A stretch of DNA of 64,000 bases from Aliarcobacter thereius LMG 24486 (GTDB taxonomy: Bacteria > Campylobacterota > Campylobacteria > Campylobacterales > Arcobacteraceae). A program made the position numbers and the translations under genes. The stretch is taken from assembly GCF_004214815.1 (NCBI RefSeq), contig NZ_CP035926.1, positions 992,001 through 1,056,000 of the forward strand, given 5' to 3'. Positions 1 through 64,000 of the stretch are shown one piece after another; the first letter of the stretch is position 1; every line of letters begins with the position of its first letter. The notes beneath the pieces were generated by a model. That model did not search any database. It was given only the letters and a program-made list of their open reading frames with translations, and was not told the origin of the DNA.

Positions 1-1
1 G

Positions 2-1366
2 ATAGATTTTGCCAAGTTTGTAAAATATTCTAAACCAGGACCAAGATATACTTCATATCCAACGGCTCCTGAGTTTAGTGAAAGTTTTACAAAAGAAGAT
101 TTAAAAAACTACTTCAAAAAACAAGATAGAAAAAGAAATCTATCTCTATATTTTCATCTACCTTTTTGTAGAAGTGCCTGTTATTTTTGTGGATGTAATA
201 CAATTTTTACATCAAAAGAAGATAAAAAAACAAGATATATTGACTATATAAAAAGAGAACTTGATATTTTAAAAAATCATATTGATACTTCAAGAGTTGT
301 GAGTCAAATGCACTTTGGTGGTGGAACTCCAACTTTTTTCTCTCCTTCTCAACTTGAGGATTTAATTTCTAAAATAAAAGAAGTTTTTCCAAACTTTTCA
401 AATGATGCTGAAATATCTTGTGAAATTGATCCAAGGTTTTTTACAAAAGAGCATATGGATGTTTTAAAAGCTGGTGGTTGTAATCGTGTAAGCTTTGGAG
501 TTCAAGACTTAAATGAAACTGTACAAAAAACAATTCATAGAGTTCAACCATTTGAGCTTACAAAAAATGTTATAAAAATAGCTAGAGAAGCTGGAATTAA
601 ATCTATAAATACAGATTTAATTTATGGTTTACCACACCAAACAAAAGAGAGTTTTCAAGATACTTTAGAAAAAATGCTTACTTTAAGTCCAGATAGATTT
701 GCAGTATTTAATTATGCTCATGTTCCTTGGCTTATGAAAACTATGAGAAAGTTTGATGAATCAACTTTCCCAACTCCACATGAAAAGCTAGAGATGCTTA
801 AATCTACAATAGATTTCTTTACAACAAATGGCTATAAAATGGTAGGAATGGATCACTTTGCAAAACCAGAAGATGAACTTTTTAAAGCTATTGAAAAAGG
901 TGAGCTTCATAGAAATTTCCAAGGATATACCACAAAAGGTGGAGCTGATTTAATAGGAATTGGTGTTACTTCTATTGGAAATGGAGTTGATTATTATGCA
1001 CAAAACTTTAAAAATCTTGAAGAGTGGGAAAATGCAATAGATAAAGGAGAACTTCCTGTATTTAAAGGCTATAAACTATCAGATGATGATATTTTAAGAC
1101 AATATGTAATTATGGAACTTATGAGTAATTTCTCTTTAAATATTAAAAAAGTAGAAGATGAATTTAAAATAGTTTTCAAAGATTATTTTGCTGATGCTTT
1201 AAATGCTTTAAAAGAGTTTGAAGATGCAGAACTGCTAAAAATATTTGATGATAAAATTGAAGTTTATCAAACAGGAACAATGCTCATAAGAAATATTTGT
1301 ATGCCTTTTGATGCTTATTTAAACAATATACCTGAAGAGAAAAGAAGATTCTCTAAAACCATTTAA
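2..1366 (+). CDS. hemN: Oxygen-independent coproporphyrinogen III oxidase, 5' end cut off by the window
   Basis: This radical-SAM enzyme decarboxylates coproporphyrinogen III to protoporphyrinogen IX in anaerobic haem synthesis in the cytoplasm. The frame is open from base 2, so the gene begins before the window; the internal methionine at 308 is not the start. The [4Fe-4S]/SAM cluster motif CRSACYFCGC lies at 167-196 and is preceded by the typical PRYTSYPTA segment. HFGGGTPT follows at about 311-334, and the C-terminal half has the HemN cap region. No other haem gene is adjacent, although hemB lies 26 kb away in the same window. The assignment is firm; only the first residues are missing. 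Confidence 0.96.
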   Translation: MDFAKFVKYSKPGPRYTSYPTAPEFSESFTKEDLKNYFKKQDRKRNLSLYFHLPFCRSACYFCGCNTIFTSKEDKKTRYIDYIKRELDILKNHIDTSRVVSQMHFGGGTPTFFSPSQLEDLISKIKEVFPNFSNDAEISCEIDPRFFTKEHMDVLKAGGCNRVSFGVQDLNETVQKTIHRVQPFELTKNVIKIAREAGIKSINTDLIYGLPHQTKESFQDTLEKMLTLSPDRFAVFNYAHVPWLMKTMRKFDESTFPTPHEKLEMLKSTIDFFTTNGYKMVGMDHFAKPEDELFKAIEKGELHRNFQGYTTKGGADLIGIGVTSIGNGVDYYAQNFKNLEEWENAIDKGELPVFKGYKLSDDDILRQYVIMELMSNFSLNIKKVEDEFKIVFKDYFADALNALKEFEDAELLKIFDDKIEVYQTGTMLIRNICMPFDAYLNNIPEEKRRFSKTI

Positions 1367-1406
1367 TAATTTTAAACTTTCCTTAAGAAAAAAATATATA
1401 AAATTA

Positions 1407-1441
1407 CCCCTTTAAAGGTACTATTTAGCACCTTAAAGGGG
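1407..1441 (+). promoter_or_regulatory. Hairpin at the predicted mRNA 5' end, masking the ribosome binding site
   Basis: CCCCTTTAAAGGT (1407-1419) pairs with ACCTTAAAGGGG (1430-1441) with one bulged base and a 10-nt loop. A TATAAA -10-like box at 1397-1402 places transcription start near 1408, so the mRNA would begin with this stem. The right arm contains most of the Shine-Dalgarno sequence GGGGAG (1438-1443) of the gene starting at 1450. This suggests translational masking or 5' stabilisation. In MobV plasmids oriT also lies just upstream of mob, so a nick-site role is possible but unproven. Confidence 0.55.
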
Positions 1442-1449
1442 AGAAAAAT

Positions 1450-2478
1450 ATGAGAAAAGCATCTTTTTCAGTTGAAAGAAGAACTGAACAAACAGATATA
1501 CACACACAAAGATTAAATGGTCACAATAGTGCTATTTTTGAAAATAGTAGTTTTAATTACTTTAAAAGTTACTATGTTTATGATAAATTCCTAGAATCTG
1601 CCAAAGAGAAATATCAACAAACAATCAAACAAAGAATGCAAAAAAGTGCAATAGCAAATATGTTTCAAGAAGCTATTATTTCAATTGATGAAACTCATAC
1701 ACAAAATGACTTGGTTGATCTATTTTTTGATTTAAAGCAAAGATTTGGTGGACATGAATTAATAAATCTTACAATTCATAAAGATGAAGGCTACTTTGTA
1801 AAAGATGGAATAAACTATAAACCATATAAAAATATTATAAAAAGAGATGAAGCTTGGTATATAAGTGCTGATGAAAAGAAAGAGATAAAGGCTGAAAACT
1901 TCTCTTTAAAAGTAGATATATCATCTTTTACAAAAGTTTCAAATCCTCATGCTCATGCTATTTTTTCTATGTTTGATTTTAAACTTGGAAGAAATGCCCG
2001 AATGCAAAAAAAAGATATGGTTGAGAGATTAAAACTTGTAGCTGATATTTTAAAACTAGAGTATGCTCCACAAAAAATCTATAAAATTCTTGATAGTAAT
2101 ATTGATATTACAGGAGTAAAAGAGCAAGAGTTAAAATCATTGGAGTTTAAAATAGAAGCTAGGAATAAAGAGCTATTTAGAATAAATAACTCTATTGCAG
2201 AAAAAGAGTATATTTTAGATGAATTAGTCCAAAAAGTAACTCTTAAAAAAACAAAATTCAACTCTTTGGCTGATAAAATTTCTTTAAAAAATAGAGAATT
2301 TGAAGATTTAATTACACTAATTCTCACAAAAGAAGATGAAATAGATAATTTACAAAATAAAATAACAGAAAAAAACTCAGATATCTCTGTACTAGATGTA
2401 AAAATAAAAGAGAAAGAGTTTATTTTAGAAGAGTTAAAACAAGAGATAGAATCAGCAAATCATCTAAAAAGTATTTAA
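1450..2478 (+). CDS. Orphan MobV/Pre-like relaxase-type protein with C-terminal coiled coil
   Basis: This 342-residue protein has an N-terminal half resembling plasmid mobilisation (Pre/Mob, MobV) proteins. An early SVERR..H segment is followed by FQEAIISID (72-80), then HKDE (110-113) and NPHAH (165-169). In MobV enzymes the corresponding signature is one continuous HxDExxPHxH; here about 50 residues separate the two halves. Residues from about 220 to the end are charged and heptad-like, predicting a long coiled coil, as in the tails of Mob proteins. GGGGAG precedes the ATG. No plasmid replication or partner mobilisation gene is nearby, so it is a chromosomal orphan. DNA binding or nicking is inferred only; it could be a domesticated relative. 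Confidence 0.55.
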   Translation: MRKASFSVERRTEQTDIHTQRLNGHNSAIFENSSFNYFKSYYVYDKFLESAKEKYQQTIKQRMQKSAIANMFQEAIISIDETHTQNDLVDLFFDLKQRFGGHELINLTIHKDEGYFVKDGINYKPYKNIIKRDEAWYISADEKKEIKAENFSLKVDISSFTKVSNPHAHAIFSMFDFKLGRNARMQKKDMVERLKLVADILKLEYAPQKIYKILDSNIDITGVKEQELKSLEFKIEARNKELFRINNSIAEKEYILDELVQKVTLKKTKFNSLADKISLKNREFEDLITLILTKEDEIDNLQNKITEKNSDISVLDVKIKEKEFILEELKQEIESANHLKSI

Positions 2479-2490
2479 AAAAAATAAAAA

Positions 2491-2514
2491 AAGATGAAGC
2501 AAAAGCCTCATCTT
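2491..2514 (-). terminator. Rho-independent terminator of ddh
   Basis: The inverted repeat AAGATGA...TCATCTT (with additional GC pairs inside) is followed, reading on the minus strand, by a long T-rich run (2478-2490). It lies just after the ddh stop codon and between two convergent genes. Confidence 0.75.
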
Positions 2515-2522
2515 CTAAAAGC

Positions 2523-3503
2523 TTATAAAAGCTCTTTTCTTAGTGTTTCATTTGATTTTATAGATAAAAGTGCTGGTGCAACATCTAAAACAGATTTAGC
2601 TCCAAATTCACCTTTTAAAGCCATTTTATAAACAGCTCTTGTATAAGCCACAATTACACTTGCTGTAAATTCTGGATTGCTATCAAGTTTTAAAGAGTAT
2701 TCAATAACTTGATTTATATTCTCACTACTATTTCCACTTCTTATTACAAACCCACCGTGAGGCATTGTGTTGTGATTTTTATCAAACTCTTCTTGGCTTA
2801 TAAAGTTTACACTTGTATCATAAGGTTCAAAGTAGTTTGGCATAGTTTTAATCTCATTTTCAATTTTTGAAGCATCAGCTCCATCTTTTAAAACTATAAA
2901 ACACTCTCTTGTGTGTTTATCTTTTGTACTTAAACTTGGTCTTACTCCACTTCTTACTTCTTCTATTGCTTTTGTTGATGGAAGAGTATATTGAACTCCT
3001 GCTTTTACTCCTTCAACTCTTCTAATAGCATCAGAATGCCCTTGACTTAAGCCTTTTCCCCAAAATGTATAAGTTTCTCCATCTGGTAAAAGAGCTTCTC
3101 CAAAAAGTCTATTTATTGAAAACATTCCAGGATCCCAACCAACAGAAATCATAGCTATTTTTTTACTTTTTTGTGCAACTGCATCTACACTTGCAAAATA
3201 TTCAGGTATTTGTGCATGGTTATCATAGCTATCAACTGTATTAAAATATTGTGCAAACTCTGGAGTTTGTACAGGTAAATCATCTTTTGAACCACCACAA
3301 AGAATCAAAACATCTATTTTGTCTTTAAAATCTAATATATTTTCTACACTATATACAGGAGTATTTATTGTTTTTACACTTTTTGGATCTCTTCTTGAGA
3401 ATACTGCTTCTAAGCTCATATCAGGATTTTTTAGAATAGACAATTCTACACCTTTTCCTAAATTTCCATATCCTAAAATTGCAACTTTAATTTTGTTACT
3501 CAT
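2523..3503 (-). CDS. ddh: meso-Diaminopimelate dehydrogenase
   Basis: This NADP-dependent enzyme aminates tetrahydrodipicolinate directly to meso-diaminopimelate, a one-step shortcut in lysine and peptidoglycan synthesis. The protein of about 326 residues opens with a Rossmann fold (KVAILGYGNLGKGVE) and carries SVGWDPGMFS and SQGHSDAIRRV, which are hallmarks of the family. The ATG at 3503 is chosen because GGAG stands eight bases upstream; an upstream ATG at 3533 adds ten residues without a good ribosome site. It is transcribed alone, ahead of a terminator at 2491-2514. The Ddh route is patchily distributed in bacteria, so horizontal acquisition in the lineage is plausible. Confidence 0.93.
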   Translation of the reverse strand: MSNKIKVAILGYGNLGKGVELSILKNPDMSLEAVFSRRDPKSVKTINTPVYSVENILDFKDKIDVLILCGGSKDDLPVQTPEFAQYFNTVDSYDNHAQIPEYFASVDAVAQKSKKIAMISVGWDPGMFSINRLFGEALLPDGETYTFWGKGLSQGHSDAIRRVEGVKAGVQYTLPSTKAIEEVRSGVRPSLSTKDKHTRECFIVLKDGADASKIENEIKTMPNYFEPYDTSVNFISQEEFDKNHNTMPHGGFVIRSGNSSENINQVIEYSLKLDSNPEFTASVIVAYTRAVYKMALKGEFGAKSVLDVAPALLSIKSNETLRKELL

Positions 3504-3580
3504 AGGTTTTACTCCTTTTTTAAATTTAATCAAATTTTCAAGTGATTATTCTACATTTTTTTTTATTTTATAAAACTTAA

Positions 3581-4537
3581 CTAATTATTTTGTTCTTTAA
3601 ATCCTCTAATAAACTCTCTAAAGAAAACTAAGAAGATTGATAGTATAAATCCTGTAACAAATGCAACTGCTACAATTAATGATTTTTTTGGTTTTACAGG
3701 AAAATCATTTAATATAATATCTCCAACTATTTTCGTATTTTTATAGTTGTGTGGTAAAAGAAGAAGCTCTACAATTTTTTTATTTTCATCTAGTTTATAC
3801 AAAGTAGTTGTCAATAACTCATCTTTTCTATTTTCTAATTCAAAATTTTGAATAGTTATATTATTTATAGATGATGATATATCTTTCTTTTCCATAAGTT
3901 TTAAAGCAGCTAAAGATGGATCTAGTGAATCAATTTTTTTTAAATTATCATCTACTAATTTTAATTGTTTTTGTAAATCTTCTAATAGTTTTAAATTATT
4001 TTCAAGTTTCTTATCTATTAATGCAACTGATTTTGATTTTATATCTGAAATCTTTAAATCAATATTCTTTAACTCTAACTCTTTTTGTTTCTTTATATCA
4101 TCTAATATTTTTTCATGTTCATTTTGTACATAGCTTAAAACTCTTAATATCTCTTTTACTGCTTCTTCATTTGAAATAGCTTCACTTTTTATTTCTAAAA
4201 AATCTTTTACACCTTTTACGCTTTTTGTAGAAGTGATTTTTGAAATTCTATCTTTTTGATTTTCTTCCATATCAATAAAAATTGTAGATAATTTCTTTTC
4301 TAATATAACTGCATCATCTACTGAAATTTTACTTGTATTATTTAATCTATACTCTCCAATTTCTATCAAAGCTTTTGCTTCATATATTGGTGTTTTTGTA
4401 TATGCATAAATTCCAGCCAAAATTGTAACTATAGCTGTAAATACAACTATAAAAACCTTGTTTTTCCAAAGAGTTAGAAACAACTCTCTTAAATCTATTT
4501 CATCTTCTTGGATAATGTTTCTATTATTTTCTTGCAT
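3581..4537 (-). CDS. Wzz-type polysaccharide chain-length determinant
   Basis: This 318-residue inner-membrane co-polymerase sets the chain length of Wzy-made O-antigen or related polymers. It begins with a short acidic cytoplasmic segment (EDEIDLRELFLTLWKNK), has a first membrane helix at about 28-48, a long charged coiled-coil periplasmic region (about 120-230), then a proline-containing motif (FPVKPKK) just before the second helix at about 290-310. This is the standard Wzz architecture. It is the last gene of the minus-strand polysaccharide locus, 12 bases after galE. Which polymer it controls is inferred from the EpsG and Wzx genes upstream. Confidence 0.88.
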   Translation of the reverse strand: MQENNRNIIQEDEIDLRELFLTLWKNKVFIVVFTAIVTILAGIYAYTKTPIYEAKALIEIGEYRLNNTSKISVDDAVILEKKLSTIFIDMEENQKDRISKITSTKSVKGVKDFLEIKSEAISNEEAVKEILRVLSYVQNEHEKILDDIKKQKELELKNIDLKISDIKSKSVALIDKKLENNLKLLEDLQKQLKLVDDNLKKIDSLDPSLAALKLMEKKDISSSINNITIQNFELENRKDELLTTTLYKLDENKKIVELLLLPHNYKNTKIVGDIILNDFPVKPKKSLIVAVAFVTGFILSIFLVFFREFIRGFKEQNN

Positions 4538-4549
4538 TTTTTTCCTTTT

Positions 4550-5575
4550 TTATTTATTTTTATATCCATTTGGATTTTTATTTTGCCAATTCCAGCTAGA
4601 TTTACACATATCTTCAAGATTAAATTTTGCTTCCCAGTCTAAAATCTCTTTTGCTTTCTTTGGATTTGCATAACAACTTGCAATATCACCTGCACGTCTA
4701 TCTACAATTTTATATGATACTTTTTTACCACTTGCTCTTTCAAAAGCTTTTATCATATCAAGTACACTATATCCAGTGCCTGTTCCTATATTGATTTTTG
4801 AGTTTTCAAAGCTATAGTTACTACTATTTAAATACTCTATAGCTTTTACATGAGCATTTGCCAAATCAACTACATGGATATAATCTCTTACTCCCGTACC
4901 ATCTTTTGTTTCATAATCACTTCCAAATACACTTAGCTCTTTTAATTTACCAACAGCAACTTGAGAGATATATGGCATAAGATTATTTGGTATTCCATTT
5001 GGATTTTCACCTATAAGTCCACTTTCATGTGCACCTACTGGATTAAAATATCTTAAAATAGCAATTTTAAAGCTATTATCACTTATATATAAATCCTCTA
5101 ATATTCTTTCAATCATATATTTACTAGTTCCATATGGATTTGTAGTAGCTCCAACATCAAAGCTCTCATCTATTGGACAGCTTTTTGGATTTCCATATAC
5201 TGTTGCACTAGAAGAAAATACTATCTTTTTACAATCAAATTCACGCATCACTTCAAGCAGTTTAATAGTTCCTACAACATTGTTATCATAATATTTTAGT
5301 GGTTTTGCAACACTCTCTCCTACAGCTTTAAGTCCAGCAAAGTGAATAACAGAGTCTATACTATATGTTTTAAAAACTTTTCTCAAAGCTTTTTTATCTC
5401 GTATATCACCTTTTACAAATTTAATTTTTGCTCCTGTTATCTTTTTAACTCTTTTTAGAGCCTCTTTTGAAGAGTTTGACAAATTGTCATAAACTACAAA
5501 ATCAAAGTTTGCTTTTTTTAGTTCTACTAAAGTATGAGTTGCTATATAACCTGCCCCACCTGTGATAAGTATCAT
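4550..5575 (-). CDS. galE: UDP-glucose 4-epimerase
   Basis: It interconverts UDP-glucose and UDP-galactose (or the N-acetyl forms) for surface-glycan synthesis. The 341-residue protein is an extended short-chain dehydrogenase: NAD-binding GGAGYIA at the N terminus, a Ser catalytic segment (FSSSATVYG), YGTSK (YxxxK) and the DYIHVVDLA motif. The length is normal. Its start overlaps the stop of the upstream AlbA_2 gene by four bases, implying translational coupling. It lies between that gene and wzz in the polysaccharide locus and probably provides galactose or GalNAc for the repeat unit or the lipopolysaccharide core. Confidence 0.93.
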
Positions 5576-7050
5576 TTTGTTTCCTTTTTTATATTATCTT
5601 GTTTAGTTTTATATTTCTGATTTGGGCTTTTTGGTCTATCTGGAATAGTTAATTCAATTAATTTAATCTCCAAAAGATGTCTAATGGCATTTTTCAAGCT
5701 ACCTGATAAACTTTTCAAGCCTAATTTTTGAACCAATTGTGCCGATGAGAGATTTTCAATACTTAAAAATTCTAAAACTTTTTTTTCTGTATCATTCAAA
5801 TATACTTGGGCTTCTACTTGGGCTTCTACTTGGGCTTCTACTTGGGCTTCTTTTTTTTCCAAATAAAAAGTAGTTAAGCTTGTATCCATATCTGTCTTAA
5901 AGTCTATTGGTATATCTGTATATGTTTTCCATCCATCTATCATTTTATCAAATCCATATCCAGCATTTTCAGCAAGTTTTACTACACGGAAAAGCTTTGC
6001 TAAAATTGGATTTCGTGGCATTGAAGTATCACTATGAAGAAAATACTCTATTGGTTTTGGATAACTTCCAGCGTTAAAAAACTCTATTTTATCGCTAAAA
6101 ACTCTTATTCTTGATTTTATAGGTGAAAAATAATCAGCATGCATAAGCATATTTACAAGAGCTTCTCTTAGTGCATCAATATAAGGATAGTTTTCTTTAG
6201 CAAAACCCATATTATCGAGTTTAAAAGGTTTATCTATTCTCATAGTTATTCTCTCAAAAAGTATGAAATAATAATCCCAAAGATTTTCTTGCTCTGGAAG
6301 TCTATATGTGTATCTAGTTTTAGCATCAGATATACTATTTCCTGGAATTTCAAACAAATCTATTCTGAAATCTACAAAATATCTTTGAATACTATCTCTT
6401 GTTCCAAAAAAAAGAAGTCCCGCATATGTTGGTTTACCATCGATTAGAACTAAAACTTTATGTAAAAACTCTTCCATATTTAGTTTATTGTAGTTTGAAG
6501 TTGGATTTGATATTTGTAAATACTCTTTATATTGGTTTAGAGAAATTGATGATAGATTTTCAATAGAATAGTTTTCTATAGTTTCAGAAGTTTTTGTTCC
6601 AAAACTTTGGTCTCTAAACATAGTATCTATCTCTTCTTTTGTAGCTCTTCTATCTGCACTTCCACTTCTTATAAAACTATTTGATAAACTATTAAAATAG
6701 ACTGGTTTTTGTTTTGAAATAGGTATATAAAAAGCTAAAACTATTTTATCATCAAAATTGTATTTATAAGAATTTACTCTTATTTTTATATTGAACTTTT
6801 CTCCATTTAAACTATTTAAAAACTCATGTTCAATTTTGGAAGGATTAGAAACTCCAAATATATTAAAAATACCATTTTTTTCTTCTATTCCAAATATAAG
6901 CCAACCACCAGCAGTATTTGAAAAAGCACTCACACTCTCCCAAGCACTTTTTGGTACTCCACCAATTGCAAGTTTTACTTCAAAATCTTCCCACTCTATA
7001 TCTTGAAGTCTATTTTGTAGCTCTTGTTGTGTCATTTTTTCTTTCACCAT
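5572..7050 (-). CDS. AlbA_2-domain ATP-binding regulator-like protein (COG2865 type)
   Basis: This 492-residue protein has an N-terminal AlbA_2 (Schlafen-type AAA_4) domain with EDFEVK and [16 protein letters not shown], and a middle HATPase-like segment with [18 protein letters not shown]. It ends in a winged-helix domain after four EAQV repeats. Family members are annotated as putative transcriptional regulators or ATP-binding proteins of unknown target. The start is taken at 7050; an alternative ATG at 7035 (MTQQEL) matches how relatives usually begin. It follows the toxin gene closely and overlaps galE by four bases. The link to glycan synthesis is positional only. Confidence 0.8.
5804..5851 (-). 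repeat. Four 12-bp tandem repeats inside the AlbA_2 gene
   Basis: The unit ACTTGGGCTTCT (plus strand) occurs four times without error, encoding (EAQV)4 between the ATP-binding domain and the winged helix. The 12-bp unit keeps frame when copies are gained or lost, so it would vary linker length rather than switch the gene off. Confidence 0.95.
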
Positions 7051-7061
7051 TTTTTATTAGT

Positions 7062-7394
7062 TTATATCTTCTCAAATCTATTACAAAGTATTTGTAAAAT
7101 TTTTTCTTGTGTTTTTAAACTAGAGATAGTTGTCAGTTTTTTTACCAATCTTTCTTTAGAAATAGTTCTTATTTGTTGGCATAAAAGAATTGATGGTTTT
7201 TCTAATTCATGTTCTAAAAAAAGTTCATTTGGATATATTTTTCTTCCATTTTTCAATGAAGTTATTGGAATAATAGTTAAAATATCTAAAATATTTTCAT
7301 ATTCATTTGATATTATTAAAACTGGTCTTGTACCTTTTTGCTCTCTTCCTATGGTAGGATTTAAATCTGCTAAATAAATATCATATTGTTTCAT
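7062..7394 (-). CDS. MazF/PemK-family toxin (endoribonuclease)
   Basis: This 110-residue protein has the MazF/PemK fold signatures: YLADLNPTIGREQKGTRPVLIIS near the N terminus and an IIPITS strand in the middle. Family members cut mRNA, often at short ribosome-independent motifs. The start codon follows immediately after the stop of the antitoxin gene, the usual antitoxin-toxin order and tight spacing. It lies between the priming transferase and the AlbA_2 gene inside the polysaccharide locus. The cleavage specificity cannot be read from the sequence. Confidence 0.9.
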   Translation of the reverse strand: MKQYDIYLADLNPTIGREQKGTRPVLIISNEYENILDILTIIPITSLKNGRKIYPNELFLEHELEKPSILLCQQIRTISKERLVKKLTTISSLKTQEKILQILCNRFEKI

Positions 7395-7637
7395 CTATTT
7401 TTCTTCAAAATCAATATATTTAAAATCATTTGAAATCTCTTCCATATCTTGGATATATAATCTATCTTTTGAAGCTTCTATCATATCTTTTTTATATTGT
7501 TCTTTCTTACTCTTTTCTATAAGTAGTTCCAAAGAAGTAGATACTAATTCAGAAAAAGAGCTATATTTTTCTGTAAGCTTAGATGAAATAAGAGTATTAT
7601 ACAAATTATCATTTATCGTTACTGTTTTTCTTAACAT
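7395..7637 (-). CDS. Ribbon-helix-helix-like antitoxin of the MazF toxin
   Basis: This 80-residue protein starts with a short beta strand (RKTVTINDNLYNTL) followed by helices, as in MetJ/Arc-type antitoxins, and ends in an acidic tail (EEISNDFKYIDFEEK) suited to binding the toxin. AAGGAGAT precedes the ATG. It is directly upstream of, and abuts, the toxin gene. Antitoxins of this kind normally repress their own promoter; two direct TCATAC copies 12 bp apart (7662-7679) upstream could be the operator. Confidence 0.82.
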   Translation of the reverse strand: MLRKTVTINDNLYNTLISSKLTEKYSSFSELVSTSLELLIEKSKKEQYKKDMIEASKDRLYIQDMEEISNDFKYIDFEEK

Positions 7638-7661
7638 ATTTATCTCCTTTATTATTTATAG

Positions 7662-7679
7662 TCATACATTTTATCATAC
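7662..7679 (-). promoter_or_regulatory. Possible operator: direct TCATAC repeats upstream of the toxin-antitoxin pair
   Basis: TCATAC occurs at 7662-7667 and 7674-7679, about one helical turn apart, between the antitoxin start (7637) and an A+T-rich promoter region. The spacing suits a dimeric ribbon-helix-helix repressor, but no binding evidence exists. Confidence 0.3.
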
Positions 7680-7702
7680 TAAAGTAAGAATCGAATTAAA
7701 TT

Positions 7703-8626
7703 CTACAAACCTTTTTTACCTAAAACCACCAAAATAGTTTTGTAAATAATCTTTATATCCAACCAAATGCTGTAGTGTTTTATATAGTACAAATCATACA
7801 TAAGCTTCTGTTTTGCATCTTCTACACCTGCTCCATATGGATACATAACTTGAGCCCAACCTGTAATCCCTGGTCGTACTAAATGTCTTTCATTGTAATA
7901 TGGAATCTCTTTCTCAAATTTATCTATCCAAACTTTTCTTTCAGGTCTTGGACCTATTAAATGCATATCTCCTTTTAATACATTTAACATCTGAGGAAGT
8001 TCATCTATTCTAGTTTTTCTCATAATATCTCCCCAAGGAAATATTCTAGGATCATCTTCACACGCGAATTGAGCTCCAGAGGCTTCTGCATCTAATCGCA
8101 TACTTCTATATTTTATACATTTAAACTCTTTATTGTTTAGACCTACTCTTAATTGTTTAAACATACTTGTACCTGGTGATTCTTGTTTGATTCTTCTTCT
8201 TGAATAAAACATAACAGGAAAAGAGATAAGATAAAGAAGTAAAACTCCTAAAATATCCATAATTCTTTTGATAGAGTATTCAAATATATTAAATGGTTTT
8301 ATATTTTGAAGATAGTTTAAATCGGTATGATCTTCTGGGATATAACACTTATGAAGATATTTCTCCATAAATTGCTCTATTGTTATAAGCTTAATATTCT
8401 TTTCAAACTGTAAGCTTGTAAGAAAAGATATAAGCTCATCTGGAACTTTTGCTTTTGTGTTTAGAACTATTAGCTTAACATCTGATTTTATAAGAGTTTT
8501 AAGCTCTTCTAGTACTTCCATTGGGTCTTTGTTTGTATATCTTAAGATAAGCTGTTGTTTAAACTTCTTATTTAAACTAGCTTTCTCAAATTCTGTAAAT
8601 TTGTATTTCCTACCTAAAACTATCAT
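7703..8626 (-). CDS. Priming sugar-phosphate transferase (bacterial sugar transferase family)
   Basis: It transfers a sugar-1-phosphate to undecaprenyl phosphate, the first step of repeat-unit assembly at the inner membrane. Residues 1-120 are a soluble region, followed by a hydrophobic re-entrant helix (about 133-152). The catalytic domain then shows KYRSM, DPRIFPWGDIMRKTRIDE, ELPQMLNVLKGDM, LIGPRPE and VRPGITGWAQV. The 307-residue length is between the small PglC type and the five-helix WbaP type: it lacks the multi-spanning N-terminal region of WbaP/WcaJ. The sugar cannot be decided from sequence. It lies downstream of the GT2 gene and before the toxin-antitoxin pair. Confidence 0.9.
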   Translation of the reverse strand: MIVLGRKYKFTEFEKASLNKKFKQQLILRYTNKDPMEVLEELKTLIKSDVKLIVLNTKAKVPDELISFLTSLQFEKNIKLITIEQFMEKYLHKCYIPEDHTDLNYLQNIKPFNIFEYSIKRIMDILGVLLLYLISFPVMFYSRRRIKQESPGTSMFKQLRVGLNNKEFKCIKYRSMRLDAEASGAQFACEDDPRIFPWGDIMRKTRIDELPQMLNVLKGDMHLIGPRPERKVWIDKFEKEIPYYNERHLVRPGITGWAQVMYPYGAGVEDAKQKLMYDLYYIKHYSIWLDIKIIYKTILVVLGKKGL

Positions 8627-8689
8627 TTTGCTTTTCCCTATCTTTATCTTAATAATAAATTATGATTTTATCGAATATTTATTAAAACT

Positions 8690-9505
8690 CTATTTTCTTC
8701 TTAAAGTTTTATATACTATTTTTATAATACTTTTTGGCAATAGTCTTATTGGTATTTTAATAAATATATTTTTGATATATTCAAAATTATTTAAAAAACC
8801 TTCTTTTTTAAGAGTATTTAAAAAGTTTAATTCATTTTTTGCATATTTTAATCCACTTCTTCTTTCAAGTTGACCATAACCTGCTCTCATATTCACCAAT
8901 ACTTCTTGAATATTATAAAATTTTGTACCATTTAAAATCATTCTAGCCCAAAGATAATAGTCTTCAAACCAAAACATTTTTTTATATCCACCTGCACTTA
9001 AAACTTGTGATTTTTTGTACATAACAGCTGGATGATTTATAGGGCATCTATATTTTGCATATTTTATTATTTCTTCTTGAAATTCAGGAAGTTTTCTATG
9101 TCCTAAAATCTCTTTTTCATCTTTATCAAATTCACTTATCCAAGCACCACAAATATCAATATCTTGATTCTTAAAAACTTCTAATTGTTTTTCAAATCTA
9201 TGAGGTAAAGATATATCATCTGTATCCATTCTAGCTATAAGTTCATAAGTGCAATGTTGCATACCAATATTTAAAGCGTCTCCCAAACCTACATTTTGTT
9301 CCAAAGGAACAATCACCAAAATATCTTTTAACTTATCTTCCCATTTACTTATTTCTTCATAAAGTTCTTGTGTTAATTTTCCATCTTGAACTAGAACTAT
9401 TTCATTTGGTTTTATAGTTTGCTCATCCCAAATACTTTTCATAGCTCTATTAAAATATTCTACTTTTTCTTTGTGATAAATTGACATTAATACTGAAAAT
9501 TTCAT
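8690..9505 (-). CDS. Family 2 glycosyltransferase
   Basis: This 271-residue GT-A enzyme of the repeat-unit assembly line starts with FSVLMSIYHKE. It has VLVQDG, the LGDALNIG segment and the metal-binding DTDD at about residue 96 (ELIARMDTDDISLPHR). The W..ED segment (FWFEDYYLWARM) is the acceptor or catalytic-base region typical of the family. It is the only clear glycosyltransferase in the locus, so together with the priming transferase it would account for a two-sugar backbone at most. Donor and acceptor are unknown. Confidence 0.88.
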   Translation of the reverse strand: MKFSVLMSIYHKEKVEYFNRAMKSIWDEQTIKPNEIVLVQDGKLTQELYEEISKWEDKLKDILVIVPLEQNVGLGDALNIGMQHCTYELIARMDTDDISLPHRFEKQLEVFKNQDIDICGAWISEFDKDEKEILGHRKLPEFQEEIIKYAKYRCPINHPAVMYKKSQVLSAGGYKKMFWFEDYYLWARMILNGTKFYNIQEVLVNMRAGYGQLERRSGLKYAKNELNFLNTLKKEGFLNNFEYIKNIFIKIPIRLLPKSIIKIVYKTLRRK

Positions 9506-9517
9506 TTTTACTCCAAC

Positions 9518-10969
9518 TTATTTATTTAAATAATCTTCTAACTCTTGTAAAAGTTTTTTATATTTTTCTATACAAGATACTTCATCATATATATAATTTA
9601 TTAATTCGTTTAAGATGTCCGTATTTGATTTCTCAGAATATATTACAAGTTCGTCAACAAGTTTTTTAAATATTTTTTTGATTTTATCTGTATTTGCATC
9701 AGATATTTTAAATTCAATATCTGTTAGTTCTATAATATTCAAATTGATTACTTTTGTAGGATAAATAATACCTTCTAAAAAATCAATAAAATTACTTCTT
9801 TTCTCAAATAACTTTTCTACACAAAATCTCTCAATATTTCTAAATGGCAAAAATGTTTTAGGTATTATTTTATATGGTTTTTTATTAGCTTCACTAATTA
9901 CATCCCCATCTAGTATTACTAATGTATCAGCTTTACCAAAATACTTAAACTTTTCATTTTGACTATATATTTCAAGTACTTTCTCCCATCCACCTATTGG
10001 AATTAGTTTTAAAAGAAGCCTTTCATATTTTATATCACCTAACATTTTATTGATAAATCTTATAGCTAAATCATCTTCTACTAAAATTACTTTATCATAT
10101 GATGTATGTTCAAAAAGTTTTGATGTTAAATATAAAGGATAAATAGGATTAAAAATCTCATTATTTTCAATATAGTAAATATCTTTAGACTCTAAACTAT
10201 TAATAATCTGTAGAGAATGGGTTGCAAACACAACTAAAAGATTGTAATCAACCATCCATTCTTTCAGTTTTTCTATAAATCTTCTTTGTGCCATAGGATG
10301 TAAGGCGATGTCGATTTCATCAATTATGAGTATTCTTAATTCATCTTTTTGTCGTCTATTTGAAAATGTTTGAATGATTTTTAGTACAGAAAGCAAGAAA
10401 TATTCACCAGTACTTAAATTGAATTCATTTATATAATTATCTTCATCAAACTTAAGGTAATAAACTCTTTTATCTTTTTCGAGATCTACATAATAGAGAT
10501 TTTCAAAATGAGTAGTTGCAGTGCCATTGATAATATAATCTAAGTTTTCTTTGATAAAAATAGAAGCTTCTTTTGAGTTATCTACATCTTTTGCTTTCAA
10601 AACAAACTGTTTGTTATGAAGATGATGAAATCTCGTCCCTGTAATAATAGACGATTCAAAAAATCCTTTATATCTTGGCATCATGTCATAATTTTCCAAT
10701 GCATGCCAATTTGGATTTTTTTGCCATGTTACATCAAATCCATATGCATTTGTGTAAGTAATCTTTGCATTAGAAAAATTATTTGTACTCCCTGCAAATT
10801 CTTCTTTAAGAATAGAAGGTCTTACAAGTTTAGCTATGGATGTTATTAAAGAAGACTTGCCGTTTCCATTATTTCCTATAATTGCATATAAACCCTGTTC
10901 AAGAGAAAGTGTGAACTCTAATTTTTTTATCTTCTTTAGATTTTCAATAGTTATCTTGATTTCTTTCAT
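9518..10969 (-). CDS. OLD-like AAA/ABC-type ATPase with C-terminal TOPRIM domain
   Basis: This 483-residue protein couples an SMC/ABC-like ATPase to a TOPRIM nuclease-type domain. Walker A GNNGNGKSS lies at about 32-40, a signature-like STGEYFLLSV segment in the middle, Walker B RILIIDEIDIALHP near 210-220 and an H-loop FATHS. The C-terminal part has VILVEDD, IPIGGW and LVILDGD, matching the E and DxD metal ligands of TOPRIM. OLD-family proteins are nucleases, some acting in phage defence. It overlaps the epimerase stop by one base and thus sits inside the glycan operon. Its role there is unknown; a passenger defence gene is the simplest guess. Confidence 0.8.
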   Translation of the reverse strand: MKEIKITIENLKKIKKLEFTLSLEQGLYAIIGNNGNGKSSLITSIAKLVRPSILKEEFAGSTNNFSNAKITYTNAYGFDVTWQKNPNWHALENYDMMPRYKGFFESSIITGTRFHHLHNKQFVLKAKDVDNSKEASIFIKENLDYIINGTATTHFENLYYVDLEKDKRVYYLKFDEDNYINEFNLSTGEYFLLSVLKIIQTFSNRRQKDELRILIIDEIDIALHPMAQRRFIEKLKEWMVDYNLLVVFATHSLQIINSLESKDIYYIENNEIFNPIYPLYLTSKLFEHTSYDKVILVEDDLAIRFINKMLGDIKYERLLLKLIPIGGWEKVLEIYSQNEKFKYFGKADTLVILDGDVISEANKKPYKIIPKTFLPFRNIERFCVEKLFEKRSNFIDFLEGIIYPTKVINLNIIELTDIEFKISDANTDKIKKIFKKLVDELVIYSEKSNTDILNELINYIYDEVSCIEKYKKLLQELEDYLNK

Positions 10970-12006
10970 TATAAACCTAAAATTTCATCTCTCAACTTCT
11001 TCATACCAACATCAAAAGAAACCAAACCTTCGTAACTAAGCTTTTCTTTAGCCTTTTGACTATCAACTGAAAAATTACAATTATGTACTTTTTTAGTAAT
11101 AGCCAAAGGTTCAAGGATATTTTCATTCACTTCACTTTGTAAAAATATTTTTAAATCGCTTTTATTGTTAGTACTTGAATAACTTTTAGCTCTAAGTTTT
11201 TTAAGTATTCCAACTAGCATATCCAACACATTTCCAATAGGTGTTTTAAACCATAATTGAAATACTATATCAACTATCTTTTTTTTATGAAATTCATTTT
11301 CATTTGGACTATTTTGTATATTACAGCTTGAAGGTAATTTTAGTTCTTTTAATACTTGACAATGTTTTGAATAAAACTCTTTCCAAGTAATCGGCTCACT
11401 ACCACTTATCAAAAACTTATCAAACTTCACATCGCTTACACATGATTGATATATAGCATTTGCTACATCATCTACATGCACAGCATTACAGATTTTATCT
11501 CCAGTATCAGGCAATCGTACTTCTTTAGCTTTACATACATGAAGAGCATATTTTGTCCAGCTGCCTCCTAATCCATATACAATCGTTGGTTGGAGAATGA
11601 TTATATCAAAAGCTCTGTTTTTATACTTTTCTATCTCTTGCTCGATTTTTCTTTTTTCTTTTGAATATGGGTCGTTGAGTTTTGAGTAAGGCGAGTTTTC
11701 ATTAAGTACTCCTTTAGCATCTGGTTCATAGACAGAAACTGTACTTATATGTATCAGTTTTTTGACACCATTTTGCTCGCAAGCTTTTAAAATATTTCTT
11801 ATCCCTGATATATTGTTTTTATAGCTATGGTCAAATGCTGTATGTACTAATACATCTATATCTTTTGTAACTTCTAAAATCTTTTCATAATTGTCCAATG
11901 GGCAACTCTTACTATTTAACGATTTAATACCCTCAAATTTATCAGCAAATAGTTCTATAAACTTACTTCCTATAAATCCACTTCCACCTGTGACTGATAC
12001 TCTCAT
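10969..12006 (-). CDS. NAD-dependent epimerase/dehydratase family protein
   Basis: This 345-residue extended SDR protein has N-terminal VTGGSGFIGSKF for NAD binding, a STVSVYE serine region and YSKEK as the YxxxK catalytic pair. Its middle (about 220-290) includes a divergent stretch with MLVGILKKLRAKS, unlike plain GalE. It overlaps the GMC oxidoreductase gene by four bases, so the two are probably translated together and may act on the same sugar or polyol. The substrate is not recognisable. Confidence 0.85.
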   Translation of the reverse strand: MRVSVTGGSGFIGSKFIELFADKFEGIKSLNSKSCPLDNYEKILEVTKDIDVLVHTAFDHSYKNNISGIRNILKACEQNGVKKLIHISTVSVYEPDAKGVLNENSPYSKLNDPYSKEKRKIEQEIEKYKNRAFDIIILQPTIVYGLGGSWTKYALHVCKAKEVRLPDTGDKICNAVHVDDVANAIYQSCVSDVKFDKFLISGSEPITWKEFYSKHCQVLKELKLPSSCNIQNSPNENEFHKKKIVDIVFQLWFKTPIGNVLDMLVGILKKLRAKSYSSTNNKSDLKIFLQSEVNENILEPLAITKKVHNCNFSVDSQKAKEKLSYEGLVSFDVGMKKLRDEILGL

Positions 12007-13511
12007 TTATCACTTCCTAAATGCTCTGCCAATCTGCAAGCAAAAGCAGATATAGTTAATCCATTATTCACATTTCCAGCTGTTGTAAAGATAGAACCAT
12101 CACATACATAGAGATTATCTATCCCAAATACTTTAAGATTTTTATTCACTACCCCTTCATTTTCATCATGTCCCATTCTACAAGTTCCCACATGGTGGAT
12201 GGCACTTGTAAATATCTCTTTCCAGTTAAAATCTTCCAATGTGTGTGTAAATTTATAATACTCTTTTGGAAAAAGCTCTGTTAGAAGTAATTCAAACCAT
12301 ACTTTCATACTATTTATATCTTCATCAGATATTTGCCAATTAACTAGTGACTTTCTATATCCCCATTTATCTTTTTTGTCTGACAGTCCTACATAGCTGT
12401 TTTCTGTAGGTATCTGTTCGGTTACAAAAAACAGATCTGCATATTTATAAGTCACATCAAGTGAAAACTTATAAGCTACTATCTGTTTTATTACATTTAA
12501 ATTAGTAAGCACTTTCCATACATCTTTTACACTTACTCCACCATCTTTAAAAGCTAGCAGTGAAAGCTTCACTTTTTCAGATTCATCATCGATGCCTTTT
12601 ACAAATGAAGGTCTTAAATAAAAGTTATGATTTGGTAGTTTTAGCTCTTTTTGTTTTTCATCGGTTAGTTCTAGTCCTGTTTTTATCTTCATGTTTGAGC
12701 TGTATTTTGTGTCTGAATATATAGGGTATTTAGAAGGAGTTAAAAACTCTAATTGGCAAAGATTTCCCATAGGATGATCCATAAGGTACTTACCTATATT
12801 CTCGTTTTTTATCTGAGAATTTAAAAGTAGCCTAGGAGTCTCAAGTGCACCAATACACACTATAAATTGTTCAGCTTCAACATAAGAGAAACTTCCATCA
12901 CTATTTCCTACTTTTAACTTAGTGACCTTTCCATTTTCTTTAATTAACTCTAGTGCTGTAGTATTGTAGTAAAGATGTTGTTTTTCACTATGTTCACATA
13001 TCTTTTTTACTACATCTTTGAAGTTGACATGTGGAACTGATTGTTGAAAAAGTTTATTTTTGAGATACTCTCTGTTATAAATAAGATTATCAAGTTGTGT
13101 ATTTAACTCCTCAGTTAAGCTATCTTTTTCAAAAAAATCATATTTTTCTACTTTTAAAACTTCACTTGCTTTTTTATAGTATTGGTCCAACTCTTCTAGA
13201 CTTATAGCCCAACCACTTTTAGGTATCCAATCTCTTTTTTCAAAATCAATCTTATCAAGAGGAGCGAGTACTCCATGCCAAAGATTACTTGTACCACCTA
13301 TTTGAACAGTTGTAGTACTTCTCACTCCAAAGTCAAGACCAATATTTTCATAAGATACATTATCACTATCACCACTCCATTCACCAGCTTCTATGAGAAT
13401 AAACTCTTTGTTTTGTTCAGCTAGTTTTTGGGCAAGTGTTCCACCACCCATACCACTTCCGATGATACAAATTTTTGTTTTTATATTTTTATTTAAACAA
13501 TTAAATATCAT
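12003..13511 (-). CDS. GMC-family FAD-dependent oxidoreductase
   Basis: This 502-residue flavoprotein oxidises an alcohol group. It has the FAD-binding CIIGSGMGGGTLAQKLAE near the N terminus, GGTSNLWHG (the GMC signature region around the flavin), and a C-terminal HHVGTCRMG with the catalytic histidine plus VNNGLTISAFACR closing the FAD site. No signal peptide is seen. GMC enzymes in polysaccharide loci are uncommon, and this one is coupled to an epimerase-like gene and neighbours LicD. Oxidation of a sugar or polyol precursor is an inference. Confidence 0.88.
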   Translation of the reverse strand: MIFNCLNKNIKTKICIIGSGMGGGTLAQKLAEQNKEFILIEAGEWSGDSDNVSYENIGLDFGVRSTTTVQIGGTSNLWHGVLAPLDKIDFEKRDWIPKSGWAISLEELDQYYKKASEVLKVEKYDFFEKDSLTEELNTQLDNLIYNREYLKNKLFQQSVPHVNFKDVVKKICEHSEKQHLYYNTTALELIKENGKVTKLKVGNSDGSFSYVEAEQFIVCIGALETPRLLLNSQIKNENIGKYLMDHPMGNLCQLEFLTPSKYPIYSDTKYSSNMKIKTGLELTDEKQKELKLPNHNFYLRPSFVKGIDDESEKVKLSLLAFKDGGVSVKDVWKVLTNLNVIKQIVAYKFSLDVTYKYADLFFVTEQIPTENSYVGLSDKKDKWGYRKSLVNWQISDEDINSMKVWFELLLTELFPKEYYKFTHTLEDFNWKEIFTSAIHHVGTCRMGHDENEGVVNKNLKVFGIDNLYVCDGSIFTTAGNVNNGLTISAFACRLAEHLGSDK

Positions 13512-13522
13512 TTATATTTCCT

Positions 13523-14350
13523 TTATAAACTTTCATCATTAATTGAAATTATTTTGTGAATATGATTTCCTATTCGTTTAGATTCATCTGGTAAAACCAT
13601 ATAGTCTCCATATATTTTTTTTAAATATAAATCATACTCTTTTGGTGCCCAATATTTTCTATTTTCAAATTCCAACAAGATTCTATCTGAAAATATATAT
13701 TTAGGTGAAACTTCTCTAATTCCATAAGCTCCATATGTATTTGTAATATATTCTTTTTTAGAAATAGTATTAAATAGTTTTTCAAAAAGATATCTAATAT
13801 TATTAAAAAATGATATTGGAATAATTCTAAATAAATAGTGATTAAATTTAATAAAGTTGTAAGTAAAAGCACCTTTATTTTTCTTTTTAAAAGAACCAAC
13901 TCTAATTATTAATAAATTTCTTAGAAATCTTAAAATTCCATATTGGATTTTTTTTGCTATATTACTTTCAAAGCTATAATCAAGTGGAAAAACATCTATC
14001 CACAAGCCATTAGGGAATGATTTATAAAAATCTTCTTCAATAATAATATTATTATTAATTAGTTGAATATTTGGATAAATATGCTTACCATCAATTTTAA
14101 AATGTTTTAAAAGAAAAGGGTAATTAAATTTATCAGACATTTTAAGAAGTTTTTCATAATCACATTTTGGCATAGATACATCAATATCATCATCCCAAGG
14201 GATAAAACCTTTATGTCTTACGGCTCCAAGCAAAGTTCCACCGACCATAAAATATTTCAGATTATTTTGCTCACAAAAGTTGTGAAATTGTTCCATCGTT
14301 TCTAATAAAGTTTTTTTAATAACTTTATTATCTATCTCTTTAATATTCAT
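13523..14350 (-). CDS. LicD-family phosphotransferase
   Basis: LicD proteins move phosphocholine or, in the fukutin/FKRP branch, ribitol phosphate from a CDP donor to a glycan. The 275-residue protein has the nucleotidyltransferase-fold core at about 34-62: FMVGGTLLGAVRH followed by GFIPWDDDIDVSM, with the metal-binding DDDID. No choline kinase or choline cytidylyltransferase is present, whereas a CDP-ribitol synthase fusion lies three genes upstream, so ribitol phosphate is the favoured cargo. It lies between the EpsG polymerase and the GMC gene. Confidence 0.87.
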   Translation of the reverse strand: MNIKEIDNKVIKKTLLETMEQFHNFCEQNNLKYFMVGGTLLGAVRHKGFIPWDDDIDVSMPKCDYEKLLKMSDKFNYPFLLKHFKIDGKHIYPNIQLINNNIIIEEDFYKSFPNGLWIDVFPLDYSFESNIAKKIQYGILRFLRNLLIIRVGSFKKKNKGAFTYNFIKFNHYLFRIIPISFFNNIRYLFEKLFNTISKKEYITNTYGAYGIREVSPKYIFSDRILLEFENRKYWAPKEYDLYLKKIYGDYMVLPDESKRIGNHIHKIISINDESL

Positions 14351-14369
14351 CTTATTCCTTTAATTTAAA

Positions 14370-15509
14370 TTACCAGTTTATACACTTATTATGAGGAATA
14401 CCTGACCAACTTTTATCATCTTCTTGATTGAAAATTGATACATATGGTGCAATTCTAGCTCCTCCACATATATTAGATTGATTAGTAAAAATATAATTTT
14501 GGAATAACAAAAAACAAAATATAAGTGAATATACTATCATGGGTATTCTAATTAAGCTATTCTTTATAAAATAAAAACATAAAATTGAATAAAAATATCC
14601 AAAAAAATAAAATCTTTGTATTCTAGAAAATAATTCTATGTAAGTTGTAAAAATAATAAATGACACCAACAGAATAGAGCTAATAAGTGCAACTCTTTTG
14701 TATTGATTATTAATATGTTTATAAAATAATATCACTGGAACAAGTAGTAAAATTTTTAAACTAAAACCAATCCATTCAACACTTGTTTCAATAAATAATT
14801 TTGAGGTAAGATAGTGCCTATATCCTATTGTTTCAGCAATACCACTATTTATTATTATAAATACAATATCTTTTTTAAATATGAATAATAATAAGAGAAA
14901 GGTAATCATAATAAATATAAAAAATTTCTTATTAAATAATATATCAAAACTAATCCAAAGTAATAACATGGGGAGCAATATTAAAATAGTTGTTTTATGA
15001 AATAAAAATGCAACTACTAATAAAATAACCTGAAATAGTATATGTCTTTTTTCTACATAAAGCTTAAAAAATAACATACATAGACTTAATACAATTGAGC
15101 TTCTTATTAAATTAAAACTTTGCAAATAAAATATAGACATATATGCAAAATGAAAAATCCAAGCACCTTTTTTAGGATAAGATAAAAATAATATAAAATA
15201 AATTAAGAAACTAGAAATTGCAAAAAAAGAATGGCTATCTAAATTAAAAAAATTAATTATATCAAGTAAGGTTTTGTAAGCTAATTCCAAATGTGTAACT
15301 GAAGTTATTTTATATTCATAAAAAAGTTCAGTATAGCTCCAGTAATCACTACCTATGTTGTACCTTATCGCTGCAGGTATAAAAATAATCAAAAATGCAA
15401 TACTCAAAAGTATAAATCTACTATTTCCATTTTTTGCTTTTTCACTTAACCAAACAAATAGTGTACTAAAAATCAAAATAGAGTTATATATAAAATATGT
15501 TCCTATCAT
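14370..15509 (-). CDS. EpsG-family polysaccharide polymerase
   Basis: This 379-residue integral membrane protein has about ten hydrophobic helices over its whole length. The early RYNIGSDYWSYTELFYEY segment is characteristic of the EpsG/Wzy-like family, which polymerises repeat units on the outer face of the inner membrane. Base composition is especially A+T-rich, as is usual for wzy genes. It overlaps the flippase gene by four bases. With Wzx and Wzz in the same locus it supports a Wzx/Wzy-dependent pathway. Confidence 0.85.
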   Translation of the reverse strand: MIGTYFIYNSILIFSTLFVWLSEKAKNGNSRFILLSIAFLIIFIPAAIRYNIGSDYWSYTELFYEYKITSVTHLELAYKTLLDIINFFNLDSHSFFAISSFLIYFILFLSYPKKGAWIFHFAYMSIFYLQSFNLIRSSIVLSLCMLFFKLYVEKRHILFQVILLVVAFLFHKTTILILLPMLLLWISFDILFNKKFFIFIMITFLLLLFIFKKDIVFIIINSGIAETIGYRHYLTSKLFIETSVEWIGFSLKILLLVPVILFYKHINNQYKRVALISSILLVSFIIFTTYIELFSRIQRFYFFGYFYSILCFYFIKNSLIRIPMIVYSLIFCFLLFQNYIFTNQSNICGGARIAPYVSIFNQEDDKSWSGIPHNKCINW

Positions 15510-16732
15510 TTTGCATTCCTATAAGTTTTTGCAAAAACATACCCTCTATATGAACTCATAACTAAATCACAAAAAAAATAGGTAATAGCTATACTAACTG
15601 CTGTAAAAGGTAGTTTAAATACATATAAAACACATATCATGATTAACTGTGCAATACCAGCATATATCACACTTAAGTTTGCTACTCTTGATTTTCCAAG
15701 AGGTACCAAAGCAGGATAACCAAACATCACTCCAATCACACTCAAAATAATAGTAATCATAAATATATTCAATACACTTTTTGCATCTATCATTTCAGAA
15801 CCATATATCAATACTAAAATCTCTTCTCCAAAATAGTATCCTACAAAAGAGCCACAAATAGTAAGAAAAAGTGCTATTAAAACTATTTTAAAAAATAGTT
15901 TATAGTTTTTTGTCCTTGTCATATATGGTAAAAGAGGAGTGCTAATAGAACTCATAGCAAAAAGTCCAGCTGTATAAAGCTGATGTGCTACTCCATAGTA
16001 AGCAACTTGCTTTAAAGAACCTGAAAATGCACCTATTACAAAGCCACCTAAAGTAGCATAAACAGAAACTCCAAGCCTTGAAATAAAATATTCAAAAGAA
16101 TTTTTTAATAATTCTATTGATTTACTCACATAAATTTTTCCAAAAGATAGTTCAAATTTATTTTTTGCTATATAATATGTAATAAAAAGTATAACAGCAT
16201 TTGTAATAGCCAAGATAAAGATTAATATATCTAAATCGTTTTTAGTATTTACAAATAAAAATACAAAAGCAAGTGATACAAACCTTATAATAACAGTAAT
16301 TCTACTAAACAGATATATCATCTCTTTTACTTGGTATACCCAAAGAATTGTAAAACTATTGAAAAATACAGCAATGGTAAGTATAAAAAGTATATTTTCT
16401 CTGTCTTTATAATAATCAGTATAAAAATAAACTATAAAAAGAATAAATAAAGACAAAATAAATAATCCAACTCTTATCAAAACAGTTTGAGTAAATATTT
16501 CATTTATCTCTTTTTTACTGCTATTTTTTTCAATAATCTCTTTTGGAAGATATAGTTCAAATCCATAATTTGTAATAATCATTAAAAAAAGCATAATACT
16601 ATATGAAAATACAAACAACCCAAACTCTTCAATTCCTAAAACTCTAGTAAGATATGGGAATTGTAAGAGTGGTATCAAATAGCTTACACTATTTGATACA
16701 AATAGATTTAAAATATTCTTCCTAAGATTCAT
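15506..16732 (-). CDS. Wzx-type polysaccharide repeat-unit flippase
   Basis: This 408-residue MOP-superfamily exporter starts with NLFVSNSVSYLIPLLQFPYL, the usual first helix of Wzx proteins, followed by LTRVLGIEEFGLFVFSYSI. About twelve membrane helices are visible. It flips undecaprenyl-linked repeat units to the periplasm. It overlaps its neighbours on both sides by four bases (CDP-ribitol synthase upstream, polymerase downstream), showing one tightly coupled operon. Confidence 0.9.
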   Translation of the reverse strand: MNLRKNILNLFVSNSVSYLIPLLQFPYLTRVLGIEEFGLFVFSYSIMLFLMIITNYGFELYLPKEIIEKNSSKKEINEIFTQTVLIRVGLFILSLFILFIVYFYTDYYKDRENILFILTIAVFFNSFTILWVYQVKEMIYLFSRITVIIRFVSLAFVFLFVNTKNDLDILIFILAITNAVILFITYYIAKNKFELSFGKIYVSKSIELLKNSFEYFISRLGVSVYATLGGFVIGAFSGSLKQVAYYGVAHQLYTAGLFAMSSISTPLLPYMTRTKNYKLFFKIVLIALFLTICGSFVGYYFGEEILVLIYGSEMIDAKSVLNIFMITIILSVIGVMFGYPALVPLGKSRVANLSVIYAGIAQLIMICVLYVFKLPFTAVSIAITYFFCDLVMSSYRGYVFAKTYRNAK

Positions 16733-18096
16733 ATATCATTCTTTATGCTATAAACTTGTCCAGTATGATTAAAACTCATAGCAGATAGTGTAAATATTGC
16801 AACTTCTTTTGAAGAAAGAAGAGTATCTGCTGGTTCAAATCCAAAATTCTCGACTCGCATTGGTGTTGCTGTTCTTTCTGGATTTATCACATTTACTTTT
16901 ATTTTATGACTTATCCATTCTTCTGATAAGGCTTGTGTAAAGTTTACAATAGCTGCTTTTGTTGATGAATATAGACTATAGTTTGGTCTTCCTCTTGTAT
17001 ATGAACTCGATGTAAAATTCACAAGCATTCCTTGTGAATCTTTTAGATATTCAAAACTAGCTCTTGATACATTTAAAACTCCGACATAATTTATCATATA
17101 ACTATCATAAATCTCATCTTCACTCATGGTCATAAGTGGTTTTTTGTTTAAAAGTCCAGTAGTATTTATAATATAATCTATTTTTCCATATTTATCAAAA
17201 GTTTGTTTTAGTGCTTTTTTTATATCATCTATTTGTCTTATATCAATGCCATTTAATCTTCTACTATATCCATCTACAAAAGCTTCACACTTTAAAGATT
17301 CTTTTACTATATCTTCTCCTATTCCACTACTTCCGCCAAAAACCACAATTACTTTATCTTTTAATACCTTTTTTATTTCATTATAATTATGCGACATCCT
17401 ACCTATAAGCCCATCTTTTATTAGATTATCAGCTAAATATATATCTTGTTGATGCGTAATTTTAAAGTTAGATTCTTCACCTTTTACTGTAAATATCGCT
17501 TCATCTGGAAGATATTTAAGTACAATTCCACAATCATCACTAGCTATTTTATTTTCATCTTTCATAAAAAGTTCGTAAGCTTTTTTTAATACTGATTTTT
17601 TAAAGCATTGTGGTGTTTGTCCTCTTTTTAAATATCTTCTATCAGGGATATCTTTTATAATATTATCTTTAACTCTTACTATAGTGTCAGTTGCATCAAC
17701 AACTACATCTACTGCTTTATATGTTTTTAAAGCTTCTATACAATCATTTATAATTCTTTCATTTACAAAAGGTCTTACAGCATCATGTATTATCATATTT
17801 ACTTCATCTTCTTTTATACTATTTATTGCACTAAGAGTTGAATCATATCTTTCAGCTCCTCCAGCAATAACTTTTGAAACTTTTTTAAATAATTTTGCAT
17901 TTAAAATTTCATAAACATAATCTATATAATCTTCTTTTGTAACAACAATAATCTCATCTATAGTTTTTGAATTTTCAAAAGCTTCTATAGTGTATTGAAC
18001 TACAGGTTTTCCAGCCAATCTTACAAACTGTTTTGGTTGTTTTGAACCAAATCTTGAACCTGTCCCAGATGCCAAAATTATTGCTATATTTTTCAT
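16729..18096 (-). CDS. Bifunctional cytidylyltransferase/SDR reductase, likely CDP-ribitol synthase (Bcs1/Acs1 type)
   Basis: Residues 1-230 are an IspD/TarI-like cytidylyltransferase with ILASGTGSRFGSKQPKQF, VIHDAVRPF and SDDCG. Residues 250-455 are a classical SDR domain with VFGGSSGIGEDIV, INTTGLLN and YSLYSSTKAA (YxxxK). The same fusion in Haemophilus influenzae type a and b capsule loci (Acs1, Bcs1) reduces ribulose 5-phosphate and activates ribitol 5-phosphate with CTP. It overlaps the flippase gene by four bases and lies near LicD, the expected user of CDP-ribitol. IspD itself would not carry the SDR domain. Confidence 0.85.
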   Translation of the reverse strand: MKNIAIILASGTGSRFGSKQPKQFVRLAGKPVVQYTIEAFENSKTIDEIIVVTKEDYIDYVYEILNAKLFKKVSKVIAGGAERYDSTLSAINSIKEDEVNMIIHDAVRPFVNERIINDCIEALKTYKAVDVVVDATDTIVRVKDNIIKDIPDRRYLKRGQTPQCFKKSVLKKAYELFMKDENKIASDDCGIVLKYLPDEAIFTVKGEESNFKITHQQDIYLADNLIKDGLIGRMSHNYNEIKKVLKDKVIVVFGGSSGIGEDIVKESLKCEAFVDGYSRRLNGIDIRQIDDIKKALKQTFDKYGKIDYIINTTGLLNKKPLMTMSEDEIYDSYMINYVGVLNVSRASFEYLKDSQGMLVNFTSSSYTRGRPNYSLYSSTKAAIVNFTQALSEEWISHKIKVNVINPERTATPMRVENFGFEPADTLLSSKEVAIFTLSAMSFNHTGQVYSIKNDI

Positions 18097-18106
18097 TTAT
18101 TTCCTT

Positions 18107-19063
18107 TTATCTATTTATGTATTGTTGTTTAGTAGTGTTTGTTTGTTCTAAGCTTTTTAGTGCTTTTGCAACATCTATTGGATAGTCTGTTTCAAGAATA
18201 TCAAACCCTTCTTTTATGATATTTTGATATGAAGTATATCTATCTTTTTTATCTTTTATCTTGTCGTAAATTGGAGCTGCTGCTATCATGGTCATTACAT
18301 CTTCATTATGTAATAAATCTTTTAATTTTTTATTTTCATCTGTTATTTTATAGCCAACATAAGCTATTGCAATATTTTTCCAAGGGATACCTGAAGATTT
18401 ATACTCAAGAAAAGATTTTTCGTCTAATATCCAAGCACTAAATATAGTTCTTTTATCTAAGTTATAAAACTCTAAAGCTTGTTTTGCATTATGTACTGTA
18501 AAAATAGTACTTGTAAAAGCATTGTGTTTATTTACTAAGTCTATTTTTTGTTTTGCTGATACATCTTTTACATCTAAGTTAATAATTGTTTTACCTTTTG
18601 CCCAAACAATCATATCTTCTAAAGTATCTATATTATAGTTAGTAATATTTCCTTTTTTGTCTTTTAATTTACATTTTTTTATCTCGTTTAAAGTGAAATC
18701 TTTTATTTTTCCAATACATGTTGTTGTTCTATCTAGTGTAGCATCGTGAATCATTACTGGAATATTGTCTTTTGTAAGGTGTGCATCCACTTCAAATATA
18801 GCTGGATTTTTTTCAAGTACTTTTTTTATGGTGTAGATACTATTTTCTGGATAATTTTTCATCTCACCCCCCCTATGCCCACTGATTACAAAAAAATTAT
18901 CATTTTTATAGGTAAAAAAATCCTCAATTTCTTCTTGATTTTTAAAATCAATAGTATTTAAATCACTTTTCCAAAATAAAGCCATTATTACGATAAAAAT
19001 AGCTATAAAAAACAGTAAAGCTATATTTCGATTTAATATCTTAAACTTTATATTTTTTAGCAC
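18107..19063 (-). CDS. Membrane-anchored glycerophosphodiester phosphodiesterase
   Basis: This 318-residue protein has one N-terminal membrane helix (about 14-30) and a GDPD TIM-barrel with HRGG (63-66), YPENS, FEVDAHLTKDNIPVMIHDATLDRTT and NLDVK. These include the catalytic His pair and the Glu/Asp metal ligands. The family hydrolyses glycerophosphodiesters; here it may trim or remodel polyol-phosphate glycans or supply glycerol phosphate. The anchor implies action at or outside the inner membrane. Its start overlaps the MarR-type regulator stop by seven bases. A G7 homopolymer encodes part of HRGG, so frame slippage would abolish the active site. Confidence 0.88.
   Translation of the reverse strand: MLKNIKFKILNRNIALLFFIAIFIVIMALFWKSDLNTIDFKNQEEIEDFFTYKNDNFFVISGHRGGEMKNYPENSIYTIKKVLEKNPAIFEVDAHLTKDNIPVMIHDATLDRTTTCIGKIKDFTLNEIKKCKLKDKKGNITNYNIDTLEDMIVWAKGKTIINLDVKDVSAKQKIDLVNKHNAFTSTIFTVHNAKQALEFYNLDKRTIFSAWILDEKSFLEYKSSGIPWKNIAIAYVGYKITDENKKLKDLLHNEDVMTMIAAAPIYDKIKDKKDRYTSYQNIIKEGFDILETDYPIDVAKALKSLEQTNTTKQQYINR
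18866..18872 (-). repeat. G7 homopolymer within the glycerophosphodiesterase catalytic motif
   Basis: The plus strand reads C7, so the coding strand has G7 spanning the codons AGG-GGG-GGT for R64-G65-G66. In a genome this poor in G+C the codons AGG and GGG are unexpected, and the tract is the longest G/C run noticed in the window. Gain or loss of one G would shift the frame at the active site. Confidence 0.9.
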
Positions 19064-19365
19064 TTTAGCTTATCCTCTTCCATCTCACTTACTAGCTCAT
19101 CATACTCAGCTTTTTTTATAGCAATAAACTTCTCTGTAATCTCTATTTTCTCTTTGATACCTTTTGGCGTAAGTAGATATTTATATTGGATTTTATTTTC
19201 TGAGTTTACAAATCTTTGAGTTTTTATAAGACCTTTATCAATTAAGTTTTTAAGTACATAATTCATTTTTCCCAAGCTATAGCCTATCTCATCTGCTATT
19301 GTTCTTTGGCTTGTGACTTTATCTACACTTCTTAGAATCTTTAGTTCTATCTCTTCTTGATTCAA
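19057..19365 (-). CDS. MarR-family EPS-associated transcriptional regulator
   Basis: This 102-residue winged-helix protein has a helix-turn-helix at about 19-55 (SQRTIADEIGYSLGKMNYVL..LIDKGLIKTQRF), a YLLTPKGIKEK wing and a charged C-terminal helix. It matches the small regulators found at the head of exopolysaccharide operons. The start is TTG at 19365, supported by AAGGGGA about nine bases upstream. It is the first gene of the block running down through the flippase and LicD. A dyad at 19405-19425 beside a -10 box may be its own operator. Confidence 0.85.
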   Translation of the reverse strand: MNQEEIELKILRSVDKVTSQRTIADEIGYSLGKMNYVLKNLIDKGLIKTQRFVNSENKIQYKYLLTPKGIKEKIEITEKFIAIKKAEYDELVSEMEEDKLKC

Positions 19366-19397
19366 AATCTTAATTCCCCTTTAAAAATTGAGTTTGA

Positions 19398-19425
19398 AAT
19401 ATACAGTGTTTAATCTTTGAACACT
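19398..19425 (-). promoter_or_regulatory. Candidate promoter and operator of the EPS regulator block
   Basis: On the minus strand a TATATT -10-like box (19398-19403) is immediately preceded by the dyad AGTGTT-N9-AACACT (19405-19425). A 21-bp dyad abutting the -10 is a typical repressor site for a MarR dimer. The regulator gene begins 33 bases downstream. Confidence 0.5.
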
Positions 19426-19447
19426 CTTAAAATTTAATCTTAATTTT

Positions 19448-20548
19448 TTAATTTTTCTTAATATTATACTTATTCAAATACCACTCAATAGTTTTAACTA
19501 TCCCACTATCAAAGTTTTCATCTGCTTTCCAACCTAACTCTTGTTCTAGTTTTGTAGCATCTATTGCATATCTTCTATCATGCCCTGCTCGGTCTTCTAC
19601 GAATGTGATTAATTCTTTATAGCTTTTTATATTTGGAACTGAGGATTTATCCTCAGCTTTTTGATTTGCAGGGACTGAAGTCCCTGTTCCAAGTGGTACT
19701 TCTTTATCCAATATCTCACAAATTCTATTTACTATTTGAAGATTTGTTCTCTCATTTCTTCCACCAATATTATATGTATCTCCAGTTTTTCCATTATGGA
19801 AAACCAGATCTATACCTTTACAATGGTCAAGTACATACAACCAATCTCTTATATTTTTTCCATCCCCATAAATTGGAATTGGATTTCCTAAAAGAGCATT
19901 TCTAATAATTGTAGGAATTAATTTTTCATCATGTTGTTTTGGACCATAGTTATTTGAGCAGTTTGTAATAACTGTATTTAATCCATATGTTTCATTATAT
20001 GCCCTTATTATCATATCACTTGAAGCTTTAGAAGCTGAGTATGGAGAGTTTGGAGCATATGGTGTTTTTTCAGTAAACAGATCATTTGGATCAAGACTAA
20101 GTGTTCCATATACTTCATCTGTACTTATATGATGAAATCTACAATCTTTATATTCTTTTTTATAAGTAAATGGTTTCTCCATCCAATATTTATAAGCAAC
20201 ATCAATCAAAGTAAATGTTCCATTTACATTTGTTTGCACAAACACTCCTGGATTTTTAATACTATTATCTACATGAGATTCAGCTGCAAAGTGAATAACA
20301 CCTTTTATATCATATTCATTAAATATAAATTCAACTAATTCTCTATTACAGATATCACCTTTTATAAATTTATAGCGAGGATTTGTTTCACACTCTTTTA
20401 GATTTTCTAAATCTCCTGCATATGTTAAAAGGTCTAGGTTTACAAGATTATAGTTTGGATATTTATCTAAAAAATATGGCACAAAGTTTGAACCTATAAA
20501 TCCTGCTGTTCCTGTTACAAGTATTGTTTTATTATTATTGTTGAACAT
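19448..20548 (-). CDS. rfbB: dTDP-glucose 4,6-dehydratase with an in-frame palindromic insert
   Basis: RmlB makes dTDP-4-keto-6-deoxyglucose, step two of dTDP-rhamnose synthesis. The 366-residue protein has VTGTAGFIGSNF, HFAAESHVDNSI, HISTDEVYG, YSASKAS (YxxxK) and the DRAGHDRRYAID substrate region. Between VPL and KSYKELITF it carries about 20 extra residues (GTGTSVPANQ...SSVPNI) that ordinary RmlB proteins lack; they are encoded by a pair of palindromes at 19635-19690. The insert lies in a surface loop near the C-terminal domain, so activity may be kept. It starts two bases after the KilA-N gene stop in transcript order. Confidence 0.94.
   Translation of the reverse strand: MFNNNNKTILVTGTAGFIGSNFVPYFLDKYPNYNLVNLDLLTYAGDLENLKECETNPRYKFIKGDICNRELVEFIFNEYDIKGVIHFAAESHVDNSIKNPGVFVQTNVNGTFTLIDVAYKYWMEKPFTYKKEYKDCRFHHISTDEVYGTLSLDPNDLFTEKTPYAPNSPYSASKASSDMIIRAYNETYGLNTVITNCSNNYGPKQHDEKLIPTIIRNALLGNPIPIYGDGKNIRDWLYVLDHCKGIDLVFHNGKTGDTYNIGGRNERTNLQIVNRICEILDKEVPLGTGTSVPANQKAEDKSSVPNIKSYKELITFVEDRAGHDRRYAIDATKLEQELGWKADENFDSGIVKTIEWYLNKYNIKKN
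19635..19690. repeat. REP/BIME-like pair of inverted palindromes inserted inside rfbB
   Basis: Two similar 23-bp units face each other around a 10-bp spacer. Each unit starts with GGAAC and then forms a perfect hairpin: CTGAGGAT/ATCCTCAG at 19639-19656 and CAGGGACT/AGTCCCTG at 19669-19686. The outer ends GGAAC (19635-19639) and GTTCC (19686-19690) are inverted. The arrangement, a short fixed head plus a hairpin in two opposed copies, is like REP/BIME elements. It is translated in frame as extra residues of RfbB. No second copy or transposase was seen in this window. Confidence 0.75.
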
Positions 20549-20549
20549 T

Positions 20550-21371
20550 TTATTTTCCTAATTTTTTTATAGTTGGATTATTTATTAAAGATTTCATCTG
20601 AGATATTGCCATACTATTTAGCACTAGCAATCTATCAGCTTGTTGGATACCTTGCTTTATAAGTTCTGCATTTACACTTTCCATATTTGAAAGCACGATA
20701 AGCTGTTCTACACTTGCATAATCTCTTATATTTCCATCTTGCTTTGGATTATTTTCTCGCCACTCTTTTGCTGTTTGTCCAAATAGTGCAATATTTAATA
20801 CATCAGCTTCAGTTGCATATACAAATCCATCTTTTGGTTTTGAAAGTATATTTGGTACAAGATGCTCTTTTATAGCATCTGTGTGGATTTTATAATTTAT
20901 TTTAGAAAGGCTTCTGCTCAAGTTCCATTCTAATGATTTATTTTCTATCTCTTCATTTTTGAGTCTTTGAAACTCTTTGATTAAAAATAGTTTAAATTCA
21001 GCACTAATCCAACTAGCAAACTCAAACGCTATATCTTTATGAGCAAAAGTTCCACCATATCTTCCTGATTTACTTATAATTCCTATTGCATTTGTTGTTT
21101 CAATCCATTTCACAGGTGACATTGTAAAACTATTAAGACCTGCAGAATTTTTAAACCCGTCGAATTCGACCCCTTTAAAATCTGGATTATTTATTTGTTC
21201 CCAAAGCCCTAAAAACTCTATAGTATTTTTATTTCTTAACCAATTTTTCACAACATCTTTAGGTTCATCTACATTTTTTGCTTTTGCAATATCTGTAAGA
21301 GATATAAAATCCTCTTTTTCGTGTTGACGAATAGAGATTAAAGTTTCTTGAACAATGAGTTTGTTATTCAT
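20550..21371 (-). CDS. KilA-N domain protein inside the rhamnose operon
   Basis: This 273-residue protein matches KilA-N family DNA-binding proteins known from phages and bacterial genomes. It has FISLTDIAKAKN, a VVKNWLRNKNTIEFLGLWE segment, SPVKWIETTNAIGIISKSG and GTFAHKDIAFEFASWIS in the first 150 residues. The C-terminal half is helical and unassigned. It overlaps rfbD by four bases and is two bases from rfbB, so it is co-transcribed and coupled to dTDP-rhamnose genes with which it has no known biochemical link. A phage-derived passenger or local regulator are both possible. Confidence 0.88.
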   Translation of the reverse strand: MNNKLIVQETLISIRQHEKEDFISLTDIAKAKNVDEPKDVVKNWLRNKNTIEFLGLWEQINNPDFKGVEFDGFKNSAGLNSFTMSPVKWIETTNAIGIISKSGRYGGTFAHKDIAFEFASWISAEFKLFLIKEFQRLKNEEIENKSLEWNLSRSLSKINYKIHTDAIKEHLVPNILSKPKDGFVYATEADVLNIALFGQTAKEWRENNPKQDGNIRDYASVEQLIVLSNMESVNAELIKQGIQQADRLLVLNSMAISQMKSLINNPTIKKLGK

Positions 21372-22234
21372 CTTCTTTCACCTAATCTTACTAAACAATC
21401 GTCCAATCCATCTTTCCAATATGGTATTTCTATATTAAATCTTGATTTTATCTTACTTTTATTTAAAAGTGAGAAATGTGGTCTTTTTGCAGGAGTTGGA
21501 TACTCAAATGTTTCTATTGGATTTATTTTACAATCTAATTTTGCCATTCTCATAATCTCTTTTGCAAAGTCATACCAAGATAAAACTCCTTCATTTGAAT
21601 AGTTATAAATTTCTACTTTAGAATTTTCTATTTTAGGAATAATATTTAAAATTGTAAGTGCTAAATCTTTTGCATAAGTTGGAGTTCCTACTTGATCAAA
21701 TATTACACCTAACTCTTTTTTATCATGTCCTAGTCTTAACATTGTTTTTACAAAATTATTTCCATAGTATGAATAAACCCATGAAGTTCTTATAATAATA
21801 GAATTTAATGGATTTATATTTAAGAGTTCAAGATCACCATCAAGTTTTGTTTTACCATAAACTCCTTGTGGATTTGTTTGAAACTCTTCAATATATGGTT
21901 TATGGTTTTTCCCATCAAATACATAATCTGTACTTATATGAATTAGTTTTATATTTAACTCTTTAGATACAATTGATAGCTTTTTAACTGCTTTTCTATT
22001 TACTAAATCTGCATTATCTATATCACTCTCAGCTTTATCCACTGCTGTATATGCTGCACAATTAATAATCACATTTATATTATTTTCATTACAAAAATTT
22101 CTTATATTTTCTTTATTTGTAATATCAAAATCATCTCTTGATGTAAAATAGAAATTATAAGAGTAATTTGTAGAAAGCTCTTTTATTTCACTTCCTACTT
22201 GTCCATTTGAACCAGTTACTAAGATATTAAGCAT
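21368..22234 (-). CDS. rfbD: dTDP-4-dehydrorhamnose reductase
   Basis: RmlD carries out the last step, NAD(P)H reduction to dTDP-L-rhamnose. The 288-residue SDR-type enzyme has VTGSNGQVGSEI, NCAAYTAVDKAE, STDYVFDG, YGKTKLDGD (YxxxK) and RTSWVYS. Its start overlaps the rfbC stop by eight bases. It appears intact, in contrast to rfbA at the head of the same operon. Confidence 0.94.
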   Translation of the reverse strand: MLNILVTGSNGQVGSEIKELSTNYSYNFYFTSRDDFDITNKENIRNFCNENNINVIINCAAYTAVDKAESDIDNADLVNRKAVKKLSIVSKELNIKLIHISTDYVFDGKNHKPYIEEFQTNPQGVYGKTKLDGDLELLNINPLNSIIIRTSWVYSYYGNNFVKTMLRLGHDKKELGVIFDQVGTPTYAKDLALTILNIIPKIENSKVEIYNYSNEGVLSWYDFAKEIMRMAKLDCKINPIETFEYPTPAKRPHFSLLNKSKIKSRFNIEIPYWKDGLDDCLVRLGERR

Positions 22235-22802
22235 AATAATTTATTCCATATTCAAACAAATCATTTGTTTCATTTAGTTTTGCTTGTTTTGTATCTTTTA
22301 CAGATAAATTTAACTCTTCTTTTTTTAATATCCAATCTATATTTAAAGCTTCATCATCAAAAGCTATCCCTCTATCACATTCAGGACTATAATAACTATC
22401 TACTTTATATGCAAATATTGTGTTATCTTCAAGAACTACAAATCCATGTGCAAAGCCTCTTGGAACTAGAAGTTGTTTTTTATTCTCTGCACTTAAAAGA
22501 ACTGCAACATATTTCCCAAATGTTGGAGAACCTTTTCTAATATCAACTGCAACATCTAGAACTTTTCCATGAATTACTCTTACAAGTTTTGTTTGTGCAT
22601 GAGGTGGAAGTTGATAGTGTAATCCTCTTAAAACTCCTTTAGAAGATTTACTTTCATTATCTTGGCAAAAATTTATTTTATATCCTAAAAACTCTTCAAG
22701 TTTATTACTCACAAATGTTTCTACAAAATACCCTCTAGAATCTCCATGAACTTTTGGTTCAATAATTACTACATCTGGAATATCTGTTCTTGTAAACTGC
22801 AT
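22227..22802 (-). CDS. rfbC: dTDP-4-dehydrorhamnose 3,5-epimerase
   Basis: RmlC epimerises the 4-keto-6-deoxy sugar at C3 and C5. The 191-residue cupin has PKVHGDSRGYFVETF, LRGLHYQLPP with the catalytic His, QTKLVRVIHGKVLDVAVDIR, and VPRGFAHGFVVLED. The C terminus is complete. It lies one base downstream of rfbA and overlaps rfbD. Confidence 0.95.
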   Translation of the reverse strand: MQFTRTDIPDVVIIEPKVHGDSRGYFVETFVSNKLEEFLGYKINFCQDNESKSSKGVLRGLHYQLPPHAQTKLVRVIHGKVLDVAVDIRKGSPTFGKYVAVLLSAENKKQLLVPRGFAHGFVVLEDNTIFAYKVDSYYSPECDRGIAFDDEALNIDWILKKEELNLSVKDTKQAKLNETNDLFEYGINYYA

Positions 22803-22803
22803 A

Positions 22804-23694
22804 TTATTTCATCTTTTTTGCTTGATTTGCTCTTGATATTAAATATTGACCATATTGATTTTTCTTTAAAGGTTCAGCTAGTTCAAGAAGTTTTTCTTTT
22901 GTTATATATCCCATTTCATATGCTATCTCTTCAAGACAAGCTACTTTTAAAGATTGTCTATTTTCAATTGTTTGAATAAATGATGATGCTTCAAGTAAAC
23001 TTTCATGAGTTCCTGTATCAAGCCAAGCATATCCTCTTCCCATTAGTTCTACTTTTAATCTATTTTCATTTAGATAATCTTGATTTAAAGTAGTGATTTC
23101 AAGTTCACCACGATCACTTGGTTTTACATTTTTAGCTTTTTTAACTACATCATTTGGATAAAAATACAATCCTACAACAGCATAATTTGATTTAGGATTT
23201 TTTGGTTTCTCTTCAATAGATATTACATCACCATTTTCATTAAACTCTGCAACCCCATATCTTTCAGGATCTTTTACATAATATCCAAATACTGTTGCTT
23301 TGTTTTCATCTTTAATATTTTTTATACTTTGAGATAAAAGCTTTGTTAATCCATGACCATAAAATATATTATCACCTAAAACCAAACAAGCATCATCTCC
23401 ATCTAAAAACTCTTCTCCTAGAATAAATGCTTGTGCTAATCCATCTGGATTTGCTTGAACAACATATTCAAATCTCATTCCAAGTTCACTTCCATCTCCT
23501 AAAAGATTTATAAAACTTTGTTGATCTTGTGGTGTTGTTATAATAAGAACTTCTTTAATTCCTGCTAGCATTAAAACGGAAAGTGGATAATATATCATAG
23601 GTTTATCATATATTGGAACTAATTATTTACTTACACCTTTTGTGATTGGATAAAGCCTTGTTCCGCTTCCTCCTGCTAATATTATGCCTTTCAT
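22804..23694 (-). pseudogene. rfbA: Glucose-1-phosphate thymidylyltransferase interrupted by an in-frame stop at codon 24
   Basis: RmlA would make dTDP-glucose, the first step to dTDP-rhamnose. The frame starts at 23694 after AAAAGGTAAA with [19 protein letters not shown], and continues in the same frame to a normal C terminus, 296 codons in all. Codon 24 (23623-23625) is TAA where relatives have CAA for the glutamine of SKQLxPIYDKP. A restart at the ATG at 23598 would lose the GGSGTRL nucleotide-binding loop and should be inactive. All other motifs ([21 protein letters not shown]) are well preserved, so the loss is recent, or the base is a sequencing error. Confidence 0.9.
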
Positions 23695-23729
23695 TTTACC
23701 TTTTCCCCCATGTATTAATCAAAACCTGA

Positions 23730-23735
23730 ATTATA
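23730..23735 (-). promoter_or_regulatory. -10 box of the rhamnose operon
   Basis: TATAAT on the minus strand, 36 bases before the rfbA start codon, in the short gap after glyS. No clear -35 box is seen, as is common in Campylobacterota. Confidence 0.55.
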
Positions 23736-23753
23736 TTAGATAATAACTTAAAC

Positions 23754-25769
23754 TTATATCGTTATTTCCCTAATATCAGCAATATTCCTAAATCCTAAAT
23801 ATACTTTTGCAATAAGATTCTTTCTATTTTGTTTTATTTTTTCATCTTCATGATTTACAAAAACTTTCTCAAAAAACTCATCTAGTTTTGGTTTCAAGGC
23901 AAATAGTTCATCTATCTCTTCTTCAAAAGATTTAAACTCTTTATCATTTATTTTTATAAATGAATTATATAACTCTCTCTCTTCATCTTGTAAAAAAAGT
24001 TTTTCATCTATTTCTAAAGTGTTACAAAGTTCTACATCTTTTACAATATTTGCAACTCTTTTAAATGTTGCACTATACTCTTTGAAACTATCACTTTCAA
24101 CTATTGGGTTTAGTGCTGTTACTTTTTGATACATTTTATATATATTTGATTCATCACTAGCTAAAACTGCTTTTAGTACACTTGGATTTACATCAAAAAT
24201 TTTATAAAATCTCTCTTCTATAAAATCATTTAAGACTTTTAAATCTAAGTTTTTATATAAGTTTCCTAAATCTTCAAAAATCTCTTTGTAATCTATATTT
24301 AGCTTATGTTCTATTGCAATTTTCACAATTCCAAGTGCTGCTCTTCTTAGAGCAAAAGGATCTTTTGAACCTGTTGGAATTTTTCCAGCAGAAAAAAGTG
24401 CCATAAGATTATCTATTTTATTTGACATTGCAACAATACTTGAGAAAATTGTACTTGGAAGTTCACTATTTTCACCACTTGGCAAATATTGCTCTTTTAA
24501 AGCCAAAGATATTTTATAATCATATTTCTCTATTTTTGAGTAGTAATATCCCATAAGTCCTTGAAGTTCTGTAAACTCATAAACCATTTCACTCATCAAG
24601 TCAGCTTTTGAAAGCATAACTGCTTTTTCTAAAAGCTCTTTTTCATCTATATTTAACTTATCTGCTAAATATGATGCTATTTTTGCTTCTCTTTGGCATT
24701 TATCATAAACTGTTCCTAAACCTTCAACGAATAAAAGATTTTTTAATCCATCATTTTTTAAACCATTTTTTATATCATTTTTATAAAAAAACATTGCATC
24801 AGCCAATCTTGGTCTTAAAACTTTTTCATTTCCAGCTATTATATATCCAAAATCATCTGTCAAAGCATTTGAAACAACTACAAAATTGTTTAAAAGCTTA
24901 TTATCTTTATAAACTGCAAAATATCTTTGGTTTTCTTTCATAGAAGTTACTATTACTTCACTTGGAAGCTCCAAAAACTCTTCATCAAATTTTCCTAAAA
25001 GTGCCGTTGGATACTCTGTAATCGCTACAACTTCATCTAATAAAGCTAAATCCAACTCCACTTGAATACTATGTTTAGCTTCAATATTTTTGATTTGTTC
25101 TAAAATCTTTTTTCTTCTCTCATCTTGATATAAAACAACACCATATTTATCAAGTTTACAAAAATAATCTCCACAATTTGAAAAAGAAAACGGCTCATAA
25201 CTCTCCATTCTATGTCCAAAAGAGATATTTTCTGATTTTACTCCAAAAAGTTCTCCATCTATAAGCTCATTATCAAGCATCATAGAAAAAAATCTAATAG
25301 GTCTTATAAAGCTATCCGTTCTACTTCCCCATCTCATAGATTTTCCAAAATTTAGTGAAGCTATAAACTCATTTACCATATCATTTAAAAGTTCTTTAGA
25401 AAAAACTCCTTCAACTCTATTTTTATAATATAAAACTTCGCCTTTTCCAAAATCTTTGAACTCTAAATCTTCTACTTCTACACCACATTTTTTTGCAAAT
25501 CCATTTGCAGCTGGTGTAAACTTTCCATCTTTAAAAGCAATAGCCTTTGGAGCTCCAATATTCTCAATCTCACTATCTTCTTGCTTTACTTGAAATTCTC
25601 TATGCCATAAAACCAATCTTCTTGGAGTATAAAATAGTTCAAAACCACAAAGCAATCTATTTTTTTCTAAAATATCACTCCATTTTTTTTCAATATTTTT
25701 TAACTCTTGTAAAAATGGAATAGCTGGTAACTCTTCAACTCCAATCTCTATTAAAAGTGGTTTAAGCAT
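23754..25769 (-). CDS. glyS: Glycyl-tRNA synthetase beta subunit
   Basis: This is the beta chain of the alpha2-beta2 glycyl-tRNA synthetase, needed for tRNA recognition. The protein of about 671 residues starts with MLKPLLIEIGVEELPA, the usual N terminus of the family, and has MRWG...FIRPIRF and GSKDPFALRRAALGIVKI. The start at 25769 is preferred over 25805 because AAGGAAG stands just upstream and the family begins there. The glyQ gene is not in the window. It overlaps a small membrane-protein gene upstream by eight bases. Confidence 0.95.
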   Translation of the reverse strand: MLKPLLIEIGVEELPAIPFLQELKNIEKKWSDILEKNRLLCGFELFYTPRRLVLWHREFQVKQEDSEIENIGAPKAIAFKDGKFTPAANGFAKKCGVEVEDLEFKDFGKGEVLYYKNRVEGVFSKELLNDMVNEFIASLNFGKSMRWGSRTDSFIRPIRFFSMMLDNELIDGELFGVKSENISFGHRMESYEPFSFSNCGDYFCKLDKYGVVLYQDERRKKILEQIKNIEAKHSIQVELDLALLDEVVAITEYPTALLGKFDEEFLELPSEVIVTSMKENQRYFAVYKDNKLLNNFVVVSNALTDDFGYIIAGNEKVLRPRLADAMFFYKNDIKNGLKNDGLKNLLFVEGLGTVYDKCQREAKIASYLADKLNIDEKELLEKAVMLSKADLMSEMVYEFTELQGLMGYYYSKIEKYDYKISLALKEQYLPSGENSELPSTIFSSIVAMSNKIDNLMALFSAGKIPTGSKDPFALRRAALGIVKIAIEHKLNIDYKEIFEDLGNLYKNLDLKVLNDFIEERFYKIFDVNPSVLKAVLASDESNIYKMYQKVTALNPIVESDSFKEYSATFKRVANIVKDVELCNTLEIDEKLFLQDEERELYNSFIKINDKEFKSFEEEIDELFALKPKLDEFFEKVFVNHEDEKIKQNRKNLIAKVYLGFRNIADIREITI

Positions 25770-25920
25770 CTTTTTCTTCCTTATTTTGGTTTTCTTTTTT
25801 CTCATTCTCTTCTAGTCTATCTGTATGCTTTTTTATCTGTTGTCTATTAAAATTTATCACAAACATTGCAAGCATAAATATAAAAAGAGCTAATATTACA
25901 AAATCTAAAATCTCTTTCAT
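25762..25920 (-). CDS. Small single-pass membrane protein upstream of glyS
   Basis: This 52-residue frame starts at ATG 25920 after AGGAGAG, overlaps the preceding gene as ATGA, and ends eight bases inside glyS. It has one membrane helix (about residues 7-23: FVILALFIFMLAMFVI) followed by a strongly charged tail with RQQIKKHTDRLEENEKKE. The two overlaps and the good ribosome site argue that it is a real operon member. Its function is unknown. Confidence 0.7.
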   Translation of the reverse strand: MKEILDFVILALFIFMLAMFVINFNRQQIKKHTDRLEENEKKENQNKEEKDA

Positions 25921-26297
25921 ATTCTCTCCTTAATAGTTTTTTCATAAATCACACCATCTATCTCAGCTTCTGCAATATCTTCAAACTCTTCATTGCTTGA
26001 AATAAGAGCTAAAATTTTACTATCAAAGATATAATTATCTGCTATTTTTTGCAGTTTTCTAGCTAAAATCTTATCACAAACAATATATCTTGCATTTAAG
26101 CTATTTGAATATATAGCCTCTTTTACTGATTTTACCTCTACAAAGAAGTTTAAACTTTGTTCAAAAGAGTATTTTAATAACTTCTCATCAAAATTAAAAA
26201 ATATTTGTGAATTTGCTCTTGTTTTAGAAATATCTTCAATATTATTAACTATATAAAACTCTTCAAAAGGTATTAAACTATCTCCTATTATTTTCAT
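25917..26297 (-). CDS. Conserved protein of unknown function
   Basis: This 126-residue soluble protein has no recognised motif. It alternates strands and helices (RYIVCDKILARKLQKIADNYIFDSKILALIS) in a way that suggests a small alpha/beta fold. It is packed between the zinc-ribbon gene (two bases away) and the small membrane protein (four-base overlap) in the ribA-rsmG-glyS run. Operon position suggests a housekeeping role, but nothing in the sequence names it. Confidence 0.7.
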   Translation of the reverse strand: MKIIGDSLIPFEEFYIVNNIEDISKTRANSQIFFNFDEKLLKYSFEQSLNFFVEVKSVKEAIYSNSLNARYIVCDKILARKLQKIADNYIFDSKILALISSNEEFEDIAEAEIDGVIYEKTIKERI

Positions 26298-26299
26298 TT

Positions 26300-26524
26300 T
26301 TAAGCCTTTTTATTATTTAAACACTCTTTAGAGCAGAAAAATCTTCCATTACTTAAAATAGCTTCTTTTTGAGAGATAAAAGTTCCACAGCTTGGACATT
26401 CAAGCATCTCATCACTAATCATTCTGTCATTTTTATTTGAACTATTTTTATCTCTTGTTTTTTTGAAAAATATTAAATATATTAAGAAAAGTACCACAAC
26501 TACAAATATTATTTTTAAAATCAT
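26300..26524 (-). CDS. Small membrane-anchored zinc-ribbon protein (PP0621-like)
   Basis: This 74-residue protein has an N-terminal membrane helix (about 2-19) and a C-terminal CPSCG...CSKEC four-cysteine ribbon. This matches small proteins annotated as PP0621 family or prokaryotic metallothionein-like. It follows rsmG by two bases. The zinc site is visible; the role is not known. Confidence 0.75.
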   Translation of the reverse strand: MILKIIFVVVVLFLIYLIFFKKTRDKNSSNKNDRMISDEMLECPSCGTFISQKEAILSNGRFFCSKECLNNKKA

Positions 26525-26526
26525 TT

Positions 26527-27108
26527 TTATCCTTTTATGTACAAATAGTTTCTATCACTTCTTGAAACTACTTTATAGTTATTTATTTTTGCATCTTCTA
26601 GCTCATTTTCAAGTAAGCTTCCTTTATAAAAAAGATATGAACTACTATCTTGTTTTATATTTTTTGTTAAATCTATTAAAAGTTTTGTGTTTGTTACAGC
26701 TCTACTTGTAATTAATTCAACTTTTATATCTTTTACATTTTCTACTCTATTTTGTAAAATTATAAGATTATTAAGTCCTAAACTAGCTTTCACAAAATTC
26801 AAAAAAGAAACCCTTTTTGCTCTTGGTTCTATTAAATATGCTTTTATATCTCTTTTTGCAATGGCAATTATAAGCCCAGGATAACCAGCTCCTGTTCCAA
26901 CATCTGCAAAACTTTCAAAAGCATCTATAAAATTAAGTGGAAATAAAGAATCCATAATATTTTCTTCTATACTCTCTTTATCCAATCTTCCACTAAGATT
27001 ATGAACTTTACCCCATTTTTGGAGCAATTCTATAAATACTTGAATATCTTTATAAAAACTATCTTCAAGTTTTAAATCATTTTTTCCTAATAAGTTTTTT
27101 AAACTCAA
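26527..27108 (-). CDS. rsmG: 16S rRNA (guanine527-N7)-methyltransferase
   Basis: RsmG (GidB) methylates G527 in the 530 loop of 16S rRNA; its loss gives low-level streptomycin resistance. The 193-residue SAM enzyme has WGKVHNLSG, DVGTGAGYPGLIIAI as the SAM-binding loop, LIEPRAKRVSFL and TSRAVTNTKLL. The length is typical. Its start overlaps the ribA stop by four bases. Confidence 0.94.
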   Translation of the reverse strand: MSLKNLLGKNDLKLEDSFYKDIQVFIELLQKWGKVHNLSGRLDKESIEENIMDSLFPLNFIDAFESFADVGTGAGYPGLIIAIAKRDIKAYLIEPRAKRVSFLNFVKASLGLNNLIILQNRVENVKDIKVELITSRAVTNTKLLIDLTKNIKQDSSSYLFYKGSLLENELEDAKINNYKVVSRSDRNYLYIKG

Positions 27109-27680
27109 ATTAGATGCCCCATTTTCTCTTTTTTTGTAGATAAATATAGTTCATTATATTTATTTGCTTTTATAATAGCTGGAATTCTCTCAACTATTTC
27201 TATTCCTAAAGATTCTACATATTTTAATTTTGCTGGATTATTTGTAATAAGTTTAAGTTTTTTTAACTCAAGATTCTCAAAAATATATTTAACAACTCTA
27301 TAATCTCTCTCATCTTCTGCAAATCCTAGTTCAATATTTGCTTCAATAGTATTTCTACCTAAATCTTGTAAAGCATAAGCATTTACTTTATTTAGCAAAC
27401 CTATATTTCTTCCTTCTTGTCTGTGGTAAATAACTAAGCCACCATTTTTTGCAATAAACTGTAAAGATAGCTCAAGCTGATTTCTACAATCACATTTTAA
27501 ACTTCCTAAAGTATCTCCTGTAAGGCACTCTGAGTGAATTCTTACATAAGGAGCTTCTATCTCTTTGAAATCTTGGCTCATAATTGCTAAATGCTCTTGA
27601 TTTCCATCTTTATACGCTTTTATTCTAAACTCTCCATATTTTGTGGGTAAGTTTGCTATATTTGATTCTTCTATACTCAT
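27105..27680 (-). CDS. ribA: GTP cyclohydrolase II
   Basis: RibA opens GTP to start riboflavin synthesis. The 191-residue monofunctional enzyme has VRIHSECLTGD, GSLKCDCRNQL (zinc cysteines), IYHRQEGRNIGL and LITNNPAKL. It is the first gene of the minus-strand run ribA-rsmG-zinc ribbon-unknown-small membrane-glyS and is divergent from hemB. Confidence 0.95.
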   Translation of the reverse strand: MSIEESNIANLPTKYGEFRIKAYKDGNQEHLAIMSQDFKEIEAPYVRIHSECLTGDTLGSLKCDCRNQLELSLQFIAKNGGLVIYHRQEGRNIGLLNKVNAYALQDLGRNTIEANIELGFAEDERDYRVVKYIFENLELKKLKLITNNPAKLKYVESLGIEIVERIPAIIKANKYNELYLSTKKEKMGHLI

Positions 27681-27739
27681 TTGTTTTTAAACCTTAAACT
27701 GTTAAAATCGCAAGATTATATCAAAAAGAGGTAAATATT

Positions 27740-28714
27740 ATGTTTAAGCGATTTAGAAGATTAAGATTAAATGATACATTAAGAAATTTAGTACAAGAAA
27801 CAACATTAAGTAAAAATGATTTTATATATCCACTTTTTGTAAAAGAGGGAAAAGGTATTAAAATAGAAGTTTCATCTATGCCAGGTGTTTTTCAAATGAG
27901 TATTGATGAGATTTTAAAAGAGTGTGAATACCTTCAAGAAATAGGATTAAACTCTATTATTCTTTTTGCAATTCCAGAATTAAAAGATTCTGTTGGGAGC
28001 GAATGTTTAGATGATGAAAGTATTATTGCAAGAACAATTAAAGCAATAAAACAAAAATTTCCAAATATCTTTATAGTTACTGATTTATGTTTTTGTGAAT
28101 ATACAGATCACGGACATTGTGGAATTCTTGATCCAAAAACACAAAGTGTTCACAATGATAAAACTCTTGAAATATCAGCTCTTCAAGCACTAGTTCATGC
28201 AAAAGCAGGAGCTGATATGATTGCACCATCTGGAATGATGGATGGAATTATTACAACTCTTAGAAAAACTTTAGATAAAAACGGTTTTCAAGATTTACCA
28301 ATTATGGCATATTCAACTAAGTTTGCTAGTGGATATTATGGTCCTTTTAGAGATGTAGCAGAATCAACTCCAAGTTTTGGAGATAGAAGAACTTATCAAA
28401 TGGATGTTGCAAATAGACTTGAAGCTATAAATGAATCTATTGAAGATGAAAAAGAAGGTGCAGATATACTTATGGTAAAACCAGCTTTAGCATTTTTAGA
28501 TATTGTAAGAGATATAAGAAATGAAACAAAACTTCCGCTTTGTGTTTATAATGTAAGTGGAGAATATGCTATGGTAAAACATGCTGGAATTGCTGGTTTA
28601 ATTGATTATAAAAGAGTTGTTATGGAAACTATGATTGCATTTAAAAGAGCTGGTGCAAATATTATTATCTCTTATCATGCTAAAGAAGTTTGTGAGATTT
28701 TAAATAGAAATTAA
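27740..28714 (+). CDS. hemB: Porphobilinogen synthase (delta-aminolevulinate dehydratase)
   Basis: HemB condenses two aminolevulinate molecules to porphobilinogen. The 324-residue protein starts [18 protein letters not shown] and contains [17 protein letters not shown], with the metal-ligand cysteines. It also has [25 protein letters not shown] with an active-site lysine, and [10 protein letters not shown] with the Schiff-base lysine. GAGG stands upstream of the ATG. It is followed after 11 bases by the sensor kinase gene, which may be co-transcribed. Confidence 0.96.
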
Positions 28715-28725
28715 TTTAATTAAAA

Positions 28726-29799
28726 ATGAATAACTACCAAAAAGCTATAGAAAACTCAAATATTGTTTCAAAAACAGATATAAATGGAATTATCACTTTT
28801 GTAAATGATGAGTTTGTAAAGCTTTTTGAGTATGAAAAAGATGAACTTATAGGCAAAAATCACAATATTATAAGACATCCAGATACTCCAAAAGAGAGTT
28901 TTAAAACTCTTTGGGAAACTATTTTAAATAAAAAAGTTCATAAAGCAACTGTAAAAAATCTATCTAAAAGTGGAAAAACAATCTATTTAAATACAACAAT
29001 TATTCCTATTTTAGATGAATTTGATGAAATTTCTGAGTTTATTGCTATAAGATATGATATTACAAATGAAGTAATGCTTCAAAAAGAGCTTGAAAAAAAC
29101 CAAAAAATTATATTTTTACAATCAAGGATGGCAAGTCTTGGTCAAATGCTTGCAAATATTGCTCATCAATGGAGACAACCATTAACAGAACTAAATTTAA
29201 CTCTTTTTAATATCAAAAAAGCTTTTCTTAAAAAAGATGAAAAAGAGTTTGAAAATCTATATCAAAATAGTAAAAGCTTAATTCATGCTATGTCAAATAC
29301 TATTGAAGATTTTACGAACTTTTTTTCTCCTCAAAAACAAAAAGAGATATTTTTACTAAACTTAAGCATAAAAGAGGCTCTGAAAATTTTATCAAGATTT
29401 ATAGAAAATGAGAATATATCTATAAAATTTAATTTAAAAAAAGAGCTAGAAATATTTGGAGTAAAAAATGAACTTACTCAAATTTTATTAAACTTTATAA
29501 ATAACTCTAAAGATGCTTTTATTCAAAAAAAGATTGAAAAAAAAGAGATTTTTATAGAATCTTATAAAAAAGATGATTCTATATTTTTAGAATATAGTGA
29601 CAATGCAAAAGGATTAGAAAAAGAAAACTTTGATAAAATTTTTGAACCTTATTTTACAACAAAACATCAAAGTAGCGGTACAGGACTTGGACTTTTTATA
29701 TCTAAAATTATAGTAGAAAATAGTTTTGAAGGAGATATTATGTATGAAAATACAAAAGATGGTCTTAAATTTATTATAAAATTCCCTATAAAAAAATGA
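28726..29799 (+). CDS. PAS-domain sensor histidine kinase
   Basis: This 357-residue cytoplasmic kinase has no membrane helix. Residues 1-115 form a PAS domain of the aerotaxis type (TDINGIITFVND, IRHPDTPKESF), suggesting sensing of redox or an internal ligand. The H box MASLGQMLANIAHQWRQP places the phosphorylated histidine at 147. N, G1 and G2 boxes (LNFINNSKDA, YSDNAKGLE, GTGLGLFISK) follow. It overlaps the response regulator gene by four bases, so the two form a cognate pair. The stimulus is unknown. Confidence 0.92.
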   Translation: MNNYQKAIENSNIVSKTDINGIITFVNDEFVKLFEYEKDELIGKNHNIIRHPDTPKESFKTLWETILNKKVHKATVKNLSKSGKTIYLNTTIIPILDEFDEISEFIAIRYDITNEVMLQKELEKNQKIIFLQSRMASLGQMLANIAHQWRQPLTELNLTLFNIKKAFLKKDEKEFENLYQNSKSLIHAMSNTIEDFTNFFSPQKQKEIFLLNLSIKEALKILSRFIENENISIKFNLKKELEIFGVKNELTQILLNFINNSKDAFIQKKIEKKEIFIESYKKDDSIFLEYSDNAKGLEKENFDKIFEPYFTTKHQSSGTGLGLFISKIIVENSFEGDIMYENTKDGLKFIIKFPIKK

Positions 29800-30452
29800 A
29801 AAATCTAAGAGTTTTAATTGTAGAAGATGAAGGTGATTTAGCAAAACTAATAAGAACTTCAATAAAAGACTATTTTTTTAGAGTCATAATTGCAAATGAT
29901 GGAAAAACTGGTCTAGAAAAGTATAATAGCTTTAAACCAGATATTGTAATAAGTGATATTACAATGCCTATTTTAGATGGTTTAGAGATGTGTAAAAAAA
30001 TAAAAGAAGAAAATGATAAAACTTCAATAATAATTTTAAGTGCATATAGTCAGCAAGAAAAACTTCTAAAAGCAATAGATATAGGAATAAATAAATATTT
30101 TATAAAACCATTTGATCCAGATGAATTTGTATCTTATTTAAAAGAGTTATCAATAAAAATAAATAAAGATAAAAATATAGAACTAAAAGATGGTTTCATA
30201 TTCTCAAACTCTACTTTAAATCTATATAAAGATGATATTTTAGTGAAACTAACAAAAAGAGAAAAAGATTTTATAAATCTTTTAGTAAAAAACATAAATT
30301 CTCTTGTAAAACTTGAATTAATAAAAGAAAAACTATGGGATGAAAAAAATATAAGTGATGAAAGAGTTAGAACTTTTATAAAAAGATTAAGAGTAAAAAC
30401 ATCAAAAGATTTAATAGAAAATGTATCTTCTAGTGGTTATATGATTTCATAA
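29796..30452 (+). CDS. OmpR-type response regulator
   Basis: This 218-residue regulator has a receiver domain with acidic pocket EDE (10-12), phospho-acceptor D54 (ISDITMP) and K104 (FIKPFDP). A winged-helix output domain from about 140 has KLTKREKDFINLL, DERVRTFIKRLRVK and SGYMIS. The four-base overlap with the kinase gene marks them as partners. Target genes cannot be read from the sequence. A hairpin terminator follows at 30469. Confidence 0.93.
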   Translation: MKNLRVLIVEDEGDLAKLIRTSIKDYFFRVIIANDGKTGLEKYNSFKPDIVISDITMPILDGLEMCKKIKEENDKTSIIILSAYSQQEKLLKAIDIGINKYFIKPFDPDEFVSYLKELSIKINKDKNIELKDGFIFSNSTLNLYKDDILVKLTKREKDFINLLVKNINSLVKLELIKEKLWDEKNISDERVRTFIKRLRVKTSKDLIENVSSSGYMIS

Positions 30453-30468
30453 TATATCTAAAAAATAG

Positions 30469-30498
30469 TTTTACAAAGAGTAATAACTCTTTGTAAAA
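30469..30498 (+). terminator. Terminator after the two-component genes
   Basis: TTTTACAAAGAGT pairs perfectly with ACTCTTTGTAAAA around a 4-nt loop, 17 bases after the response regulator stop. It faces a second hairpin that serves acnB from the other side. Confidence 0.75.
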
Positions 30499-30523
30499 AA
30501 CTTCAAGATATTATCTTGAAGTT
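30499..30523 (-). terminator. Terminator overlapping the acnB stop codon
   Basis: AACTTCAAGA and TCTTGAAGTT form a 10-bp stem; on the minus strand it is followed by TTTTTT. The acnB stop (30511-30513) lies inside the loop. Confidence 0.75.
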
Positions 30524-33087
30524 AAAAGTGTAGTTAAATGTTCACCACTTACTTGGTGGAAGTTTAAGTATTTATAAACATTATCTTTGTTACTTGCATT
30601 AATTTTTTGAGCAACAATATCTAAATACTCTTTAACTGTTGGAATTCTTCCTAAAAGTGCTGCAACCGCTGCAACTTCTGCTGAACCTAAATAAACTTTT
30701 GAATTTTTACCAAGTCTATTATCAAAGTTTCTTGTCGAAGTTGAGAATACAGTTGAACCTTCTGCAACTTGTGCTTGGTTACCCATACATAATGAGCATC
30801 CTGGAATCTCAATTCTTGCACCTGCTGCTGCAAATGCTGCATAGTATCCCTCTTCTGTTAATTGTGCTTCATCCATTTTTGTTGGAGGAGCAACCCATAA
30901 TTTTGCTTTAGCAACACCCTCACCTTTAAGTACTTCACCTAAAGCTCTAAATAATCCAATATTTGTCATACAAGATCCAACAAATACTTCATCAATATTT
31001 TTTGGTCTTGAATCATCAGCTAAAATTTCACCTAAAGTAGCAACATCATCTGGATCGTTTGGACAAGCTAAAATTGGTTCTTTAATCTCATCAAGATTAA
31101 TTTCAATAGTTGCTAAATATTCAGCATCTGCATCTGGCTCTAATAATTGAGGGTTTTTAATCCACTCTTTCATTTTATCAGCTCTTCTTTGAAGAGTTTT
31201 TGCATCTTCATATCCCTCTTCAATCATTTTTTCGATTAAAGCAATATTTGAAGATAAATATTCAATAATTGGCTCTTTGTTTAATTGAACAGAACAAGCT
31301 GCAGCACTTCTTTCAGCACTTGCATCAGATAATTCAAATGCTTGTTCAACTTTTAAATCTGGTAAACCTTGAATTTCAATAATTGTTCCAGCAAAAATAT
31401 TTTTCTTATTTTTCTTAGGAACAGTTAAAAGTCCTTGTTTAATTGCATAATAAGGAATAGCATTTACTAAATCTCTTAGTGTAATTCCTGTTTGCATTGT
31501 TCCAGTAAATTTAACTAAAACTGATTCAGGCATAGTTAAAGGCATCATTCCTGTAACACCAGCAAATGCAATAAGTCCTGATCCAGCTGGGAATGAGATA
31601 CCAATTGGGAATCTTGTATGTGAATCTCCACCAGTTCCTACAGTATCAGGTAAACAAAGTCTATTTAACCATGAGTGAATAACACCATCACCTGGCTTAA
31701 GAGTAACTCCACCTCTTGAATTTATAAAATCTGGTAAAGTATGTCTTAGTTTTATATCTGCTGGTTTTGGATAAGCAGCTGTGTGACAAAATGATTGCAT
31801 AACCATATCAGCACCAAAACTTAATGCTGCAAGTTCTTTAATCTCATCTCTTGTCATTGGTCCTGTTGTATCTTGGCTTCCAACTGTTGTAGCAATTGGC
31901 TCAACATACATTCCTGGTTTGATACCTTCAACACCACAAGCTCTTCCTACCATTTTTTGTGCTTGAGTAAATCCTTTTCCATTATCAGCTGGTTGTTCAG
32001 GAGCAATAAACATATCAGATGCACCAAGTTTTAATGCTTCTCTAGCTTTTGCAGTTAATCCTTTTCCAATAATTAAAGGGATTCTTCCACCTGCTCTCAT
32101 CTCATCTGTTAAAGTATTTGGATTTAATTTAAATGTAGAAACAACTTTTCCATCTTTTACAATTTCACCTGCATATGGTTTTAATGTAATTACATCACCA
32201 GTTTCAATACTATCAACATTTGCTTCAATAGGTAAACAACCTGAATCCTCTGCTGTGTTAAAGAAAATTGGTGCAATAATTGAACCAATTACAACTCCAC
32301 CTGTTCTTTTATTTGGAACACCTGGAATATCTCTTCCCATATGCCATTGAACAGAGTTAATACCTGATTTTCTTGATGAACCAGTTCCTACAACATCTCC
32401 AACATATGCTAAAGGATGTCCTTTTGCTTTTAATTCAATCATCTTATCAAGTGGTTTTTCCATTCTTGATTGTAACATTGCAGTTGCGTGTAATGGAATA
32501 TCTGCTCTTGTAAATGCAACAGTTGCAGGAGATAAATCATCTGTATTTGTCTCACCTGGAATTTTATATACAGTTAAAGTAATCTCTTTTTCTAATTCTG
32601 GTTTATTTGTAAACCATTCAGCTTTTGCCCAAGACTCAATAACTTCTTTAGCTTTTGCATTTCCTGCATCCATTAAAGTTTTTACATCATTAAATGAGTT
32701 ATATACTAAGATTGTATTTTTTAATTCTTTTGCTGCAGCATCAGCTATTTCAGCTATTTTAAGAGCTTCAACTAATGGTGGTACGTTAAATCCACCCATC
32801 ATTGTTCCTAAAATTTCAATAGCTTCAACTTTTGAAATCACTGAACATGAAACTTTACCTTGAACAATATCATTTAAAAAAGCAGCTTTAACATAAGCAG
32901 CATCATCAACACCTGGGTTAATTTTATTTTTAAATAGATTTAATGCATACTCTGCATCTTCTACTTTACTAGCTTTTAAAAGCTCAACTAATTCAGCAGT
33001 TTGAGCAGCTGTAAGAGCAAGTCCTGGTAATCCACCTTCACTTTCTCTTTGCTTTTCATGTGCTTTATAATCTTGTAATAAACTCAT
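30511..33087 (-). CDS. acnB: Aconitate hydratase B
   Basis: AcnB isomerises citrate and isocitrate in the TCA cycle and, in many bacteria, also binds mRNA when its iron-sulfur cluster is lost. The protein of about 858 residues starts [18 protein letters not shown], has the AcnB-specific HEAT-like N-terminal domain, then [29 protein letters not shown] and [14 protein letters not shown] with cluster cysteines. The start at 33087 is supported by AGGAG seven bases upstream; the upstream ATG at 33132 has no such site. It is monocistronic with its own -10 box and terminator. Confidence 0.96.
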
Positions 33088-33120
33088 ATTATCTCCTATC
33101 ATTTTTAAGAATTTGGCTAA

Positions 33121-33126
33121 ATTATA
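33121..33126 (-). promoter_or_regulatory. Extended -10 box of acnB
   Basis: TGCTATAAT on the minus strand, 34 bases before the acnB start. The extended TGn motif is the typical Campylobacterota promoter element. Confidence 0.65.
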
Positions 33127-33147
33127 GCACAAAGTTATAAATATACT

Positions 33148-33281
33148 TGTACAATTATTGTATATTCTAATAGATTTTTATTTTTTGTAAATAAAAGTTA
33201 CACTATTTATACTTATTGTTATTTCGACCTTTATTATTTTCAATAATTTTATATATTTTCAATATGTACAATAACTGTACA
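33148..33281. promoter_or_regulatory. Two TGTACA-N5-TGTA(C/T)A dyads upstream of acnB
   Basis: Site 1 (33148-33164) is TGTACA-attat-TGTATA and overlaps the -35 position relative to the acnB -10 box. Site 2 (33265-33281) is TGTACA-ataac-TGTACA and forms a perfect 10-bp stem (33261-33285) that reaches the yebC stop. The shared 6-5-6 layout suggests a single regulator bound twice; site 2 may alternatively end yebC transcription. Nothing else was seen between them. Confidence 0.4.
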
Positions 33282-33283
33282 TA

Positions 33284-33994
33284 TTAAGCAATATTTGTAT
33301 ATACAGCTTGAACATCATCATCATCTTCAAGCTTTTCAATTAGTTTTCCTATATCTTCTTGTTGCTCTTCTGTAAACTCTTGTGGATTATTTGGAATTCT
33401 TTTTAATTCTGCCTTTGTAAGTTCAATTCCTAACTCTTCAAATTTATTATTCATATTTCCAAAATCTGTATAGTTTGCATAAGCTAAACAAAGACCTTCT
33501 TCTTCTTCAAGTTCTTCAAGTCCTGCATCAATTAGCTCTAGCTCTAATTCATCAAGCTCATATTTACTTGGTTTATTAAATTCAAAAATTGCTTTTCTAT
33601 CAAAGAAAAATTCTAAAGAACCAGTAGGTACTACTTGCCCTTGTGTTTTATTAAAATACATTTTAATATTTGCAACTGTTCTTGTATTATTATCTGTTGC
33701 TGTTTCAACAAAAACTAAAACACCATGTGGACCTTTTCCTTCAAAATTTACTTCTGTAAAATTTGCTGCATCTTTTCCTGTTGCTCTTTTAATTGCTGCA
33801 TCAATATTTGTTTTTGGCATATTTTCTGCTTTTGCATTTAAAATAGCTGTTCTAAGTGCTGAGTTCATCTCAGGATCTGGAACTCCACTTTTTGCTGCAA
33901 CTTCAATAGCACGAGCAAGTTTTGGAAATATTCTACTCATATTTCCCCATCTTTTCATTTTTGCTGCTTTTCTATATTCAAAGGCTCTACCCAT
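33284..33994 (-). CDS. yebC: YebC/PmpR-family regulator or translation factor
   Basis: This cytoplasmic protein of about 236 residues starts MGRAFEYRKAAKMKRWGNMS and has the FPKLARAIEVAAKSGVPDPEMN segment and NIKMYFNKTQGQVVPTGSLEF. YebC proteins were described as transcriptional regulators, and some members aid translation of proline-rich stretches. The start at 33994 is chosen because the family begins MGRAFE and GGAG lies upstream; 34006 would add four residues. An acidic C terminus is normal. Confidence 0.93.
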   Translation of the reverse strand: MGRAFEYRKAAKMKRWGNMSRIFPKLARAIEVAAKSGVPDPEMNSALRTAILNAKAENMPKTNIDAAIKRATGKDAANFTEVNFEGKGPHGVLVFVETATDNNTRTVANIKMYFNKTQGQVVPTGSLEFFFDRKAIFEFNKPSKYELDELELELIDAGLEELEEEEGLCLAYANYTDFGNMNNKFEELGIELTKAELKRIPNNPQEFTEEQQEDIGKLIEKLEDDDDVQAVYTNIA

Positions 33995-34028
33995 AGATAA
34001 CTCCATAAACTATTTAATTTTGGGCAGT

Positions 34029-34034
34029 ATTATA
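34029..34034 (-). promoter_or_regulatory. Extended -10 box of yebC
   Basis: TGCTATAAT on the minus strand, 35 bases before the yebC start codon, in the divergent gap with the M23 peptidase gene. Confidence 0.6.
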
Positions 34035-34094
34035 GCAAGTTTGTAATAAAACTATAAAAAAGAGTTTTTAATAAAATTTAAGTTACCATTACTA

Positions 34095-34940
34095 ATGAAA
34101 AAAATTATATTTATAACATTATTAATTACAAATATCTTTGCATTTAAACTCAGTCACAAAGAGGTAAAAAATGCAAATTTAGTTCTTGCTACACTTGAAT
34201 TAGAAAATATTGAAAAACCTAGATTGAGTTTTGGAAAGAATCATTATGATTTTTATATTAATCCATTTAAGAAAAACTCTTACTATGTTTTATTGCCTAC
34301 TTCATATTATGAAAAACCAAAAAAAGAAAAAGTTATCATTTCTTATATAAAAGATGGAAAAAAGATTTTTAAAACAAAAAGATTGGATATTATAGATGGA
34401 AACTACAAAAGCGAAGTTTTAAAAGTAAATCCTTCAAAAATTGATTTAAGTCCTGAAGATAAAATAAGAGTTGAAAAAGAGTTTAAAGAAGCAAAAGAAG
34501 TTTATACAAAAAAACATCCAAACTTACTTTTTAAAGATAATTTTATTTTGCCTTTAAATTCAAAAATTACAAGTGATTTTGGTAATAGTAGGATTTTTAA
34601 CGGTTCTTTGAAATCTTATCATAGTGGAACAGATTTTAGAGCTCCTAATGGAACAGAAATTATTGCAAGTAATAGTGGAATAGTTAGAGTTACAAAAGAT
34701 AGATTTTATGGTGGGAATACTTTAATAATAGATCATGGTCATGGTATATTTAGTGGATATTTTCATCTTAGTTCTTTTAAAGTAAAAGAGATGGAATATG
34801 TTAAAAAAGGTCAAGTAATCGCTTTAAGTGGTAGCACAGGAAGAGTTACAGGTCCTCATTTACACTTTGTTTTTAGAATAAACAATATTCTTGTAGATCC
34901 TCTTCAAGCAATGGATATTTTAAACTCTTTAAAAGAATAA
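34095..34940 (+). CDS. Periplasmic M23-family peptidase (LytM-type)
   Basis: This 281-residue protein has a signal peptide (MKKIIFITLLITNIFA) and an N-terminal beta domain. Its C-terminal LytM domain has YHSGTDFRAPNGTEI (zinc His and Asp), GGNTLIIDHGHG and GPHLHFVFR (HxH). All metal ligands of active M23 endopeptidases appear present, so it should cut peptidoglycan cross-links; helical relatives in Campylobacterota shape the cell. No ribosome site is obvious before the ATG. It is followed by mlaA after 16 bases. Confidence 0.92.
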   Translation: MKKIIFITLLITNIFAFKLSHKEVKNANLVLATLELENIEKPRLSFGKNHYDFYINPFKKNSYYVLLPTSYYEKPKKEKVIISYIKDGKKIFKTKRLDIIDGNYKSEVLKVNPSKIDLSPEDKIRVEKEFKEAKEVYTKKHPNLLFKDNFILPLNSKITSDFGNSRIFNGSLKSYHSGTDFRAPNGTEIIASNSGIVRVTKDRFYGGNTLIIDHGHGIFSGYFHLSSFKVKEMEYVKKGQVIALSGSTGRVTGPHLHFVFRINNILVDPLQAMDILNSLKE

Positions 34941-34956
34941 ATCAAAAGGGTAATTT

Positions 34957-35730
34957 TTGAAAAGATTTTTATTTATATTTTGCATTTCTAGTTTAATTTT
35001 ACTAGCAAATGATGAAAAAATACAAGAAAGTTTGAATAACAACAATAACTTAACTCAAGAAGAGATTTTATATGAGAGTAGAAAATATGATCCTTTAAGT
35101 GGATATAATAGAGCAATGACCCAATTTAACTATGGTTTTTATTCATATGTTACAAAACCAATTGCTAAAGGTTATGCTTATGTTATGCCAGCACCAGCGA
35201 GAGTTGGAATTGATAATTTTTTTACAAATTTACTTTTTCCAGTAAGATTTGTAAATAATTTACTTCAATTAAAATTTAAAAATGCAAGTAAAGAGTTAGG
35301 AAGATTTTTAATTAATACTATTTGGGGCTTTGGTGGTTTTATGGATCAAGCTACTCATACAGTTGGAATGGATATTTATAGAGAAAACTTTGGAAGTACA
35401 CTTGCATATTGGGGTGTTGGAGAAGGAGTTCATATTGTTTTACCATTTTTTGGTCCATCAAATTTAAGAGATGCTTTTGGTTCAATTTTTGATGTAGTAT
35501 TATCACCAACTCAATACACAGGACACAATACAATTCCATATAAAATACCTCAAAAAATAGATCACGGTTATGCAATAGCAACAACTTATAGTGTAAACCT
35601 AGTATCTTTTGATCCTGATTCTTTGGATAAATTAAGTGAAAGAAGAGTAGATTTGTACGAAGTTCTAAAATATTATTATAATCAAAAAAGAGATGAAGAA
35701 CTTAGAAAAACATTTGAAACGGGGGAATAA
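34957..35730 (+). CDS. mlaA: MlaA (VacJ)-family outer-membrane lipid-asymmetry protein
   Basis: MlaA removes misplaced phospholipids from the outer leaflet of the outer membrane. The 257-residue protein has YDPLSGYNRAMTQFNYGFY, MPAPARVGIDNFFTNLLFPVRFVN, and the STLAYWGVGEGVHIVLPFFGPSNLRD signature region. The start is TTG at 34957 with AAAAGGG upstream. The N terminus is a signal peptide (RFLFIFCISSLILLAND) without a convincing lipobox, whereas the E. coli protein is a lipoprotein. It precedes a LOG gene by one base. Confidence 0.92.
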   Translation: MKRFLFIFCISSLILLANDEKIQESLNNNNNLTQEEILYESRKYDPLSGYNRAMTQFNYGFYSYVTKPIAKGYAYVMPAPARVGIDNFFTNLLFPVRFVNNLLQLKFKNASKELGRFLINTIWGFGGFMDQATHTVGMDIYRENFGSTLAYWGVGEGVHIVLPFFGPSNLRDAFGSIFDVVLSPTQYTGHNTIPYKIPQKIDHGYAIATTYSVNLVSFDPDSLDKLSERRVDLYEVLKYYYNQKRDEELRKTFETGE

Positions 35731-35731
35731 A

Positions 35732-36295
35732 ATGAATGTAGCAATATATTGTGGATCAAGTTTTGGAAATAATGAGATTTATAAAACAAAAACTATTGAA
35801 TTGGCTCAGAAATTAGCCTTAAACAATATAAAAATAGTTTATGGTGGTTCAAAGCAAGGATTGATGGGAATAATTTCAAATGAATCTTTAAAACTAAACA
35901 ATAGTGTAACAGGTGTTATAACTTATGATTTAGTAAATAAAGAGCTTGAAAATACAGATATTACAAAAATTTACAAAGTAGATAGTATGAAAGAAAGAAA
36001 AGCAAAAATGGAAGAGTTAAGTGATGCTTTTATTGCTCTTCCTGGTGCTTATGGTACTTTAGAAGAGATTATTGATGTAATAGCTTCTGCTCAAATTGGG
36101 TATCATTCAAAACCTTGTGCTTTTATAAATATTGATGGATATTACAACAAATTAATAGAGTTTTTTTATTCATGTGCAGCAAATGGTTTTATGGATAAGA
36201 GATTTATTGATATGTTAATTGTAAGTGATGATATAGATGAAATCATTGAAAAAATAAAAACTTATAAAGCCCCAAAACCTAAATGGGAGAAATAA
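35732..36295 (+). CDS. LOG-family phosphoribohydrolase
   Basis: LOG proteins split nucleoside monophosphates, classically cytokinin ribotides, to the free base and ribose phosphate. The protein of about 187 residues starts NVAIYCGSSFGNNEIY, has VYGGSKQGLMG, then MKERKAKMEELSDAFIALPGAYGTLEEI. The usual motif is PGGxGTxxE; here the second glycine is alanine. The start at 35732 follows GGGGGAATAA; an upstream in-frame ATG overlaps mlaA and is less likely. The natural substrate in bacteria is uncertain. Confidence 0.9.
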   Translation: MNVAIYCGSSFGNNEIYKTKTIELAQKLALNNIKIVYGGSKQGLMGIISNESLKLNNSVTGVITYDLVNKELENTDITKIYKVDSMKERKAKMEELSDAFIALPGAYGTLEEIIDVIASAQIGYHSKPCAFINIDGYYNKLIEFFYSCAANGFMDKRFIDMLIVSDDIDEIIEKIKTYKAPKPKWEK

Positions 36296-36351
36296 TATAT
36301 AGATTTACTATTTGTTAATTTTTTATTAAAATAGTATTAATTAAGAGCTAT

Positions 36352-36437
36352 TATAATTTGATTTGTAAGTTAATTAATTTTAACTTTTTCTCCTCCTATA
36401 AAAATAAAAGGAAGCCACAATGAGCTTCCTTTTTTTA
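36352..36437 (+). ncRNA. Candidate small RNA with anti-Shine-Dalgarno-like CUCCUCC
   Basis: A TATAAT box (36352-36357) is followed by a 7-bp stem (AAGTTAA/TTAACTT, 36367-36386), a single-stranded stretch containing CTCCTCC (36390-36396), and an intrinsic terminator (36406-36437). The transcript would be about 75 nt with no start codon in a plausible frame. The CUCCUCC run could pair with AGGAGG ribosome sites on target mRNAs. This is a prediction from layout alone; an antisense or 3'-UTR origin is possible. Confidence 0.5.
36406..36437. terminator. Bidirectional rho-independent terminator
   Basis: AAAAGGAAGC pairs with GCTTCCTTTT around an 8-nt loop and is followed by a T run (36430-36436); the minus strand also ends in T-rich sequence. 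It separates the LOG gene and candidate sRNA from the FliK-like gene. Confidence 0.85.
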
Positions 36438-36450
36438 TCTACATATATGT

Positions 36451-36456
36451 TATAAT
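36451..36456 (+). promoter_or_regulatory. Extended -10 box of the FliK-like gene, giving a leaderless mRNA
   Basis: TGTTATAAT ends six bases before the ATG at 36463, so transcription should begin at or next to the A of the start codon. No Shine-Dalgarno sequence fits in the six-base gap. Confidence 0.6.
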
Positions 36457-36462
36457 CTCACT

Positions 36463-37422
36463 ATGTTAGTATCAAATAATTCAACATTAAATATATTTTT
36501 AGCCAATAACAGTTCACAATTAAAAGAGTTATTATCTCAAACAAATATTAATAATATCTCAAATATGATTGATTTGGATAGTGAAAATTTTTCATCTTTA
36601 AAAGATATATCAAAGCTATTAAAAGAGCTTATAAACTCCATAAAAGATGGTTCTAAATCAAATATAAATTTAGAAAACTTATTTAAAAATAGTGATATTT
36701 TTAAAAATTTAGGAACTTTAGCTTCAAATTTATCTCAACTTTTAAAAATGCTTGATGAAAATAAAAATCTTTCTAATCTAAAAATATCATTTGAACCTTT
36801 TTTAAAAACTTTAAAAGATATAAATAACTTAAATATAAAAGATATGATAAGCAATAGTGGAATATTTTTAGAAAATAAGCTACTAAATAGTTCAAAATTT
36901 AATTTAGATTTTGATTTAAAAGCAAATCTACTAAAAATTCAAGAGTTTTTTATAAATAAAAATGATGCAAATTCAAATGAAAACTTAAAAGTCATAAATA
37001 ATCTTTTATCACAAATTGAACTAAGCCAAATAGCTTCTATTGCTTTGAACTCAAATTTTATTGTAATTCCTTTTTTATGGGATTTACTAGAAGATGGTTT
37101 TATACAGATGAAACAAAAAGAAGAAAATAAGTTTTTTTGCCAAATAAACTTAAATTTAAAAGAGTTTGGGAAATTAGAATTAATGTTGTTTTTATATGAA
37201 AAAAATAGACTTGATATTACAATTTATGCTGAAAATAAAGATTCAAAGAGTCTAATAAGAAAAAATATAAGCAAACTAAAAGAAGCTTTTAAGAATATTG
37301 ATTTAGTTCCAATAAATATTAAAATATTAGATTTGAAAATAAAAAGTGATAATATTTTTAAAAACTTTGAAAATATTGAATCTGAATTTACTTTATCAAA
37401 TAAGATTAATATTAGGGTTTAA
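36463..37422 (+). CDS. FliK-like hook-length/substrate-switch protein
   Basis: This 319-residue protein is rich in Asn, Lys and Leu. The N-terminal two thirds are helical and low in complexity. The C-terminal part (about 225-300: CQINLNLKEFGKLELMLFLYEKNRLDITIYAENKDSKSLIRKNISKLKEAF, here given only as its span) has the beta-strand pattern of the Flg_hook domain that contacts FlhB. The next gene is an FlhB C-terminal paralogue, the same pairing as Bacillus ylqG-ylqH. A role in flagellar export switching is inferred; the family match is weak by sequence alone. Confidence 0.6.
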   Translation: MLVSNNSTLNIFLANNSSQLKELLSQTNINNISNMIDLDSENFSSLKDISKLLKELINSIKDGSKSNINLENLFKNSDIFKNLGTLASNLSQLLKMLDENKNLSNLKISFEPFLKTLKDINNLNIKDMISNSGIFLENKLLNSSKFNLDFDLKANLLKIQEFFINKNDANSNENLKVINNLLSQIELSQIASIALNSNFIVIPFLWDLLEDGFIQMKQKEENKFFCQINLNLKEFGKLELMLFLYEKNRLDITIYAENKDSKSLIRKNISKLKEAFKNIDLVPINIKILDLKIKSDNIFKNFENIESEFTLSNKINIRV

Positions 37423-37423
37423 T

Positions 37424-37708
37424 TTGCAAGAAAATAGTAAAATAAAAAAAGCTGTTGCTCTTGAATATGAAAAAGGAGTAGATATTGCTCCAAAAGTTAT
37501 AGCAAAAGCAAAAGGTGAAGCTGCAAAAAATATTATAAAAATAGCAAATGAAAATCAAATTCCAATAAAAAAAGATGAAGATTTAGTAGAACTTTTAAGT
37601 CAAATAGATATAGATAAAGAGATTCCAAGTTCTATGTACAAAGCTGTTGCTGAAGTTTTTGCATTTATTTATGACTTATCAAATGAGAAAAAAGGTAGAG
37701 AAAAATGA
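37424..37708 (+). CDS. FlhB C-terminal-domain paralogue (YlqH/FhlB-like)
   Basis: This 94-residue protein corresponds to the cytoplasmic FlhB C domain alone: KKAVALEYEKGVDIAPKVIAKAKGEAAKNIIKIANENQIPI, then DLVELLSQIDIDKEIPSSMYKAVAEVFAFIY. It lacks the membrane part and the self-cleaving NPTH loop. The start is TTG at 37424 with AGGG six bases upstream, one base after the FliK-like stop. Such proteins can replace or modulate the FlhB switch domain. It overlaps the next gene by four bases. Confidence 0.85.
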   Translation: MQENSKIKKAVALEYEKGVDIAPKVIAKAKGEAAKNIIKIANENQIPIKKDEDLVELLSQIDIDKEIPSSMYKAVAEVFAFIYDLSNEKKGREK

Positions 37709-38649
37709 TTTTAAAAAAGATTATTATTGAAGATCAAAAAGAACTTTATAGGCATAAAAACTATCTTTTGAATTTAAATTTAGAATATGATAGTTATAAA
37801 AAGATATATTCGAATAGTTCATTTCTTGATTTTAATATTGAATTTGAAATTATAGAATTTCTAAAGAATAATGATTTTACTTATAAAATAGAAGAAGTTA
37901 TTATAAAAGATTTCAAAAAACAGATAAGTGCTTCTTATTCTAGCTTACAAATTGATACAAATAATATTTTTATTGTTGATAAGAAAACAAATGAAAAGAT
38001 ATATTTATTGAATAAAATAAAAAATAAATTACTAATTATTGATTTGAAAAAAGATATTTTAAAAAGCTATAAAATACCTAGAAATAGCCTTGATAGATTT
38101 AATCTTGCACTCTTTACTTTAGAAGTTTTAGCTTCAAATAGTGATGATTTTAAAGATTTATTTAATATCTTTGCAATTTTACAAAACCAAAGTAGCGAGG
38201 ATTTACTATATCTTGATAAGATTAAAAAATTTAAATATTTTTGTATTGCAAAAATAAATGAAAAACAACAAGATATGTTTTTATGCAACTGCATACCTGA
38301 TTTTTTTCCTGAAACAAAATTCTATATAAAAGGTGATAGAATTTTCTCAAACTATACAAACTATTTTTTAACTTACGAACAAGAGATAAAAGTTTGGAAA
38401 TATTTATATAACAACAAGAATCTTGTTGGAGTATATAAAGAACCAACAATTAGTGAACTTTTTATTGGAAGAAAAATATATACTATTGATGGTTTTGGAA
38501 ATAGTGTAAAAAGAGTAATAAAATTTGCAAAAGAGATAGAAAAAGGATATTTTCAAATTACTTTAACAGATGGAATAAGTAGTGCAAAACTATCTAAAAT
38601 ATTTTCAAAAGATGAATTATTTAAAAGAGTTGTTGAAGCTAGGAATTGA
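37705..38649 (+). CDS. Conserved protein of unknown function linked to the FliK-like pair
   Basis: This 314-residue protein has no membrane helix or signal peptide and no motif I recognise. It is Lys/Asn/Ile-rich, with a cysteine pair (LCNCIPDF, about residues 194-201). Its C terminus has ISELFIGRKIYTIDGFGNSVKRV. The four-base overlap with the FlhB-like gene suggests translation with the flagellar pair, so a flagellar or export-related role is a guess from position only. Confidence 0.65.
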   Translation: MILKKIIIEDQKELYRHKNYLLNLNLEYDSYKKIYSNSSFLDFNIEFEIIEFLKNNDFTYKIEEVIIKDFKKQISASYSSLQIDTNNIFIVDKKTNEKIYLLNKIKNKLLIIDLKKDILKSYKIPRNSLDRFNLALFTLEVLASNSDDFKDLFNIFAILQNQSSEDLLYLDKIKKFKYFCIAKINEKQQDMFLCNCIPDFFPETKFYIKGDRIFSNYTNYFLTYEQEIKVWKYLYNNKNLVGVYKEPTISELFIGRKIYTIDGFGNSVKRVIKFAKEIEKGYFQITLTDGISSAKLSKIFSKDELFKRVVEARN

Positions 38650-38651
38650 TT

Positions 38652-39428
38652 TTATATAATCTTCTCTTGCCCCAACCTATAAATTGCAAAATCATATTTT
38701 ATAGGGTCATTTTTATCAAACTCTTTTAATTTTTCTGTTATTTCAAGTGCTGATTTTAAATTATATGTTTTATTTTGTAAAAGTCCAAGCTTCTGAGAAA
38801 CCTTAAAAGTATGAGTATCAAGTGGTAAAATCAAATCACTTTTTGATATATTTTGCCAAAATCCTAAATCTAAACTATCTTTTCTAACCATCCATCTTAA
38901 AAACATATTCCATCTTTTATATGGAGCATTAGTGAGTTTAATTTTCCCTTGTTTATCTCTTTTTAAAGCATTTCCTACTAGAAAATCAAAACCTTGGGAA
39001 CTATAATTTGCCTTTTCTTTGATTTTTTCTATTAAAAAATCTACTCCTTCTAAAACATTTTTTTCTTTTTTATAAGCTTCTAAAAATAGATTTTCTAAAC
39101 TATTCTCCAGTTTTAATTTTCTAAATGCTTTAAAGACTTCTACAATATCTTTACTATTTTGAAATCTATAATAGTGTTTATTAAGTCTATTTTCTATCTC
39201 CTCTTCACTTTTATCTAATAGTGAAAAATCTAAACTATCTAAAAATTTAACTATTAATTTTGCATTTCCATAAGCAAACAAAGCACAAAGTAAAATAGCA
39301 TAATCATCTTTTTGTCTTTTAGCTACTAAAAGTGGATCTGGTTTATCATAACTTAGTTCAAATTCACTATTTCTAGAGTTTACTTCAATATCTAAAAGCT
39401 CTTTTAATTCTATATCTTTTTTCTGCAT
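38652..39428 (-). CDS. TIGR02757 (DUF2400) family protein
   Basis: This protein of about 258 residues has the family hallmarks: YDKPDPLLVAKRQKDDYAILLCALFAYGNA, the KRWNMFLRWMVRKDSLDLGFW segment and LILPLDTHTFKVSQKLGLL. The helix-rich fold with a PLDTH loop recalls HhH-GPD DNA glycosylases, although activity is unproven. The start at 39428 (MQKKDIEL) is preferred over 39464. It converges with the unknown gene ending at 38649. Confidence 0.85.
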   Translation of the reverse strand: MQKKDIELKELLDIEVNSRNSEFELSYDKPDPLLVAKRQKDDYAILLCALFAYGNAKLIVKFLDSLDFSLLDKSEEEIENRLNKHYYRFQNSKDIVEVFKAFRKLKLENSLENLFLEAYKKEKNVLEGVDFLIEKIKEKANYSSQGFDFLVGNALKRDKQGKIKLTNAPYKRWNMFLRWMVRKDSLDLGFWQNISKSDLILPLDTHTFKVSQKLGLLQNKTYNLKSALEITEKLKEFDKNDPIKYDFAIYRLGQEKII

Positions 39429-39480
39429 TTTTAACCTAAAATTTACTTTTAGATATAATACCAAAAAACAAATTAGGCTA

Positions 39481-40305
39481 ATGATGATAAATATATTAAT
39501 TACAGGTTGCTCAAGTGGAATTGGACTTGAAACAGCAAAAATATTAAAAAATAATGGAATAAAAGTTTATGCAAGTGCAAGAGATGAAAAAGATGTAAAA
39601 ATGCTTAAGAATTTAGGTTTTGAAACATTTCAAATTGATGTTAGAAATAAACAAGATATATCTTATGCATTAAATACAATTTTAAAAAATGATTTAAAAC
39701 TCGATGCAGTTTTTAATAATGCTGGTTTTGGACAACCAGGAGCCATTGAAGATTTAAGTGTTGAAGTTTTAAAAGAGCAACTAGATACAAATCTTCATGG
39801 TCTTTTAGAGCTTACAAATCAAGCTATGAAAATATTTAGAACTCAAGGTTATGGAAAGATAATTCAACATAGCTCTGTTTTAGGAATAATATCTTTAAGA
39901 TTTAGAGGAGCTTATAATATAAGTAAATATGCTATTGAAGGTCTTTGTGATACTTTAAGACTTGAAACATTAAATAGTAATATATTTATAAGTACAATTA
40001 ATACAGGACCTGTAACTTCAAAGTTTAGAAAAAACTCTTTAAATAATTTTATAAAAAACATAGATATAGAAAATAGTTTTTGGAAAAATACTTATAATAG
40101 TGAAATCAAAAAAAGACTTGAAAGTAGTGATGATAAAGGATCTTTTACTCTTCCTCCAAGCAGTGTTGCAAATATTGTTTTAAAAATATTAAAAAGTAAA
40201 AAACCAAAACCAAGATATTATATAACAAAAGCTACTTATATCTTAGCTTTTGCAAAAAGAGTTTTAAGTACATCTTGGCTTGATAAGCTTCTTTTTAAGA
40301 TTTAA
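39481..40305 (+). CDS. Short-chain dehydrogenase/reductase
   Basis: This 274-residue classical SDR has ILITGCSSGIGLETAKIL for cofactor binding, FNNAGFGQPG, a serine in HSSVLGIIS and YNISKYAIEGL (YxxxK). The substrate is not recognisable; similar enzymes are annotated as oxidoreductases of lipid or steroid type. Two ATGs are adjacent (39481 and 39484) and either may be used. Its 3' end overlaps the convergent ABC permease gene by four bases. Confidence 0.88.
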   Translation: MMINILITGCSSGIGLETAKILKNNGIKVYASARDEKDVKMLKNLGFETFQIDVRNKQDISYALNTILKNDLKLDAVFNNAGFGQPGAIEDLSVEVLKEQLDTNLHGLLELTNQAMKIFRTQGYGKIIQHSSVLGIISLRFRGAYNISKYAIEGLCDTLRLETLNSNIFISTINTGPVTSKFRKNSLNNFIKNIDIENSFWKNTYNSEIKKRLESSDDKGSFTLPPSSVANIVLKILKSKKPKPRYYITKATYILAFAKRVLSTSWLDKLLFKI

Positions 40306-41090
40306 TCTTTTTTATTAGCTAAATTCTGTAAATAATCACTTATTTGGATTAAACAAAAAGTGATTATAAATATCATAAGTCCAGGGAAGAAGCTTAACCA
40401 CCAAGCTATATCAATAACACTTCTTCCATCACTTAACAAACTCCCCCAACTCATATTTGGTGGATTAATTCCTAGCCCTAAAAATGACAATCCTGATTCT
40501 GCTAATATAGCACCTGCAACTCCAAAAGAGAAAGAAATTAAAAAAATAGGTGCTAATAGTGGAGCAAAATATTTTAAGATTATCTTTTTTTTACTAACAT
40601 TCGATATTTTTAGAATTTTTATAAATGCCTTATTTGATAAAGCAAAACTTTCACTTCTTATCATTCTTGACATTCCCATCCAGCTTGTAATAGATATAAC
40701 AACTATTAAAACAAGTAAATTTGCTTCAATGTAGGAAACCAAAGCAAGTAGTAAGAAAAATGTAGGAAAAGTCAAAAATAAATCTATTATAACAGTAATA
40801 GTTCTATCAACATTTCCTTTAAAATATCCAGCCGTAATTCCAATAATCAATCCTAAAAAAGAAGAGAAACTAGCTGCCAAAAATCCAATAATCAGTGAAG
40901 TTTGTCCACCTTGTAAAATCCTTGCAAAAACATCTCTTCCTAAAATATCTGTTCCGAATATATGCTCAATTGAAGGAGAAAGTAAGATTTTACTTGGATT
41001 TAATTCATATGGTGAGATAGTATAAAAAATTGGTAATACAAACATTAATAATGAAATTAATATAAGTATTAACAAAGAAAATTTAAACAT
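40302..41090 (-). CDS. Peptide/nickel-type ABC transporter permease (DppC/OppC family)
   Basis: This 262-residue inner-membrane permease has about six helices. It contains HIFGTDILGRDVFARILQGGQTSLIIG, typical of the DppC N terminus, the coupling segment AFIKILKISNVSKKKIILKYFAP, and SGLSFLGLGINPPNMSWGSLL. The partner DppB-like permease, ATPases and binding protein are not in the window, so it is an isolated component here. The substrate (oligopeptide, nickel or other) cannot be decided. Confidence 0.9.
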   Translation of the reverse strand: MFKFSLLILILISLLMFVLPIFYTISPYELNPSKILLSPSIEHIFGTDILGRDVFARILQGGQTSLIIGFLAASFSSFLGLIIGITAGYFKGNVDRTITVIIDLFLTFPTFFLLLALVSYIEANLLVLIVVISITSWMGMSRMIRSESFALSNKAFIKILKISNVSKKKIILKYFAPLLAPIFLISFSFGVAGAILAESGLSFLGLGINPPNMSWGSLLSDGRSVIDIAWWLSFFPGLMIFIITFCLIQISDYLQNLANKKD

Positions 41091-41092
41091 TT

Positions 41093-41686
41093 TTATTCAT
41101 TGCAACTATAATATGAAAGCGAACTTTTACCAAATTTTCTAGTTTTTTCTAAAGTAAACTTACCTAATTTTTCTGGAATTTCAAGCTTTGATACATGTTC
41201 AACTATTATTTTAAATATATTATCAGCTTTAATATCTGAAATCATTCTAAAAGATTTTTCATAAATATCTTCCATTCCATCTCTATAATCAAAAGGTGGA
41301 TCAACATATAATATTATCTCATCTTTTGAATTTTTCATAAAATCTAAAATAAGTGGAGTTTGAACAAAAGCATTTCCTTGAATTGTTTGACATTTTTCAA
41401 TATCAATATTTTTACAATTTCTTACTAAAATTGAATAAGATTTTTTATCAAGTTCTATAAAATATGATCTCTTTGCTCCTCTACTTATTGCTTCAAGTCC
41501 AATAGAACCACTTCCTGCAAAAGATTCTATAAAAATCTTATCTATAATATCAAATTGTAAAACATTAAATACAGACTCTTTTAAAACAGATTTAGAACTT
41601 CTAGTAACTTCTAAACTAGGAAGTTCTAAAACTTTACCTTTGTATGCTCCTGCTATGATTTTTGTACTTGGTTTTTGCTCTTTCAT
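41093..41686 (-). CDS. rsmD: 16S rRNA (guanine966-N2)-methyltransferase
   Basis: This 197-residue SAM enzyme has IIAGAYKGKVLELP, TRSSKSVLKESVFNVLQ, ESFAGSGSIGLEAISRGA and the catalytic YVDPPFDYRDG. It methylates G966 in 16S rRNA. Its start is 20 bases downstream of the rny stop, so it probably shares that transcript. Confidence 0.92.
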   Translation of the reverse strand: MKEQKPSTKIIAGAYKGKVLELPSLEVTRSSKSVLKESVFNVLQFDIIDKIFIESFAGSGSIGLEAISRGAKRSYFIELDKKSYSILVRNCKNIDIEKCQTIQGNAFVQTPLILDFMKNSKDEIILYVDPPFDYRDGMEDIYEKSFRMISDIKADNIFKIIVEHVSKLEIPEKLGKFTLEKTRKFGKSSLSYYSCNE

Positions 41687-41705
41687 TTTTTACCTTTTTT
41701 TTAGC

Positions 41706-43250
41706 TTATCTAGCATAACTTTCTGCTCTTAGCTCTCTTATTACATTTATTTTAATTTCACCAGGATATTGTACTTTTTCTTCAATCTCTTTGGCTATTT
41801 CTGTTGCTAATAAAACTGCTTCATCATCATTTACAAGCTCTGCATTTACAATAACTCTTACTTCTCGTCCAGCATTTATTGCATAAGCATTTGTAACTCC
41901 AACTTTACTTGTAGTTATATTTTCAATCTCTTCTACTCTTTTTAAAAAACTCTCTAAAACTTCTCTTCTAGCTCCTGGTCTTGCTGCACTTAAAGCATCA
42001 GCTGCACAAACAGCTGCACTTTCAACATTTATTGGCTCTTCATGTCCGTGATGTGCATAAATTGCATTTATAACAGTTTCACACTCTCCATATCTTTTAC
42101 AAATATCAGCACCCAAATCAACATGACTACCTGGTGCTTCATGAGTTAAAGCTTTCCCAATATCATGCATAATTCCAGCACGACGTGCAAGTATTGCATC
42201 TCCACCCATTTGAGCAGCAATTAATCCAGCTAAATGAGAAACTTCTAAAGTATGTGCTAAAGCATTTTGCCCATAAGATGCTCTATATCTTAATCTTCCA
42301 ACAAGTTTTATAAGTTCTGGATGCATAGATTTTATTCCAAGTTCCATAACAACATCTTCACCCTCTTTTTGAATATTTTTATCAAATTCTGCTTGAACTT
42401 TTTTATAAATCTCTTCAATTCTTGCTGGTTGTATTCTTCCATCTTCTAAAAGCTCTTGAATAGTTTTTGTTGCTATTGCTCTTCTATAAAGATTAAAAGA
42501 TGAAATTGTAATAGTATTTGGTGTATCATCAATAATAATATCAACTCCTAAAAGCATCTCAAGAGTTTTAATATTTCTTCCTTCTTTACCAATAATTTTA
42601 CCTTTTGTCTCTTCATCATTTAAAGGAATATTATTTATAAGTCGCTCAGCTGCGAATTCACCTGCATATCTTGTAACTGCTTGAGATAAAATATTATTTA
42701 CTTCTTGTTTTGAATTTTGTTCTGCTATTTTATATTTTCTTCTAAACATAGATGAAATTGTAGCTCTTGAATCCTCTTCTACTTTTTTAAGTAATAACTC
42801 TTTTGCCTCTTCTTTTGTAAGACCTGAACCATTTTCTAAGATTTTTATAGCTTCTAGTTTTTTCTGTTCATAAGATCTTTTTTGCTCTTCAATTCCCTCT
42901 TTTAGACCTTTTATCTTCCTATTATTATCTTCTATTTGCTCTTTTTCCCTTTTTATTTGTCTTAGCTCACATTCAAGATGTTCATTTAACTCTTGCTCTT
43001 TTCTTTCAATCTTTAAAAACATCTGTTCATAATCTTTTTTTGCATTTCTGAACTCTCTATCACACTCTATTTTTGCTCTTATTTGTGCATCTTTTAATGC
43101 AACTTCTGCTTCATGCTCTATTATTTTTGCTTTTGCTTTTGCTTGTTCAATAAATACTTCAAATTTTGCTTTATTTATTTTCCTAACTACAAAAATAGTA
43201 AGAGCTGAGCTAAATGTTGCAGCCACAACTGCTATTAATATACTCTCCAT
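41706..43250 (-). CDS. rny: Ribonuclease Y
   Basis: Rny is a membrane-anchored endoribonuclease that starts mRNA decay. The 514-residue protein has an N-terminal helix (about 3-21), a long charged coiled coil (about 25-190) and a KH domain with GKIIGKEGRNIKTLEMLLGVDIIIDDTPNTI (given by its core GKEGRNIK). An HD domain follows with HTLEVSHLAG and GIMHDIGKAL. The length is standard. It is followed by rsmD and preceded by the folate gene. Confidence 0.95.
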   Translation of the reverse strand: MESILIAVVAATFSSALTIFVVRKINKAKFEVFIEQAKAKAKIIEHEAEVALKDAQIRAKIECDREFRNAKKDYEQMFLKIERKEQELNEHLECELRQIKREKEQIEDNNRKIKGLKEGIEEQKRSYEQKKLEAIKILENGSGLTKEEAKELLLKKVEEDSRATISSMFRRKYKIAEQNSKQEVNNILSQAVTRYAGEFAAERLINNIPLNDEETKGKIIGKEGRNIKTLEMLLGVDIIIDDTPNTITISSFNLYRRAIATKTIQELLEDGRIQPARIEEIYKKVQAEFDKNIQKEGEDVVMELGIKSMHPELIKLVGRLRYRASYGQNALAHTLEVSHLAGLIAAQMGGDAILARRAGIMHDIGKALTHEAPGSHVDLGADICKRYGECETVINAIYAHHGHEEPINVESAAVCAADALSAARPGARREVLESFLKRVEEIENITTSKVGVTNAYAINAGREVRVIVNAELVNDDEAVLLATEIAKEIEEKVQYPGEIKINVIRELRAESYAR

Positions 43251-43259
43251 TTTTATTTC

Positions 43260-43796
43260 CTAACCTGTAATTATATAATCTGCTTCAATATCGTAATCAT
43301 CACTTAAAATCTCTTCACTTTTACAAAGAATTAATTGAACAAAAATAGTTGTTGGTTTATAATTTAATCTATAAAAGAATCTGTCATACATACCTTTTCC
43401 AAAGCCAATTCTTTTTCCTAATTTATCAATTCCAATGATTGGAACTATTGCTAAATCTATTTTTTTTGTCTTTAAAAAAGAATTTTCTGGCTCTTTTATT
43501 CCAAATTTTTTTTGTTTTAAAGGTAACCTATATTTTACAGCTTTAAAACTATCTCCTTGTATAAAAGGCACATAAACATTTTTTTTAGCTTTTCTTAAAC
43601 TGTTTATTAATGGTTGGACATCAACCTCTAGTTTAAGTGGTATATAGAGCAAAATATTATTAGCTTTTTTCTCTTTTATAACTTTGTTTAAATTATCAAT
43701 AACTATCTTATTTTTTATATACTTTGATTGAAGTGAAACTTCTTTAAGCCTTTTTAAACATAATTTTCTAAAACTGCTTTTTTGATTTGTTATCAT
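43260..43796 (-). CDS. 5-Formyltetrahydrofolate cyclo-ligase
   Basis: This 178-residue enzyme of folate salvage turns 5-formyl-THF into 5,10-methenyl-THF using ATP. It has the family C-terminal motif GIDKLGKRIGFGKGMYDRFF and an early RKLCLKRLKEVS. It is nine bases from rny on the same strand. A small family with clear signature; E. coli calls the homologue ygfA. Confidence 0.9.
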   Translation of the reverse strand: MITNQKSSFRKLCLKRLKEVSLQSKYIKNKIVIDNLNKVIKEKKANNILLYIPLKLEVDVQPLINSLRKAKKNVYVPFIQGDSFKAVKYRLPLKQKKFGIKEPENSFLKTKKIDLAIVPIIGIDKLGKRIGFGKGMYDRFFYRLNYKPTTIFVQLILCKSEEILSDDYDIEADYIITG

Positions 43797-43855
43797 TTAA
43801 GCCTCTCTTAGATAGAATAACTACCTAAATAACAATTTTACCTAAAGGAATTAAA

Positions 43856-44413
43856 ATGAAGTTTAAAGCTTTATCTATTTTATTAATTTTTATATCATTA
43901 TTCTTTACAGCTTGTGAAAAAAAAGAGAAAAATGACAATAAAACAATAGATGAAACTCCTAAATTTGTTAAAAATAATAAATTTACTATGAATACAATTG
44001 ATAAAGCTCAAATAAATATCTCTATTGAAGATGATAAAATTCTTCTTGAAAACAGTGATAATAAAATAGTTCTATTAAATTTCTTTGCAACTTGGTGTCC
44101 TCCTTGTAAAGCTGAAATTCCAAGCCTTGTAAAACTACAAGAAACATACAAAAATGATATTATAGTTGTTGGTTTACTTTTAGAAGATTACAAAACTGAT
44201 GAAGAGATTTTAAATTTTGCACAAAGTTTTGATATAAATTATACTATTACAAATTCTAGTAGAACTTTTGATTTTGCAAAAGCTTTAGGTGGAATTAAAG
44301 CTATTCCAACTCTATATATACTTGATAAAGAGGGAAATACTTTTAAGAAAATAACTGGATTAGCACCAGCTGAAATGCTAGATATTGATATAAAAAAACT
44401 TTTAGAGAGATAA
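43856..44413 (+). CDS. TlpA-like thioredoxin-fold lipoprotein
   Basis: This 185-residue protein has a lipoprotein signal (SLFFTAC, lipid cysteine at 20), followed by a thioredoxin-like domain with FFATWCPPCKAEIPS (CPPC at 81-84) and a cis-Pro loop KAIPTLY. It probably reduces disulfides in the periplasm, for instance for cytochrome c maturation. It lies three bases before ftsY. Confidence 0.92.
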   Translation: MKFKALSILLIFISLFFTACEKKEKNDNKTIDETPKFVKNNKFTMNTIDKAQINISIEDDKILLENSDNKIVLLNFFATWCPPCKAEIPSLVKLQETYKNDIIVVGLLLEDYKTDEEILNFAQSFDINYTITNSSRTFDFAKALGGIKAIPTLYILDKEGNTFKKITGLAPAEMLDIDIKKLLER

Positions 44414-44416
44414 TAT

Positions 44417-45349
44417 ATGTTTGGATTTTTAAAAAAAGATAAGAATAAAGAGGAAAATATAGAGAGTCAAAGTTTTTTATCAAAAGCCTTTGATAAAACT
44501 TTTTCATCGATTAAAACCGTTGTTCCTCAAAAAAAAGAGAAAATAAGTTTTGATGATATAGAAGAACTTCTAATAGAAGCTGATGTTGAGTATGAAATTA
44601 TAGAAAAAGCTATGAATGGTTTACCAAATATGATTACAAGAAAAGAGTTAAGACATAGACTTGTAATGCTTTTTGAACATGCTCCAAAAGTTGATTTTGA
44701 TAAATTTGAAAAACCATTTGTAAGACTGATTATAGGTGTTAATGGAGCTGGGAAAACTACTACTATTGCAAAATTGGCAAATATGTTAAAAAAAGATGGT
44801 CAAAGTGTGATTTTAGGTGCTGGTGATACTTTTAGAGCAGCTGCAATAGAACAACTAAGCACTTGGGCAGAAAAGTTAAATATTCCTATTATTAAAACAA
44901 AACAAGGTCATGACTCAAGTGCTGTTGCTTTTGATACTATTAGTTCTGCTATTGCTAGAGGTGTTGATAATGTTATTATTGATACAGCAGGAAGATTACA
45001 AACTCAAACAAATCTAAATAATGAGTTGAAAAAAATAGTAAAAATTTGTCAAAAAGCATTAAATGATAAAGCATTTTTAAAACTTATGGTTTTAGATGGA
45101 ACTCAAGGAAACAGTGCAATTGCACAAGCAAAAGCTTTTAATGAGCTTATAGAAATAGATGGGATAATTGTTACAAAACTAGATGGTACAGCAAAAGGTG
45201 GTGCTTTATTTTCAATATCAAACCAACTTGAACTTCCAATATTTTATATTGGAGTGGGAGAAAAAGAGAATGATTTAATAGAGTTTTCTCCTGATAACTT
45301 TGTTGATGCTTTACTTGATGAGATTTATATAAAGAATACTAAGGAGTAG
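44417..45349 (+). CDS. ftsY: Signal recognition particle receptor
   Basis: FtsY receives SRP-ribosome complexes at the membrane. The 310-residue GTPase has a short charged N-terminal region, an N domain, and the NG motifs GVNGAGKTTTIAKLA, GAGDTFRAAAIEQL, IDTAGR, TKLDGTAKGGAL and YIGVGE. The acidic A domain of E. coli FtsY is almost absent, as in other Campylobacterota. Confidence 0.95.
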   Translation: MFGFLKKDKNKEENIESQSFLSKAFDKTFSSIKTVVPQKKEKISFDDIEELLIEADVEYEIIEKAMNGLPNMITRKELRHRLVMLFEHAPKVDFDKFEKPFVRLIIGVNGAGKTTTIAKLANMLKKDGQSVILGAGDTFRAAAIEQLSTWAEKLNIPIIKTKQGHDSSAVAFDTISSAIARGVDNVIIDTAGRLQTQTNLNNELKKIVKICQKALNDKAFLKLMVLDGTQGNSAIAQAKAFNELIEIDGIIVTKLDGTAKGGALFSISNQLELPIFYIGVGEKENDLIEFSPDNFVDALLDEIYIKNTKE

Positions 45350-45352
45350 CTT

Positions 45353-46147
45353 ATGATTAGGAGAAAAAGAAGAAAGGGATTTTTAGAAGATTTTTTGCTT
45401 ATATTTGGGATTTTAGCTATATCTTTTGCTATTTATTTTTTTGTTTTCTCAAATGATGAAACAAGTGAACCACAAACTACATCAGCAGTTACGAAAGAGA
45501 ATAGATTTTTAAGCAATCTTTATTCAGAATTAAAAGAGTATTTCTTTAGTAATTTAGAAAAAGATGATAGATTAGAAAAATTTATTTTAAGATCAAAAAA
45601 TGAGTTAGAAAACGACTCTTCTAGTACTCATCTTAATTATTCTAGAGAGGATTTCTTATCTATAAAAGATGAAGCTCAAAATACAAATCAAAATAAAGAA
45701 GAGCTTATCTTAAATGAAGAAAATTTAGATGAAGAAAATAATGATTTTGTAGAAATCCAAAATAAATTTAAAGAAAAAGAGCAAGAAGAGTTAAATATTA
45801 TTGTTGAAGAGAATGAAGAGAAAAAGAAAGTTTCTTCTAATTATAAAAAGGATGAAAATAGCTTAAATACAAAAAAAGCAAGTGAATTTTTTGCTAATTT
45901 TAGGAAAAAAGTATATCAAAATATTAAAAATAATATTCCTGCAAGTAGTCTAGAAAAAGGAAAAGATGTAAATATTAGAGTTACTATCTTAAAAAATGGC
46001 GGGTATGAAGAGTTAATATTTGTTGATGGGAGTATTTATAATTATGGAATGATTAAAGACCAAATTGAAGCAATTTTTCCTTTAGAAATTGATAAAAGTA
46101 TAGAAGAAATATTTCCTAGATATTATAGAATGAAAATAAACTTTTAA
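45353..46147 (+). CDS. Membrane-anchored protein of unknown function with a TonB-like C-terminal fold
   Basis: This 264-residue protein has one N-terminal membrane helix after a basic start (RRKRRKGFLEDFLLIFGIL). A long acidic, Glu/Asn-rich linker (about 80-165) follows, then a C-terminal domain VYQNIKNNIP...VNIRVTILKNGGYEELIFVDGS, whose strand-helix pattern recalls TonB_C. It is placed between ftsY (three bases) and radA. Function is unknown; a periplasm-spanning linker role is inferred. Confidence 0.65.
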   Translation: MIRRKRRKGFLEDFLLIFGILAISFAIYFFVFSNDETSEPQTTSAVTKENRFLSNLYSELKEYFFSNLEKDDRLEKFILRSKNELENDSSSTHLNYSREDFLSIKDEAQNTNQNKEELILNEENLDEENNDFVEIQNKFKEKEQEELNIIVEENEEKKKVSSNYKKDENSLNTKKASEFFANFRKKVYQNIKNNIPASSLEKGKDVNIRVTILKNGGYEELIFVDGSIYNYGMIKDQIEAIFPLEIDKSIEEIFPRYYRMKINF

Positions 46148-46228
46148 GAAATATTACAAATTGTTATATTTCTATCTCTTTTAAAACTCTTTTGATAAAA
46201 TCCATATATTTTTATAAAAAGGCTAATT

Positions 46229-47578
46229 ATGGCAAAAAAGAAAAACACTCTTTTTGAGTGCCAACATTGTGGTGAACAATCTAGTAAATGGCTTGGAAAA
46301 TGCCCATCTTGTGACTCTTGGGATAGTTTTATAGAACTTAGTAATGAGCAACAAGAAGTATTAAAGCAAAGTGTTATAGCCTCAAACTCAACTTCAAAAG
46401 CAAGACCTATTACTCAAATTGAACATGATGATGTAGTAAGATTTTCATCTTTTAATGATGAATTTGATTTAGTTTTAGGTGGTGGAGTTGTTCCTGGAAG
46501 TCTTACTTTAATTGGAGGAAGCCCAGGAGTTGGAAAATCTACTCTACTTCTAAAAGTAGCTGGAAGTATTGCAAAATCAGGTAAAAAAGTTCTTTATGTA
46601 TCAGGAGAAGAGAGTGCTGGACAGATAAAACTAAGAGCAAATAGACTTGATGCAAATCATGATGAACTATTTTTATTAAGTGAGATAAAACTTGAAGATA
46701 TTTTAGATGAACTTTTAAGAGATGAGTATGAAGTTTGTGTAATTGACTCCATTCAAACAATATATTCAAGCCATTTAAACTCAGCTCCTGGAAGTGTATC
46801 TCAAGTAAGAGAGATAACTTTTGAGCTTATGAGAAAAGCAAAAGAGTCAAATATTGCTATGTTTATTATTGGTCATATCACAAAAGACGGAAGTATTGCA
46901 GGTCCTAGAGTTTTAGAGCATATGGTTGATACTGTTTTATATTTTGAAGGAGAAGCAAGTAGAGAAATTAGAATGCTAAGAGGTTTTAAAAATCGTTTTG
47001 GAAGCACAAGTGAAATAGGTATTTTTGAAATGACTCAAGAGGGATTAATTAGTGCAAAAGATATAGCATCAAAGTTTTTTGATAAAACAAAATCTCAAAG
47101 TGGTTCTAGTTTAACTGTTTCCATGGAAGGTAGTCGAGCAATAATCTTAGAAGTCCAAGCTTTGGTATCTGAGTCAACTTTACCTAATCCAAAAAGAAGT
47201 GCAACAGGCTTTGATACAAATAGATTAACTATGCTTCTAGCTCTTTTAGAAAAAAAACTAGACCTTCCTTTTAATCACTATGATGTTTTTATAAATATTA
47301 GTGGTGGAATTAAAATAAAAGAAAGTAGTGCTGATTTAGCTGTAATAGCAGCTATTATTAGTTCATTTAGAAATCGCCCTATTTCTAAAGAATCTGTTTT
47401 CATAGGCGAAGTTAGTTTAACTGGTGAAATAAAAGATGTTTATTCTATTGATTTAAGATTAAAAGAGGCTCAAGCTCAAGGTATAAAAAAAGCTATCATA
47501 GCTCAAAAAACAAATTTAAAACTAGATATTAAAACTTTTGCAGTTGATGAAGTATCAAAAGTAATTGAACTATTCTAA
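46229..47578 (+). CDS. radA: DNA repair protein RadA
   Basis: RadA is a RecA-like branch-migration ATPase. The 449-residue protein has a CQHCG...CPSC zinc finger, Walker A GGSPGVGKST, YVSGEES, the family-specific KNRFG motif, and a Lon-like C-terminal domain (SGGIKIKESSADLAV). All are intact. It has a short intergenic gap upstream and converges with the DUF475 gene. Confidence 0.96.
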   Translation: MAKKKNTLFECQHCGEQSSKWLGKCPSCDSWDSFIELSNEQQEVLKQSVIASNSTSKARPITQIEHDDVVRFSSFNDEFDLVLGGGVVPGSLTLIGGSPGVGKSTLLLKVAGSIAKSGKKVLYVSGEESAGQIKLRANRLDANHDELFLLSEIKLEDILDELLRDEYEVCVIDSIQTIYSSHLNSAPGSVSQVREITFELMRKAKESNIAMFIIGHITKDGSIAGPRVLEHMVDTVLYFEGEASREIRMLRGFKNRFGSTSEIGIFEMTQEGLISAKDIASKFFDKTKSQSGSSLTVSMEGSRAIILEVQALVSESTLPNPKRSATGFDTNRLTMLLALLEKKLDLPFNHYDVFINISGGIKIKESSADLAVIAAIISSFRNRPISKESVFIGEVSLTGEIKDVYSIDLRLKEAQAQGIKKAIIAQKTNLKLDIKTFAVDEVSKVIELF

Positions 47579-47591
47579 TTTATTAAAGTAA

Positions 47592-47608
47592 GAAGAGTAA
47601 AACTCTTC
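47592..47608. terminator. Hairpin between convergent radA and DUF475 genes
   Basis: GAAGAGT and ACTCTTC form a 7-bp stem with a 3-nt loop. There is no strong T run on either side, so termination activity is uncertain. Confidence 0.4.
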
Positions 47609-47609
47609 A

Positions 47610-48701
47610 TTACTCTTTATCTAAAATAAATGCTCTATTTTTATAAATTGAGTGAACAAAAGCTAATGCAATAGGAACAATAGCAAAAGTTGTTATAAGC
47701 ATTGGTGGAAGATGGTAAAAAATTTGTACAAGCATAGATAAAGATAAAAGCCCAATAGACCACATAGCACCATGCTCAAGGTAAATATATTTTGAAACCA
47801 TCTCTTTTTCAACCATATAAATTGTAAGACTTCTTACAGCCATTGCACCAATTCCAAGTCCAATCATAATAATAACAATATTTTGAGTAATAGCAAAAGC
47901 TCCTAAAACACCATCTAAAGAGAAACTCATATCAATTACTTCAAGATATAAAAATGAAATAATTCCACCTGTTGCAACTGTTGCTTTCCCTAAACTATTT
48001 GAAGATTTTTCTTGCTCCATTTCATTAGGCTTACTTAGTTCAATAGCTCCTTTTAAAAGTTCTAACAAATAAAAAGCAATAACACCAATAATCATAGGAA
48101 CTAAAATCTCTAATTTATTAATTTTAACCATTTCATCGCCCATTACAACTTCATTTGGAGCAATATATGTAATAGCAAGCATTAAAAACATTACAAATAA
48201 AGCTTTAATATCTCCTACTTTAGATAGCTTTGTAGCAAAATCTTCTATATATTTTACCCAGTGAGTATCTTTTTGTTCATCGAAAATGAATTTTAGAAAT
48301 AGCATAAGAAGGAACATTCCACCAAATGACATAATTATATGATGAGAACTTTCAATAATTTTTTCATATTTATCAGGATTGTTAATTGCTAAATTAAAAG
48401 AATCAATAAATCCCATAGAAGTAGAGAAATATACTATTAAAATAGGGAAAACAAATCTTACTCCAAAAACAGCAATAAGCATTCCCCAAAGTAAAAATCT
48501 TCTTCTCCAAACAAGTGCCATTGTTGCAAGAATAGTTGCATTTATAACAGCATTATCAAATGATAAACTCAATTCTAAAACAGATAAAATCAAACCTTGA
48601 TAAAGTGCAAAAAAACCACCATAAGCAAAAAGTAAAATACATGCAATAAATAATACTACAAAAAAACCATAAAAATATGATAAAATTGATCTTTGACTCA
48701 A
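47610..48701 (-). CDS. DUF475 (TerC-superfamily) integral membrane protein
   Basis: This 363-residue protein has about nine membrane helices and the paired acidic membrane motifs of the TerC/DUF475 family: LSLSFDNAVINA and VIDMSFSLDGVLGAFA. Family members are proposed to handle metal ions such as manganese or tellurite stress. It is transcribed alone. The substrate is unknown. Confidence 0.88.
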   Translation of the reverse strand: MSQRSILSYFYGFFVVLFIACILLFAYGGFFALYQGLILSVLELSLSFDNAVINATILATMALVWRRRFLLWGMLIAVFGVRFVFPILIVYFSTSMGFIDSFNLAINNPDKYEKIIESSHHIIMSFGGMFLLMLFLKFIFDEQKDTHWVKYIEDFATKLSKVGDIKALFVMFLMLAITYIAPNEVVMGDEMVKINKLEILVPMIIGVIAFYLLELLKGAIELSKPNEMEQEKSSNSLGKATVATGGIISFLYLEVIDMSFSLDGVLGAFAITQNIVIIMIGLGIGAMAVRSLTIYMVEKEMVSKYIYLEHGAMWSIGLLSLSMLVQIFYHLPPMLITTFAIVPIALAFVHSIYKNRAFILDKE

Positions 48702-48761
48702 ATTTTTTCCTTAATTTTTTCGCAATTGTACCAAAAAAAAATAAAAAGTTGTTATAGAGCC

Positions 48762-49553
48762 CTAATTTAATGAATTTTTAAAACTAATAATCTCATCTTT
48801 TATTGAAGGAACTCTCATAAAATGTTCTCCAATTAAAAATGCGTCTGCACCAATTTTATGAAGTTTTTTAATTATATTTATATCGCTAACACCTGATTCA
48901 GCAACTATAATTTTATCTTTTGGTATTTTTGGAATTAATTTCTCACAAAGTTCCATATCCATTTTAAATGTTTTTAAATCTCTATGATTTATTCCTATGA
49001 TATTAGCTCCACTATTTAGTGCTTTTTGCAAATCTTCTTCATCATGAATTTCAACAAGAACTTCAAGATTTAATCCTATTGCATATTTATAAAGTTCATT
49101 TAATAACTCTTGAGAAAGAGATTTTGCTATAAGTAAAATAAAATCTGCACCATAAACTAATGCTTCAGCAATTTGATATTTAGTCAATATAAAGTCTTTT
49201 CTAAGAAGTGGAATATCTGTAACATTTCTAATATTTTTCAAATAGTTTAAATCACCTTTAAAATAGTGTGGTTCTGTCAATACAGATATAGCATTTGCAC
49301 CATATTTGTTGTACTCTTTAGCTATAAAAATAGGATCAAAATCCTCTTTTATAACTCCCTTACTTGGACTTGCTTTTTTTACTTCAGCTATTATTCTTAT
49401 AGCTTCATCTTTTGTACTTTTTAAAAAGCTTTTCACATCTTTTGTATAAAAGCTACCTTCTTCTATCACATTCTCTAAATCTTCCAAAGATATTTTTTCT
49501 TCTCTTTTCTTTACATCTTCCATTGTTATTTTATTTATTTCATCTAATATCAT
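48762..49553 (-). CDS. trpC: Indole-3-glycerol phosphate synthase
   Basis: TrpC closes the indole ring in tryptophan synthesis. The 263-residue TIM barrel has [43 protein letters not shown] and VAESGVS, with catalytic Lys and Glu residues in place. No other trp gene is adjacent. It overlaps the TPR lipoprotein gene by 14 bases. Confidence 0.95.
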
Positions 49554-50904
49554 TTTCTAAACACTCCTTAATCTTATCAAAATGTAATTTTATCTCTTCG
49601 TTTTCAAAGCCTATTTGATCAACAATATATTTCATAAAACTATATGCTTCTTTACAATTTTTAACTTTATACTCTCCCCAAGCCAAAGTATCAATATATA
49701 CTAAATTACTTGGTTCTTGAAGTAAAGCCTCTCTTACAAGTTCTATTCCTCTTTCATAATCAATATCGTGATCAATTAAAAGATATGCTAAATAGTTCAA
49801 ATAGTATGCTTTGTTATTAGCTTTTAATATATCTTCAAGCATATCAATAACACTATTAATTTTTGTTTGATTTAACTCTTTTTTCTCTAAAGCAAGTTCA
49901 TAAGTAAGTGTTGCTTTTTGAGATAAAACTATAATACTTTTATTTTTTGAATAAATTTTATTTGCCAAAGACAATGCTTTTTCTTTATCGCCTTTTGTAG
50001 TATAAAGTTCAACTAAAACTTCATCTTCAATCTTATTTCTTTCAAAAAATAGTATTGTATTATCTTGATTTTTAAATCTATTAAAAATTAGATTTATTAA
50101 AGCATCTCTCTCTATTATAAATCCATTTTTACTATAAAACTCATAAGTATCTTTTAAAAAATCTTCTGTTTTTTTATCATCTTTTAAAATATTTAAAAAT
50201 GTATATAGTTGAAGAACTAAGTTATAGTTATAGTTTGTATTTTTTAAACTATCTTCTACTCTAAAAATAGCTTCTTCTTTTTTATCAAAATTAAAAAAAT
50301 CTAAACCAGATAGAGCATGTATTGATGCAACACTGTAACTATTAAAAGTCAATGCTTTTAAATAAGAGTTATATGCATTTTGATACTCTTGTTTTACTAA
50401 ATATATATTTCCTAAAAGTTCAAAATTTTTTATATTTTTATATTTTTTTGTAAGTTTCAAAGCAATTTTTAATGATTCATCAATATTATTCTCTTTTAAT
50501 AGTGAAAAACTATAATATCTTAAAAACTCTTCCTCTTCTTTAATATCATAGACAAAATATTTTTCAGTTTTAAAAATAATCTCTTTGTATCTCTCTAGTA
50601 CTATAAGATTTCCAAAATTTTCAAGAAGATATTTGTACTTATTTGTAGCAAGATATAGTTTAAATAAAATCTCATTTGCTTCAATAAATCTTCCTTCTGT
50701 TTGAAGCATATAAGCATTATAAGCAAACACTTCTTCTAAAAAAATATCTTTATGCTCTATCTCTTTAAATCTATTTTTTTGAGCACTCTTTATATCTTTA
50801 CTTTTTTGTTCACTTATAACTTCTTGATTAAAAAAATCAATTGAACATGATGTAAAAAGAAGTAATATAAAAGGAAAAATTAAAGTTTTTTTATACCAAT
50901 ACAC
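49540..50904 (-). CDS. TPR-repeat lipoprotein of unknown function
   Basis: This 454-residue protein has a lipoprotein signal ([12 protein letters not shown], Cys at 20) and helical repeats throughout: [22 protein letters not shown] and [21 protein letters not shown] are TPR-like. It probably acts as a periplasmic or outer-membrane scaffold. The start is GTG at 50904, overlapping the YkgJ gene by 25 bases, with AGAGGT upstream. The partner is unknown. Confidence 0.75.
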
Positions 50905-51263
50905 TCTTTTTCTACCTCTTTAAAATTATCTTTAAAATATGACCAAAATGGAAATGTTCTACATTGATGTGGTCTATATTCATAAATACTACACTGTTTT
51001 TTTATATTGTCAAAAAAACAACAAGCAAAGTTTCCATCTTGATATTTTACCTCTTTTAAACTATATTTATATGATTCTTTAAAAAGATATTTCTGTCTAA
51101 AATCATCTAAAGTCATTTTTAAATGTTTTGCTAAAGCTTCAATTTCAGAAATATTTATCCAAATATAACCACTTTCCCCTGTACAGCACTTACCTCCACA
51201 AGATTCACATGCTTTTGGATTAAAAGAGAAAGAGTATCCATCTTTTTTTATTAAATCACTCAA
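50880..51263 (-). CDS. YkgJ-family cysteine-cluster protein
   Basis: This 127-residue protein has clustered cysteines: CESCGGKCCTG, then CCFF, QCSIYEYRPHQCRTFPFW. This is the CxxCxxxCC plus CxxYxxRPxxCRxFP pattern of YkgJ proteins, thought to bind zinc or an iron-sulfur cluster. The start is TTG at 51263, overlapping the methyltransferase gene by eight bases. Function is unproven. Confidence 0.88.
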   Translation of the reverse strand: MSDLIKKDGYSFSFNPKACESCGGKCCTGESGYIWINISEIEALAKHLKMTLDDFRQKYLFKESYKYSLKEVKYQDGNFACCFFDNIKKQCSIYEYRPHQCRTFPFWSYFKDNFKEVEKECIGIKKL

Positions 51264-51972
51264 ATTTTGCCTTTATACTATAAGTATTTATATCTTTATA
51301 TATATTTTTTATCTCTTTTTTAAATTTTGAATTCTTTGAAAAAACTACCAATGGAGACATAACTTTTAAAAGAGATTTCGAATTCTTTCTTGCATAAATC
51401 ATAATCAAACTAGCATCACTTGTTTTTTTAGGATGAACAAATTGTATTGCTTCAATATTTAATTTAAACTCTTTTAGATATAGAATTATCATATCTAGTT
51501 GTTTGGCATCATAACAAAAAAATAGTTTACCATCTTTTGTTAAAATTTCTGAACTCTTTTTTATAAAATCAAAAAGTGGCATTGATGAGTTATATCTAGC
51601 TATTTTTAAACTCTCATTTTCACTTTTTATTACATTTGAATGATAAAAAGGTGGATTTGATACACAAATATCAAACTCTTTTCTAAAATCTACTTCTAAA
51701 AATGAGCCAAAAAACATATTTGATGATATTTTATTTATTTCTGAGTTTTTTTGTGAAAAAAACTGAAAGCTTTTTTGAATCTCAGCTTGGTTTAGTTCCA
51801 ATTTTTCAAACTTTTTTGCCACTAACAATCCAAGAATTCCACTTCCACTTCCAATATCAAGAAGTTCACCTTTTACATTTTTAAATTTTTCTAAGTTTTT
51901 ACAAATAAAGTCATATAAGAAATGAGTATCACTATTATAACAATATCCATCAATAGGCTGATAAAGTACCAA
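51256..51972 (-). CDS. TrmN6-like tRNA/rRNA adenine-N6 methyltransferase
   Basis: This 238-residue SAM enzyme has LLDIGSGSGILGLLVA for SAM and CVSNPPFY, the NPPF motif of N6-adenine methyltransferases. It is closest in layout to the tRNA1(Val) A37 enzyme, though the substrate is inferred. The start is TTG at 51972, with AAAGGA nine bases upstream. It heads the run with the YkgJ, TPR and trpC genes. Confidence 0.8.
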   Translation of the reverse strand: MVLYQPIDGYCYNSDTHFLYDFICKNLEKFKNVKGELLDIGSGSGILGLLVAKKFEKLELNQAEIQKSFQFFSQKNSEINKISSNMFFGSFLEVDFRKEFDICVSNPPFYHSNVIKSENESLKIARYNSSMPLFDFIKKSSEILTKDGKLFFCYDAKQLDMIILYLKEFKLNIEAIQFVHPKKTSDASLIMIYARKNSKSLLKVMSPLVVFSKNSKFKKEIKNIYKDINTYSIKAKFE

Positions 51973-52005
51973 AAAAACAATCCTTTGAATTAATTAAGTA
52001 AATTA

Positions 52006-52057
52006 TATCTAAACTATTTATAGTTTTACTTTTAATAAAATAAGCTTAGTTTAGATA
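52006..52057. promoter_or_regulatory. 11-bp inverted repeat upstream of oorD
   Basis: TATCTAAACTA (52006-52016) and TAGTTTAGATA (52047-52057) are perfect inverted copies 30 bases apart. The left arm can also pair locally (AACTA/TAGTT, 52012-52025), so two alternative stems are possible. It lies in the only sizeable gap before the oor operon and may be an operator or leader structure. Confidence 0.4.
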
Positions 52058-52118
52058 CTATTCACTTAGTAAATTATAAATTTCATAAATTTTAATTATA
52101 TTTAAATTAAGGAAAAAT

Positions 52119-52448
52119 ATGTCAAGTATAGAAGCTCCTTTAAATACCCCTGTATGGGTTGATGAAAGTAGATGTAAAGCTTGTGATAGATGTGTTGCTG
52201 TTTGTCCAGCTGGTGTTTTATCTATGAGACAAGAGATACATTCAACACTTGGTGCAATGGCAACAGTTGTACACCCAGAAGCTTGTATTGGTTGTAATGA
52301 TTGTGAACTTTCATGTCCTGATTTTGCTATTTTTGTTGCTGATAAAAAAGAGTATAAATTTTCTAAATTAACGCCTGAATCAAAAGAAAGACAAGAAAAA
52401 ATTATAAAAAATTCTTATAAACTATTAGATGAAGATAAAAAGGTTTAA
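52119..52448 (+). CDS. oorD: 2-Oxoglutarate:acceptor oxidoreductase delta subunit
   Basis: OorD is the ferredoxin-like subunit of the CoA-dependent 2-oxoglutarate oxidoreductase that replaces 2-oxoglutarate dehydrogenase in Campylobacterota. The 109-residue protein has two [4Fe-4S] motifs: CKACDRCVAVCPAG and CIGCNDCELSCPD. It starts the operon oorDABC, with AAGGA upstream. Confidence 0.93.
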   Translation: MSSIEAPLNTPVWVDESRCKACDRCVAVCPAGVLSMRQEIHSTLGAMATVVHPEACIGCNDCELSCPDFAIFVADKKEYKFSKLTPESKERQEKIIKNSYKLLDEDKKV

Positions 52449-52450
52449 AT

Positions 52451-53581
52451 ATGTCAAGAGAACTAATATCAACTGGAAATGAATTAGCAGCATTAGCTGC
52501 AATTGACTCAAATTGTCAATTTTTTGGAGGTTATCCTATAACTCCATCTAGTGAAATCATGCATGTATTATCATCAAAGCTACCTGCTATTGGTGGTGCT
52601 TGTATGCAAATGGAAGATGAAATTGCAGGAGTTTGTTCTGCTTTAGGTGCTGCTATGAGTGGGAAAAGAGCTTTGACAGCAACTTCAGGTCCTGGAATAT
52701 CATTAAAAGCTGAAAATATTGGACTTGGTTATATTGCTGAAGTTCCTTTAGTTATTATAAATGTTATGAGAGGTGGTCCATCAACTGGTCTTCCTACAAG
52801 AGTTTCTCAAGGTGATATTTTACAAGCAAAGAATCCAACTCACGGAGATGTAAAATCTATTACTTTAATGCCTGGAAATTTAGAAGAGTGTTACACTGAA
52901 GTTGTTCGTGCTTTTAATTTAGCAGATAGATTTATGCAACCTATTTTTGTACTACTAGATGAAACTATTGGTCATATGGCTGGAAAAGTATCAATCCCTA
53001 GTTTAGATGAAGTGAAAAAGATTCAAATAACTAGAAAAAGATTTGATGGAGATAAAAAAGATTATCTTCCTTATGGTGTAAAAGATGATGAAGCTGCTGT
53101 TTTAAATCCTATGTTTGAAGGATATAGATATCACTTTACTGGTCTTCACCATGGACCAACAGGTCATCCAACGGAAGATGCTGTTGTTTGTGATAATTTA
53201 ATGAAAAGACTATTCAAAAAAGTAGAAGCTCATACAAATGAATTAGAATCAAATGAAGAGTTTATGCTAGATGATGCCGAAATTATGATTATTGCTTATG
53301 GTTCAGTATCTTTAGGAGCAAAAGAGGCTATTAGAAGATTGAGAAAAGAAGGAGTTAAAATTGGTATGTTTAGACCAAAAACTCTTTGGCCAAGCCCTGC
53401 AAAAAGATTAAATGAACTTGTAAATAAATTTGACAAAATTTTAGTTGCAGAATTAAATATGGGTCAATATTTAGGTGAAATAGAAAGAGTAAGTGGGAAA
53501 AAAGAGTTTACAACGCTTTTAAAAGCAAATGGAAGACCAATCTCTCCACTTGAAATTATAGAAAAAGTAAAAGGAATGTAA
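52451..53581 (+). CDS. oorA: 2-Oxoglutarate:acceptor oxidoreductase alpha subunit
   Basis: This 376-residue subunit has YPITPSSEIMH, EDEIAGVCSALGAAMSGKRALTATSGPG (given as its start EDEIAG and end TSGPG) and GLPTRVSQGD. This is the pyrimidine/CoA-binding half of the KorA/OorA family. The C-terminal transketolase-like part has YGSVSLGAKEAI and GMFRPKTLWP. It is two bases after oorD and one before oorB. Confidence 0.94.
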   Translation: MSRELISTGNELAALAAIDSNCQFFGGYPITPSSEIMHVLSSKLPAIGGACMQMEDEIAGVCSALGAAMSGKRALTATSGPGISLKAENIGLGYIAEVPLVIINVMRGGPSTGLPTRVSQGDILQAKNPTHGDVKSITLMPGNLEECYTEVVRAFNLADRFMQPIFVLLDETIGHMAGKVSIPSLDEVKKIQITRKRFDGDKKDYLPYGVKDDEAAVLNPMFEGYRYHFTGLHHGPTGHPTEDAVVCDNLMKRLFKKVEAHTNELESNEEFMLDDAEIMIIAYGSVSLGAKEAIRRLRKEGVKIGMFRPKTLWPSPAKRLNELVNKFDKILVAELNMGQYLGEIERVSGKKEFTTLLKANGRPISPLEIIEKVKGM

Positions 53582-53582
53582 T

Positions 53583-54416
53583 ATGGCTTTTAACTATGAT
53601 AATTATTTAAGAACAGATAAAATGCCAACACTTTGGTGTTGGGGATGTGGTGATGGAGTTATATTAAAGTCTTTAGTAAGAGCTATTGATAAACTTGGTT
53701 GGAATATGGATGATGTTTGTGTTGTTTCTGGAATTGGTTGTTCTGGAAGATTCTCTTCATATATAAACTGTAATACTGTTCATACAACTCATGGAAGAAC
53801 TTTAGCTTATGCAACTGGAATAAAAATGGCAAATCCAGATAAAAAAGTAATTGTTGTTGGTGGTGATGGTGATGGTCTTGCAATTGGTGGAAATCATACA
53901 ATTCATGCAGCTAGAAGAAATATAGACTTAACATATATTTTAATAAATAACTTTATTTATGGTCTTACAAACTCTCAAACAAGCCCAACAACTCCAAAAG
54001 GAATGTGGACAGCAACGATGGAAAGAGGAAATATAGATCCTAGTTTTGATTCTTGTAAATTAGTTGAAGCAGCAGGAGCTAGTTTTGTGGCAAGAGAAAC
54101 AATGATTGAGCCAAAAAAACTTGAAAGATCTTTAGTTAAAGCTCTTGAACACAAAGGTTTCTCATATGTTGAAGTGTTTTCAAACTGCCATGTAAACTTA
54201 GGTAGAAAAAATAAAATGGCAAGTGCAACTGCAAATTTAGAGTGGATTGACTCAATTTCTATTGCAAAAACAAAATTTGAAATGCTTGAAGAAAATGATA
54301 AAGTTGGAAAGTTTGCAACTGGTGTTTTAAAACAAGATGAAAATATGATTGAATACTGTGAAGCTTATGATAAAGTAAAAGATGCTCACAAAAATAAAAC
54401 TATGGTTGAGTTATAA
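53583..54416 (+). CDS. oorB: 2-Oxoglutarate:acceptor oxidoreductase beta subunit
   Basis: This 277-residue TPP-binding subunit has LWCWGCGDGVI, GIGCSGRFSSYI, THGRTLAYATGIKMA and the TPP-Mg motif VVGGDGDGLAIGGNH...NNFIYGLTN. It carries out the decarboxylation step with OorA. It is ten bases before oorC. Confidence 0.95.
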   Translation: MAFNYDNYLRTDKMPTLWCWGCGDGVILKSLVRAIDKLGWNMDDVCVVSGIGCSGRFSSYINCNTVHTTHGRTLAYATGIKMANPDKKVIVVGGDGDGLAIGGNHTIHAARRNIDLTYILINNFIYGLTNSQTSPTTPKGMWTATMERGNIDPSFDSCKLVEAAGASFVARETMIEPKKLERSLVKALEHKGFSYVEVFSNCHVNLGRKNKMASATANLEWIDSISIAKTKFEMLEENDKVGKFATGVLKQDENMIEYCEAYDKVKDAHKNKTMVEL

Positions 54417-54425
54417 GGAGTAATT

Positions 54426-54998
54426 ATGTCATCAAATAGAACTTTAATGAGATTTACAGGAGTTGGTGGACAAGGTGTACTTCTAGCTGGTGAAATTTTT
54501 GCTATTGCAAAAATAAACAATGGTGGTTTTGGTCTTAAAACAGCAACTTATACATCTCAAGTAAGAGGTGGTCCAACTGTTGTTGATATTACTTTACAAG
54601 ATGAAGAGATTATTTATCCTTATGCAAATGATGGAGAGATAGATTTTATGCTATCTGTTGCTCAAATATCTTTTGATTTATTTAAAAAAGGTGTAAAAGA
54701 TGGAGCAACAATAGTTGTAGAACCAAATCTTGTAAGAGCAAGTGATGAAGATAAAAAAAGATGGAATATAGTTGAAATTCCTATTATTACAATTGCAAAA
54801 GAAGAAGTTGGAAATGTTATTACTCAATCAATTCTGGCACTTGCAATTGCAAACTACTTTACAGGAGAAACTATTCCAAAAGAGGTTTTAAGAGAAGCAA
54901 TGCTTTCAAAAATTCCTGCAAAACTTCACGATATGAATAATAAAGCTTATGATTTAGGTTATAAGTATGCTAAAGAAGCAAAAGAAAATAATAAGTAG
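54426..54998 (+). CDS. oorC: 2-Oxoglutarate:acceptor oxidoreductase gamma subunit
   Basis: This 190-residue subunit has RFTGVGGQGVLLAGEIFA, ATYTSQVRGGPTVVDI and MNNKAYDLGYKYA, hallmarks of the pyruvate/ketoisovalerate oxidoreductase gamma family. AAGGAG precedes its ATG. It closes the four-gene operon. Confidence 0.94.
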   Translation: MSSNRTLMRFTGVGGQGVLLAGEIFAIAKINNGGFGLKTATYTSQVRGGPTVVDITLQDEEIIYPYANDGEIDFMLSVAQISFDLFKKGVKDGATIVVEPNLVRASDEDKKRWNIVEIPIITIAKEEVGNVITQSILALAIANYFTGETIPKEVLREAMLSKIPAKLHDMNNKAYDLGYKYAKEAKENNK

Positions 54999-55051
54999 AT
55001 TTTAAATCTGCTTATTTACTAAAAAATATCTCACAATATATAGTTTTATAA

Positions 55052-55210
55052 GACTATTGTAGAAATTCAAATAAAAATAATATTATTTATATAGAAACAG
55101 ATCTTCTTGATGTAAAAAACCAAAAAAGATATAATGCAAAGATTTCTATCCAATCATTTAGAGATAAAGAAACAAAAAAAATGATTTGGTATTTAAGAGA
55201 AGCAAAATAA
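55052..55210 (+). pseudogene. Possible gene remnant after oorC
   Basis: An open stretch of 52 codons ends at TAA 55208-55210 and reads like real protein from about codon 13 (IIYIETDLLDVKNQKRYNAK, then SFRDKETKKMIWYLREAK). It begins right after a stop at 55049 and has no ATG except near its end. It is best read as the 3' relic of a lost gene, or as a chance frame. No family is recognised. Confidence 0.35.
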
Positions 55211-55230
55211 GAGGAATTTCCCTCTTATTT
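55205..55230. terminator. Hairpin between the remnant and the lipoprotein gene
   Basis: AAATAAGAGG and CCTCTTATTT form a perfect 10-bp stem around a 6-nt loop. It overlaps the lipoprotein stop codon and could end transcription from both sides. Confidence 0.55.
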
Positions 55231-55798
55231 ATCTTTTGTTTGGAACAAAATAATCTTTATTTAGTCCTCTTAAAAGGTCCGATTCTAAAACTTCTTTTGC
55301 ATTAAAAGTGATATTATCTTTTCTGTCTTCATTGTGAAGTTCAATATAATATTCTGTAAAGGAATGACTCACATTTCCATAGAAAGTTACTTCTTCTCTT
55401 TGAAATATTATTGAATTACATCCTTTTCTTTTCGTGTTTAAAGTAATAGCCCATTTGAAACTATTTTCTCCCGACTCACAAGCTTCATAAGCATCTTCTA
55501 TTGTCATTACTTTTCTTTCTTTATAATGTTTTATTAATTCATCAGGCACAAGAATACTAAAATGAGTGTATCCATTGTTTATTGTTGTAGTAGCTGCTGC
55601 ACCAAAAGAGTATTTATAATTATTTTTCAAAACTACTCCTCCATTAACTAACCATAGCACTGTAGAATCTTGATCCATAGAAATAAATGCAACTTTTGAT
55701 TCTTCTTTATAATCAATTATTGTTCCATACTTTGCTGTACATCCAGTTAATAAAAACACAAATAGTACAGTAGCCCCTAATAATTTTAAAAGATTCAT
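55229..55798 (-). CDS. Lipoprotein of unknown function
   Basis: This protein of about 189 residues has a clear lipoprotein signal (LGATVLFVFLLTGCTA, Cys about 20). The mature part has KEESKVAFISMDQDSTVLWLVNGG and a strand-rich pattern with two further cysteines (YEACESG, RKGCNS) that may pair. The start at 55798 is chosen because AGGGAAAGAAG lies upstream; 55840 would hide the signal. It has its own strong promoter (55831-55858). No family is recognised. Confidence 0.75.
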   Translation of the reverse strand: MNLLKLLGATVLFVFLLTGCTAKYGTIIDYKEESKVAFISMDQDSTVLWLVNGGVVLKNNYKYSFGAAATTTINNGYTHFSILVPDELIKHYKERKVMTIEDAYEACESGENSFKWAITLNTKRKGCNSIIFQREEVTFYGNVSHSFTEYYIELHNEDRKDNITFNAKEVLESDLLRGLNKDYFVPNKR

Positions 55799-55830
55799 TC
55801 TTCTTTCCCTTTGTATTAAATTTGACAAGA

Positions 55831-55858
55831 AGTATAGCATTTATTGATATTTTGTCAA
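55831..55858 (-). promoter_or_regulatory. Near-consensus sigma-70 promoter of the lipoprotein gene
   Basis: On the minus strand TTGACA (55853-55858) is followed after 16 bases by TGCTATACT, an extended -10 (TATACT at 55831-55836). The start codon is 33 bases further. A full -35 is unusual for this genome, where most promoters show only the -10. A second TTGACAA on the opposite strand (55822-55828) makes an inverted repeat with it. Confidence 0.7.
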
Positions 55859-55950
55859 TATTTACCATATTGTTCATATGAATAAAAGGTAAATAATTAT
55901 GGAAAAATTAAATGAATTACAGCAAATGGTTTGAAAGGAAGCTAAAAAAT

Positions 55951-56266
55951 TAGGTAGATTATAAGCCGTGTTCTGTATTTGATAATAATTTATCTAGATA
56001 TTAAATCACTTTAATATTCATGCGAAGACCAATAAGTGTGAAGCTTAATACCAGGTCTTCTTGCTACAAGTTGGGTTTACATAGCTTAATAGATTGCTCT
56101 AAAAACTGGTAGGCTCTTACCCTACCCTTTCACCATCACCAATAAATTGGCTGTCTTCTCTCTGTTGCACTATCCCTTAGATTACTCTAGCCATCCGTTA
56201 GATGGAACTTTGCTTCACTGTAGCACGGACTTTCCTCTTGAAATCAAGCTATTATCTATCTACCTA
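55951..56266 (-). ncRNA. rnpB: RNase P RNA
   Basis: On the minus strand the transcript opens with a stem strand (taggtagat, 56258-56266) that pairs with atctaccta at 55951-55959, forming P1. Next to it lies GAGGAAAGTCCGTGCT, the conserved P4 5' half, and near the 3' end CAGAACACGGCTTATA, the P4 3' half. ACAGAGAGAAGACAG and GGGTAGGGTAAGAGCC lie between, as in bacterial type A RNase P RNAs. The length is about 316 nt. It supplies the catalytic RNA for tRNA 5' processing. Confidence 0.95.
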
Positions 56267-56273
56267 AGTTTTT

Positions 56274-56279
56274 ATTATA
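56274..56279 (-). promoter_or_regulatory. -10 box of rnpB
   Basis: TATAAT on the minus strand ends eight bases before the P1 stem, placing the RNA 5' end at about 56266. It sits directly after the lolA stop codon (56281-56283). Confidence 0.7.
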
Positions 56280-56280
56280 T

Positions 56281-56811
56281 CTATTTCCTTATTAAATCAT
56301 AATTACTTGGAAGAATAAAAATAAAGATATTATCATTTATATCTTCATCATAAATCGTATTTTCTAATCTTATTTCAATATTATTTTCTAATTCATCTTT
56401 ATACGATATTTTATCTATTTTTTTATTATTTAAAATAATATCATACTCTATATTTTCAATAGTAGTTTTATATAAATTATCTTTTATATGTTTTGCATCA
56501 TTTAATAATTTTAAAATATCAACTTGATTTTCTAAGTTTGTATAGATAGCTTGTTCGAGTTCTGGTTCATCAATTATTACTATTTTTCCATCTACAAAAA
56601 CATTTTTTAATATTGGTTCTTTGTAGCTCCATAAAATTTTACCACTATTTTTTATATATAAATAACCTCTATATTCAATCTTTGTTCCATTTGAAGAATC
56701 TATTGTTTGTATGAAATTTGCCTGTAAAGTTTTCAAGTTTTTTAACTCATTTACAGAAGCTTGTGAAAAGTTTATGATAAATAGCATAATTATTAAAGTT
56801 CTATAAAACAT
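56281..56811 (-). CDS. lolA: Outer-membrane lipoprotein carrier protein
   Basis: LolA ferries lipoproteins through the periplasm to the outer membrane. The 176-residue protein has a signal peptide (FYRTLIIMLFIINFSQAS) and the family core LKTLQANFIQTID, YRGYLYIKNSGKILWSYKEP and VIIDEPELEQAIY. Similarity between LolA proteins is low, but the W.Y..P pattern and length fit. It is divergent from secA, with overlapping promoter boxes, and a LolC/E-type permease gene lies just beyond secA. Confidence 0.87.
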   Translation of the reverse strand: MFYRTLIIMLFIINFSQASVNELKNLKTLQANFIQTIDSSNGTKIEYRGYLYIKNSGKILWSYKEPILKNVFVDGKIVIIDEPELEQAIYTNLENQVDILKLLNDAKHIKDNLYKTTIENIEYDIILNNKKIDKISYKDELENNIEIRLENTIYDEDINDNIFIFILPSNYDLIRK

Positions 56812-56829
56812 TTTTAACCTTTTTTTATA

Positions 56830-56849
56830 TATAATCTAGCTTTATTATA
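56830..56849. promoter_or_regulatory. Face-to-face -10 boxes of lolA and secA
   Basis: TATAAT at 56830-56835 (plus strand) and TATAAT on the minus strand at 56844-56849 are nine bases apart in the 58-base gap between the two start codons. The two promoters probably compete for polymerase. Confidence 0.45.
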
Positions 56850-56869
56850 ACAAAAAGGAACTAAATTAT

Positions 56870-59488
56870 ATGCTAAATGTTTTTTCAAAAGTTTTTGGTA
56901 CAAGAAATGATAGAGTTGTAAAAAACTATAAAAAAAGAGCTCTAAATATCTCTAACTTAGAAGAGTCTTTTAAAAAGCTAAGTGATGATGAGTTAAAAAA
57001 AGAGTGGGAAAAGTTAAAATCTCTTGTTCAAAACGATGAAAAATCTTTGGATGATATTTTAGAAAATGCTTTTGCCATTATTAGAGAAGCTAGTTATAGA
57101 AGCTTAAATATGAGACCATATGATGTACAGCTAATAGGTGCTATGGTTTTAAATCATGGTGATATTGCAGAGATGAAAACAGGAGAAGGAAAAACTCTTG
57201 TTGGAGCAATTGCAGTTTGTTTAAATGCACTTTCAGGTCTTGGAGTTCATGTTGTAACTGTAAATGATTATCTAGCACAAAGAGATGCTATGGAATTAAA
57301 ACCACTATTTGAATTTTTAGGTTTCAAAGTTGGTGCGATTGTTGATAGTATAAAAGATGATGAAGAGAGAAGATTACAATACTCTTTCGATATAACTTAT
57401 GGTACAAACAGCTCTTTTGGATTTGATTTTTTAAGAGACAATATGGTTTATGACTTAAATGAAAAAGTGCAAAGAGGTCATAATTTTGTAATTGTTGATG
57501 AAGTTGACTCAATTTTAATTGATGAAGCTAGAACTCCTTTAATTATTAGTGGTCCAACAAATAATAAAAACCAAAACTATGTAAAAGCAAATGAGATTGC
57601 TTTAAAACTTGAGAGAGGAACTCTAACAGAAGCTAAAAGTCCAGCTGAAAAAGCCATTACAACAGGTGATTTTATAGTAGATGAGAAAAACAGAGCTGTT
57701 AGTTTAACTGAAGCTGGTCACATAAGAGCAGAAGAGCTTTTTGGTGTTGGAAATTTATACTCTATTGAAAATGCTATGCTTTCTCACTCACTTGATCAAG
57801 CATTAAAAGCAAACTATATTTTTGTAAAAGATGTTGATTATGTTGTAAAAGATGATCAAATTATAATTGTTGATGAATTTACAGGAAGATTAAGTGAAGG
57901 TAGAAGATTTAGTGAAGGTCTTCATCAAGCTCTTGAAGCTAAAGAGAAAGTTGCTATTCAAGATGAGAGCCAAACTTTAGCAGATACAACTTATCAAAAT
58001 TATTTTAGAATGTATAAAAAACTTTCAGGAATGACAGGAACAGCACAAACAGAAGCGACTGAATTTGCACAAATTTATAATCTTGATGTTGTTTCTATTC
58101 CTACAAATGTTCCAATTAAAAGAATTGATAAAAGCGATTTAATCTACAAAACTGAAAGAGAGAAATTTGAAGCAGTTTGTGAAAAGATAAAATATTATCA
58201 TGAAAAAGGACAACCTGTTCTTGTGGGAACTGCAAGTATCGAAAAAAGTGAAAAGCTACATACTATTTTAGCTAATAAAAAGATCCCTCATACAGTTTTA
58301 AATGCAAAACAACACGAAAAAGAGGGAAAAATTATTGCTGATGCTGGACAAAAAGGTGCAGTTACAATTGCAACAAATATGGCAGGACGTGGAGTTGATA
58401 TTAAACTTACAGAAGAAATTTTAGCTCTTGGTGGTTTAGCTATTATTGGAACTGAAAGACATGAAAGTAGAAGAATTGACAATCAGTTAAGAGGAAGAAG
58501 TGGAAGACAAGGAGATGTTGGAGAATCTCAATTCTATCTATCTTTAGAAGATAATCTTCTAAGAATTTTTGGAAGTGATAAAATTCGTTCTATTATGGAA
58601 AGACTTGGTATTAAAGAAGGTGAATTTATAGAATCAAGAATGGTTACAAGAGCTGTTGAAAATGCACAAAAGAAAGTTGAATCTATGCATTTTGAAAGTA
58701 GAAAACACCTTTTAGAATATGATGATGTTGCAAATGAACAAAGAAAAGTAATATACAAATTCAGAAATGAACTTTTAAGAGAAGATTATGATATTACAAG
58801 TAAAATCACTGAAAATAGAGAAGATTATGTAAACTATATTCTTCAAGAAGCAAATATATTTGAAAATATATCTTCAGAAGATTTTGATTATGATTTTTTA
58901 CTTGCAAATTTAAAAGAAGACCTTCATATCATTTTAAGTAAAGAAAATATAGAAAGCGAAGATTATATATCTTTAAAATCAAATATGCTTGAAATTTTGA
59001 ATAAAGTATATAATGAAAAAATGAGTATTGCAGATGAAAAGCAAAGAAGTGAAATAGAAAGAATCTTATATCTTCAAATTTTAGATAAAGCATATAGAGA
59101 GCATTTATATGCAATGGATACTTTAAAAACTGGAATTGGACTTAGAGGATACAACCAAAAAGATCCACTTGTTGAGTATAAAAAAGAGTCTTATAATATG
59201 TTTGTTGATTTAGTTTCAAACATAAAAATTGAAATAATTAAGATTTTATTTACTATTCAATTACAAAGCAAAGAAGATGCACAAAAAGAGAAAGAAGCAA
59301 TTGAAAGAATGAAAGCTTCTATGGAAAAAGCAAATAGTAATCAAACTACAAATCTAGCACAAGAAGCAGTTAGAACAAGTGATAAAAAGATTGCTAGAAA
59401 TGAACCTTGTCCTTGTGGAAGTGGTTTAAAATACAAACAATGTTGTGGGAAAAGTGGTCCTAAAAGAGGATTAGTAGTAGGAAACTAA
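56870..59488 (+). CDS. secA: Preprotein translocase ATPase SecA
   Basis: SecA drives protein export through SecYEG. The 872-residue protein has [29 protein letters not shown] (Walker A at MKTGEGKT), [49 protein letters not shown] (core [11 protein letters not shown]), and the C-terminal zinc tail [14 protein letters not shown]. All domains are present. It is two bases from the LolC/E-type permease gene. Confidence 0.96.
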
Positions 59489-59489
59489 T

Positions 59490-60698
59490 TTGAATAAAAA
59501 ACTTATAAACTTTATTGTAAGAAAATATCTTAAATTTGATAAAAAAAATCCATTTATATCAATAAGTGCTATTTTGGCATTTTTTGGTGTTGCTATTGGT
59601 GTTATGGTACTTATTTTATCAATGGCAATTATGAATGGAACATCAAAAGAGTTTGAAAAAAAACTTTTTACAATGAATTATCCACTTACAATTTATGGTA
59701 AAACCTCAAATGCTGTTGATAAAAATCTATTAATATCTTTACAAAAAGAGTTTAAAGATTTAAAGTTTTCACCATTTATTTCAACACAAGCTATCGTTCA
59801 AAGTAGTGATAATATAAGCGGTGGAGTTGTTTTTGGAGTTGATGCAAATTTAGAAAAGGAGATTAATCCTATTTATAAAGATGCATTAAAAGATTTGAAT
59901 CCCAATAAATATGATTTAATCACAGGTATTGGAATAAAAGATAAGTTATATCTATTTGAAGATAGTAAAGTCACTATGTATTTTACAGAATTAAACGCAG
60001 CTGGTTTTTCAATGATGCCAAAAATGAAAAGATTTGAATATATTAGCTCTTTTAGTTCAGGATTAAGTGCTTATGATAAAGCTTATATGTACACATCAAT
60101 TGAAGCTTTACAAACACTATTAAACAAAGATAAAAATATTTATGATGGTATTCATATTTATTCAAATGATGCTTTTAAAGATATAGAAAAAATAAAGAAT
60201 TTTTTAGGACATTTTAGTGATGCGGGAGTTGTTGGTTGGTGGCAACAAAATGGTAATTTCTTTGCAGCAATGAAAATGGAAAAAACAGCACTTTTTATAG
60301 TTTTAATGCTAATTATACTTGTAGCTTCACTAAATATTATATCTTCTTTATTAATGACTGTTATGAGCAGAAGAAAAGAGATAGCATTACTTTTATCAAT
60401 GGGTGCTAGTTCTAAAGAGATTAAATCTATTTTCTTAAGAGTTGGAATTTCTATTGGTTTTGGTGGTATTATTTTAGGTATTATTTTGGGATTTATTGGT
60501 TATTTCTTACTTAATACTTTTGATATAGTTTCTCTTCCAGCTGATGTTTATGGAAGTGCAAAACTACCTTTGGATTTAGCTATGAGTGATTTTATTTCAA
60601 TTATTGTTGGAGCTATTATAATAGTATTTTTATCTTCATATTATCCAGCAAAAAAAGCTACAAATATTGATGTTATTGATGTATTAAGAAATGAGTAA
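59490..60698 (+). CDS. LolC/LolE-type lipoprotein-releasing ABC permease
   Basis: This 402-residue inner-membrane protein has an early ISAILAFFGVAIGVMVLILSMAIMNG helix (about 24-48), a periplasmic domain, and a C-terminal FtsX-like set of three helices with SLLMTVMSRRKEIALLLSMGAS and the closing YYPAKKATNIDVIDVLRNE. This is the LolC/E layout. It should extract lipoproteins for LolA, encoded nearby. The start is TTG at 59490. The LolD ATPase is not in the window. Confidence 0.9.
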   Translation: MNKKLINFIVRKYLKFDKKNPFISISAILAFFGVAIGVMVLILSMAIMNGTSKEFEKKLFTMNYPLTIYGKTSNAVDKNLLISLQKEFKDLKFSPFISTQAIVQSSDNISGGVVFGVDANLEKEINPIYKDALKDLNPNKYDLITGIGIKDKLYLFEDSKVTMYFTELNAAGFSMMPKMKRFEYISSFSSGLSAYDKAYMYTSIEALQTLLNKDKNIYDGIHIYSNDAFKDIEKIKNFLGHFSDAGVVGWWQQNGNFFAAMKMEKTALFIVLMLIILVASLNIISSLLMTVMSRRKEIALLLSMGASSKEIKSIFLRVGISIGFGGIILGIILGFIGYFLLNTFDIVSLPADVYGSAKLPLDLAMSDFISIIVGAIIIVFLSSYYPAKKATNIDVIDVLRNE

Positions 60699-60718
60699 AA
60701 TTACTCTTTCTTAATTTT

Positions 60719-63643
60719 TTAATTCTCTTCACTACTATTTTTTATAAAGTTATTAAAGATATCAATAGGTGCTGTTATAGTTCTTTTTAATATATTCACA
60801 GGAGCACTTAAACTATCTCCTAAAAGATTTGATTCTATTTTTGGATCTTTTATATCTCCACTTACTTTTATTCTACTATCAACTCTTCTATCTTCACCTA
60901 ATAAAATATAGTTTACAATTGGCAATACATTTACAACATTTGTATATGTTTTCATAAAAATTAGATTTAAATCAGCATATATATTATTGTTATTCAAATT
61001 TACATAAGCATTTCCTTCAAGATCCATTCCATTTCCAATTAAGTTTATATCATTTAAGTACAGAACATTCATATTATCACTATATAAAAGTTTAATACTT
61101 CCTTTTTCAATCTCATAATGACCAATATCATCTATATTTAAAGCAGCTGGAATAGCAAAAAGAGGATTAATAAGAGCAGGAGAAGTTTGTATGAAAAATA
61201 ATATATTGTTTATTGTTGATAACTCTTTTACTTTTGTATCTTTTATAAATAGTTGCCCTTTTAGATTTTTCATTGTTCCATTTGCATAGAAATCTAAATA
61301 ACCACCATCAATTGCCTCTTTATTTGATAAATTATTTACAAATTTGCTACTAGCTTTTGATAAATAAATGTCAAAATATTTTTTATCATTTTCACTATAT
61401 GTAAATTTTGTTTCATCATCTTCTATATATATAAACTTTCTATTTTCAGTGATATTTGCATTATATTTTGAAGCTCTTAATTTATGTTCATTATTTAATA
61501 CAACAGTTGTATTTTCACCACTTAAATTTAATTTAATATCCCACTTACTTGATGCTTTTTTTGCTTTATTATCATCTTTTGGAAGAGTATAATAAATCTC
61601 ATAATCTTTTGTAAATAAAGTATAATTATTTCCATCAATTTTAGCCTTCAAATCGCCATTTTTTGTCTCTATTTTTACTTTATTATTTATATAACTTCCA
61701 GTTAAATCAAGATATCTAATCTCTTTATTATCTTTTTTTATTACAACTGGTACTTTTTTAGGAATTCTAGCATTTGCATTAAAGTATATATTTGATTCTT
61801 CATCAAAATTTACATCTGCTTCCTTTAATCTAATCTTTGTTCCAAAAAGATCTAAAATAGAGTTATTAAGTTCAACTCTAAGATTTTTAGGAAGTTCTGT
61901 CTCTTTTTTTTCTTCACTATTTACAATAGTAACTTCATATTTATCTAAAAATATATTTATTGTATCATCTACTTTTAATTTTAAACTATCGTCTAAAGTT
62001 GATATATTCACAATATTATTTTTAATATCTCCATATATATCTAGTGAATTTACTATTTTCCCATCTCTTTTTATAGGAAGTTCAAGCCCACTAACTGTTG
62101 CATATAGAGTAATATTATTTTCATCATAAATAATTAGATAAATTTCTCCATCTTTTATAGAATTAGCCTGTAAAAGATTTGAATGTGGATAGATTTTCTT
62201 TAAATCTTTTATATAGATATTTAATTTTGTATCATAACTTATATCTATATTTAAATCATCTAAAGAGATAGAAGTACTATTTTGAAAATCCATATTTATC
62301 TTACTTTTTTGATTTTTTAGATCTATTATTGAATCATTTCCACTTTTTAAATAAACTCTTTTTATATCTACATTTCCATTTACTTTTAAAGTTGATAAAT
62401 CAAATTTCATATCTCCATTTGCTTCAATCATATCTTGAAAAATAAAATTCGCATTTTTTATATTTAATTCACTATTGTTTAAAAAAAGTTCTGCTTTTTT
62501 AGAATCAAATACAAAATTACCAATTGCTATTGAAGAAGGTTCTATAATAAACTCTCCTTTTGTTTGCATTGCTTTATCACTACTATATGGAATTGTTAAA
62601 AAAACTTTAGCTTCTGTTTTTCCTTTAGTTTGTTCAAGTGGAATATCAACTCCATATGAAGATAAAATTTTAATTATATCTTTGTCTAAAGCACTTTTAG
62701 TCTCAATATTTATTAAAACTTCTCCTCTTTCACTATCTGAAATTTGATTAATTTTTACAAAACTATTTTTTAACTCTTTATTTTTAAAGAATGCATCTTC
62801 TAAATCTATTTTTAAAGAGTTATCTTCAAATTTTATTTTTAACTCTCTTGATTTAATTTTTTCAATATCTTTTTGAAACTCAATCTCTGCATTTTTAATA
62901 CTTGCATGACCTTCTAGTGAACTTAAATCCAAAGTATAATTATTAAGATCAAATTCTCCATAAAATCCTTCTAATCTCATCTCACCTTTTATATTGTCAT
63001 ATATCCAAGTTTCAGCTATTTCAGGGAGGTTTAGACTCTTTTTTAAAAAGTGTAAATTGTCAAATGTTTCACTACTTATAAAAAATTTCATTAAGTTGTT
63101 TTTAAAACCAATATTTGATGATAATATTAAATTCTCATAATATATTTTTCCAATATAATTTATCTCTGAATTAAAATAATCTAACTTTGCTCGTCCAGAA
63201 GCTTTTATTTTAAAATCTTTTAAATATAGCTCTTCTATATCTAAAAATATTTGATTATAGTTTCCACTTAACTTTGCATCTATTGATACAAATTTATTTT
63301 CTAATTCAATTTTTCCATCTTTTATAAATATTTTAAAATTATTTTCATTTATAGATAGGTTTTTTATATCAATTTCTTCAAATAGTCTTAAAACTTTTGG
63401 AAGTATTGTTAAGTCATTTTTTGATGCTTCAACAGAATCTTCTACTTCACTTTGTATATATTTATATTCAATATTGTCAACTCTCAAAATCAACTTTTTA
63501 TCTAGTTTAATATAGAATTGTGAAATTTTAATACCAAATAAAGAGAAAGAGTCTATTTTGATACCCATAAACAAAAGTATAAACATTAATAAAAATGGAA
63601 AAACTATAAATAAGAAGGATGCTCTTTTAATATTTATTAACAC
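60719..63643 (-). CDS. Large AsmA/YhdP-like inner-membrane protein
   Basis: This 974-residue protein has one N-terminal helix (about 8-28) and a long periplasmic region of repeated beta strands. It contains KVNGNVDIKRVYLKSGN, a C-terminal GTMKNLKGQLFIKDTKVKELSTI and YEIEKGSIKLLYSDNMNVLYLNDINLIGNGMDLEG (core DINLIGNGMDLEG), typical of the AsmA-like C-terminal domain. Relatives (YhdP, TamB) carry phospholipid to the outer membrane. The start is GTG at 63643 with AAGGA ten bases upstream. Its 5' end may overlap that of mltG. Confidence 0.8.
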   Translation of the reverse strand: MLINIKRASFLFIVFPFLLMFILLFMGIKIDSFSLFGIKISQFYIKLDKKLILRVDNIEYKYIQSEVEDSVEASKNDLTILPKVLRLFEEIDIKNLSINENNFKIFIKDGKIELENKFVSIDAKLSGNYNQIFLDIEELYLKDFKIKASGRAKLDYFNSEINYIGKIYYENLILSSNIGFKNNLMKFFISSETFDNLHFLKKSLNLPEIAETWIYDNIKGEMRLEGFYGEFDLNNYTLDLSSLEGHASIKNAEIEFQKDIEKIKSRELKIKFEDNSLKIDLEDAFFKNKELKNSFVKINQISDSERGEVLINIETKSALDKDIIKILSSYGVDIPLEQTKGKTEAKVFLTIPYSSDKAMQTKGEFIIEPSSIAIGNFVFDSKKAELFLNNSELNIKNANFIFQDMIEANGDMKFDLSTLKVNGNVDIKRVYLKSGNDSIIDLKNQKSKINMDFQNSTSISLDDLNIDISYDTKLNIYIKDLKKIYPHSNLLQANSIKDGEIYLIIYDENNITLYATVSGLELPIKRDGKIVNSLDIYGDIKNNIVNISTLDDSLKLKVDDTINIFLDKYEVTIVNSEEKKETELPKNLRVELNNSILDLFGTKIRLKEADVNFDEESNIYFNANARIPKKVPVVIKKDNKEIRYLDLTGSYINNKVKIETKNGDLKAKIDGNNYTLFTKDYEIYYTLPKDDNKAKKASSKWDIKLNLSGENTTVVLNNEHKLRASKYNANITENRKFIYIEDDETKFTYSENDKKYFDIYLSKASSKFVNNLSNKEAIDGGYLDFYANGTMKNLKGQLFIKDTKVKELSTINNILFFIQTSPALINPLFAIPAALNIDDIGHYEIEKGSIKLLYSDNMNVLYLNDINLIGNGMDLEGNAYVNLNNNNIYADLNLIFMKTYTNVVNVLPIVNYILLGEDRRVDSRIKVSGDIKDPKIESNLLGDSLSAPVNILKRTITAPIDIFNNFIKNSSEEN

Positions 63644-64000
63644 TATTAATTTAGTCCTTATTGCGTCAATTTTTTTACTTTATTACCTTACAATGCCTGT
63701 TGTTACTTCAAAGGTATTATTTATCCCTAAAGGTAGTACAAAATCTATTGTAACACACTTAAACAAAAACTATTACGAAGTAAATAAGATAGATGAGCTA
63801 ATTTTAGATAATTTTGGTTTTGTTCAAAGTGGTTGGATTGATATAAAAGTAAACAAACTTACAAAAATGGATTTTTTATTAAAACTTTTAAAATCAAAAG
63901 CAGCTTTAAAATCTATAACTTTAATTCCTGGAGAAACAGCTCATTTCTTCCTAAAAAAACTCGCTCTTGAATTCTCTTTAGATGAAAATAAATTAAATAA
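63558..64000 (+). CDS. mltG: Endolytic transglycosylase MltG, 3' end outside the window
   Basis: MltG cuts nascent glycan strands at the inner membrane. The frame is open from 63516 to the window end. It shows a membrane helix (LVLIASIFLLYYLTMP), then VLFIPKGSTKSIVTHL, SGWIDIKVNKLTKMDFLLKLL and ITLIPGETAHFFL, matching the MltG N-terminal LysM-like domain. No ATG precedes the helix; the only TTG is at 63558, which gives a short basic cytoplasmic tail, while the first ATG (63693) would lose the helix. The start is therefore uncertain, and a rare codon near 63630 is possible. It overlaps the AsmA-like start region. Confidence 0.75.
   Translation, partial: MIPINKSININKNGKTINKKDALLIFINTINLVLIASIFLLYYLTMPVVTSKVLFIPKGSTKSIVTHLNKNYYEVNKIDELILDNFGFVQSGWIDIKVNKLTKMDFLLKLLKSKAALKSITLIPGETAHFFLKKLALEFSLDENKLN

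Follow-up and report, generated by a model that had tools for sequence, protein, structure and literature searches.

Introduction

The closest described relatives of the element reported here are the REPINs and BIMEs, which a RAYT (TnpA_REP) moves in E. coli and Pseudomonas, among others. In the available part of PMC6006769, subclasses 2.6 and 3 of the TnpA_Y1 transposases are associated with REPs that lack GT[AG]G, and subclass 2.6 is described as mainly found in Bacteroidetes, 179 aa in length and carrying the motifs NH[LIV]H and YIH[QN]NP; YIxNNP is likewise found in subclass 2.4, whose REPs do have GT[AG]G. According to the accessible sections of PMC8266576, some RAYTs are less strict in recognising GTAG, and a TTTA loop occurs in one natural REP. 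Palindromes of this kind are also translated. The part of PMC3733652 at hand describes GTAG and CGTC REP dimers within ORFs of several species, where they encode 20–30 residues, and one case at nearly the same site in two species, namely recB of two Xanthomonas. In Rickettsia, palindromic elements are translated in frame in many genes, and related elements occur in further species of that genus, as stated in the available part of PMC10969869.

The element described here was originally predicted as possibly the first of its class in Campylobacterota, which was too strong, as GTAG and CGTC REPs have already been reported in the campylobacterote Sulfurovum NBC37-1. Its supposed novelty stood in part: no description of a GGAAC-headed REP class was found in the open-access literature, supplements excluded, and the main text of RepRanger (PMC12306157) makes no mention of Arcobacter, Campylobacter or GGAA, but translated REPs outside Rickettsia have been published (GTAG, CGTC).

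The palindrome pair and its host gene

The window, i.e., the whole stretch of 64,000 nucleotides of Aliarcobacter thereius LMG 24486 that was analysed, belongs to a genome of one contig (1,915,080 bases; G000). The features of the locus, with their basis, are as follows.

19448..20548, minus strand: rfbB/rmlB, dTDP-glucose 4,6-dehydratase, 366 aa, the host gene (TIGR01181, AlphaFold model)
19631..19690, minus strand: codons 287–306, GTGTSVPANQKAEDKSSVPN, the insert residues (orthologue comparison, model)
19635..19690, no strand assigned: 56-bp palindrome pair (REPIN/BIME-like) of two inverted GGAAC-headed hairpins (sequence, fold, covariance model)
19635–19639: GGAAC head (sequence)
19640–19655: first 16-nt hairpin (sequence)
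19656..19669, no strand assigned: 14-nt linker, A/T-rich, with GC at both inner ends (sequence)
19670–19685: second 16-nt hairpin (sequence)
19686–19690: GTTCC end (sequence)
19635..19657, plus strand: unit A, GGAAC + TGAGGATTTATCCTCA + GC (sequence, covariance model match)
19668..19690, minus strand: unit B, GGAAC + AGGGACTTCAGTCCCT + GC (sequence, covariance model match)

The predicted limits of a REP/BIME-like pair lying in frame in rfbB (19635–19690) proved exact. Read head to tail, each unit is 23 nt long (GGAAC + 16 + GC) with a stem of 6–7 bp, units A and B lie in opposite orientation, and the coding (minus) strand of the element reads GGAAC-AGGGACTTCAGTCCCT-GCAAATCAAAAAGC-TGAGGATAAATCCTCA-GTTCC. 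The G+C content, which had been described as far above the surroundings, is indeed 46% against 27% for the window. The two-hairpin fold gave a z of −5.7 as DNA and −6.2 as RNA, with none of 200 shuffled sequences folding equally well in either case, and no Rfam family came near its threshold for the element. A linker length of 14 nt recurs in other pairs, e.g., in one of Arcobacter vandammei (L095) lying outside any ORF of at least 100 aa.

The host protein scored 464 bits against TIGR01181 (cut-off 365), and its AlphaFold model resembled the solved RmlB structure 1keu with a TM of 0.82. The usual SDR motifs, GxxGxxG, TDE and YxxxK, are all intact in its sequence. The element adds about 20 amino acids in frame; in the model, residues 287–306 come after a helix whose last residue is 283 and before a short one that begins at 310, with a pLDDT below 50 at residues 290–305. 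As modeled, the insert apparently fills a disordered loop of RfbB.

It should also be noted that a KilA-N domain gene (PF04383; 20550–21371, minus strand) lies between rfbB and rfbD, and that an in-frame TAA stop interrupts rfbA (22804–23694, minus strand) at its codon 24, the ORF downstream of the stop being 264 aa long and without the N-terminal part. Relatives have rfbA-related open frames free of this stop. If the stop is real, the rhamnose pathway of the strain may be broken and rfbB may face relaxed selection.

The rfbB site across the genus

A search of 31 congeneric genomes yielded 26 orthologous rfbB loci for comparison, one per genome, second rfbB copies of some genomes being kept outside this set. 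As expected for residues normally absent from RmlB, 19 of the 26 orthologues are insert-free at codons 287–306, with 9–11 codons at the site, and the proposed alignment of orthologues thus did show relatives without the insert; the other seven have 21–29 codons. A GGAAC-type insert is present in four of these seven, i.e., in the window genome, in A. vandammei (G028) with the same 56-bp layout and different stems, in A. cryaerophilus gv. crypticus (G009) as a shorter, decayed copy and in Aliarcobacter vitoriensis (G030) as a divergent one. The same loop holds another hairpin, TCGTGACTTAATGTCACGA, in G005 (L020) and A/T-rich inserts in G007 (L025) and G001 (L036).

Between the window genome and G028, the stems show 12 differences, which make up six pairs, all six compensated, and there are two differences in the loops and two in the 14 positions of the linker. 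Four of the five broken pairs in the decayed G009 and G030 copies are still G-T and the fifth is not, with the register set by hand. The window genome and G009 have the second stem, the linker and the 3′ flank in common. GTTCC is found at the junction in 16 of the 19 insert-free sites, and the sequences flanking the insert are GTTCCA on both sides in G028 and GTACCA/GTTCCA in the window genome. A target duplication, which had been suggested as a check, is suggestive in rfbB of one species; it was not seen at galE or manC.

A phylogenetic tree of the RfbB proteins without the insert did not place the carriers. Trees of rfbB DNA (partial L042 left out) could place them with the 5′ part but not with the short 3′ part (165 columns). 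In the 5′ part, a clade of G000, G009 and G028 was rejected (p-AU 0.0025), as was a sister relationship of G000 and G009 (p-AU 0.0030), and the nearest to G000 were G005, G016 and G010. In the 3′ part, neither the clade of G000, G009 and G028 (p 0.26) nor that of G000, G005 and G016 (0.31) was rejected; this part gives the carrier clade no support, as its best tree places G000 beside G005 and G009 beside G028. Identity between G009 and G028 is 83% in the 5′ part and 92% in the 3′ part, and that between G000 and G016 is 86–96% over most of the gene, down to 79–82% at the 3′ end. Together with the linker, stem and flank common to G000 and G009, these sequence comparisons allow that filled 3′ ends may have been transferred or that an old insertion may have been lost in most lineages.

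The repeat family in Arcobacteraceae

Within the window genome, the pattern GGAAC-N31-61-GTTCC was found at 20 sites (eight in the reversed control), of which one was a hairpin pair by eye. A different pattern, the shorter one used below, gave two further matches in this genome, neither of them palindromic. For a wider search, a 23-nt covariance model (R1) was trained on an alignment (A2) of 50 units, 30 of them distinct, and run over 104 Arcobacteraceae genomes at E<=0.1 with stricter filters. The loci of A2 had been hand-picked from matches to a shorter pattern, leaving out two chance-like matches of G028/G025 and most matches of other genomes, and high scores of its units are by construction, as R1 was trained on them. 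This applies to units A and B, which scored 3.6e-8 and 8.4e-8 in their own genome and were both in the training set. They were the only matches in that genome at E<=0.1, a search in which the stricter filters can lose weak matches, and when the 64-kb window was searched with the filters switched off, the next-best match had an E of 0.23. The original prediction had made its reading depend on a second copy in the genome; only the one pair was found, and the family is rescued solely by sister species.

Among the 104 genomes, 38 units were detected in G028, 24 in G025, 22 in G009, 14 in G101, five in each of G030 and G027, with lower counts elsewhere; 26 genomes had any match, the weak singletons being likely due to chance. 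The shorter pattern gave 24 matches in G028, 18 in G025 and seven in G009 with no control match in each, and 112 matches against 16 in controls across the 31 genomes; its reversed control was zero in the family-bearing genomes G000, G009, G025 and G028. The reversed control of a longer pattern gave one match across all 104 genomes. All five free stem pairs were Watson-Crick in 51 of the 67 longer-pattern matches, against 0.26% expected; of the other 16, ten lie in family-bearing genomes (3–4 pairs) and six are single matches elsewhere (0–2 pairs). This is the unselected test of the stems, as the A2 loci were picked. In A2 itself, 95% of stem cells were paired (68.7% shuffled, 31–53% slid) and covariation was 0.786 against 0.291, with two of five covariation measures not above shuffles (double-sided changes, 5 vs. 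4.6; further pair types, 9 vs. 10.7). A chance palindrome is rejected by the stem-pair test, the covariation and the covariance model units of the sister genomes.

An inverted partner within 110 nt was present for 23 of 49 selected units, one of these (that of L094) being chance-like; T precedes at −2 in 45 of 49 and GC follows the unit in 44 of 49. The GGAAC head of the 50 aligned units was fixed by the search and the GGAA+1 of the partners by the scan. Many copies of the family lie in no ORF of at least 100 aa. The exact form GGAACNGGGACTTYAGTCCCNGC occurred in 22 stretches of a species-level collection from which the window's own genome was possibly left out: nine in Arcobacter/Aliarcobacter, nine in two Gammaproteobacteria MAGs, two in Deltaproteobacteria MAGs and one each in Saprospiraceae and Sulfurovum. 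Clustered GGAAC, GGAAG and GGAAA hairpins were observed in A. cryaerophilus G009 (L103, L236, L238), and G101 (genus g20; L239, L240), a genome without a Y1 match, has GGAAG-headed pairs of TGACAATTTATTGTCA with TGAGACTTCAGTCTCA.

Elements in other genes

Five GalE-like ORFs were obtained from 11 loci, with the off-type row L043 also aligned, and four of them (G016, G007, G005, G028) carry an in-frame element at one loop, some decayed, that of G011 being insert-free. For manC, nine of ten loci cover the site; two carry an in-frame element at one loop (a pair in G009, a single unit in G025) and seven are insert-free. At the insert-free galE and manC sites, neither GTTCC nor GGAAC was found in the junction stretch read. 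GTTCC as a general, required target was consequently not upheld, the match being found at rfbB but not at galE or manC.

In-frame elements were also found at the N-terminus of rfbD of G009, in an Eco57I/PglX-like methylase ORF of G028 (L096, G028:C45; 756 aa, partial) with two separate units, and in a 621-aa ORF without family with one unit. The sense unit is read GGA-ACN (frame 0) in rfbB, galE, manC, rfbD, the methylase ORF and the 621-aa ORF. Antisense units lie close to the beginning of a 344-aa ORF (L090) and of an FdhD ORF (L094) and within a 241-aa ORF (L103), and units in a different frame are found towards the end of an ORF6N ORF (L093) and close to the beginning of a 114-aa ORF (L108). 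All these ORFs were delimited from stop to stop within the stretches around the units, and some are spurious.

A candidate RAYT

The search for a RAYT proposed in the original prediction had a divided outcome: a RAYT was found amid such hairpins in other genera, but no Y1 transposase gene was found in the window genome. PF01797 had no match in G000, G028 (38 units, 99% complete), G009 (22 units) or G030, and matches in 36 of the 104 Arcobacteraceae genomes, six of them among the 31 in the genus of the window. A scan of 66 Y1 loci with equal flanks of about 1.5 kb on either side, some places being present twice, revealed 5–9 GGAA-headed TTYA hairpins at five loci, representing four places, one A/T-rich hairpin at two loci and none at 59. 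The four places hold Y1 frames of 182 aa (G078), 213 aa (G077), 195 aa (G102) and 182 aa (a Sulfurovum MAG), the first two with the motifs NHIH, FWQ and YIYNNP. The G078, G102 and Sulfurovum MAG proteins are 42–53% identical, and that of G077 is 96% identical to that of G078. The candidate proteins score above the cut-off of Y1_Tnp; for REP_Tyr_transpos, the G078, G102 and Sulfurovum MAG proteins score 61–79 bits, below the cut-off of 80. Against solved structures, the G078 protein matched TnpA proteins weakly, TnpA_REP 4er8 (E 0.019) among them.

A RAYT homologue of G041, 52% identical to the G078 protein, lacks such hairpins in its vicinity. Within the window's genus, only distant Y1 proteins were found (best G001, E 2.1e-8, 32% identity), none of them among GGAA-headed TTYA hairpins, and seven Y1 queries found no RAYT relic in 57 retrieved loci (best E 0.38). 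A 433-aa Y1-like ORF of G025 (L079, G025:C64) was rejected as the mover, a single, A/T-rich and chance-like GGAAA hairpin being nearby; its N-terminal Y1-like part seems by eye to be without the HUH motif and is followed by a long C-terminal extension. Also rejected were the 186-aa RAYTs of G006 (L082) and G029 (L081), that of G006 scoring above the REP_Tyr_transpos cut-off, which lie near different palindromes, TTCCCAAGCT..AGCTTGGGAA, and may belong to another REP system within the genus. The link to a RAYT, being one of co-location in other genera, is good as regards hairpins of this class, and for the copy in the window it is indirect.

Origin and persistence of the element

The element is probably a fossil REP pair (REPIN/BIME), non-autonomous and of a class headed by GGAAC instead of GTAG, that was moved by a RAYT now absent. 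It is suspected that this RAYT recognised the GGAAC foot and hairpin as single-stranded DNA and cut and rejoined the hairpin DNA to give copies at new sites, one of which would have been inserted in the codons of the RfbB loop. The consensus frame, GGA-ACN-NNG-NNT-TYA-NNC-NNW-GCN, offers few routes to a stop codon, and the copy may have survived because this frame is nearly stop-free and the loop tolerates some 20 apparently disordered residues. Stem pairing may have been kept more by arm-to-arm template switching or conversion than by functional selection; template switching between arms can reportedly maintain hairpins. As to the copies at the same site in several species, filled alleles may have been transferred, an old insertion may have been lost in most lineages, or insertion may have been repeated. 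As the window genome has neither a RAYT nor a further copy, the element is probably immobile.

The last of these routes, in which the loops of rfbB, galE and manC served independently as hotspots for different family members, e.g., through GTTCC as the complement of the head, is rather unlikely as the main explanation. The GTTCC at most insert-free rfbB junctions, the differing stems of G028 and G000 at one site, the other inserts found there in G005, G007 and G001 and the recurrence elsewhere of an A/T-rich 14-nt linker would all fit with it. However, the insert-free galE and manC junctions have neither GTTCC nor GGAAC, and the G000 and G009 copies look like one event because linker, second stem and 3′ flank are common to both. 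Even the match at rfbB may be a coincidence, since GTT CCA there encodes the common Val-Pro. A local palindrome, evolved in place or by chance in a variable loop, would explain why a single copy was found in the window genome, yet is hardly credible given that sister genomes have dozens of copies, unlinked and alike in head, loop, tail and pairing, and given reversed controls of one in 104 genomes (longer pattern) and zero in family-bearing genomes (shorter pattern).

Domestication, in which either an effect of the hairpins on stability or pausing of the rfb mRNA or selection on the 20 residues accounts for the paired stems and the recurring site, is improbable. Full compensation of the 12 changes between the G000 and G028 stems, the G-T pairs left in the decayed copies and the recurrence in three sugar-nucleotide genes could be expected from it, but the stems covary family-wide, with many copies outside ORFs of at least 100 aa, and pairing may be kept by template switching as above. 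Moreover, most rfbB orthologues are insert-free, the model places the residues in a loop of low confidence and Rfam has no family near threshold. Returning to the fossil REP pair, a wider reading is possible and, taken whole, doubtful: GGAAC REPINs of Campylobacterota may be protein-compatible, with a nearly stop-free frame, repeated translated loops in RfbB, GalE and ManC, all surface-sugar enzymes, and interspecies travel with exchanged genes long after loss of the RAYT.

The REP field gains a head class other than GTAG together with its candidate RAYT, and a small natural series of insert-free, filled, decayed and other-stem sites at the same codon position of several species. With this series, one can test how REPs come to be inserted and retained in coding DNA, and whether hairpin pairing is due to selection or to template switching.

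Comparison with known systems

With the REPINs and BIMEs the element has in common an unpaired 5′ head followed by a short-loop hairpin, the arrangement in inverted pairs and the occurrence of hairpins around a low-copy Y1 transposase gene, here in other genera. It differs in its head, which is GT[AG]G there and GGAAC (also GGAAA, GGAAG or GGAAT) here, and in its single pair in the window genome, REPINs being multicopy in their host and having a cognate RAYT, whereas no close RAYT was found in the window's genus. Subclasses 2.6 and 3, compared by description only from the available part of their source, are alike in having non-GTAG hairpins, a RAYT of about 180 aa, NH[IV]H and motifs of the YIxNNP type. 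The intragenic GTAG and CGTC REPs, as far as described in the part of PMC3733652 at hand, are also dimers in ORFs with TY-type loops, and are unlike in their GTAG or CGTC heads and mostly in phylum; CGTC REPs have a CGTC head, a stem of 8–9 bp and no transposase, against the GGAAC head and 6–7 bp here. The Rickettsia palindromic elements are likewise inserted in frame in unrelated ORFs and, going by the available part of their description, are set apart by length, at about 150 bp with a peptide of their own against 56 bp. Translated REPs being already known, what is new here is the GGAAC head class, its candidate RAYT and its recurrence in sugar-nucleotide enzymes.
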